DNA of 33,125 nt from Bacteroidota bacterium (GTDB lineage: Bacteria > Bacteroidota > Ignavibacteria > UBA10030 > UBA8401): assembly GCA_028749215.1 (NCBI GenBank), contig JAQUOA010000006.1, positions 1 through 33,125 on the forward strand, given 5' to 3'. The notes beneath the pieces are model-generated. The model searched no databases, was not told where the DNA came from, and saw only the letters and a list, made by a program, of their open reading frames with translations. Made by a program: the position numbers and the translations under genes. The stretch's first letter is position 1. Every line of letters begins with the position of its first letter. Below, in pieces: positions 1 through 33,125 of the stretch.

Positions 1-101
1 CAAGATAGATTTATCCCTTAGTCGTCTTTCCACGACTCTTTTCACTAGAGGCCGTCATTATTTGATATCGCTAAAAGTATTTGACCAATCACTGACGCAA
101 C

Positions 102-244
102 GTGGCAACGCTGGTGAATGAAAAGAAGGATGCGAGAAATTATTCCGTGCAATTTAATGCGCACCATTTACCAAGCGGTATTTATTTTTACCGAATGCAA
201 ACGGAAAGTTTTTCCGAAGCGAAAAAATGATTTTGATGAAATAG
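102..244 (+). pseudogene. Orphan T9SS C-terminal sorting-domain fragment
   Basis: Reading from base 102 gives VATLVNEKKDARNYSVQFNA, then a segment ending YFYRMQTESFSEAKK, which is the last third of the sorting domain carried by four complete genes in this window. It has no gene body in front of it. The adenine run at 222-227 is one base short, so the reading frame meets TGA at 228 instead of continuing to the usual M-I-L-M-K end with its stop at 242-244. Similarity to the downstream gene continues past the stop: gaatattctttt here compares with aaatattctttc after 2630. This suggests that a 3' gene end with its flank was copied or left behind. Bases 1-101 show no gene that I recognise, and bases 245-311 show only that shared flank and nothing else. 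Confidence 0.8.
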
Positions 245-329
245 AATATTCTTTTGCAACTAGTGAAGACCGTGCGATGCAAAAATGGGTCGACGTATTC
301 TTCAATTATTTAAAAAGGAGGGTACTTCT

Positions 330-2630
330 ATGAAGTCAACATTCCTACAAAAGCATTCTATAAGCTCCGTCATTTTCATATTTGTGTTTGTTTTGGTTGT
401 ACAAATTGTTAATGCACAAGGTGTGTGGACAAGCCAAGTATCTCCCGCAACCCAGTCACTAATTATGGTCAAGGTGGTAAACCAAAACGTTGCCTGGGCC
501 TGCGGGAATGGAGGAACAGTAGTACGCTGTGTCAATGGTTCGACTTGGACGAAGGTTGATGGCGGAGTGTTCGGGGCAGAGCCATTGTATTTTATATGTG
601 CCATCGACGCCAATACTGCTTTTGTATCCTTTACTAAAGGAATCAATTTGGATCTTCCTCGGGTATCTTCCGATACCACGTGGATCTATCGCACGACGGA
701 TGGAGGTTCATCGTGGCAAATTGTTTTTCAACAGATCGGCGGCCAAATTGAAGACATGCGAATGTCCGATCCATTGAACGGTTTTGCATTCGGTGATCCA
801 ACGCCTGGAGATTCGACACTGACAGTTATCAGAACACGCGATGGAGGAGCACATTGGAACCACATCTCTACAGAACCTGCTGTCACGAACAATACTCCTC
901 AGTCCGCTGAGTTAGGTATTTATGAATCAATGGCTGTGACTGACACCAACCACATTTGGTTCGTAACAGTAGAGGTACCGGCAGCTCCCACATATTGGAT
1001 TCGTCGAACCAGTGATGGAGGTAAAACCTGGAGCCGTATCATATTTCCGCATTTTGGTGCCCGAAACATCACCTTCGCGGACTCGTTGCAAGGATTATTA
1101 ACCTGGGAGTCAATCAGCACAAATAAATTTGGAAGCGACCGTACAACTGATGGCGGGCAAACATGGATTACTGTCTTCCAACGAACGGGGGTTAGAACCT
1201 CGTACGCCGTTTCATCTGTGCCTGGAGGAATATTTTGGATGGTGGATTCATCTAACGTGTATGAAATCAATGCCAGTGATCCGCTTGTACTCGGACTCCC
1301 CGCTGCGCGGAAAACAACTCTTCCTTCTCCCATCATCTATGGGATCGACATGAGGAAGGAGAGCGGTTCATTGTTCGGTTGGCTCGTAACACGGAATGGA
1401 AAGATCTACAAGTATGAACCACGTCAATGGCAATTCAAAAAATATGCAGGCAACCCTGTACTCACTGCCGGGCCAGCTGGATCATGGGATGCAGACGGAG
1501 TTACAAGTGGATCAGTAATGTATCACAATTCAAAATATCATATGTGGTATCCGGGAGTGAAAGGTGCTGTTGTATCAATTGGATACGCGTATTCAGATGA
1601 TGGTGTTGCATGGACGAAGTATGCTAATAATCCTGTCCTAGTACCTGGTGCCGTTGGTAATTTTGATGCAGCTCTGTATGGTTGCAATGTGCTTTTTTGC
1701 TCTGGCAAGTTTCACATGTGGTATGATGGAATTAATTCCGGCGTTACAAAAATCGGCTACGCTTACTCGGACGATGGGATAAAATGGACAAAACATCCGA
1801 CCGCCGTTTATGGACCGGGATCAGTAGGAAGTTGGGACGTTGAATTGGGTGGAGTTGGTCCGGTTGTTAAAGAAGATACAGTACTCAAAATGTTTTATTG
1901 GGGAAAATCATCTACAAGTTCATATATGACTTGTCTTGCAACTTCCCCTGATTCAATTCATTGGACTCGATATAATTCTGGGAATCCTGTTCTGGGTGGT
2001 GGAAGAACGGGTGCATGGGATCAATACAGCCAATATCCTGGTACCGTACTCAAAAATGGTGAGTTCTATGAGATGTGGTACGGCAATTGGACGCCATCAC
2101 CATACTGCATAGGGTACGCAAGTTCAACTGACGGCGGATTCAGTTGGACGACCTATGCCGACAATCCAATACTAAGAGCAGATGCGGGAATGTGGGATGC
2201 CTCATGGACTATTTGGCCAATGATTGTGCGACGTCCAGACGGTCGTTACTTGTTGTATTACACCGGTAGCATCGGTGGTACAAAAGTAGTACAAAGCATT
2301 GGGCTTGCTATCGATTCTGCGATTACTACCCCTGAAATAGTTCATCGTAAAAAACTAGTTATACCTGAATCATTTGCTCTCTCACAAAACTACCCCAATC
2401 CATTCAATCCGACAACTGTGATCAGTTATCAGTTACCAGTGAACAGTTTTGTGACATTAAAGGTGTACGATCTACTTGGACGCGGGGTGGCAACGTTGGT
2501 GAATGAAAAGAAATCGGCTGGAAATTATTCTGTGCAGTGGAATGCAAAAGTTTTATCAAGCGGCATTTATTTTTATCGAATGCAAACAGAAAGTTTTTCT
2601 GATGTAAAAAAAATGATACTAATGAAATAA
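330..2630 (+). CDS. Secreted two-propeller protein (Ycf48/BNR-like plus GH43-like) with T9SS sorting domain
   Basis: The protein has 766 residues. The start at 330 is set by a strong ribosome site, AAAAAGGAGGG at 312-322, and by the Sec signal peptide that follows (residues 1-30, ending VNAQ). Residues about 31-365 carry BNR/sialidase-type repeats of the form RTTDGGxxW near 120, 168, 225 and 270, as in Ycf48-like propellers. Residues about 369-665 hold at least four repeats of the pattern NPVL ... WD ... MWY .. IGYA.S.DG..WT, resembling five-bladed GH43/GH32-type or sialidase-like folds. Residues about 680-766 are the T9SS sorting domain (QNYPNPFNPTT to KKMILMK). It is therefore an outer-surface or released protein. 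A carbohydrate-binding or glycosidase role is inferred; I cannot place a catalytic acid with confidence. Confidence 0.88.
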   Translation: MKSTFLQKHSISSVIFIFVFVLVVQIVNAQGVWTSQVSPATQSLIMVKVVNQNVAWACGNGGTVVRCVNGSTWTKVDGGVFGAEPLYFICAIDANTAFVSFTKGINLDLPRVSSDTTWIYRTTDGGSSWQIVFQQIGGQIEDMRMSDPLNGFAFGDPTPGDSTLTVIRTRDGGAHWNHISTEPAVTNNTPQSAELGIYESMAVTDTNHIWFVTVEVPAAPTYWIRRTSDGGKTWSRIIFPHFGARNITFADSLQGLLTWESISTNKFGSDRTTDGGQTWITVFQRTGVRTSYAVSSVPGGIFWMVDSSNVYEINASDPLVLGLPAARKTTLPSPIIYGIDMRKESGSLFGWLVTRNGKIYKYEPRQWQFKKYAGNPVLTAGPAGSWDADGVTSGSVMYHNSKYHMWYPGVKGAVVSIGYAYSDDGVAWTKYANNPVLVPGAVGNFDAALYGCNVLFCSGKFHMWYDGINSGVTKIGYAYSDDGIKWTKHPTAVYGPGSVGSWDVELGGVGPVVKEDTVLKMFYWGKSSTSSYMTCLATSPDSIHWTRYNSGNPVLGGGRTGAWDQYSQYPGTVLKNGEFYEMWYGNWTPSPYCIGYASSTDGGFSWTTYADNPILRADAGMWDASWTIWPMIVRRPDGRYLLYYTGSIGGTKVVQSIGLAIDSAITTPEIVHRKKLVIPESFALSQNYPNPFNPTTVISYQLPVNSFVTLKVYDLLGRGVATLVNEKKSAGNYSVQWNAKVLSSGIYFYRMQTESFSDVKKMILMK

Positions 2631-2695
2631 AATATTCTTTCGCAATTCGTCAAAGAAATGCGATAAATGAAAACGTACAAAAGGCGGAGTGTATC

Positions 2696-4021
2696 ATGAA
2701 GACAAGCATGGTGCGTCTCTTCTTTATTCTGTTGGTTATTTGTCACAGCTTTGCATCTTCTGACGAAGCACTTCGCAAAAAACTTGGACAACTGTTTATC
2801 GTCGGATTCACTGGCCCGATTGTTAGTGACTCTGTCTTTGCAGATCTTGCAGTGCAAAACATTGGCGGAGTTATTCTTTCGTATGTCAACGGCAATCTGG
2901 TGTCCCCCGCTCAGATTCAACAGCTCATATCCGAGATTCGAAGTGTGGCCATGACACCCCCGTTTATTTGCGCGGATCAAGAAGGAGGGCGAGTAGCACG
3001 GCTGGATGCTCGCAATGGTTTTACCTCGACCTATTCAGCCTACACCCTCGGTATGGTCTTCCAATCGCCTGATTCAACATATGCACAAGCAGAGTTGATG
3101 GCCTCGTGGATGAAGCAGTGCGGTTTCAATCTAAATCTTGCTCCCGTGGTTGACGTGGCTGCATTCCCATACACTTCTGGGATGTATTATGAGCGCCTCT
3201 ATTCTACTGATCCGATGGTTGTCACGGCACATGCACAAACATTCATCGACGGATTCCACAACGCGAACATCATGACAACCCTCAAGCATTTTCCAGGAGC
3301 TGGGAAATCAACTGATCTAATCCCGTATCGCGTACTTCTGGACAGCACACGCGTCGACATGATCATGGTAGGACACAATTTCATCCGGCAGATCGACAGC
3401 GTCTATCTCATGTCACTCTCCCCCGCAGCTGTGCAGGGTTTGTTGCGTGACTCCCTCGGCTATGATGGTGTCGTTATTACCGACGACCTATTTCAGATGT
3501 CCACAACACGCTATGGGTATGGGAAAGCGGCAAGGCTGGCTCTCAATGCCGGTGATGATATCTTGCTGTATGTTGGCAGCATTGTCAATAACTGTTCGCT
3601 TGTCCGGTTGATCATCGACACTCTGGAAGCAGAGGTACTGCAGGGAAGAATCGCAATGGCGCGCGTTAATGAAGCATATAAAAGGATCATGCGACTGAAG
3701 GACCTCTACAAAGTGACTTCTACACATGCCCCGTTAGAGGCACAACATATTGCCCCTGATGTATTCCATCTCTCGCAAAACTATCCCAACCCTTTCAACC
3801 CAACGACAACAATCGAATATCAAATTCCGAAACAATCATTTGTGACGCTGAAAATATTCGATCTGCTTGGGCGCGAAGTGGCAACATTGGTGAATGAAAA
3901 GAAATTAACGGGAAATTATTTTGTGCAATTTAATGGACGCCAATTACCAAGCGGTGTTTATTTCTATCGAATACAGGCGGGAAATTTTGTTGAAACGAAG
4001 AAAATGTTAGTAGTGAAATAA
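2696..4021 (+). CDS. Secreted GH3-like protein (NagZ-type barrel) lacking the catalytic loop, with T9SS sorting domain
   Basis: The protein has 441 residues. GGCGGAG lies about seven bases before the ATG, and a signal peptide covers residues 1-20. Residues 25-338 resemble glycoside hydrolase family 3 beta-N-acetylhexosaminidases (NagZ group): DQEGGRVARL at 94-103, KHFPG at 197-201, and the nucleophile-type motif ITDDL with Asp263. In NagZ, KHFPGHG is followed by a loop with an Asp-Ser-His dyad that acts as general acid/base. Here KHFPGAGKST runs straight into DLIPYRVLL, which matches the helix normally found about 20 residues later, so the loop and its His are absent. Residues 358-441 are the T9SS sorting domain. 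It may be a non-catalytic binder, a GH3 with altered chemistry, or an enzyme that lost function. It stands 65 bp behind the propeller gene on the same strand. Confidence 0.87.
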   Translation: MKTSMVRLFFILLVICHSFASSDEALRKKLGQLFIVGFTGPIVSDSVFADLAVQNIGGVILSYVNGNLVSPAQIQQLISEIRSVAMTPPFICADQEGGRVARLDARNGFTSTYSAYTLGMVFQSPDSTYAQAELMASWMKQCGFNLNLAPVVDVAAFPYTSGMYYERLYSTDPMVVTAHAQTFIDGFHNANIMTTLKHFPGAGKSTDLIPYRVLLDSTRVDMIMVGHNFIRQIDSVYLMSLSPAAVQGLLRDSLGYDGVVITDDLFQMSTTRYGYGKAARLALNAGDDILLYVGSIVNNCSLVRLIIDTLEAEVLQGRIAMARVNEAYKRIMRLKDLYKVTSTHAPLEAQHIAPDVFHLSQNYPNPFNPTTTIEYQIPKQSFVTLKIFDLLGREVATLVNEKKLTGNYFVQFNGRQLPSGVYFYRIQAGNFVETKKMLVVK

Positions 4022-4026
4022 AAAAA

Positions 4027-4081
4027 TGTAGGGACTGTGTCATCACCGTCCCTAAGGCACGGATTATCATCCGTGCCTACA
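4027..4081. repeat. Palindromic intergenic repeat with TGTAGG/CCTACA ends
   Basis: A 55-bp element begins TGTAGG and ends CCTACA. It contains two internal hairpins: TAGGGAC pairing with GTCCCTA, and GGCACGGAT pairing with ATCCGTGCC around a TATC loop. It lies just after the GH3-like gene and before an orphan sorting-domain fragment. Compact palindromes with such ends are common intergenic repeats in this bacterial group. It may also act as a transcription terminator for the gene at 2696-4021. Confidence 0.6.
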
Positions 4082-4086
4082 AAAGT

Positions 4087-4212
4087 AAAGAACAAACTGC
4101 GGGGTAGAAGGAAATGCAGTGGAATACGAAAGATGTATCGAGCGGAATATATTTCTACAAACTGACCGCAGGAAATTTTGTTGAAACGAAGAAAATGATC
4201 CTGATGAAATAA
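4087..4212 (+). pseudogene. Orphan T9SS sorting-domain fragment with in-frame stop
   Basis: The frame from 4087 reads KEQTAG, stop (TAG at 4105), then KEMQWNTKDVSSG, then IYFYKLTAGNFVETKKMILMK and TAA at 4210-4212. It aligns with the end of the sorting domains in neighbouring genes (for example NEKKEAGNYSVQWN ... KKMLLVK), with the stop at the Asn-Tyr position. No gene body precedes it: the complete gene at 2696-4021 has its own sorting domain and ends 65 bases earlier. It is a relic or a duplicated domain end. Confidence 0.8.
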
Positions 4213-4217
4213 AATCC

Positions 4218-4252
4218 AAAAGCCTCTGTCGGCGAAATCTGGCAGAGGCTTT
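4218..4252. terminator. Rho-independent terminator after the GH76-like gene
   Basis: AAAGCCTCTG-T-C pairs with G-G-CAGAGGCTTT around a loop of about ten bases. It begins directly beyond the stop codon (4254) of the minus-strand lipoprotein gene and is followed on that strand by a T-rich stretch. It could also serve the plus strand. Confidence 0.75.
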
Positions 4253-4253
4253 A

Positions 4254-5402
4254 CTATTTATTTTCTTTACGGTCAGTGGCGAGGTTGTGAAAATACGCGA
4301 ACACGCCAAATGCTCTCAGTGCCTGCGATTGCGCATGCACGGTCCCGACTTCATCAACATTGTATCCATCTTCGCCGCCGTTCGGATTCCATCCGTTGCG
4401 AATACCGTGATCGTATTCTCTGTGCAAAATAACGAGAGCATGTCCGTGATTATTTGTCCAGACATGATCAAGCATTTTTTCAATCTTTGTCGGAACATCG
4501 CTCAATTCCTTCGGTGCAATTTCGTACGCATCTAAAAGGAAATGCACAAATGCGCCGTTGCCATCCATGTGGATTTGATAACAATCCGCTGAATCAATCC
4601 ATTTGGTTTTAGGATCGAGAATATGTTTTGCCGAAGCAACAGCAATAGTTTTATACTTTTCATTTCCGGTCGCTTTATAAAGAGCTGCAAGAACAGACAG
4701 ATAACTTGCCGATTCCCACGGGAGCTGTTTGCCGAATGCCGCGCGTCCCCCTTTTCCTTCCCAGATTCCGTTACCGCGGTAAAATGTTTTTTCCACGCCA
4801 GGAACATTGCGATCGCCTTCCCATACAAGAAGTGCATCATCGAGGAATCGTTTGTCGCCGGTTGCTTCAAACAATTTGCACGCAACACCTACTAATTGAT
4901 TCATGTTGCTGTTGGTGATAATTTGCTCGTTCACATTCCAGTGCGGCGGATAATTGTACCAGCTCCAAAATCCTTCGTGATGTGACAGCCTTCCTTCAGT
5001 GCGGGCTTCCGTGTATCGCTGTTTTGCATCGTTGATCCAAGCAGAATTCTTCCTGCCGGAAAACTCCCACCAATAATATTCGGCAAGACAAATCCACGCA
5101 CGGTCGTCGACCCACGTACCGTTATTCAGTTGTTTTAAATCGAACTGATTTTCATAACGAGTCAGGATAGAAGAATCATGCGTTGCGCGAAAAAGGTAAG
5201 CATCGCCAATGGCTCCATTCGCGCCTTCCCATCCGGCTGTGTACACTTCGTAAAATCTTTTCTGGATGAGATATGTGCGTTCGATCCACTGATTTTTTGG
5301 CTGTGTCTGAAGTGTATCCGGTTGAGAATTCGAGGCCGATTGTTTTGATTGGTTGGTGCAGGATGCAAGAAAAATAATAAGAGTGATGAAAAAATTTTTC
5401 AT
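4254..5402 (-). CDS. Lipoprotein with GH76-like alpha/alpha-barrel domain
   Basis: The protein has 382 residues from the ATG at 5402; an in-frame GTG at 5423 is an alternative start. The first residues, MKNFFITLIIFLASC, form a lipoprotein signal with Cys15 as lipidation site, followed by a low-complexity Ser/Gln/Thr linker. The rest is rich in aromatic and helix-pair motifs: WEGANGAIGDAYLF, TWVDDRAWICLAEYYWWE with paired Asp99-Asp100, and NMNQLVGVACKLFEATGDKRFLD (three motifs, given separately along the chain). A DD pair in an alpha/alpha barrel is the catalytic arrangement of GH76 alpha-1,6-mannanases, and the length fits. Other barrel families such as GH88/GH105 are possible. It is probably an envelope protein acting on glycans at the cell surface or in the periplasm. 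Confidence 0.72.
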   Translation of the reverse strand: MKNFFITLIIFLASCTNQSKQSASNSQPDTLQTQPKNQWIERTYLIQKRFYEVYTAGWEGANGAIGDAYLFRATHDSSILTRYENQFDLKQLNNGTWVDDRAWICLAEYYWWEFSGRKNSAWINDAKQRYTEARTEGRLSHHEGFWSWYNYPPHWNVNEQIITNSNMNQLVGVACKLFEATGDKRFLDDALLVWEGDRNVPGVEKTFYRGNGIWEGKGGRAAFGKQLPWESASYLSVLAALYKATGNEKYKTIAVASAKHILDPKTKWIDSADCYQIHMDGNGAFVHFLLDAYEIAPKELSDVPTKIEKMLDHVWTNNHGHALVILHREYDHGIRNGWNPNGGEDGYNVDEVGTVHAQSQALRAFGVFAYFHNLATDRKENK

Positions 5403-5479
5403 AAGTATGAAAATGGAGCCCACCTTAAAAAATGGGATCCATTTAAATGAAGATCCGTATCACAAGCGGCAAGGTAGTT

Positions 5480-5536
5480 GTCATGCCAGCGTATGCTGGC
5501 ATCCATCGCATGGATTCCGGCTTTCGCCGGAATGAC
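5480..5536 (-). repeat. 57-bp double-hairpin palindromic repeat, copy 1
   Basis: The element runs from GTCATGCCAGCG to GCCGGAATGAC. One hairpin is ATGCCAGCG/T...GCTGGCAT and the other is ATTCCGGC...GCCGGAAT; they are joined by an inner ATCCA/TGGAT palindrome. It is the reverse complement of copy 2 at 7538-7594 with only a few differences. REP-like elements of this form are usually spread by a RAYT-type transposase; none is visible here. It lies between the GH76-like gene and the aminopeptidase gene. Confidence 0.85.
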
Positions 5537-5575
5537 GACACACACATTCGAGTATTGAATCTAAAAAAGAATAAA

Positions 5576-7417
5576 TTATTTCAAAATTCCATCGATTGTA
5601 TTGAAGCTTACAGAGTGATATCCCGGACGCGCTTTCTCGTACACTTCCTTTGCCCATGCTTTGCCTTCGGGAGTTTTTGCTAGCTCCGTGTAAATCGGCT
5701 TCAAGAATTTTCGCCGTCCGGCATTCATTAAAAATCGTCCCATTGCTCCGTAGGCAGTCTCATATTTTGCTTTGATGCAGTGCAGGAACCATTCGCCCAA
5801 AATTTCGGAATTGCCGGATTTTGTAAAATAGAAAGCGTAGTCAAGTTCAATAAGTTTTTCAAGCTGCAAAGAATCCGGCAGATTGCGAAGGAAATAGAGC
5901 CAGTGATGAGTTGTCCAACCCTGCGTATTCAATTGCGACGCGGGTGTGCCTTTCTGCCACGCATCAAACTGCGCGGTGACTTTATTAAACTCGTTTGATA
6001 CCGGCTGCGGACAATTTTCTGGGATGCCTGCGGTGTACACCCACGCGTTGATGTTCAGTTTATCTTTGAGAGATTTATCCTTACTTAAAAGATTTTTATT
6101 CAAATAGGCAAGAAATTTTTCTGTCGTCATTGATGTGAAAGCATTTTCCGCAAAATATTTCTTTAAGAAATTATCCCATTCTTCACGCCCGAACGTCTCT
6201 TCGCATAAGCGCAGGAAGAAATATCCTTTATTGTAGGCGATGTTGGTCATGCCGTCATCAGGGTCTCGGTTTATCAGATCAAGTTTCAGTTTTGTATCAT
6301 CGCTGATTGCTCCAAGGTTGGCTACTTCTTTTTGAAGCTCTTTCAACGTGAGAACAGCGAGCATTTCGGAATAGTCTCTGCCGTATAATTTTTCTATGAT
6401 GCGTTGTTCAAAATACACCGTGAAGCCTTCGTTGAGCCAGAAATCATTCCACGATGCATTGGTGACTAGGTTGCCGGACCACGAGTGTGCCAGTTCATGA
6501 GCGACAAGGGAGACAAGCGAACGATCTCCGGCTAAAATTGTCGGAGTGGCAAATGTGAGCCGCGGATTTTCCATTCCGCCGAAAGGAAAACTTGGAGGAA
6601 GCACCAGGACATCGTATCGTTCCCATCGGTACGGCCCGTATAATTCTTCCGCCGCAGAAATCATTTTTTCAATGTCCACAAACTCGTACGCCGCTTTATC
6701 TACTACCGATGGTTCGGCATACACACCGCTCCGTTTCCCTAATGATCGAAATTCTAAATCGCCGACGCTTAGCGCGAGCAAATATGAAGGGATCGGCTGA
6801 TTCATTTCAAAATGATAGACACCGTCGCTCGTTTTGGTTTCGGAATTTCCGGCGGCGCTCATCACAGCCATCAAATCTGTGGGTGTATGAATTGTTGCCG
6901 AGTAGGTCATGCGTACGCCTGGACCGTCCTGACACGGAACCCACGTGCGTGCAAGGATTGCTTCGGACTGAGTAAACAAAAATGGTTTTTGTTTTCCAGC
7001 GGTCTGCGAAGGTTCGAGCCATTGCAAAGCGGAAGCAGTTGGCGATGTATGGTAATGCACCGTTACCGACTTTGTTTTTGGTGTGATAGAAATTATTAGT
7101 GGTTTGCCGAGATATTTTACTTCTTCACCGAGGGTAAATTGAGCCGGAGTATTTTTCTCATCGAGCGTAACTTTCTCGATGGTCAACTCTTTTGTATCTA
7201 AAACGAGCTTGTGTGTTTTCTTTTTCTGATTGAGAGAAAGAGTCGCACTGCCGGACAAAATCTTTGTGTCAAAATTAACTGACAGGTCTAGATTGAGATG
7301 TGTGACAACGACTTCATCGATGTTGGCAAGAGTGTGAACATCGATCGGTTTTTTTTGTGCCGAGGCAAACACACTCAACATCAGTGTGACAAAAGAAAAC
7401 AACAGCATAGCTTTCAT
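5576..7417 (-). CDS. Secreted M1-family aminopeptidase (leukotriene A4 hydrolase-like)
   Basis: The protein has 613 residues. The ATG at 7417 is chosen because GGAG lies six bases before it and a clean signal peptide (MKAMLLFSFVTLMLSVFASA) follows; longer in-frame starts at 7429 and 7453 lack both. An N-terminal beta-saddle domain is followed by the substrate-anchoring motif GGMENP (280-285), the zinc motif HELAH (His307, Glu308, His311) and NEGF with the third ligand Glu330. A Tyr in IAYNKGYFF is the usual transition-state stabiliser. The C-terminal part matches the helical LTA4-hydrolase C domain. It is a zinc exopeptidase removing N-terminal residues, located in the periplasm or outside the cell. 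Palindromic repeats flank the gene on both sides, and it appears to be transcribed alone. Confidence 0.93.
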   Translation of the reverse strand: MKAMLLFSFVTLMLSVFASAQKKPIDVHTLANIDEVVVTHLNLDLSVNFDTKILSGSATLSLNQKKKTHKLVLDTKELTIEKVTLDEKNTPAQFTLGEEVKYLGKPLIISITPKTKSVTVHYHTSPTASALQWLEPSQTAGKQKPFLFTQSEAILARTWVPCQDGPGVRMTYSATIHTPTDLMAVMSAAGNSETKTSDGVYHFEMNQPIPSYLLALSVGDLEFRSLGKRSGVYAEPSVVDKAAYEFVDIEKMISAAEELYGPYRWERYDVLVLPPSFPFGGMENPRLTFATPTILAGDRSLVSLVAHELAHSWSGNLVTNASWNDFWLNEGFTVYFEQRIIEKLYGRDYSEMLAVLTLKELQKEVANLGAISDDTKLKLDLINRDPDDGMTNIAYNKGYFFLRLCEETFGREEWDNFLKKYFAENAFTSMTTEKFLAYLNKNLLSKDKSLKDKLNINAWVYTAGIPENCPQPVSNEFNKVTAQFDAWQKGTPASQLNTQGWTTHHWLYFLRNLPDSLQLEKLIELDYAFYFTKSGNSEILGEWFLHCIKAKYETAYGAMGRFLMNAGRRKFLKPIYTELAKTPEGKAWAKEVYEKARPGYHSVSFNTIDGILK

Positions 7418-7537
7418 AAATGGCTCCATAGTAGTGAATTTGATCTTTGCCAATATACAAAATCTGAAATGAAATGTCTTTGGCTAGAAAGCTAATGGAT
7501 TATTCTGTATTGAGTCTACTACTCCGACCCTTGTGTT

Positions 7538-7594
7538 GTCATTCCGGCGAAGGCCGGAATCCAGAAACTGGATGCCAGAGTACGCTGGCATGAC
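7538..7594 (+). repeat. 57-bp double-hairpin palindromic repeat, copy 2
   Basis: The sequence runs from GTCATTCCGGCG to CGCTGGCATGAC. It is the same element as copy 1 (5480-5536) in the opposite orientation, with the same length and hairpin order. It sits upstream of the aminopeptidase gene, so that gene lies between inverted copies. Confidence 0.85.
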
Positions 7595-7638
7595 GCCTAC
7601 CTCGCTATTTGAGATGAGGATGGTTATCCTTCAAAACA

Positions 7639-7666
7639 AAACATCCCGCTGAAAGGCGGGATGTTT
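7639..7666 (-). terminator. Rho-independent terminator of the FKBP gene
   Basis: AAACATCCCGC pairs perfectly with GCGGGATGTTT around a six-base loop. On the minus strand it is followed by TTTTGTTTTG. It lies 29 bases beyond the stop of the FKBP lipoprotein gene. Confidence 0.85.
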
Positions 7667-7695
7667 ATTGCAATGCTCAATATCTTTCCGGAAAA

Positions 7696-8388
7696 TTATT
7701 TTTCAATTCCCAATAATTCAACTTCAAAAATCAAAACCGAACCTGGAGGAATGGATCCTGCCGGACGATCGCCGTAGCCGAGCGCTGCCGGAACAAACAC
7801 CTGCCACTTCGATCCCACCGGCATCAATTGCAATGCTTCCGTCCAGCCCGGAATAACGCCGCTGACCGGTAGCACAATGGCTTCGCCGCGTTTGTACGAA
7901 TTATCAAATTCAGTTCCGTCAACCAGCGTTCCGCGGTAATGCACTTTTACTTTGTCCGACGCTTTTGGTTTCTTGCCGTTGGCCGCCGACACAACTCTAT
8001 ACTGCAAACCGCTGGCAGTGGTGACGACTCCCGGTTTAGTTTTATTAGCGGCAAGAAATGCTTCTCCTTCTTTCTTTGCTTTCGCAGAGCGCTCTTGCAT
8101 TTTTGCTTGAGCTTTTTCCATCATCTTTTGCTGGAATGCCATCATGGTGGTTCTGATCTGTTCTTCGGTCATTAATTTTTTGGATGAAGAATCAGCGGCA
8201 TCTTTTATTCCTTGAACGAATGCATCCGGTTCAATGGCAATATCCTGTCGTTGCAATGTGGTCCCAATGTCCAATCCAATGCTGTAGCTGATGCTGTCGC
8301 GGTCAGTTTTAAGATTTGCTTTTTTTCCTGTTTGACTGTTGCACGCCAGAAGTGCAAGGCACATCGAAGCGATGAGGAGTTGTTTCAT
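7696..8388 (-). CDS. FKBP-type peptidyl-prolyl isomerase lipoprotein (FklB/Mip-like)
   Basis: The protein has 230 residues. I take the ATG at 8388 because MKQLLIASMCLALLAC is a typical lipoprotein signal with Cys16. The frame is open for 87 more codons upstream, but that stretch has no signal peptide and runs into the divergent promoter region. Residues about 25-115 form the helical FKBP N-terminal dimerisation domain (SYSIGLDIGTTL, then a charged Lys/Glu/Met-rich helix). Residues about 130-230 are the FKBP catalytic domain, with VHYRGTLVDGTEFDNSY, GVIPGWTEAL and LGYGDRPAG all well conserved. It catalyses cis-trans isomerisation of proline bonds in envelope proteins. The ribosome site is weak (GAAAGAA). 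It is divergent from the polyketide synthase operon, with a shared 175-bp upstream region. Confidence 0.94.
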   Translation of the reverse strand: MKQLLIASMCLALLACNSQTGKKANLKTDRDSISYSIGLDIGTTLQRQDIAIEPDAFVQGIKDAADSSSKKLMTEEQIRTTMMAFQQKMMEKAQAKMQERSAKAKKEGEAFLAANKTKPGVVTTASGLQYRVVSAANGKKPKASDKVKVHYRGTLVDGTEFDNSYKRGEAIVLPVSGVIPGWTEALQLMPVGSKWQVFVPAALGYGDRPAGSIPPGSVLIFEVELLGIEK

Positions 8389-8563
8389 GACGATTCTTTC
8401 ATTGTTGTGTGAAGAAAAAGATGTACTTAAGAAGATACGATTATTATTGAAAATTTCAGAAGAAAATTTGCTACCATGTATAAAGAAGAATCTTTTCAGT
8501 ATGAAACTAACGAAGTGAGAGATATGTTGTGAATAGAGACAACCATCGGAAGGAAAAAGAAGA

Positions 8564-9655
8564 GTGCTCATCCATATTACCACCGCATCTCCGCCGTACA
8601 AAGTAACCCAGGCAAAAGCCACGGAAGAACTTAAAACACGCATGGCCATTCGCCCTGCTATTGGCAGATTGATCGATGCGGCGTCGCATCATTCCGGTAT
8701 TGAATCTCGATACGTCGTCGTCCCCGATGCCGAAGCGATTCCGTCCAAAAAATTTTACTCGACCGATGCTGGTGCTGTTACACCGGATACGAAGTCACGC
8801 ATGAATGAGTATGAACACTGGACAAAAGTGTTGGCGCACGATGCTGTTTCGCGCCTGCTGGCAGAAACCAGTACCGATCCTTCAACTATTAAACGCTTGA
8901 TTACCGTTTCATGCACGGGTTTTTTTGCGCCCGGTCTTGATTACTATGTGATGAACGAATTTCATCTGCCTGATTCAACTCAACGCACGCATATCGGATT
9001 CATGGGGTGTGCCGCCGCGTTGGTGGGATGCACTTCTGTGCTGGAAGCTTTACGCTCTGCGAGTGATGAACAGAGCACCACGCTGCTGATTGCCGTTGAA
9101 CTTTGCTCCTTGCATCTTCAAACTGAACCGACGCGCGACAACATTCTTGCCAATATGATTTTTGCCGATGGCTGTGCCGCGGCATTGTTTTCCAATTCCG
9201 CACGTTACAAACGACGCCTGCAATTGGTGAGCACACATTCTCATCTGTTTCCAAATTCCGCAGAGTATATGGGGTGGAAAATCGGTAATACCGGTTTTGA
9301 AATGATGCTCTCGTCGGAATTACCGACCATCATTTCTGAAAAAGCGATTCCGGTTTTGCGTGCACTCTTTGCACGTCACAACATCGACTTCCGTTCGGTG
9401 CACCACTGGGTATTGCATCCTGGCGGCAGAGCAATTTTAGATGCGCTGCAAAATGGATTGCAGCTAAACGAAGAAGAGATGATGCCGTCACGAACCATTT
9501 TAAAAAATTATGGCAACATGTCCTCTGCTTCCATTTTGTTTGTCATGAAAGAGCTTCTTGAAACACGAAAAGTAAAGAACGATGAGTATGTGTGCGCCGT
9601 TGCTTTCGGTCCCGGCTTGACAATGGAAGTGGCGTTCTTGAAAGGTGTGGAATGA
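8564..9655 (+). CDS. Type III polyketide synthase (chalcone/alkylresorcinol synthase family)
   Basis: The protein has 363 residues starting with GTG; GGAAGG lies about ten bases upstream, and the N-terminus aligns with the usual HITTASPPYKVTQ start of the family. The catalytic triad is intact: Cys149 in FMGCAAALVG, His285 in WVLHPGGRAILD and Asn318 in NYGNMSSASILF. These enzymes extend an acyl-CoA or acyl-ACP starter with malonyl-CoA and cyclise the chain in one active site. The starter and product cannot be read from the sequence. The stop overlaps the next start (ATGA at 9652-9655), so it is co-translated with a methyltransferase and a flavoprotein. That trio matches the content of the Streptomyces srsABC phenolic-lipid operon, which supports an alkylresorcinol or alkylpyrone-type product by inference. 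Confidence 0.93.
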   Translation: MLIHITTASPPYKVTQAKATEELKTRMAIRPAIGRLIDAASHHSGIESRYVVVPDAEAIPSKKFYSTDAGAVTPDTKSRMNEYEHWTKVLAHDAVSRLLAETSTDPSTIKRLITVSCTGFFAPGLDYYVMNEFHLPDSTQRTHIGFMGCAAALVGCTSVLEALRSASDEQSTTLLIAVELCSLHLQTEPTRDNILANMIFADGCAAALFSNSARYKRRLQLVSTHSHLFPNSAEYMGWKIGNTGFEMMLSSELPTIISEKAIPVLRALFARHNIDFRSVHHWVLHPGGRAILDALQNGLQLNEEEMMPSRTILKNYGNMSSASILFVMKELLETRKVKNDEYVCAVAFGPGLTMEVAFLKGVE

Positions 9656-10341
9656 TATTTTCGCGCAGCGTACAAAAAGAAATTATGGACGATGTGTTGA
9701 TCAATGATGAACGGATGGATGATGCACTGCGCGAACTTACGGTGATTAACAAATGGCTTGGCGGAAATGCAACCTCGCGAAAAGGGGTAAAAACAATGGC
9801 GCGTAAACTTGCGCCGCGAGAAATGATTTCTATCTTAGATGTAGGTGCAGGAGGATCAGATGTTGCACGAGCATTAGAGTCACTTCGACGCGATGTGAAG
9901 ATTACGTCGCTCGATCTGAATTTGCGGGCGTGCGAATATTCCTGTAAAATTGTTCCGACGGTTGATGTTGTGAATGGAACTGTCCATGCTCTTCCTTTTA
10001 AAGAGGGATCGTTTGATGTCGTTCACGTCTCTCTCTTCCTTCATCATTTTACCGATGATGAACTGAAAGATATTCTTCCGTCTTTACTGCGGATTGCACG
10101 TGTCGGAATTGTTATCAACGATCTTCGCAGAACAGTTATTTCGTATATCGGCATCATCCTGTTGACGCGGTTGTTTTCAAAGAGTGCTATGGTGCGGAAC
10201 GACGGCCCTCTCTCCGTTCGCCGGGGTTTTACACGAAGCGAGCTTGTTCGTGTTTGCTCAATGCTTCCTTCATCATCATTTACGATTCAACGGACGTGGG
10301 CGTTTCGGTGGTTAGTGTGCATTACAAAAAATAATGAATGA
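9652..10341 (+). CDS. Class I SAM-dependent methyltransferase of the type III PKS operon
   Basis: The protein has 229 residues. The start at 9652 overlaps the synthase stop as ATGA, and longer readings would run inside that gene. Motif I is ILDVGAGGSD (about residues 61-70), followed by an acidic loop in SLDLNLRACEY, motif II FDVVHVSLFLHHF and a later hydrophobic segment near SYIGIILLTRLF that may give membrane association. It presumably methylates the ring or a hydroxyl of the polyketide made by the gene before it, as SrsB does in Streptomyces. The end overlaps the flavoprotein start by eight bases, so all three genes form one translational unit. Confidence 0.9.
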   Translation: MIFSRSVQKEIMDDVLINDERMDDALRELTVINKWLGGNATSRKGVKTMARKLAPREMISILDVGAGGSDVARALESLRRDVKITSLDLNLRACEYSCKIVPTVDVVNGTVHALPFKEGSFDVVHVSLFLHHFTDDELKDILPSLLRIARVGIVINDLRRTVISYIGIILLTRLFSKSAMVRNDGPLSVRRGFTRSELVRVCSMLPSSSFTIQRTWAFRWLVCITKNNE

Positions 10342-11479
10342 AACTCAATTTGATATTGCAATTGTAGGAGGCGGTCCGGCGGGATCGACGGCGGCAATGT
10401 TCTGTGCACGGATGGGATTTCGAACATGCGTGATTGAAAAAAAATCTTTTCCAAGAGAAACCTTGTGCGGAGAATTTTTATCGCGTGAGGTTGTTCAAAT
10501 TCTTGATGAACTGGGGATTACGCAGCAATTCCTAAATCTCCAGCCACATCCATTAAAGTCATTTCGGTACTCATCCGAACACTGGCAATCGTTCGCTTCC
10601 GAGTTATCATTTACCGGGTATGGATTACGGCGCGGAACATTCGACAAGTTTTTATTGGAGAGTGCACGTACTGCCGGAGCAGTGCTATTCCAGCCTGCAA
10701 CGGTTGAACTCATTCAACGAAATACGTCTGGCTTTTCGCTTGTCCTTACGGATGAAATAGGAAAGAAAAATATCACGGCGACGAATGTCATTGGCGCTTA
10801 TGGAAAACAAAATGTGCTGGATAAAAGTCTTCAGCGGAATTTTGTGTCGGAAAAATCTCACCTGAACGGAATAAAATTTCATGTCCCCAAAAAATATTTG
10901 AAACAATTCCCCGAAGATGAAATTCAAATGTTCACCGCTCATAAGCTGTACTGCGGCGTTAACATTGTGAATGATGACACGGCAACAGTCTGTTTTCTTG
11001 AACGGCGGTCGGAGAAGGATGTTCCTCCGCGCGTACGATTGAACGAGCTGCTTTCATCCAATTCGTATTTTGCAGATATCGTGACACCTGATTTTGAATC
11101 GATGATTGACACGTTTCCAATTTACGGCACGGGGAATATTTTTTTTGGAAACAGAAATCTCGTTGAGAGCGGAATTTTTATGATTGGCGATGCCGCCCGC
11201 ATCATCGCTCCACTCGCCGGGGATGGTATTGGTATGGCGATGCAAAGTGCGCATATCATTGCATCGGTGCTGGAGGAAGGAAGGAAAAAAAATCTCGACG
11301 CTCAGGCATTAGGTGATCTCTATACCATTAATTGGACGTCGAGTTTTCGCCGTCGGCTCCGCATTGCCCAACAGGTGCAGCAAGTTCTGCTTTCGGATAT
11401 TGGAAAGAAAATCAGCATATCGGTGCTCGCCGCATTTCCATTTCTGCTTCCCCGCACCATAGAATTTACCCGCGGGTAG
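10334..11479 (+). CDS. FAD-dependent oxidoreductase (geranylgeranyl reductase/PHBH-like) of the type III PKS operon
   Basis: The protein has 381 residues. It has an N-terminal dinucleotide fold with GGGPAG (12-17), an Arg-containing RRGTFD (99-104) and the second FAD motif GDAARIIAPLAGDGIG (285-300). The LCGEFLS motif near residue 45 is seen in flavoproteins related to geranylgeranyl reductases and aromatic hydroxylases. In the srs-type operon the third gene is a flavoprotein that hydroxylates the alkylresorcinol so that it can become a quinone. The same role is likely here, but a reductase role cannot be excluded. It is the last gene of the operon; a palindromic repeat follows 33 bases after the stop and may end transcription. 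Confidence 0.9.
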   Translation: MNETQFDIAIVGGGPAGSTAAMFCARMGFRTCVIEKKSFPRETLCGEFLSREVVQILDELGITQQFLNLQPHPLKSFRYSSEHWQSFASELSFTGYGLRRGTFDKFLLESARTAGAVLFQPATVELIQRNTSGFSLVLTDEIGKKNITATNVIGAYGKQNVLDKSLQRNFVSEKSHLNGIKFHVPKKYLKQFPEDEIQMFTAHKLYCGVNIVNDDTATVCFLERRSEKDVPPRVRLNELLSSNSYFADIVTPDFESMIDTFPIYGTGNIFFGNRNLVESGIFMIGDAARIIAPLAGDGIGMAMQSAHIIASVLEEGRKKNLDAQALGDLYTINWTSSFRRRLRIAQQVQQVLLSDIGKKISISVLAAFPFLLPRTIEFTRG

Positions 11480-11511
11480 AACAACGCGATGTCATTGCAA
11501 TAACAAGAGAT

Positions 11512-11573
11512 GTCATGCCGAACTTGTTTCGGCATCCAAAACAACTACAGATGCTGACATTCGTCAGCATGAC
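11512..11573. repeat. Double-hairpin palindromic repeat, divergent copy 3
   Basis: It has the same plan as the 57-bp elements: GTCATGCCGA...TCGGCAT, a short spacer, then ATGCTGAC...GTCAGCAT, ending in GAC. It is 62 bp long, and its stems differ in sequence from copies 1 and 2. A run of T follows at 11577-11582, so it could end transcription of the polyketide operon. Confidence 0.7.
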
Positions 11574-11685
11574 GAGTTTTTTATAATCAAATAAGACACT
11601 CCCTGCATTTTTGATTTGAACTAATATTTACGTACTCTAAATTAACGTTAAATCCTTCCTGTGGCTTTTTTCTGGAGTACGTGCC

Positions 11686-14600
11686 ATGAAACACATATTT
11701 TCGCTTCCATTTATTTTCATTTTCACCTCCGCCGTGTCCATTTCTCAAACAGTTCAAACGATTGAAGATCGCATTACATCTATCCTGAACCAAATGACGG
11801 TTCAGGAAAAGATAGACCAGCTCCATCCGCAAACCGGATTTACCACTGCCGACAACACGCGTCTTAAAATTCCCGGTTTCATTATGGCGGACGGACCTCA
11901 CGGTGTTCGTGACGGTTCTGCGACTTGTTTTCCCGTAGGGATTGCAATGGCGGCAATGTGGGATACTTCAATGGCGCACAGAATTGGTGTTGCGATGGGA
12001 AAAGAATTTCGCGGCAAAGGGAAAAGTCAGGCACTTGGACCGTGTCTTGATCTTGGCCGCGATGTGCGTAACGGAAGAAGTGCGGAAAGCGGCGGTGAAG
12101 ATCCGTACCTGGATGCACAAACCACGACAGCCGTGGTGAAGGGTGTTCAATCCACGCCGGCAATCGCAACAATAAAACATTACAACGCCAATCATCGCGA
12201 AAACGGCCGTACCACCAACAACATCATTGCGCCGCTTCGTTCGCTCACGGAAATGAATGGTCTTACATTCCGTACCGCCGTGCAAGAAGGGGGTGCGTTC
12301 AGTGTGATGAATGCGTACAATCTTATCAATGGAGAAAAATGCGCCGAGAATACAACGCTCCTCACAACGATCCTTCGCAATTATTGGGGATTTCCATTTT
12401 ATGTTGTGTCGGATTGGGGTTCTATTTGGGATCCGCAAAAAGCAATTACTGCAGGATGCGACCTTGAGATGGGTTCAGATTTATACGGGCAGAATCTTCC
12501 GACACTGGTTGCGAACGGAACCGTATCGCAAGCAACGCTTGATCAGGCTGTGCGCCGCGTGCTGAGAACGAAAATGCTCGCAGGCATTCTTGACTATCAA
12601 CCGGAAGGAAATGCTGATGATGTAAATAGTTTAAAGCATCAGCAACTATGTTTGGATGCCGCACGCAAGTCAATCATTCTTCTGAAAAATAAAAACAATA
12701 TTCTTCCGCTGGTAAAAGATTCTATAACAAAGATTTTGCTGATTGGACCGAGCGCAGCTGTCGCACAAATTGACGGAGGAGGAAGTGCATACGTTACTCC
12801 ATTCTATTCGATATCTCCAAGACAAGGAATTGAGTCAAAAATTGGCAGTGCAAAAGTTGCCTACTTAAAGGGATGCGATATTAACAACAGCGATACCAGC
12901 GGATTTGCTGCTGCACGAATTGTTGCTGCTGCGGCCGATGTTGTCATCTTTGTCGGAGGTCTTGATCCAAGCCAGGAAAGTGAAGGAATGGATCGTAAAG
13001 GCGACTTGCCTGATCTTCCTGGAAAACAACAAGACCTCATCAATGCGCTTGCGGAAGCGAACAAAAAAGTTATTGCCGTAATATACAGCGGCGGTGTCTG
13101 TTCTGTGCATCGATGCATTGATAATATCAGTGGTTTCATCTATGCTTTTTATCCGGGACAAGAGGGAGGGAATGCGCTTGCCGATATTTTATTCGGCGAC
13201 GTGAATCCAAGCGGGCGAATGCCGGTCACAATGCCAACAACTGTCGATCAACTCCCGGCGTGGAATGATAACTTCACCGACGATTATGGATGTGGCTACC
13301 GCTGGTTCGATGGAAGGAATTTTACTCCTGAATTTGCCTTCGGCCATGGATTGAGCTACACAACATTTGAGTACAGCAATCTCGTCATCCCCGCACCTTC
13401 ACCGTACGGTAATCCCGTGTCGATAAGTGTTGATGTAAAAAACAGCGGTACTCGCAGCGGCGAAGAAGTTGTTCAATTATATCTTACCCATGACAGTTCA
13501 TCAATTCCGATGGCAAAGAAAGAGTTAAAGGGATTTCAACGTGTTGCTCTAGCGCCGGGAGAAAAGAAAACGGTGACTCTCACCATCACCAATGATGAAT
13601 TGTATTATTTTAACGAAACAACAGCAATGTACTCCGTAGAACCGGGACAAATAACTGTTCGTGTCGGCACTGCATCGGACAGTATTTTAGCGACAGGAAG
13701 TTTTACGATGCTTGCCGGAACACAAAAACCTGATTTAAGGATTACAAATTTGAAAATGGTTCCGCCGTTTCCGTTACCGGGACAAAAAGTGACCTTTGTT
13801 GCGTTGGTAAAAAATCAGGGAACAGGCCCGACTGCTTCCGGCTCTCCAGTAAAAGTAAAGTTTAGTTTGAACGAAAAAGAAATTGCTTGGTCAACAAATT
13901 ACACACAATCAATTCCTGCCGGAGGTATGGCGTTGATTGAAGCGGACGGCGGACCGGCAGGAACAAATTTGTGGGCGGCAGAATCTATTGGCACATATTC
14001 CGTCCATGCAATTGCCGACCCTGATAATGCGATTGATGAGTGCGTTGAATCGAACAACGATCAGTTTGCAAGTCTCACCGTGTATCCGAATCCTCCACAG
14101 AATCTTGCACTTAATAAGCCTGTAAAAGTCTCTTCTATAGAAGCGACAGGATTAGAAGGAGAAAAAGCTGTGGATGGCAATATAGGAACGAGGTGGTCAT
14201 CAGCATTTAGCGATCCGCAGTTCATTGTTGTGGACCTCGGGAGCGTGCAGAGTATTTCTGAAGTTCTTCTGTACTGGGAAACCGCGTATGCAAAATCATA
14301 TCAGGTCTTGGTTTCAGATGACAGCATCACATTCCGAACGATCGGCACGGCATCGAGCAGTGACGGCGGATTGGATAAAATAACAACGAATGAAAGAGCG
14401 CGTTTCATTTGGATACAATGCACACAGCGGGCAACGCAGTGGGGATATTCTCTGTTTGAGATAGTTGTTCATGGCACTGAGTTGACGTCGGTTTACAATA
14501 ATAGGGGTAACATTCCGACAAAATTTTCACTCAGTAATAATTTCCCTAATCCGTTCAACCCAACCACAGTGATCAATTATCAGTTACCAGTAACCAGTCA

Positions 14601-14781
14601 CGTAACGTTGAAAGTGTATGATCTGCTTGGGCGCGAAGTGGCAACGCTGGTGAATGAAAAGAAAGAAGCGGGGAATTATTCTGTCCAATGGAATGCAATA
14701 AACGCTCCGAGTGGAATTTATTTTGCTCGAATAATGAGTGGTGCATATTCGCAATCAAAGAAAATGTTGTTAGTGAAATGA
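11686..14781 (+). CDS. Secreted GH3 beta-glucosidase/xylosidase with CARDB, F5/8-type C and T9SS domains
   Basis: The protein has 1031 residues with a signal peptide at 1-20. The GH3 barrel includes KHY (164-166) and the nucleophile Asp243 in YVVSDWG. The GH3 C-terminal domain carries Glu433 in SEGMDR, the expected acid/base, and a fibronectin-III-like domain follows GHGLSYTTFEY. Residues about 680-800 form a CARDB-type adhesion domain (PDLRITNLKM). Residues about 804-935 are an F5/8-type C carbohydrate-binding domain (NLALNKPV, AVDGNIGTRWSS). Residues 946-1031 are the T9SS sorting domain. All catalytic residues that I would expect are present, so it should cleave terminal beta-linked sugars from polysaccharides or oligosaccharides at the cell surface. 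The next gene starts 34 bases downstream and is probably co-transcribed. Confidence 0.95.
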   Translation: MKHIFSLPFIFIFTSAVSISQTVQTIEDRITSILNQMTVQEKIDQLHPQTGFTTADNTRLKIPGFIMADGPHGVRDGSATCFPVGIAMAAMWDTSMAHRIGVAMGKEFRGKGKSQALGPCLDLGRDVRNGRSAESGGEDPYLDAQTTTAVVKGVQSTPAIATIKHYNANHRENGRTTNNIIAPLRSLTEMNGLTFRTAVQEGGAFSVMNAYNLINGEKCAENTTLLTTILRNYWGFPFYVVSDWGSIWDPQKAITAGCDLEMGSDLYGQNLPTLVANGTVSQATLDQAVRRVLRTKMLAGILDYQPEGNADDVNSLKHQQLCLDAARKSIILLKNKNNILPLVKDSITKILLIGPSAAVAQIDGGGSAYVTPFYSISPRQGIESKIGSAKVAYLKGCDINNSDTSGFAAARIVAAAADVVIFVGGLDPSQESEGMDRKGDLPDLPGKQQDLINALAEANKKVIAVIYSGGVCSVHRCIDNISGFIYAFYPGQEGGNALADILFGDVNPSGRMPVTMPTTVDQLPAWNDNFTDDYGCGYRWFDGRNFTPEFAFGHGLSYTTFEYSNLVIPAPSPYGNPVSISVDVKNSGTRSGEEVVQLYLTHDSSSIPMAKKELKGFQRVALAPGEKKTVTLTITNDELYYFNETTAMYSVEPGQITVRVGTASDSILATGSFTMLAGTQKPDLRITNLKMVPPFPLPGQKVTFVALVKNQGTGPTASGSPVKVKFSLNEKEIAWSTNYTQSIPAGGMALIEADGGPAGTNLWAAESIGTYSVHAIADPDNAIDECVESNNDQFASLTVYPNPPQNLALNKPVKVSSIEATGLEGEKAVDGNIGTRWSSAFSDPQFIVVDLGSVQSISEVLLYWETAYAKSYQVLVSDDSITFRTIGTASSSDGGLDKITTNERARFIWIQCTQRATQWGYSLFEIVVHGTELTSVYNNRGNIPTKFSLSNNFPNPFNPTTVINYQLPVTSHVTLKVYDLLGREVATLVNEKKEAGNYSVQWNAINAPSGIYFARIMSGAYSQSKKMLLVK

Positions 14782-14815
14782 TGGGCTAATTAAATTCAAC
14801 GGAATGGAGTTGATT

Positions 14816-16336
14816 ATGAAAACGAAACTCTCCCTGTTGTACTTTTTCTTGGTACTCTTTCTCGGTACAACGCTTATTGCACAGACAAGCGGGCTGCAAT
14901 ATTATCGTTCAGCAGTAATGAACGGCAATAACATTAAAACTGTATTTGGTAATTGGGGCGTCATTGGTCAGCCGGCTGATACACGGCCGCGCGGCGCATG
15001 GCTTTATGAAACGAATGGATATATCGGCGATGAATCTATTTTACTCGGCATCGAGTTTCCCATTAAGGATTACAATGGCGACTCAAAGTCGGATACTGTG
15101 CATTCAGTAATCACCAGTCCTGTTTCTCGTCCTGCTTCAAGCTTTGATATCAATCCAACAACAAGCGACCCGTGGACATTTTTGCCTGATAGTAATTCAC
15201 TCAACACAAAATCGAACAGTGTTGCACTCAGTTCCGATATAAGCACATGGCCGGCGTCGTGGAAAGACGGCAATGGTTCGGCAGAATGGAACGGCTTTTT
15301 CGGGAAAGGGAAAATGGTTGCAGATCTTGAAGCTTATTTTCAAATGAACGATGAAAATGATCATCGCTTTGATACACCTGCAAATAATTCATATGGCAAA
15401 AATTTTACTGGTAGAAATGGACAGGGAATTTCAATAACAGTTCGATACCTGCAATGGAATCATCCGGCGGTGAAAGATATTCTCTTCCGTGTCTATGACA
15501 TAAAAAATGAAAGTGCGTTAAAATACAATAAGGTGGTTTTTGGGTATTTACTGGGAACGTATGTGGGCATTACCACGACGGATCATTCTCCTCAAGAATA
15601 TAACGATGACTATACTGTTTTTTTCAAAAAGGAAAATGTCCTTGTTTTCGGTGATTATGACAACAACTGTTCCCGTAATCCGCTCTGGAAAGATTCTGTT
15701 GGGAAATGTGGCACTGCATTTATCGACTCGCCGAATAAGAATGAAATCGGGAGTTACAGTTATTTCACTCCGTCAAATCAAATTCGTTTAGGCGATGATG
15801 AGATCTTATGGGCAATGATGAAGGAAGGAAGCTATTCTAATCCCAGCAATGTTTTGAATGATACAATTCCTCTCGCCGGCTCCGATGGCGATTTTGTCTT
15901 TGGCACCTATTATTTTTCTCTTGATAGTGGTGAAGTAAAAAGAATAGCCTCGGTGCTTGCGTATGGATATACCAATGCTGAGGTGTTACAAAAAGTTCAA
16001 GCTGCGCGCGACATATATAAAAATAATTTCTCACTCCCAAACGTAGTATATAATGTTTTGAACAATATTTCTTTATCGTTCGGGCTTCAACAAAATTTCC
16101 CCAATCCGTTTAACCCATCGACAATCATCAATTACCAATTACCAATTACCAGTTACGTGACATTGAAAGTGTACGATCTGCTTGGACGTGAAGTGGCAAC
16201 GCTGGTGAATGAGATGAAGGAAGCAGGATATCATACGTTTCAATTTCACGGTGCAGATTTGGCGAGCGGAATTTACTTCTACCAGTTACGTGCCGGAGAT
16301 TTTTTGCAGACAAAGAAAATGGTGCTGATGAAATAA
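14816..16336 (+). CDS. Secreted protein of unknown function with T9SS sorting domain
   Basis: The protein has 506 residues. The ATG at 14816 has GGAG six bases upstream and is followed by a signal peptide ending LIAQ. The mature part begins with SGLQYYRSAVMNGNNIKTVF, then a segment rich in Gly, Asn and aromatic residues; I recall this opening from other large secreted proteins of Ignavibacteria-like genomes, but no enzymatic domain is evident. Asp/Asn-rich turns such as DYNGDSKSD and DYDNNC could bind calcium. The last 85 residues are the T9SS sorting domain (QNFPNPFNPSTIINYQLP to KKMVLMK). It sits directly behind the GH3 glycosidase and may assist it at the surface, which is only inferred from position. 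Confidence 0.87.
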   Translation: MKTKLSLLYFFLVLFLGTTLIAQTSGLQYYRSAVMNGNNIKTVFGNWGVIGQPADTRPRGAWLYETNGYIGDESILLGIEFPIKDYNGDSKSDTVHSVITSPVSRPASSFDINPTTSDPWTFLPDSNSLNTKSNSVALSSDISTWPASWKDGNGSAEWNGFFGKGKMVADLEAYFQMNDENDHRFDTPANNSYGKNFTGRNGQGISITVRYLQWNHPAVKDILFRVYDIKNESALKYNKVVFGYLLGTYVGITTTDHSPQEYNDDYTVFFKKENVLVFGDYDNNCSRNPLWKDSVGKCGTAFIDSPNKNEIGSYSYFTPSNQIRLGDDEILWAMMKEGSYSNPSNVLNDTIPLAGSDGDFVFGTYYFSLDSGEVKRIASVLAYGYTNAEVLQKVQAARDIYKNNFSLPNVVYNVLNNISLSFGLQQNFPNPFNPSTIINYQLPITSYVTLKVYDLLGREVATLVNEMKEAGYHTFQFHGADLASGIYFYQLRAGDFLQTKKMVLMK

Positions 16337-16470
16337 CAATTTGTAGAGGGAAGTATTTTTTTGAACGGAGGCCCACACTCATTTTTGAGTACCTGGTTAG
16401 AACACGCACGGCAGAATATTTATATGAGTATTATTTGAAAGATAAGCCACATTGAAGATGATCACAATTA

Positions 16471-16908
16471 TTATGGTATAGATCCATTTGGAATGCTTAT
16501 TTTCACCGAAGATATTGCCGAATAAATAAGATATACCACTACTACACCTCCTACTATAGCAATATATGTTAAATCATTTGGTTTCCCGCCGTGAACTTTT
16601 GTATGCCAACCCACCTGCGCGCGCTGGTAGGCACGAATTGCCGGCTGAGGATAGTGAATGGTAGGCGGCACCACCTTGCCTTCGTTCACCTCAAATTGGT
16701 CTTGATAATATAGGTACCAAGTAGATTCGTTATCCTCTTCAAGAGGCGGCTTATTAATTGTTGCTATTCTAGCGGTGGGTTGCGAGGCACTGCATGAAAC
16801 TAACAATGATGTGATGAGTAAGGGGATTAAAAAACGCGTGAACTTTAGGACCTTGGTGAGTGACATCAGTTCTGATCTATGAGTTGCTGATTGACTAATC
16901 TGTAACAT
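16471..16908 (-). CDS. Small lipoprotein with C-terminal membrane segment, unknown function
   Basis: The protein has 145 residues from the ATG at 16908, which has AAGGAAA about eight bases upstream. A second start at 16866 would give the more usual short signal MSLTKVLKFTRFLIPLLITS followed by LLVSC; both readings end with the same lipobox Cys. The mature part is short and polar with a Tyr-rich stretch (WYLYYQDQF). It ends with a hydrophobic segment, LTYIAIVGGVVVVYLIYSAI, that could be a second membrane anchor. I do not recognise the family. It lies on the minus strand after the end of the T9SS gene, in a region with duplicated flanks. Confidence 0.65.
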   Translation of the reverse strand: MLQISQSATHRSELMSLTKVLKFTRFLIPLLITSLLVSCSASQPTARIATINKPPLEEDNESTWYLYYQDQFEVNEGKVVPPTIHYPQPAIRAYQRAQVGWHTKVHGGKPNDLTYIAIVGGVVVVYLIYSAISSVKISIPNGSIP

Positions 16909-17108
16909 GATTGTATTTCCTTTTATGGTTGAATATTTTTGATTTCAAGATATACAACCGGTGAAGGAACGTTGTCATGAAATTGTCAAAAGAATGTCAG
17001 AAAATGCAGGGCATCATTTTTGTACAATTTGTGTTGTTACGCTATGCTCTTTCGTCTGTTTTAACGCGTGGCCTGGTGTTTATAAAATTTGTCTTTCGCA
17101 ACACGACA

Positions 17109-17356
17109 CTACTCCATCCATATCTCATTCCATCCTTTTTTTACCATTCCGCTAATCAGGAAAATCATGAGCTTTGTCATGACTCTTTTGGTCTTTGCAT
17201 CCATCGTCACGGATAGTGTAGTGTGGTCTTTTTCTTGTCGTACTCGGTGACAGTAAGTTCTGTTTTTGTTCCTTTTCCTTTCATAAGTCTAGTCTCACGA
17301 AAAAGAGTGCCCACACCAAATTTTATATCTGAAAGAAATTCAATTTTGATGATATG
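17109..17356 (-). pseudogene. Truncated, frameshifted SRPBCC (polyketide-cyclase-like) gene relic
   Basis: The minus strand from 17356 reads HIIKIEFLSDIKFGVGTLFR, then ETRLMKGKGTKTELTVTEYD, then KKKTTLHYP and a TGA at 17207-17209. The GVGT.FRE...G.GT...VTEYD pattern is typical of SRPBCC-fold START-like proteins. In a neighbouring frame from 17210 the strand continues MDAKTKRVMTKLMIFLISGM and ends WNEIWME with TAG at 17109, which resembles the C-terminal helix of the same fold. The N-terminus is missing and the middle appears shifted or deleted, so the gene is broken. I see nothing supportable in 16909-17108. Confidence 0.6.
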
Positions 17357-17393
17357 AGTTTACAGGCAAAAAAAAATGGTACTGATGAAATAA
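17357..17393 (+). pseudogene. Last codons of a T9SS sorting domain, orphan
   Basis: This stretch matches the very end of the gene at 14816-16336 (...LQTKKMVLMK, stop): it reads TTACAGGC, a run of nine A, then ATGGTACTGATGAAATAA. The A run is one base too long for the usual frame. The likeness continues past the stop, with a tttgtagag block followed by ttttttgaacgg after both 16336 and 17393. A 3' end with its flank has therefore been duplicated about 1 kb away, and the lipoprotein gene and SRPBCC relic lie between the copies. Confidence 0.65.
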
Positions 17394-17456
17394 TACTTTG
17401 TGTAATTTGTAGAGTCAGATGATTTTTTTGAACGGTAGTCGCAACATCAAGGTTAA

Positions 17457-17524
17457 ACAACGTGTGAGATTGCAAACCGTTTGACGTTTCGAACGTTTTC
17501 AAAGTACTTGGTCAGCGGATGGTG
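17457..17524 (-). repeat. attC-like site after the ParB-fold gene (leftmost)
   Basis: It begins directly after the stop at 17525. On the minus strand it opens CCGCTGACCAAGTAC, similar to CCGCGTGACCAGTTAA of the site at 18477-18548, and contains an AACGTT...AACG core. It lacks the ATTTARTTCCAATCC tail seen after the other sites. It is a weak site taken alone. Confidence 0.35.
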
Positions 17525-17896
17525 CTATATTATTTTACATGGTATGAGAGCGTCTTCATTATAAGAGTAGATCGCACATAATCGATGATATCCATCTGCA
17601 ATAATGACCCTTCCATTGATTGAATCCCTTATCAGAAGCAAAGGAGATAACTCGCGTCCTGATTCTATTTTCTTTTGGTCTTTCTCGACATGAGCATTAC
17701 TGATTCCAAGCGATGATAACCCCGATGCTCTAAAGATATCTTTTGCTTTGAACTCCGTGATAGCCGCTTTTCTCAATTTATTGACATCAGCGGCAGCCTT
17801 CTGTTCATCGTAAATCAGAGACAAGTACGAAAGGGCTGCCGGGTAATTATGTTCTTCCGGTTCACTCAACCATTTTATTTCGGCTTTATTCGACAT
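17525..17896 (-). CDS. Small stand-alone ParB/sulfiredoxin-fold protein
   Basis: The protein has 123 residues; GGAG lies nine bases before the ATG. The C-terminal half reads ELSPLLLIRD, then NGRVIIADGYHRLCAIY and PCKI, which matches the ParB-like nuclease/sulfiredoxin fold, including the ADGYHR segment where ParB proteins carry their nucleotide-binding G-x-x-R motif. There is no DNA-binding helix-turn-helix domain, so it is not a partition protein. Short proteins of this type are widespread and functionally uncharacterised. The N-terminal half is helical and charged. It is the last gene of the cassette-like series. Confidence 0.75.
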   Translation of the reverse strand: MSNKAEIKWLSEPEEHNYPAALSYLSLIYDEQKAAADVNKLRKAAITEFKAKDIFRASGLSSLGISNAHVEKDQKKIESGRELSPLLLIRDSINGRVIIADGYHRLCAIYSYNEDALIPCKII

Positions 17897-17946
17897 TTTG
17901 CATTCTCCATTGACTTTCTTGATAGTAAAAGCTGTTGAAACCTGAC

Positions 17947-18020
17947 GGACTGGAATTAAATTTTCTTTCTACGTTGTAGTACGTCGTCAATTTTAAGTGT
18001 CCGGTTAGATACTCTATATT
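17947..18020 (-). repeat. attC-like site after the four-helix membrane protein gene
   Basis: On the minus strand, ten bases after the TGA, the sequence ATCTAAC fits the attC R'' box (RYYYAAC). The far end reads CAACGTAGAAA and then AATTTAATTCCAGTCC, the tail block shared with the sites at 18477, 18991 and 21679. The expected GTTRRRY box is imperfect (GTAGAAA). Confidence 0.4.
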
Positions 18021-18461
18021 TCAATTATTTAATATTTTTATCTTTTCAGCCGCCGATTTCAACGTTGATATTATATAGTGTTCTTCACATTGTTTCCACA
18101 CTTCATTTCCAGCAAAAACTAACTCGCCAAACAATGGTAACAAAGAATAAATAATCAACAATCCGATAGTTACTTTCATTGAAAGAACCAAAATGATAAA
18201 AAGTGAAACAATCCCGCCTCGCAGCAGAACGTACTCATAAAGGATAAATCGGATTTTCCCTTTGCTGCGTATCGTATCCCAGTGTAATAATCTTCTCTGG
18301 TGTTCCATTTTTTCTAAATAGTAAATTAACCCAATTAACATAAGTCCAATAATCGTAACTCTAAGATCAGACAATTGTAGGGCATGGTTCCAAACTATTA
18401 TTCCATAAGTAAGGATAATGAAGAAAATGGTAGAATAAGCAGTCATGGATAATTTTTTCAT
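18021..18461 (-). CDS. Four-helix membrane protein, unknown function
   Basis: The protein has 146 residues. Hydrophobic segments near residues 8-26, 34-50, 78-96 and 97-115 suggest four membrane spans. A basic loop (EKMEHQRRLLHWDTIRSKGK) lies between the second and third, and a polar C-terminal tail with Glu/Lys follows. AGGGG stands nine bases before the ATG. I do not recognise the family, and the neighbours give no clue beyond the cassette-like setting. Confidence 0.7.
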   Translation of the reverse strand: MKKLSMTAYSTIFFIILTYGIIVWNHALQLSDLRVTIIGLMLIGLIYYLEKMEHQRRLLHWDTIRSKGKIRFILYEYVLLRGGIVSLFIILVLSMKVTIGLLIIYSLLPLFGELVFAGNEVWKQCEEHYIISTLKSAAEKIKILNN

Positions 18462-18476
18462 TTGAAAACCCCTAAC

Positions 18477-18548
18477 GGATTGGAACTACATTGTTCTGTA
18501 ATGCTGTCGTAACTTATAAATTTTTATTAACTGGTCACGCGGTTTAAA
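18477..18548 (-). repeat. attC-like site after the small lipoprotein gene
   Basis: It begins right after the TAA of the lipoprotein gene. On the minus strand it opens CCGCGTGACCAGTTAATAAA, continues through an AT-rich near-palindrome (TTTATAAG side) and ends ATGTAGTTCCAATCC. It has the same start and tail blocks as the other sites, but the paired arms are degraded. Confidence 0.4.
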
Positions 18549-18959
18549 TTATTGTACCACAATCGGATCAAAATGATTCCATGCACCCGTATAAATATCG
18601 ATGAACATTGGTACCCCGCCGCCAAGTAAATCTAAAACTAACCAACCCCAGCCAAGTTTTGGATATCGTGTGATAGAATATTCTTTTTTTGCAGTTTTTA
18701 TCAAGAGCACATGATTCGCATTTGAATATAATGAGATATGATACAATGTAGAATCTATGGAAAAATGAGATCTTGAATCTATTTCAAATTTTTGTTCTGT
18801 CTTGTGAACAGGAATTTGAACGCCATTTATTGTTTGAAATGAAACATCTTCTGAATACTGATAGATGTGAACCGGATCTTCGTACCCTTTGAAAAGTGTT
18901 GCGCATCCATTGAACAGAAATAATAATAGTACAACAAGAATAATTGAGTGTTTTCGCAT
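18549..18959 (-). CDS. Small lipoprotein, unknown function
   Basis: The protein has 136 residues. The ATG at 18959 is chosen because MRKHSIILVVLLLFLFNGC is a lipoprotein signal (Cys19) and AAGGA precedes it by ten bases. The frame extends upstream to 19040, but that part overlaps the attC-like site. The mature part is beta-rich, and the C-terminus reads KLGWGWLVLDLLGGGVPMF and then IDIYTGAWNHFDP. A Gly-Trp/hydrophobic hairpin followed by D-x-x-T-G-x-W is a pattern I associate with small PEGA-like lipoproteins of Bacteroidota. The function is unknown. Confidence 0.75.
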   Translation of the reverse strand: MRKHSIILVVLLLFLFNGCATLFKGYEDPVHIYQYSEDVSFQTINGVQIPVHKTEQKFEIDSRSHFSIDSTLYHISLYSNANHVLLIKTAKKEYSITRYPKLGWGWLVLDLLGGGVPMFIDIYTGAWNHFDPIVVQ

Positions 18960-18990
18960 AGAGTAATATTCCTTGTTTAAATGTTGATAT

Positions 18991-19068
18991 GGATTGGAAT
19001 TAAATTGCCGCATAACGTTGCAACGCGTCGGCGGTTTCAACGTCTGCGTTGAGCAACTGCTAGGCGGT
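18991..19068 (-). repeat. Best attC-like site, after the TPR/DUF6624 gene
   Basis: On the minus strand, directly after the TAA at 19069, one arm reads CCGCCTAGCAGTTGCTCAACGC. The other arm's reverse complement is CCGCATAACGTTGCAACGC. They pair over about 19 positions with two mismatches and unpaired A and TC on one side only. One-sided extrahelical bases, an R''-like GCCTAGC and an R'-like GTTATGC are the features that integron integrases recognise in folded attC sites. The next cassette would begin TTATGCGGC followed by AATTTAATTCCAATCC. Confidence 0.6.
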
Positions 19069-20055
19069 TTATTTTGTCTTTAAACTTTCTTGATGTTGTT
19101 TTTCGTATTCGGGTAAATGCTTTTTATAGTCTTCAATATCCCACATAATTCCAAATTGATATACATAATCCGAAAGAGGTCCCAATCCTACCTCTGTCCG
19201 TCTTTTATCCACATTGTCAGGATCTTCAAGAGGCGCCACATAGGATTTATGGGTTTGATGATTGGTAAATATTTGACTCCCGTAAATCTGTTTTTTCCCC
19301 TGTCCTAAGGCTGTTCGATCTTCTAACAATGCCAAGGCGCTTGCACTAGCATTACCTTTTTTAACCGCTTCACGCATCATTGGCAGATATTTTTCTTGCG
19401 TTTTCAAATCAGAATGTTGAATGACAAGAAATAATGTTTGATTTGCTTGCATGCCGACTTTGTCTTTTCCCACCCAGCCTTTTTCATCTAAAATTTTTGT
19501 TACTTTAATTAAGTTAATACTGTCTTTGTAGATCATTATTTTCCCTAAACTGTCTGCCGTCGGATTATTGTACCCTAATTTTTTTGTTGCTGTTATATAC
19601 TGATTTCGAATGCTTTGATCATCATTAAAAATTTCCAAAAGTTCTTTTTGCAATGGTTTATCGTAGTTTGCTTCAATAGAATCAATTGTGTTTTGCATCT
19701 TACTTAATAAAGCTATCCATTGGCCGTCATTGTGAAGTCCGTTTAAATCGCTGTCTTTTTTCATGTGGTCAATGTTCAACCATCCGTTTTGACATGCTAA
19801 CTTCAGAAACTCAAAAGAATTTTTAGTGTCACCTGCTAATGCTGCTGAACAAGCAGCGTTGTATAAGTCATTCACATTTTTCTTTTCAAATTTAAAGGCT
19901 TGTTGGTATACATCATTTGATTTTTTATAGTCCTTTGAGTTATACAATGAATCGGCTTGTTTGATAAGTTGTCTGTAGGTCTGTCCCGATACAGTAACCA
20001 TCAGAAGGAAGGTCATTGTACATAAGAGGAGCACTCGAAGAAACACTATTCGCAT
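19069..20055 (-). CDS. Secreted TPR protein with DUF6624-like domain
   Basis: The protein has 328 residues with a signal peptide at 1-24 (ending VSGQ). Residues 25-85 contain tetratricopeptide-type helices (ADSLYNSKDYKKSNDVYQQA and LYNAACSAALAGDTKNSFEF). Residues about 135-290 match the pattern of DUF6624: an opening DDQSIRNQY, then EKGWVGKDKVG, LFLVIQHSDLKTQEKYLPMM, LALLEDRTALGQGK and YGSQ. That domain has no established function that I know of. It is periplasmic or exported. The gene is followed by the clearest attC-like site and preceded by a weaker one. Confidence 0.8.
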   Translation of the reverse strand: MRIVFLRVLLLCTMTFLLMVTVSGQTYRQLIKQADSLYNSKDYKKSNDVYQQAFKFEKKNVNDLYNAACSAALAGDTKNSFEFLKLACQNGWLNIDHMKKDSDLNGLHNDGQWIALLSKMQNTIDSIEANYDKPLQKELLEIFNDDQSIRNQYITATKKLGYNNPTADSLGKIMIYKDSINLIKVTKILDEKGWVGKDKVGMQANQTLFLVIQHSDLKTQEKYLPMMREAVKKGNASASALALLEDRTALGQGKKQIYGSQIFTNHQTHKSYVAPLEDPDNVDKRRTEVGLGPLSDYVYQFGIMWDIEDYKKHLPEYEKQHQESLKTK

Positions 20056-20140
20056 ATTTTTACTTTAATTTGATGGATGGACTTTAAAACAGCGCATGAC
20101 TAAATATTTACCGATGTAAATTCGTTGATTATTCATTCTT

Positions 20141-20190
20141 AGGTTGTAGACCGGCAAACCTTTTCCATCTATACCGCAAACTTGTTAAAT
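20141..20190 (-). repeat. Weak attC-like site upstream of the TPR gene
   Basis: On the minus strand it opens ATTTAACAAGTTTGCGG, where ATTTAAC fits RYYYAAC, and closes GTCTACAACCT. Arm pairing is poor, and the shared tail block is not recognisable. It follows the region downstream of the TGA-interrupted small ORF. Confidence 0.25.
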
Positions 20191-20264
20191 GTAATCCATT
20201 AGCATCATAACATCCATCTCAAAAAAGAGAATCAGTCTTTAGACGGGCCAATATAATAATCTCT
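20187..20264. repeat. Imperfect direct repeat, copy A
   Basis: About 78 bp, largely identical to 21741-21819, with one length difference in an A run and scattered substitutions. It covers the last codons and the downstream flank of the TGA-interrupted small ORF. Bases 20056-20140 hold nothing else that I recognise. Confidence 0.8.
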
Positions 20265-20486
20265 TGTGCGATCAACGCATCGTGGAACAGTAATTGTAAC
20301 ATCGAGACGGTTGCTTTCACGCTCAAGCACACTAGAAGAAGCTTCAGCATATTGCCCCTCCGTCTGAATGTTGCCTCAACAAAATCTTCGAGGTGATTGA
20401 ACAACTAAAAGATTTCTCTGAATTTGTGCGTTCATAAAAACAGGGTCTATCATACTAATGAATAGCAATCTTTTGAATTGTTTCAT
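20232..20486 (-). pseudogene. Small exported-type ORF interrupted by an in-frame TGA
   Basis: From the ATG at 20486, with GAGG six bases upstream and 13 bases after the preceding gene's stop, the frame reads MKQFKRLLFISMIDPVFMNA, then QIQRNLLVVQSPRRFC. It then meets TGA at 20376-20378 (codon 37). The same frame stays open for another 46 codons, continuing GNIQTEGQYAEASSSVLERE and ending DYYIGPSKD with TGA at 20232. A truncated paralogue of the end (DYYFGRLKN, stop) lies at 21790-21819, which supports the downstream half being genuine coding sequence. The simplest reading is a nonsense mutation. Selenocysteine is possible in principle, but I see no convincing hairpin directly after the TGA. 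Confidence 0.5.
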
Positions 20487-20499
20487 GGCGCACCTCATT

Positions 20500-21606
20500 T
20501 TATTTTAGCCATTGACAATACTGGTAATTAACAATAAATGCCTTTGGATTATCTATGTCTTTCAATTTACGAAAATTATTACCATCAGCATTAACAACGT
20601 ATAATGCAAATGTTCCACCATTTTTTGCTGTACCGAAAATAGCAATATGCTTACCATCTGGAGACGGGGTCGTAACGGCATTATAATTAAGACCCCTTGC
20701 TATAAGTTTTCCTTCGGAAGAACTAAAGTTTGAGACAACAAACACTTCATAACTGGTATCTACAGGATTAATCCCGACACAAATCAGCTTCCCATCTGGA
20801 AGCCAAGAATATCCAGCAGGTGATGTTCGTTTCCCATTCACATTTATTTTTTGAGATACTCTGCTTACAATATCAATCACATATAAACCACCCGTTGTAT
20901 CATCCATTGTTTGGTTGGATTTACAATAAGCAATGGTGCGGGAGTCTGGAGACCACGACGGAAGCGAACTCGGTAAAATCGAACCAATGCGGTCAAGCAA
21001 AACTTGATTAGAACCATCTGGATTAATAAGATAAAGATTGTAATCTACCGGTGGTTTGAAAGATGTTTGCCCTATAAAAGTAATATTGCTTCTATCCGAT
21101 GACCAACGAGGCATGACAGCGACAGCAAGCGATGATGTATCTGTCAGATTGTGTAAATTACTTCCATCTTTATTCATAACGCACACTGCTTCTTTGAAAC
21201 CAGGGTAAAACACTCTATTGAAAGCAATTGAGAGACCGTCAGGAGACCAATCGGGCCAGCTATCAGTTAGAGACGGCGAATTGGGTGTTAGGTCAATGGG
21301 AGTACCTCCTGTGATGTTGACCGTAAAGATATCAATCATCCCTGTCTGCGAACCAGTATAAACAATCTTATCACCGTTTGAATTTACTCTAGGTTCATCA
21401 CCGATGGTAACGATTGAGGAAAGAGTTAATTCGGATGAATTCAAATCTATCACATTAATTCCTGAAAGATTTCCACCGTGTAGGTTGAAAATAATTTTCC
21501 CTGATAAATCCCATATCGGGGGAGTAACACTGTTTTCTTTTTTGCATCCCCAATTTATTATGGTTAATGCAACTAGAATAAAAACGGGAGAATATGTTTT
21601 CTTCAT
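20500..21606 (-). CDS. TolB-like WD40/PD40 beta-propeller lipoprotein
   Basis: The protein has 368 residues; GGAAGGAGG precedes the ATG by seven bases. The N-terminus MKKTYSPVFILVALTIINWGC is a lipoprotein signal with Cys21. The rest consists of repeated PD40 blades: DSWPDWSPDGLSIAF, MPRWSSDRSNITF, LPSWSPDSRTIAY, AGYSWLPDGKLICV and TTPSPDGKHIAIFG, each followed by a strand and an xVxNxDGxN turn. This is the TolB-type propeller fold, usually a protein-protein interaction platform in the envelope. It is not TolB itself, since the N-terminal domain and the Tol genes are absent. The small TGA-interrupted ORF follows within 13 bases. Confidence 0.88.
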   Translation of the reverse strand: MKKTYSPVFILVALTIINWGCKKENSVTPPIWDLSGKIIFNLHGGNLSGINVIDLNSSELTLSSIVTIGDEPRVNSNGDKIVYTGSQTGMIDIFTVNITGGTPIDLTPNSPSLTDSWPDWSPDGLSIAFNRVFYPGFKEAVCVMNKDGSNLHNLTDTSSLAVAVMPRWSSDRSNITFIGQTSFKPPVDYNLYLINPDGSNQVLLDRIGSILPSSLPSWSPDSRTIAYCKSNQTMDDTTGGLYVIDIVSRVSQKINVNGKRTSPAGYSWLPDGKLICVGINPVDTSYEVFVVSNFSSSEGKLIARGLNYNAVTTPSPDGKHIAIFGTAKNGGTFALYVVNADGNNFRKLKDIDNPKAFIVNYQYCQWLK

Positions 21607-21678
21607 TAAAATCCTCCTTCCTTAAATGGGGGTCACTTCATTCTTATATAACTGGTTTAAAAGAACAAGCGGTATAAC

Positions 21679-21731
21679 GGATTGGAACTAAATGGCCACG
21701 CAACGTTTTAGAGTCTGGGGAACTGTTTATT
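21679..21731 (-). repeat. attC-like site upstream of the TolB-like gene
   Basis: On the minus strand one side reads AATAAACAGTTCC and the other reads AAAACGTTGCGTGGCC followed by ATTTAGTTCCAATCC. The core AAC-A-GTT facing AACGTT, with one unpaired A, is the same arrangement as in the best site at 18991-19068. The rest of the stem is degraded. Confidence 0.4.
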
Positions 21732-21740
21732 GAATTAATA

Positions 21741-21819
21741 AAATGTAATCCATTATTATCATAACATCAATTTCAAAAAAAGAGAATCAGTTTTTCAGCC
21801 GACCAAAATAATAATCTTA
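21741..21819. repeat. Imperfect direct repeat, copy B, with truncated paralogue of the small ORF
   Basis: It matches 20187-20264. On the minus strand, the part upstream of the shared flank encodes DYYFGRLKN followed by TGA, equivalent to DYYIGPSKD at the end of the interrupted ORF. Nothing of the gene's earlier part remains. It lies about 70 bases from the tRNA gene, at the edge of the accessory region. Confidence 0.75.
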
Positions 21820-21888
21820 CCATCTTTCTTCGTTTGATTTTGAGGGAATAAAATTTTATGTTTGATATGTGATGCTACAAAACATCTT

Positions 21889-21963
21889 GGACGTTTAGCT
21901 CAGTTGGTTCAGAGCGTTCGCCTCACACGCGAAAGGTCGTAGGTTCAAGTCCTACAACGTCCA
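21889..21963 (+). tRNA. tRNA-Val (anticodon CAC)
   Basis: The acceptor stem GGACGTT pairs with AACGTCC. The D-arm region is AGCTCAGTTGGTTCAGAGC, the anticodon stem TTCGC/GCGAA encloses loop CTCACAC with anticodon CAC at 21924-21926, and the T-arm is GTAGG-TTCAAGT-CCTAC. The discriminator base is A, and CCA is not encoded. It reads GUG codons. A terminator follows three bases later. tRNA 3' ends are frequent integration sites, and here the bases just after the gene are duplicated at 25129. Confidence 0.97.
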
Positions 21964-22035
21964 CAAATAAAAAATCCCGCTGTGCGGGATTTTTTATTTC
22001 AACATCCGCCGGCAACTTTTTTTATCAATGCCGCC
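21961..22035. repeat. Direct repeat (left copy): tRNA 3' flank, terminator and transporter gene tail
   Basis: It starts with CCACAAATAAAAAATCCCGC, shared exactly with 25130-25148, and continues through the second arm of the hairpin and a CCGGCAAC-T-run segment. It is homologous to 25129-25199. The two copies bracket the sensor kinase gene. Confidence 0.8.
21966..21998. terminator. Terminator between tRNA-Val and the sensor kinase
   Basis: AATAAAAAATCCCGC pairs with GCGGGATTTTTTATT around a three-base loop. The A and T tracts let it work in both directions: for the tRNA on the plus strand and for the kinase gene ending at 22108 on the minus strand. Confidence 0.88.
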
Positions 22036-22040
22036 GGGAC
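21999..22040 (-). pseudogene. Relic of the C-terminus of the YeeE-rhodanese gene
   Basis: The minus strand reads VPAALIKKVAGGC and TGA. The complete transporter gene at 25168-26361 ends PAALIKKVAGGC and TAA. A stop codon (TAG) directly precedes the relic, so nothing more of the gene survives. It is followed, as in the complete copy, by the same terminator. Confidence 0.75.
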
Positions 22041-22107
22041 CTACAGTAGTCTTTGGTGTAGAATTACTCACGGAAAAAAAATTGCACATACTTTTTAAGC
22101 TGAAACA

Positions 22108-24993
22108 TTAATGAGCAGTCTTCATGTGTGTTGACTGCGGATTTCGCCTAGACGATGCAAGAATTTCGGAAAGCAGTTTTAATAGAGCGTGTAATGAAAA
22201 TGGCTTTTGAAGAAATCCCGACACTCCGAATTCCTGTGGTTTAAAATCCTGATACGTGGGTGAATTTCCGCTTGTGGCAATAATGGGAATATCTGCGTTC
22301 GTTTGCTGAATTTCCTTTATTGCCGCCGGACCATCCAGAACGGGCATGTTCAGATCTATAATGACGCATGCAACAGAGGGATTTTTTTTGACGAGTTCAA
22401 CTGCTTCTTTCCCGTTCATCGCTGTCATCACTTTGTAATGATGAGTCTCTAATGTTTCTTTTGTCAGTTCAACAATAGAGAGTTCATCGTCAGCAACCAG
22501 TATCAATTCTTCGTTGCCGTACGAATAGGCAACACTCGTTTTACTCTTTTGCACTTCTGGTTCTTCAGGAGCAGCGGGAATAAAAATATTAAAAGTTGTT
22601 CCGGCCCCAAGAATGCTTTCAACATCAATGTGTCCTCCGTGTGCTTTAATGATCGACTGCACGGTGGAAAGCCCCAACCCTGTTCCTTTCCCCGATCCTT
22701 TTGTCGTAAAAAAAGGATCGAAGATTTTTCGTTTCACATCCTCACTCATTCCTGTTCCGGTATCGGTAACAGATATGCAGACGACAGCATTGTCAGAAAC
22801 GTTCTTGGCAGAAATGGAGATCGTCCCGCCGTCAGGCAATGCGTCTCTTGCATTGATGCATAAATTGAGGAAAACTTGATGAAGCTGTGTTACATCACCT
22901 GCAATATGATTGATTTCTTTCGGCACGCTCGTCTTCACGGTAATCGATTTGGGGAATGTTTCGTTTATGATATTTTCAATTTCCATAAGTAATAACTTCG
23001 GATCAATGGTCGATCTCTCCTGTTCCATTCCCTTCGCAAAAGTCAGCACTTGTTTTACCAGAGAGACTCCGCGCCGGGTGCTGACATCCATGTAGTCAAG
23101 TATTTTATTTTTGTCGATATCGGTCCGGCGTCTCAATCTTTCAATGCCCATCATTACTGGTGCAAGAATATTGTTAAGATCGTGAGCAATACCGCTGACA
23201 AGCGATCCAATGCTTTCGAGGCGCTGTGACCGGTAAAACTGTTGTTCTATCATCTTTTTTTCTGTAATGTCTGAAGAAATCATCATCACCGATTCCGGTT
23301 TTCCTGCATCGCCTCGTATGATCGTCCATCGGCTCTGCAGATCCATCGGATTCCCATTGGGAGTGTGAATTTTAATTTCTCCCACCCATTCATTTTTTTC
23401 GATCAAAATTTTAAACGCACGATCAAACGTTTCATAATTGACAGTGGGTATCATTTCTGCGATGGACTTCTCAGCAACGGTGGTTACATCCCAATGGAAC
23501 AGACGCTCAGCAGCGGCATTATAATATTTGATCTTCCCTTTAAGAGTAAACACGACAATAGCGTCATTCGCTTTGTTTAACAATTCCAACTGTTCACGGA
23601 TTTGTTCTTCTGCATCTTTTCGTTCTGTTACATCAAATGCAAGGCCGACGCCTGCTGCATTGCCGTTGATTTCAATTTTCGCCGCAGCGAAATTGAGCCA
23701 TCGAATTCCTCCGTTGTTTCGCTGAATTCTCATTTCATAGTGCGATGGAACATCTTCACCGCGCAAGCGTGCTTCTGCCCGCTGTTGAATACTATCGCGC
23801 ATTTGGGTATCTATTAGCTGCTGGAATTTCATCGTCATCAATTCAGCTTTTGTGAATCCCGTGATTTCTTCGGTTGCCTTATTGACATATAAAAATTTTT
23901 CTTTATCATACAAAAAAATTGCGGCGGGTGCGGCTTCAGAAAGTGCGCGGAACATCGCTTCGCTTTCGCGGAGTTTCTTTTCTGTCTCAACTCTGGACGA
24001 GATGTCACTGGCAACGTAAATCGTTCCTACGGATTCATGTTTATCAAAGATGTTCGAAACCGCAAGCAATACAGGAAAAGTACGTCCATCTTTGCACTGG
24101 TAATTCGTTTCAAAGTGAAGAACTCTATTGGCAGTAAGATCGTCTCGCTTGATATTTCCCGCAAAAAAATCTTCTACACGGGCCGACAGTCCTTCAAATC
24201 CCAGCGTTTGGCGGAATGCACGATTCGTAAACCGTAATGTTCCACTCATATCCGCCACGGCAACAAGATCGCCCATTGTTTCGAGAATTATTGACGCTGT
24301 TGTTTCGGGAGTTAATGACATTAACTGATACTTGACAACGCCGATACTAACCAGCATTACCGTTACCGTTGTAGTAACGACGGCAACACGGAATACTTCA
24401 AAACCAGCCATCGGCAAAAATGCATCGGTCGTAGAACCGATTGTTAGAGGAACGACTGCGCCGAGAATGATCATCAGCGTTTGTGTCACTTCTCGTTTTG
24501 TTGAAGCGGCGCGTAATTTCTTCCAACACCACCAAATACCAATAGTGAAACAAACTTCCAACCACACAATAAAAACTGTGTAGAGAACAGCCGGCGTGAA
24601 TGTGTATCCCCACGGTAACAAAACCGGTTTTGTAATGTAACCCGCCAATTGGAGCGAACATATGATAACTCCAATTCCGTACATTACATGAATTAATCGA
24701 TGGGATGTGTGTGGTTGTTGAGTAAATTCAAATGTGAAATGGAAGAACAATGCAGGGAGGATACAAAATCCGATTCCTCCGAGATTCACTACCGTGTCGG
24801 CGAGAATAGGATCGTGAATAATCCGAAGGAAAAATTCGGCGCTGCCCCAATACACTAAACTGAGGATGGCGAGAGACCACAATTGATTTACTCGGCCGGA
24901 AGGATTCTTGAACAAAACAAAAATTGCAAAGACAAGATTGGCAGCTACAGCAATAAATGACATTGCTGCATAGATGTTGAGATGATAAGCCAA
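22108..24993 (-). CDS. Membrane-bound hybrid sensor histidine kinase with three PAS domains
   Basis: I place the start at the TTG at 24993 because AAAAGGGG (25001-25008) lies seven bases before it and the membrane part begins at once, giving 961 residues. The in-frame reading upstream is a poor protein; the ATG at 24963 is the other option. Residues 3-223 have seven or eight membrane spans. PAS domains follow at about 233-338, 345-461 and 468-581. The dimerisation domain has the H-box SGIAHDLNNIL with His604. The ATPase domain (about 698-808) has NLCINARDAL, DTGTGM and GKGTGLGLS. A C-terminal receiver domain (830-943) has the acceptor Asp880 in IIDLNMP. It therefore autophosphorylates and passes phosphate to its own receiver. 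No output gene is adjacent. The gene lies between direct repeats. Confidence 0.92.
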   Translation of the reverse strand: MAYHLNIYAAMSFIAVAANLVFAIFVLFKNPSGRVNQLWSLAILSLVYWGSAEFFLRIIHDPILADTVVNLGGIGFCILPALFFHFTFEFTQQPHTSHRLIHVMYGIGVIICSLQLAGYITKPVLLPWGYTFTPAVLYTVFIVWLEVCFTIGIWWCWKKLRAASTKREVTQTLMIILGAVVPLTIGSTTDAFLPMAGFEVFRVAVVTTTVTVMLVSIGVVKYQLMSLTPETTASIILETMGDLVAVADMSGTLRFTNRAFRQTLGFEGLSARVEDFFAGNIKRDDLTANRVLHFETNYQCKDGRTFPVLLAVSNIFDKHESVGTIYVASDISSRVETEKKLRESEAMFRALSEAAPAAIFLYDKEKFLYVNKATEEITGFTKAELMTMKFQQLIDTQMRDSIQQRAEARLRGEDVPSHYEMRIQRNNGGIRWLNFAAAKIEINGNAAGVGLAFDVTERKDAEEQIREQLELLNKANDAIVVFTLKGKIKYYNAAAERLFHWDVTTVAEKSIAEMIPTVNYETFDRAFKILIEKNEWVGEIKIHTPNGNPMDLQSRWTIIRGDAGKPESVMMISSDITEKKMIEQQFYRSQRLESIGSLVSGIAHDLNNILAPVMMGIERLRRRTDIDKNKILDYMDVSTRRGVSLVKQVLTFAKGMEQERSTIDPKLLLMEIENIINETFPKSITVKTSVPKEINHIAGDVTQLHQVFLNLCINARDALPDGGTISISAKNVSDNAVVCISVTDTGTGMSEDVKRKIFDPFFTTKGSGKGTGLGLSTVQSIIKAHGGHIDVESILGAGTTFNIFIPAAPEEPEVQKSKTSVAYSYGNEELILVADDELSIVELTKETLETHHYKVMTAMNGKEAVELVKKNPSVACVIIDLNMPVLDGPAAIKEIQQTNADIPIIATSGNSPTYQDFKPQEFGVSGFLQKPFSLHALLKLLSEILASSRRNPQSTHMKTAH

Positions 24994-25128
24994 CAGTGAT
25001 CCCCTTTTTGTCTGTTTTGATGAAAAGAGACTGTTCGTCTCCCCACCCTGTACCAACGGAATTAATATACATTTGGCGTACACCCAATGCAAGATTTTCC
25101 CATTAGTGTTTTCTAATAGTAATAACTC

Positions 25129-25199
25129 CCACAAATAAAAAATCCCGCAGAAGCGGGATTTTTTATTTTAACAACCTCCGGCAACCTTTTTTATGAGGG
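25129..25199. repeat. Direct repeat (right copy): terminator and end of the YeeE-rhodanese gene
   Basis: It is homologous to 21961-22035. This copy includes the real stop codon and last codons of the transporter gene, so it is probably the original and the left copy the duplicate. Confidence 0.8.
25134..25167 (-). terminator. Terminator of the sulfur-oxyanion operon
   Basis: AATAAAAAATCCCGC pairs with GCGGGATTTTTTATT around an AGAA loop. It starts directly at the stop codon of the YeeE-rhodanese gene (25168), the last gene of the minus-strand operon. Confidence 0.88.
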
Positions 25200-26361
25200 C
25201 GGCAGGTTTGGCAGGTTTATTTTTCGACTCTTTAATGAGCAATGCTATTGCTCCGGATGCTTTAGAGCGGAATCTATCTGTGTCGATTTCTTCTCTAGTT
25301 GAAATAGTACCTAGTTTGGTGTACTTGAGAATTGATGCGGTAAATTCGGCCAGCCCCCCCTTTAAAACGCAGAGATTTTCATATCCGATTTCCTGTGCAA
25401 GGAGAGCGGCAATCTTTTCAGAATGTTCGTCAGCGGCGATGAATACTTTCTTTCGATGTTTCTGTCCGAGAATCTCAGTGAACTCTTTTTGAAAAAGCTG
25501 TCCGGTCTTGATATTGATTGCCCCTGGAAGCGATGCACTGTCAAATTCTTTTCCATCGCGCACATCAACAATTTGCAAACGATGATCGCCGTCCAAAATT
25601 CGGAATGCCAATTCATCGGATGTCATTGTTTGCACAGAATGCGTTTGGACAAAATTTTCGTCGCTTACTTTACCGACGAGCCGTTCTTTTCGATCCGGCA
25701 AGAAGAGAAGGACCACACCAAGAAGAATTATGCCTGTACCTGCAAGGCGATGTGAATGCGGATGAAAATCTTTTGCAGGACCTTCCGCATTTACTTTTCG
25801 CTCAATTTTTGTTGTCATAATAAAAGTGACGACGGCAACGACTATCAACAGCAAGGCAAACACACCTTGAGACATACCAAGGGAATTAAAGATACGGATG
25901 TTGCCGAGAAAGCTTGCCATGTAGATGTTTTCAAACATCGGATACCCTTCGGCAAAAAGGAAGACGCCGATCAATCCGCCGCCGACGAAAAACATGGCGT
26001 CAATTTTTCCAATCGCCGCGCCGCATACGCTGGTGCCGGGGCAGTATCCGCCGATGATAAATCCAAATCCCATAATCACTCCGCCGAGAATCGCTCCTTC
26101 AAGGTACGTGGGATTGATATAAATAAAATCCGTGTCAAGCCAGCCGATATATCCTAAAATGATAACGCCGCTCATGGCGGTAACGCCGGCAGTGAAGAAG
26201 ACACGGATTACGGTGAAATCATATCCGTAAAACACGCCGGCAAGTTTTTTTGATGAAGAAAATCCTGCCTGCTCAAGAACGAATCCGAAGGCGATGCCGA
26301 TGAGCAGTGCAACGATGAGATTCAATTCATCGCTGATAAGATCGGGAACTAAAGGGAACAT
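25168..26361 (-). CDS. YeeE/YedE-type sulfur transporter fused to a rhodanese domain lacking its cysteine
   Basis: The protein has 397 residues; GAGG lies five bases before the ATG. Residues 1-220 are membrane spans of the YeeE/YedE family, with the conserved GGYCPGTSVCG motif (Cys107 and Cys113) near which thiosulfate is passed in characterised YeeE. Residues about 245-345 form a rhodanese fold (LQIVDVRDGKEFDSASLPGA), but where active enzymes have Cys in the V-x-Y-C-x-x-G-x-R-S loop this protein reads VFIAADEHSEK, so sulfurtransferase activity is unlikely. A Lys-rich tail ends GGC, with Cys397 as last residue. Membership of the transporter half is clear; the substrate is inferred. It is last in an operon with a short YeeE partner, cytochrome b and an octaheme cytochrome. 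Confidence 0.9.
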   Translation of the reverse strand: MFPLVPDLISDELNLIVALLIGIAFGFVLEQAGFSSSKKLAGVFYGYDFTVIRVFFTAGVTAMSGVIILGYIGWLDTDFIYINPTYLEGAILGGVIMGFGFIIGGYCPGTSVCGAAIGKIDAMFFVGGGLIGVFLFAEGYPMFENIYMASFLGNIRIFNSLGMSQGVFALLLIVVAVVTFIMTTKIERKVNAEGPAKDFHPHSHRLAGTGIILLGVVLLFLPDRKERLVGKVSDENFVQTHSVQTMTSDELAFRILDGDHRLQIVDVRDGKEFDSASLPGAINIKTGQLFQKEFTEILGQKHRKKVFIAADEHSEKIAALLAQEIGYENLCVLKGGLAEFTASILKYTKLGTISTREEIDTDRFRSKASGAIALLIKESKNKPAKPAALIKKVAGGC

Positions 26362-26395
26362 AAAAACCTCATTTCAAATTCAAAATTATATTTTG

Positions 26396-26451
26396 TGACC
26401 CCCTCTTTATCTTTCCCTCCCCTGCAAGGGGAGGGATTAAGGGTGGGGTCA
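26396..26451. repeat. Nested palindrome between the two YeeE genes
   Basis: The inner stem CCCTCCCCT/AGGGGAGGG with loop GCA lies inside outer complementary ends, TGACCCCC and GGTGGGGTCA. It is in the 95-bp gap between two co-directional operon genes. It could tune the level of the last gene or stabilise the upstream mRNA; C/G-rich palindromes of this form are also common intergenic repeats. Confidence 0.65.
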
Positions 26452-26456
26452 GTAAC

Positions 26457-26969
26457 TTATATCCACAACTTTCTAAAAAAGTACGCCACGGCATAACCGG
26501 TTCCGAAAATTGCCGCCATAGTGATAATGCCTCCGGTGGAAAGGACCGCCATTCCGCTTAACGCGGCTCCGCTGGTGCATCCCCGCGCAAATTGAGATCC
26601 GAGTCCAAACAGCGCGCCGCCGATTAACGCAAAACCGAGTCGTGCACTGTTTGAAATGCGAGGCCCGCGTTCTGTTTGAAATGTCAATCGGTCGGAGACG
26701 ACGCCAGAAAGAAATCCTCCGATAACGACGCCAAGAACTTCAAAGACAAGCCATGCTTTCAACGGATTATCATGGAGTGCTTTTAAATTTTCGCTGTAAA
26801 ATTTTGATGCTGCGGCATGCTGCGGGGCAACAGTGTGCACTGTCGCTACAACACTGCTTTTCAACGCACCGCTGGCTCCAAGCCCCCGTCCGGTAATGAC
26901 GATTGCTGCGAGCAGGGTGAGTCCGAGCAGGAAACCTGCCGCGTATGGATTCATGTAATGTGTTTTCAT
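26457..26969 (-). CDS. YeeE/YedE family transporter half
   Basis: The protein has 170 residues. GAGGAA lies about ten bases before the ATG, inside the end of the cytochrome b gene. Membrane spans occur near residues 10-26, 72-90, 112-126 and 145-163. The family motif FARGCTSGAALSGMAVLSTG carries Cys131, the counterpart of the cysteine that contacts the sulfur substrate in YeeE. In many genomes the family occurs as two short proteins that together equal one full-length transporter; here this half pairs with the longer rhodanese fusion downstream. It is likely to import thiosulfate or a related sulfur species. Confidence 0.88.
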   Translation of the reverse strand: MKTHYMNPYAAGFLLGLTLLAAIVITGRGLGASGALKSSVVATVHTVAPQHAAASKFYSENLKALHDNPLKAWLVFEVLGVVIGGFLSGVVSDRLTFQTERGPRISNSARLGFALIGGALFGLGSQFARGCTSGAALSGMAVLSTGGIITMAAIFGTGYAVAYFFRKLWI

Positions 26970-26982
26970 TTCTATTCGTTCC

Positions 26983-27630
26983 TCATTTTGTTCCGGCGGT
27001 GTGATGCACCTCTGCCGGCGTATGTTCGGTTTCTAATTCTTCAAAACCGGTGATCATGGCTTTAAGGTTTGATGTCACCGTTCGTCCGGTTGTGATTAAA
27101 TAAATATGTGCAATGACGAAAGCGGCAAGGAAAAATGCACCGACGGTGTGCACGACAGCTATCTTCTCCAAACTGTCGATGTTCAAACTTCCTATTCCTT
27201 GTTTTTGCGGATAGCGGTAAAACATATAGAGTAAACCGGATGCAACCATCACTGGAATGACAAGAATTTTAAGGGCGAGATACACGAGCTTTTGAATCGG
27301 ATTGAGTTTGCTGAGCACCGTTTTCTTTGTGGGATGCGGGGCATTGCGGAAAATTCCGCTGATGTAATATTCAAACTGGGCCCGCAGATGTTTACGCGTC
27401 GGTAAATATTGTTTCCATTCGTCCGTGGTAAAGTGCCAAAAAATTGCAAAGGCAATCAGCACCAGGAACATGATGGCGGCTGTGCGGTGGAATGTGACGG
27501 CCTGTTCAAATCCGAAGAAGGAGATCGCTCCGTGAATTTCAAATCCGGTGAGCGCAAGGAAAAGAATCAGCGCGGCTTGTGTCCAGTGCCAGAATCGTTC
27601 AAAGCGTTTATAGACAAATTCTTTTTTCAT
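26983..27630 (-). CDS. Cytochrome b (thiosulfate/formate-type membrane subunit), quinol oxidising
   Basis: The protein has 215 residues. The ATG at 27630 has AAGGG eight bases upstream; a longer reading to 27681 lies inside the cytochrome c gene. Four or five membrane spans carry histidines suited to two b hemes: His15 in RFWHW, His33, His48, His66 in FWHF, His161 and His175. A His/Thr-rich tail ends the protein. The pattern matches the cytochrome b561/NrfD-free b subunits of formate dehydrogenase and thiosulfate reductase. It starts four bases after the stop of the octaheme cytochrome, so it is the obvious electron donor from the quinol pool to that protein. Confidence 0.9.
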   Translation of the reverse strand: MKKEFVYKRFERFWHWTQAALILFLALTGFEIHGAISFFGFEQAVTFHRTAAIMFLVLIAFAIFWHFTTDEWKQYLPTRKHLRAQFEYYISGIFRNAPHPTKKTVLSKLNPIQKLVYLALKILVIPVMVASGLLYMFYRYPQKQGIGSLNIDSLEKIAVVHTVGAFFLAAFVIAHIYLITTGRTVTSNLKAMITGFEELETEHTPAEVHHTAGTK

Positions 27631-27634
27631 GGAG

Positions 27635-29203
27635 TCACCCTTTTCCGTTTTTACGTTTTGATACGATACGTAAAGATGCATGCCCGATTACACCGAGCAA
27701 TGTCAACACAATGGCACCCGTGCCAAGAAATTCAACAGAAGCATTGTAGTCTCTTCCAGGCATGTAGAAATCGCGGAGGTTTGCAAGACGGCTGTGATCG
27801 CGCGTATGGCAGCTATTGCACTGCAGCGAATTATTTTTTGGCGATACCATGTGGTTGATGGGCCAGTACATTTCAGTTTCTACAAACGTGTATTTTCCGC
27901 TGAAGGGAAGGTTCACCGATTCCATCCCTTTTTCCGATGCCTGCACCCAATCAAAATCTTTCCAGAACCCTCCTTCGCCTTTTTTTATGGCAAATGTTTT
28001 CGGCTGGATGATCATTTTATAGACGGGATCATAAATTTGTTTTGTGCGATGAATTTTTACCGGAATTATTTTTGCTTCGGGATCGGCGTAGCTGCCGTGA
28101 AGCGTATTCATTTGAATCGGTGCCGTCGGCGTAATTGTATCTCCCAGCAGATAGTGCGACGCTGTTCCGTTAAACCATACATAGTCCGGCTGAACGTTGC
28201 GCTTCCAAACAAATGATCCTTTAATTGACATGTATACTTCATCGCCGAGCGAATCTTTTATTTCAAATGGTTCGCCGTTTTTTAATTGCCCCGCGGTCGA
28301 CCAATCCCATCGCATTTTTGTTGAATTGACTTTGGCGTATTCCGGAATGTGGCATGTTTGGCAGGCAACTTTTAAAGTATGCTCGTTAAGCACGTCGCTC
28401 TTATGAGGAGTTTCGGTGTGGCATTGTTCGCAGGTAGAACGATTACGATTCATCGATGACAGCGAGTACACTTTACCGAGCATCTGATGCTTTTCAGTTT
28501 TATGGCAGCTGATGCATTCCAGATTGACACCGTCGCTTGCCATGTGTACATCAACATCCCGCGTTGCATCGAACAACGTTTTTTCCAGATCGCCGTGCTT
28601 CACGTTGTTTCCGCCGCCGCCAAAGAAATGGCACGTTCCGCAATTTGCCTTCGTCGGCTTGCCGACATGCTGAGCCACATACGTCAGGTTCACCGATGGA
28701 TCGGGCATTCCTGCACCACCGGATTGTTTGGTGTACGTGTTGCTGTTGTCGTGACAGGCAAGGCAGTCAACATTGTTTGGATTATTGAAATCGAACGAAG
28801 GGCTGTTCCATCCATATCCGATGTGGCACTTATTGCAGCTTTGTTCGTTGGAAGAAATGCCGATACAAAAATTGTTCAGGATATTTTTTTTGCCGACGTA
28901 CCGGATGCCGCGCCCTTCAATGTATTCTTCGCGTTCCCAATTCCAATGTGACGACTTCATCACCTCGGTGTGGCGTTCGGTATGGCATTCATTGCAGGCA
29001 GCCGTTACATCCTGAGGACGTGAAAACTTTTTTTTCAGCTGGGAAAATTTTGTATGGTCAACAGACGGGGGCTGTTTCTTTTTTGTGAATTGTTCTTTTA
29101 AATCTGCTAATGGTGTCGGTTCAACGCTCTTCTTGACGATGCTTGTCAGAAACAGGATCGTCAACAGTCCCATGGTGATGAGTGGAATGATTATTCTTTT
29201 CAT
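27635..29203 (-). CDS. Octaheme cytochrome c, tetrathionate-reductase (OTR) family
   Basis: The protein has 522 residues from the ATG at 29203 (GGGA about nine bases before it). An N-terminal signal anchor (MKRIIIPLITMGLLTILFLT) is followed by eight CxxCH heme sites at about residues 70, 123, 147, 188, 230, 258, 281 and 462. The long gap between the seventh and eighth is the layout of Shewanella octaheme tetrathionate reductase, which reduces tetrathionate and also nitrite and hydroxylamine. A C-terminal membrane helix (VEFLGTGAIVLTLLGVIGHA) anchors it a second time. It acts in the periplasm and receives electrons from the adjacent cytochrome b. Its first 83 bases overlap the end of the MerR-type regulator gene in another frame. 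Confidence 0.92.
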   Translation of the reverse strand: MKRIIIPLITMGLLTILFLTSIVKKSVEPTPLADLKEQFTKKKQPPSVDHTKFSQLKKKFSRPQDVTAACNECHTERHTEVMKSSHWNWEREEYIEGRGIRYVGKKNILNNFCIGISSNEQSCNKCHIGYGWNSPSFDFNNPNNVDCLACHDNSNTYTKQSGGAGMPDPSVNLTYVAQHVGKPTKANCGTCHFFGGGGNNVKHGDLEKTLFDATRDVDVHMASDGVNLECISCHKTEKHQMLGKVYSLSSMNRNRSTCEQCHTETPHKSDVLNEHTLKVACQTCHIPEYAKVNSTKMRWDWSTAGQLKNGEPFEIKDSLGDEVYMSIKGSFVWKRNVQPDYVWFNGTASHYLLGDTITPTAPIQMNTLHGSYADPEAKIIPVKIHRTKQIYDPVYKMIIQPKTFAIKKGEGGFWKDFDWVQASEKGMESVNLPFSGKYTFVETEMYWPINHMVSPKNNSLQCNSCHTRDHSRLANLRDFYMPGRDYNASVEFLGTGAIVLTLLGVIGHASLRIVSKRKNGKG

Positions 29204-29681
29204 GATGATGGTCCCGCGCCGCTTCAACAGCGGTGTGGTCTTTCGTGTAACTCATTTTGATGATCTGTTCTTTAATATATCCGGTATGGCTTGCCAATTT
29301 ATACACTTTGCACACACGGCACTCCATGTCGCCGCACAGTGAATGTTCATGGTTGTACGTCCAACAACCGGCAGTCTGATTCTTGAACGCCGGGCATTTC
29401 TCCCGCTGTTCTTCAGGGCATTCCATGATGTTCCAGCAAGGAATCATTGAGTGAATTTTTTTCATTCCCCCGATACTGATTTTTTCAAGATTGATCGCTT
29501 TGCGGATACATTCGAGACGTTCAACATCGGCATCGGAATAGAGGCGTTGGTTGCCGTCGGTTTTGTAGGGAGCAAGAAGACCTTCGCTTTCGTACATGCG
29601 CAATGTCTGTGCGGAAACGCCAAGCATTCGCACCACGGTGCCGATTGAATACAGAGGAGTGTCGGGATTATGATTTTTCAT
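29121..29681 (-). CDS. MerR-family regulator with Cys-rich domain and His-rich tail
   Basis: The protein has 186 residues. The ATG at 29681 begins MKNHNPDTPLYSIG; a TTG at 29702 is an alternative, and neither has a strong ribosome site. Residues about 9-75 are the MerR winged helix (IGTVVRMLGVSAQTLRMYES, then EGLL and RLYSDADVERLECI). Residues 82-124 hold seven cysteines (CWNIMECPEEQREKCPAF, then GCW, LCGDMECRVCKVY) that could bind a metal, an Fe-S cluster or a sulfur species. Residues 157-170 are rich in His (DHHHEKNNHSTHHH). It is first in the operon, overlaps the cytochrome gene by 83 bases and is likely to control it in response to metal, redox state or sulfur compound; the signal is inferred. 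Confidence 0.88.
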   Translation of the reverse strand: MKNHNPDTPLYSIGTVVRMLGVSAQTLRMYESEGLLAPYKTDGNQRLYSDADVERLECIRKAINLEKISIGGMKKIHSMIPCWNIMECPEEQREKCPAFKNQTAGCWTYNHEHSLCGDMECRVCKVYKLASHTGYIKEQIIKMSYTKDHTAVEAARDHHHEKNNHSTHHHGTVDDPVSDKHRQEER

Positions 29682-29694
29682 AGGTGCACTTATA

Positions 29695-29707
29695 ATTAGC
29701 AACTAAT
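29695..29707. promoter_or_regulatory. Possible operator before the MerR-type gene
   Basis: ATTAG-CAA-CTAAT is a perfect short inverted repeat 14 bases upstream of the regulator start. MerR proteins bind dyads and often regulate themselves. This one is short and AT-rich, so chance is a real possibility. Confidence 0.25.
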
Positions 29708-30147
29708 ATGCCAGCCGGAGCAACTGATTTACAGTTCATTTGACGGATTTTTTTTCTGTATCTCTTATCATTAAGAAATCGGCAGACGATATTCTTAACG
29801 GTGAAAATATCTCCCTATTTTATTGGGTTATTCTGTCAAGTATTCATGCCCTGAGGACGGTTACATCAAAAAAAATCTCAAAAAAAGAAAATGTTTTGCT
29901 CTGATTTTTTGGAAGAATTTCGTATTTTGTTCCCGCCAACAATTAATATGAATAAGGCTTCTGGAAAATTTCAGAATGGTGTCGCTGCGATACGCCAACC
30001 GACGAAGCGGTGTTCAGCCGAAGTGACAAAAAGGAACCGGTTGTTTCTTGAAGAAATCTCCGAACGACAAAACTCTTCGCAAGACTTACGGAAAATTTTT
30101 TAGAAGTTTATATCAGTTTTATGAATCTTTGAAAGGAATTACTTGCT
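29708..30147. other. Divergent intergenic region between the sulfur operon and ppdK
   Basis: This 440-bp region has no convincing gene. It contains long A and T tracts near 29746-29755 and 29866-29890 and a TATTTTG at 29923-29929 that resembles, imperfectly, the TAnnTTTG -7 box of Bacteroidota promoters. The ribosome site for ppdK (GAAAGGAA) is at its right end. An open frame at 29891-30103 has no family resemblance and no ribosome site. Confidence 0.5.
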
Positions 30148-32877
30148 ATGCCTAAATATGTCTATTTTTTTGGGAAGGGAAAAGCTGAGGGGAAAGCGGA
30201 AATGAAAAACCTGCTCGGCGGAAAGGGAGCGAACCTTGCGGAAATGACGAACATTGGTTTGCCCGTGCCGGCCGGTTTCACCATTTCTACGGAAGTGTGT
30301 ACGTACTACTACGACAACAAAAAAACATTGCCGAAATCACTGGCGAAAGAAGTTGCAGCGGCTCTTAAAAAAGTTGAAAGTGCCATGGGTGCAAAATTCG
30401 GCGATGTAAAAAATCCATTGTTGATGTCCGTTCGTTCCGGCGCGCGCGCTTCAATGCCCGGCATGATGGACACCATTTTGAATCTTGGAATCAACGATGC
30501 CATTGCCGAAAGTCTTGTAAAGAAGACAGGCAATCCGCGTTTCGTGTATGATTCGTACCGCCGCTTCGTGCAAATGTACGGCGATGTTGTGCTCGGATTG
30601 AAACCGGTTCATAAAGATGAAATTGATCCCTTCGAAGTCATCATTGAAGAAAAGAAGCATCAAAAAGGCGTTCACCTCGATACGGAGTTAACTGCCGACG
30701 ATATGAAAGATTTGATTGCAAAATTCAAAACTGCAATCAAAGAAAAAACCGGACACGATTTTCCTCAAGATCCGCTGAAACAATTATGGGGTGCAGCAGG
30801 AGCAGTGTTCAATTCGTGGAATAATGACCGCGCCATTGCCTATAGAAAGATGTATGACATTCCCGCTGAATGGGGAACAGCTGTCAACATTCAATCCATG
30901 GTCTTCGGAAATATGGGCGAAGATTCCGGAACCGGCGTGGCGTTCACACGCGATGCGGCAACGGGTGAGAATGTTTTCTACGGCGAATATTTAATGAACG
31001 CACAAGGCGAAGATGTTGTTGCGGGAACGCGCACGCCGCTTCACATTTCTGAACTCGAAAAACAAAATCCGAAAATTTACAAAGAGCTTGACAAGATTCG
31101 CTTGAAACTTGAAAAGCATTATCGGGATATGAACGATATCGAGTTCACCATTCAGCAGGGAAAATTGTACATGCTGCAATGCCGCGTCGGGAAACGTACC
31201 GCATTCGCCGCAATTAAAATTGCTGTTGATATGGTAACCGAAAAATTGATCACCGATAAAGAAGCGCTCCAAAGAATCGAACCCGATCAGCTGAACCAAC
31301 TGCTTCGGCCGATTTTCGATTTAAAAGAAAAGAAAGGTGCTGTTGACAGCGGTCGTTTACTGACAAAAGGATTGAACGCAGGTCCCGGTGCAGCAACAGG
31401 CCGTGTTGTGTTCAACGCTCCCGATGCCGAAGATTGGAAAAAGCGGGGCGAGAAAATTATTCTTGTCCGCATCGAAACATCACCGGAAGATATCAAAGGG
31501 ATGGATGCCTCCGAAGGTATTCTCACGGCACGCGGCGGAATGACGTCGCATGCGGCGCTCGTTGCTCGTCAGATGGGTAAAGTCTGCGTGGCAGGATGTT
31601 CCGAATTGAACATCGATTACGGAACACATTCCATGGTGGTGAAAGGAAAGACAATCAAAGAAGGCGATTGGATTTCACTTGACGGAACCACCGGTGAAGT
31701 GATCGAAGGAAAAGTTGCAACGAAGCCATCGGAAGTTCTTCAAGTGCTTGTTGACAAAACACTCGACGCAAAACAAGCGCCTGTGTATCAACAGTATGCA
31801 AAGATCATGTCGTGGGCAGATAAGTATCGCAAACTGAACATCCGCACCAACGCCGATCAGCCGGATCAGGCAAGCAACGCCGTGGCATTCGGCGCAGAAG
31901 GTATCGGCCTCTGCCGCACAGAGCATATGTTCTTCGGCGAGGGAAAGATCGGCCCGATGCGCGAAATGATTCTTGCCGAAAATGTTGAAGACCGCAAGAA
32001 AGCATTGGCGAAATTATTGCCGCTGCAGCGCGCAGACTTTGCAGGAATTTTTGAAGCGATGAACGGTCGTCCGGTGACTATCCGTACCATCGATCCGCCG
32101 CTCCATGAATTTGTTCCTCATGAAGAAAAAGAGCAACGTGAACTTGCGCAGACAATGGGTGTCAGTTTTGAAAAAGTAAAACGCCGCGTGGCAAGTCTGC
32201 ACGAGTTTAACCCGATGCTTGGTTTCCGCGGATGCCGCTTAGGAATTATCTATCCTGAAATTACCGAAATGCAATCGCGGGCAATTTTTGAAGCCGCCGC
32301 GCAGATCCAGGCAAAAGGAATCAAAGTATTTCCTGAAGTGATGATTCCGCTGGTGGGCAATGTCAATGAACTTGCCGACCAAGAAAAGATTGTTCGCCGC
32401 GTTGCTTCAGAAGTTATGGCGGAGAAAAAAGTAAAATTTCAATATTTAGTCGGAACAATGATTGAAGTTCCGCGCGGTGCAGTGACGGCGGATGAAATTG
32501 CGAAAGTTGCAGAGTTCTTCTCTTTCGGAACAAACGACTTAACACAAACCACCATGGGGATGAGCCGCGACGACTCGGCAAGCTTCTTGGTTCCGTACGT
32601 CGCGCGTGAAATCTACGCGAAAGATCCGTTCGAAGTTCTCGACCGCGACGGCGTCGGTGCATTGATGAAGATCGCCATCGAAAAAGGGCGCAGCACACGT
32701 CCGACGTTGAAAGTCGGAATTTGCGGCGAGCATGGCGGAGAACCGTCGAGCGTTGAATTCTGTCACATGATCGGCAACAACTACGTCAGCTGTTCGCCGT
32801 TCCGTGTGCCGATTGCACGTCTTGCAGCGGCTCGTGCGGCATTGAAAGATTTGAAAACAGCAAAAAAGAAAAAATAA
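30148..32877 (+). CDS. ppdK: Pyruvate, phosphate dikinase
   Basis: The protein has 909 residues, the full family length. It interconverts pyruvate + ATP + phosphate and phosphoenolpyruvate + AMP + pyrophosphate in the cytoplasm. The N-terminal nucleotide-binding domain includes [12 protein letters not shown] and [19 protein letters not shown]. The swivelling domain has the phosphorylated His468 in [16 protein letters not shown]. The C-terminal PEP/pyruvate barrel includes [31 protein letters not shown] and the catalytic Cys859 in [15 protein letters not shown] lies about ten bases before the ATG. It is transcribed alone and ends in a clear terminator. In anaerobes of this group it serves either glycolysis with pyrophosphate or gluconeogenesis; the direction cannot be read here. 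Confidence 0.98.
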
Positions 32878-32911
32878 GCTGTAGAAAATCTTACAAGATA
32901 CGTACTCATGT

Positions 32912-32946
32912 GAAGCCACGACACACCGTTGTGGCTTCGCTGTTTT
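32912..32946 (+). terminator. Rho-independent terminator of ppdK
   Basis: GAAGCCACGAC pairs with GTTGTGGCTTC (one G-T pair) around an ACACC loop, followed by GCTGTTTT. It begins 35 bases after the ppdK stop. From 32947 to the window end I see no gene. Confidence 0.88.
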
Positions 32947-33125
32947 AAATAGCAATGCAACTCTATTTTCTGAAGTATTGACGCTAACAGTTAAAACCAA
33001 TACATTCTATCCAACAAAAATAGTGACTCCGGCGCCTTTCGATATTCCGCACGCACGGGCTGACTGCAATTACTCATTAGGTGCAATTGTTGTTGTCACC
33101 ATTCACATTGAAACAATATGAAGAT

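Follow-up and report, generated by a model that had tools for sequence, protein, structure and literature searches.

The octaheme cytochrome OTR of Shewanella oneidensis (1sp3, TIGR04315) carries eight CxxCH motifs, a Lys heme ligand within a VKHGD motif and a Cys residue in the motif NNFC, and has been described as soluble and periplasmic (PMC6449678). Tetrathionate reductase activity is known for Shewanella and Beggiatoaceae OTRs; one from Beggiatoaceae has a rate of 93 umol/min/mg with tetrathionate, higher than its rate with nitrite (PMC6449678). An acidobacterial otr showed a 36-fold rise with tetrathionate (PMC8528874), and in lucinid symbionts soxY-S3 adjoins otr (PMC11237559). Caldithrix abyssi carries an OTR gene yet failed to grow with tetrathionate (PMC5317091). 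Passages of PMC4911364 and PMC6449678 that cite Atkinson 2007 state that the Shewanella enzyme reduces nitrite and hydroxylamine in vitro. Ever since OTR cytochromes were shown to reduce tetrathionate as well as nitrite in vitro, their substrate in the cell has been an open question.

Among transporters of the YeeE fold (PF04143), TsuA of Spirochaeta thermophila works with a cytoplasmic thiol partner, TsuB/YeeD, and PmpA and PmpB are split halves (PMC11582611). The YTD cluster (yedE, tusA, dsrE) of sulfur disproportionators joins a YeeE-type permease with a sulfur-carrier protein. SoxYZ of the Sox system has a flexible periplasmic C-terminal Gly-Gly-Cys arm, the Cys of the SoxY GGCGG motif being an established sulfur-binding site (PMC6067878). 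A MerR-psrABC-2x DUF395-rhodanese cluster of 'Ca. Thermonerobacter', Melioribacter and Ignavibacterium has also been described (PMC6338057, which noted it in passing in 2019, and PMC5492636); the passages on this cluster mention neither a C-terminal Cys arm nor the loss of the catalytic Cys, and one passage of PMC5492636 proposes the M. roseus Psr locus preceding such a module as an arsenate reductase.

The locus analysed here lies in a stretch of DNA of 33,125 nt (the window). Its minus-strand unit encodes, in order, a MerR regulator, an OTR, a cytochrome b561, a first half-YeeE protein and a second half-YeeE protein fused to a rhodanese domain; all five genes are present where the preliminary description, made from the sequence alone, had placed them. 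The features are as follows.

29121..29681, minus strand: MerR-family regulator with a C-terminal Cys-rich 'two-CW' domain (CW-C-C-CW-C-CxxC); Pfam MerR_1, E 2e-18
27635..29203, minus strand: OTR-family octaheme c-type cytochrome anchored at both ends, predicted periplasmic, putative S-S reductase; TIGR04315, homologue of 1sp3
28865..28867, minus strand: codon of the non-heme Cys121 (NNFC), aligned with Cys64 of 1sp3
28598..28600, minus strand: codon of Lys210 (VKHGD), counterpart in the alignment of the heme ligand Lys153 of the Shewanella OTR (1sp3)
26983..27630, minus strand: cytochrome b561-type protein with four TM helices, probable quinol-oxidising membrane subunit; Ni_hydr_CYTB, E 7e-29
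26457..26969, minus strand: C-terminal half of a YeeE/TsuA transporter, PmpA-like; PF04143 positions 176-308
26415..26435, minus strand: GC-rich palindrome in the 95-bp gap separating the YeeE halves; three exact copies in the genome
25168..26361, minus strand: PmpB-like N-terminal YeeE/TsuA half with an extra TM helix, a dead rhodanese domain predicted periplasmic and a basic, probably flexible -GGC tail; PF04143 positions 9-166, Rhodanese E 2.8e-12, AF2 model
25327..25629, minus strand: rhodanese-fold domain without the catalytic Cys (Ala309); best Foldseek matches are rhodaneses
25171..25179, minus strand: C-terminal Gly-Gly-Cys, proposed sulfur-carrying swinging arm; invariant in A1
25136..25161, minus strand: probable operon terminator, a hairpin then a T-run directly past the last stop codon, read from the sequence and recovered in part by a scan

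The order OTR-cytochrome b-YeeE-YeeE/rhodanese is not a product of chance, because it recurs wherever enough downstream DNA exists among 80 OTR loci, and records with it come from Bacteroidota/Ignavibacteria, KSB1, Myxococcota, Elusimicrobia, Armatimonadota, Acidobacteriota and Planctomycetes. The preliminary description had named separate transcription of the YeeE genes as evidence that would speak against it; in the loci of relatives these genes do not form a unit of their own. It knew of no full description of the five-gene arrangement; in the literature no account was found of the OTR version or of the C-terminal Cys arm, while the Psr-linked version had been noted in 2019. The unit is variable, as the MerR gene can be exchanged and OTR-cytochrome b also occurs without YeeE. 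The palindrome between the YeeE halves is not a clear terminator, since it has no T-run. A promoter scan was uninformative, with fewer matches than shuffled sequences gave. The downstream hybrid histidine kinase (25134-22108) was considered as a further member and rejected, as the hairpin and T-run intervene and the gene does not recur beside OTR.

The cytochrome is an OTR, with 593.8 bits to TIGR04315 (curated cut-off 375), an E value of 1.1e-130 to 1sp3 over 414 residues and the same eight CxxCH motifs, Lys ligand and NNFC Cys as the Shewanella protein. Lys210, absence of which the preliminary description had listed as grounds for abandoning its reading, is at least 97% conserved in 132 OTRs, and Cys121 is present in 132 of 132. 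Unlike the Shewanella OTR, the window protein has hydrophobic helices at both ends (residues 12-30 and 496-514), is followed by its cytochrome b and stands with a split YeeE that bears a rhodanese arm. The cytochrome b scores 102.6 bits with a PhsC-like model, which is under the cut-off of that model.

The two YeeE genes encode the halves of one transporter of the TsuA/PmpAB type rather than a transporter each. When aligned with TsuA (8j4c/6leo), the C-half has its Cys131, invariant in A2, opposite TsuA Cys293 by count; the N-half matches the TsuA N-half with an E value of 3e-4, and its Cys107 corresponds to TsuA Cys91. A complete two-half YeeE fold is thus spread over two proteins, in the manner of PmpA and PmpB, with both Cys equivalents kept. 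The pair belongs to the YeeE superfamily and is not a TsuA equivalog, the equivalog models giving 41.5 bits against a cut-off of 400. Whereas the thiol partner of TsuA is cytoplasmic, the one proposed here is fused to the N-half and predicted to be periplasmic. The genome has a second YeeE pair (C180, L254), which was considered as another copy of the module and rejected, being a plain PmpAB-like pair without a rhodanese.

The rhodanese domain was rightly called inactive in the preliminary description: the active-site loop, in which an active rhodanese or sulfurtransferase has its catalytic Cys, carries Ala309 in the window, and the catalytic column is Cys in just 5 of 127 module rhodaneses. 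Yet a different Cys is kept at the C-terminus. The terminal GGC is invariant in all 46 sequences of A1, where the mean column identity is 50%; its conservation is 1.00, against 0.43 for the linker and 0.52 for the rhodanese domain. A C-terminal Cys is present in 123 of 125 complete module rhodaneses, compared with 7 of 564 neighbouring unrelated proteins and none of 13 non-module rhodaneses; in distant lineages the module rhodanese ends in GGCG, GGCGG, GGGCGG or GSCG. In the AF2 model the rhodanese domain has pLDDT values mostly of 88-97, and the tail (residues 381-397) has values of 51-67, which suggest that it is flexible. Of the separate, unfused module rhodaneses, 24 of 24 carry a hydrophobic anchor at the N-terminus with K/R ahead of it, which would place the domain outside the cytoplasm, on the side of OTR. 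The charge pattern of the fused protein agrees with this, yet the loop charges near TM6 are mixed; the periplasmic side is thus a prediction from the positive-inside rule and the signal anchors. SoxY bears a similar arm, ending exactly as some relatives of the window protein do (GGCG or GGCGG), but here the arm sits on a rhodanese fold and is tethered in the membrane to a channel, and the operon had no match to SoxY, SoxZ, SoxAX or SoxB in the Pfam/NCBIfam searches. A ubiquitin-like thiocarboxylate carrier of the ThiS/MoaD type (-GG) was considered and rejected, as the protein has a rhodanese fold and is predicted to lie in the periplasm, where there is no ATP.

The half-YeeE pair and its rhodanese constitute a portable module. 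Among 40 neighbourhoods located by way of YeeE, the partner is OTR-cytochrome b in 19, a Psr/Phs reductase in 17 and a secreted thiosulfate-sulfurtransferase-like rhodanese in 4, with no nitrogen-cycle partner in any of them, and the tree of the module requires at least two partner switches. The MerR-psrABC-2x DUF395-rhodanese cluster, which has the same half-YeeE pair with rhodanese and the same kind of MerR (PMC6338057 and PMC5492636), is clearly a sister arrangement, with a molybdopterin reductase where the window has OTR-cytochrome b. The window unit differs from the YTD cluster in that neither TusA nor DsrE is among its Pfam/NCBIfam matches and that the cluster's two conserved hypothetical genes are absent. 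The OTR-cytochrome b of Photobacterium, Paracoccus and many Acidobacteriota comes with neither YeeE nor the arm, and the arm is therefore not needed for OTR chemistry.

Taken as a whole, the operon may encode a quinol-linked S-S reductase with a tethered thiol arm that brings its sulfur to the YeeE channel or fetches sulfur from there, a reading to which we give an even chance. Electrons would pass from menaquinol through cytochrome b561 to the periplasmic OTR, which would cleave S-S bonds at the Lys-ligated heme, possibly with participation of the invariant Cys121; as substrate we infer tetrathionate or one of its derivatives, a thiosulfonate or a polysulfide. Together, the half-YeeE proteins would make up one TsuA-like channel with both essential Cys residues, its N-half bearing on the periplasmic side the dead rhodanese with its flexible, positively charged Gly-Gly-Cys tail. 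The terminal thiol would take up a sulfur group at the reductase, as Cys-S-S2O3-, Cys-S-SO3- or Cys-SSH, and the loaded arm would swing to the channel mouth, where the recovered sulfur would most likely be imported. In other operons, Psr/Phs reductases and secreted thiosulfate-sulfurtransferase-like rhodaneses may use the same channel and arm. With slightly less confidence, and falling just short of even, we suggest that the protein represents a new class of sulfur carrier in the periplasm, namely a rhodanese in which the thiol has left the active site for a swinging arm at the C-terminus and which, tethered to a split YeeE channel, is used as one transferable module by three unrelated sulfur enzymes (octaheme OTR, Psr/Phs molybdoenzyme and secreted sulfurtransferase).

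In Wolinella, the rhodanese-like protein Sud feeds polysulfide reductase with its substrate. The arm might act likewise instead of serving import, gathering periplasmic (or channel) sulfane sulfur or thiosulfonate and presenting it to the reductase for respiration, with YeeE anchoring the arm or exporting sulfur. Such feeding would suit the occurrence of the module with respiratory reductases in 36 of 40 neighbourhoods, and the rhodaneses of solved structure that the profile matched include Sud itself (1qxn, 'sulfide dehydrogenase'; E 0.006). The operon has no TusA/TsuB partner, and a PF01206 search of the genome, which is 96.7% complete, found no TusA-domain protein; the usual cytoplasmic acceptor of YeeE-imported sulfur is therefore missing, which weakens the import direction. 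However, both channel Cys residues essential for TsuA transport are kept, and would be superfluous in a mere anchor, and at four loci a secreted sulfurtransferase takes the place of a reductase as the module's partner. We regard substrate feeding as rather unlikely.

More doubtful is a role in nitrogen metabolism, with OTR as a nitrite or hydroxylamine reductase, as its in vitro activities would allow, and the YeeE-rhodanese as an assimilation accessory co-transcribed by chance. OTR-cytochrome b does occur without any sulfur gene. A search of the genome for NrfA gave one weak partial match (29 bits). Consistent linkage to nitrogen genes had been set beforehand as the finding that could overturn the sulfur reading; the survey of OTR neighbourhoods found no recurrent nitrogen gene within 10 kb. 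The YeeE-rhodanese, moreover, is fixed beside OTR across many phyla and is elsewhere found only with sulfur enzymes, which makes a nitrogen role improbable. The assignment of the operon to sulfur is strong, and the sulfur part of the earlier reading is supported by the conserved Lys ligand and Cys121, the YeeE linkage across phyla and the alternation only among sulfur enzymes. The earlier reading had missed the split transporter, the periplasmic position predicted for the rhodanese and the Cys arm; with the arm, 'reduction plus recapture' becomes a specific relay mechanism.

The regulator bears on another explanation. Across 29 relatives the eight Cys columns of its C-terminal part hardly vary (the window's MerR has Thr at the last of them), and it is likely to be a redox or sulfur sensor. 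The two-CW domain also occurs in MerR genes upstream of Psr-type modules, where 18 of 19 MerRs match, and a YeeE-like protein, SoxT1B, acts as a signal unit for SoxR (PMC11582611). In the same way, the YeeE pair with its arm might relay information on sulfur to the MerR inside the cell rather than transport sulfur in bulk. Yet only a subset of OTR-type operons has a MerR, others having a MarR-like gene upstream, and many with a MarR-like gene or without an adjacent MerR retain the module and the GGC tail, so that we hold signalling to have a poor chance. It is most improbable that the terminal Cys is a metal or heme ligand or part of a structural disulfide: the tail would share its side with eight c-type hemes, but the Cys is kept also beside Psr, a molybdenum and iron-sulfur enzyme, and beside the secreted sulfurtransferase, and the rhodanese domain and linker have no second conserved Cys for a disulfide.

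The conserved, co-encoded sulfur channel and carrier arm give a concrete reason to place this large branch of OTRs in sulfur metabolism, and the terminal Cys, Cys121 and Lys210 are single residues by which that role can be checked. The reuse of the portable channel-plus-arm set with other sulfur enzymes suggests an undescribed sulfur-relay part. If the arm carries sulfur, a SoxY-like solution would have arisen on a different fold and would work with reductases, as the reductive counterpart of SoxYZ in oxidative sulfur metabolism. It would account for the way in which many uncultured Ignavibacteria, Bacteroidota and Acidobacteriota of sediments and groundwater retain the sulfur that is released or bound in their periplasm and pass it through the membrane.

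A mobile or plasmid origin was considered and set aside: the five plasmid records with OTR, through which alone Pseudomonadota OTR loci were covered, are all distant (38-39% identity), and those of Photobacterium and Paracoccus carry no YeeE. One acidobacterial locus (L225), on a long branch of unsure placement, has OTR and YeeE/rhodanese without the GGC tail or cytochrome b. A locus from the same order as the window's organism (L250) has OTR without cytochrome b or YeeE.

The five genes of the unit at 25168-29681 (a MerR regulator, the octaheme cytochrome OTR, a cytochrome b, one YeeE half, and a second YeeE half fused to a rhodanese) are present on the minus strand where the preliminary description placed them. 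Gene overlaps and short gaps across the unit, as well as a hairpin and T-run past the final stop codon, fit a single transcription unit, which would end ahead of a histidine kinase. This kinase, a hybrid that combines PAS domains with a receiver domain (25134-22108), lies immediately downstream, outside the unit. One further element lies within:

26415-26435: GC-rich 21-bp palindrome, CCCTCCCCTTGCAGGGGAGGG, in the gap separating the two YeeE halves

It has exactly three genomic copies and looks like an inserted repeat, since the long gap is mostly missing in relatives.

The two YeeE proteins are there as described, but not as separate transporters; the two genes together encode a single one. 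The Pfam Sulf_transp match covers positions 176-308 in the first gene and 9-166 in the second, and in profile searches the first matched the C-terminal half of TsuA, the YeeE-type transporter of Spirochaeta thermophila, and the second its N-terminal half. PmpA/PmpB are split likewise, and both residues indispensable in TsuA, Cys91 and Cys293 (Li et al. 2024, PMC11582611), have counterparts: the invariant Cys107 of the second protein, at the Cys91 position in the N-half match, and Cys131 of the first, opposite Cys293 as counted from the alignment.

What the preliminary description overlooked is the arm, the C-terminal tail of the rhodanese protein with its terminal Cys. The domain is inactive, as had been stated: Ala309 replaces the catalytic Cys, which is kept in only 5 of the 127 rhodaneses of the module (the YeeE pair plus rhodanese). 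The protein ends, however, in -Gly-Gly-Cys, invariant among 46 aligned homologues with a mean column identity of 50% (mean conservation 1.00, against 0.43 for the preceding linker and 0.52 for the rhodanese domain). A Cys lies within four residues of the C-terminus in 123/125 complete module rhodaneses, and the two exceptions (loci L284 and L107) look truncated or frameshifted; controls gave 0/13 for rhodaneses outside the module and 7/564 for unrelated neighbour genes. Distant lineages have GGCG, GGGCGG or GSCG, and the Psr-type module KKKKREGC; at L306:2128-3415, one Psr-type YeeE pair is followed by two successive rhodaneses, each ending -EGGC. In the AF2 model the rhodanese domain is predicted with confidence, a helix spans 356-380 and the tail has low confidence; the closest structural matches are rhodaneses. 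The domain is predicted to lie outside the cytoplasm. The fused protein has an acidic N-terminus and a basic loop ahead of its last helix, although the charge contrast around that helix is weak; stronger evidence comes from the separate-protein relatives, all 24 of which have a single N-terminal hydrophobic helix after Lys or Arg, as in a signal anchor.

Among 80 OTR loci, cytochrome b, both YeeE halves and rhodanese follow in identical order in every one with enough downstream DNA. Being the closest relatives, these 80 loci weigh less than the wider surveys. When all neighbours were clustered, the only other widely recurring gene was that of a regulator lying upstream (22 loci with MerR, 19 with a MarR-like gene). 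A YeeE-half search of 297 genomes of the window's phylum found 50 carriers. Of the 40 neighbourhoods examined, 19 pair the module with OTR (18 of them also with cytochrome b), 17 with an operon for a Psr/Phs-like molybdoenzyme, which scores 532 bits against the PhsA model (under the cut-off of 694), and 4 with a secreted rhodanese that is thiosulfate-sulfurtransferase-like. On the YeeE tree, the partner must have switched at least twice. The sulfur reading already proposed is strong, because the three unrelated partner enzymes have sulfur in common. OTR-cytochrome b stands alone, without the module, in Photobacterium, Paracoccus and many Acidobacteriota, so OTR has the arm as an add-on and not as one of its own parts. 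In other phyla, a larger branch of OTR operons retains the YeeE-rhodanese-Cys set alongside an extra heptaheme cytochrome. This cytochrome (~750 residues) adjoins OTR and cytochrome b in loci L160, L163, L165, L167-L170, L156, L157, L237-L239 and L247, and the rhodanese tails of the branch are GGCG or GSCG. A divergent unit (L286:5540-8742) has OTR, a YeeE half, a YeeE/rhodanese (tail ...GGLCS) and then an eight-heme protein, without cytochrome b.

The cytochrome itself is clearly assigned by sequence to the OTR family: it scores 593.8 bits against TIGR04315 (curated cut-off 375), has eight CxxCH motifs and a hydrophobic helix at both ends, and aligns with Shewanella OTR (PDB 1sp3) at E 1.1e-130. 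Counted along this alignment, Lys153 and Cys64 of 1sp3 correspond to Lys210 and Cys121, conserved in at least 97% and in 132/132, respectively, of an OTR set spanning many phyla. Lys153 is reportedly the active-site heme ligand, according to the 2004 structure paper. The following gene encodes a four-helix cytochrome b561. Loci L175, L232, L233, L241 and L246 encode proteins of ~1,080-1,130 residues containing an OTR domain, with no YeeE or cytochrome b adjoining.

Elsewhere, OTRs are faster in vitro with tetrathionate than with nitrite (PMC6449678), tetrathionate induces OTR 36-fold (PMC8528874), soxY adjoins an otr gene in lucinid symbionts (PMC11237559) and the SoxY family has a GGCGG arm (PMC6067878). 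On these grounds, we propose that electrons would pass from quinol to cytochrome b and on to OTR, which would cleave S-S bonds, and that the terminal Cys would be a carrier linking OTR with the channel formed by the YeeE halves. As TsuA is a thiosulfate importer, import is the direction that we prefer; it is weakened by the failure to find a TusA-domain gene in the window's genome, so that feeding of the reductase by the arm is still a serious alternative.

OTR, the YeeE halves and MerR are of known kinds, and the Psr-linked arrangement is on record for 'Ca. Thermonerobacter' (PMC6338057). The preliminary description knew of no full account of the OTR arrangement, and the open full-text papers searched yielded none of the OTR-linked version or the terminal Cys arm; the claim of novelty is limited to that open literature. 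A MerR ahead of psrABC is reported for Melioribacter (PMC5492636). In modules of both the OTR and the Psr type, the MerRs have in common a Cys-rich 'two-CW' domain, in which eight Cys are near-invariant and which no Pfam or NCBIfam model matches:

29121-29681, minus strand: MerR, two-CW domain with the last of the eight Cys replaced by Thr140

The window MerR has a His-rich tail, which overlaps the OTR start.
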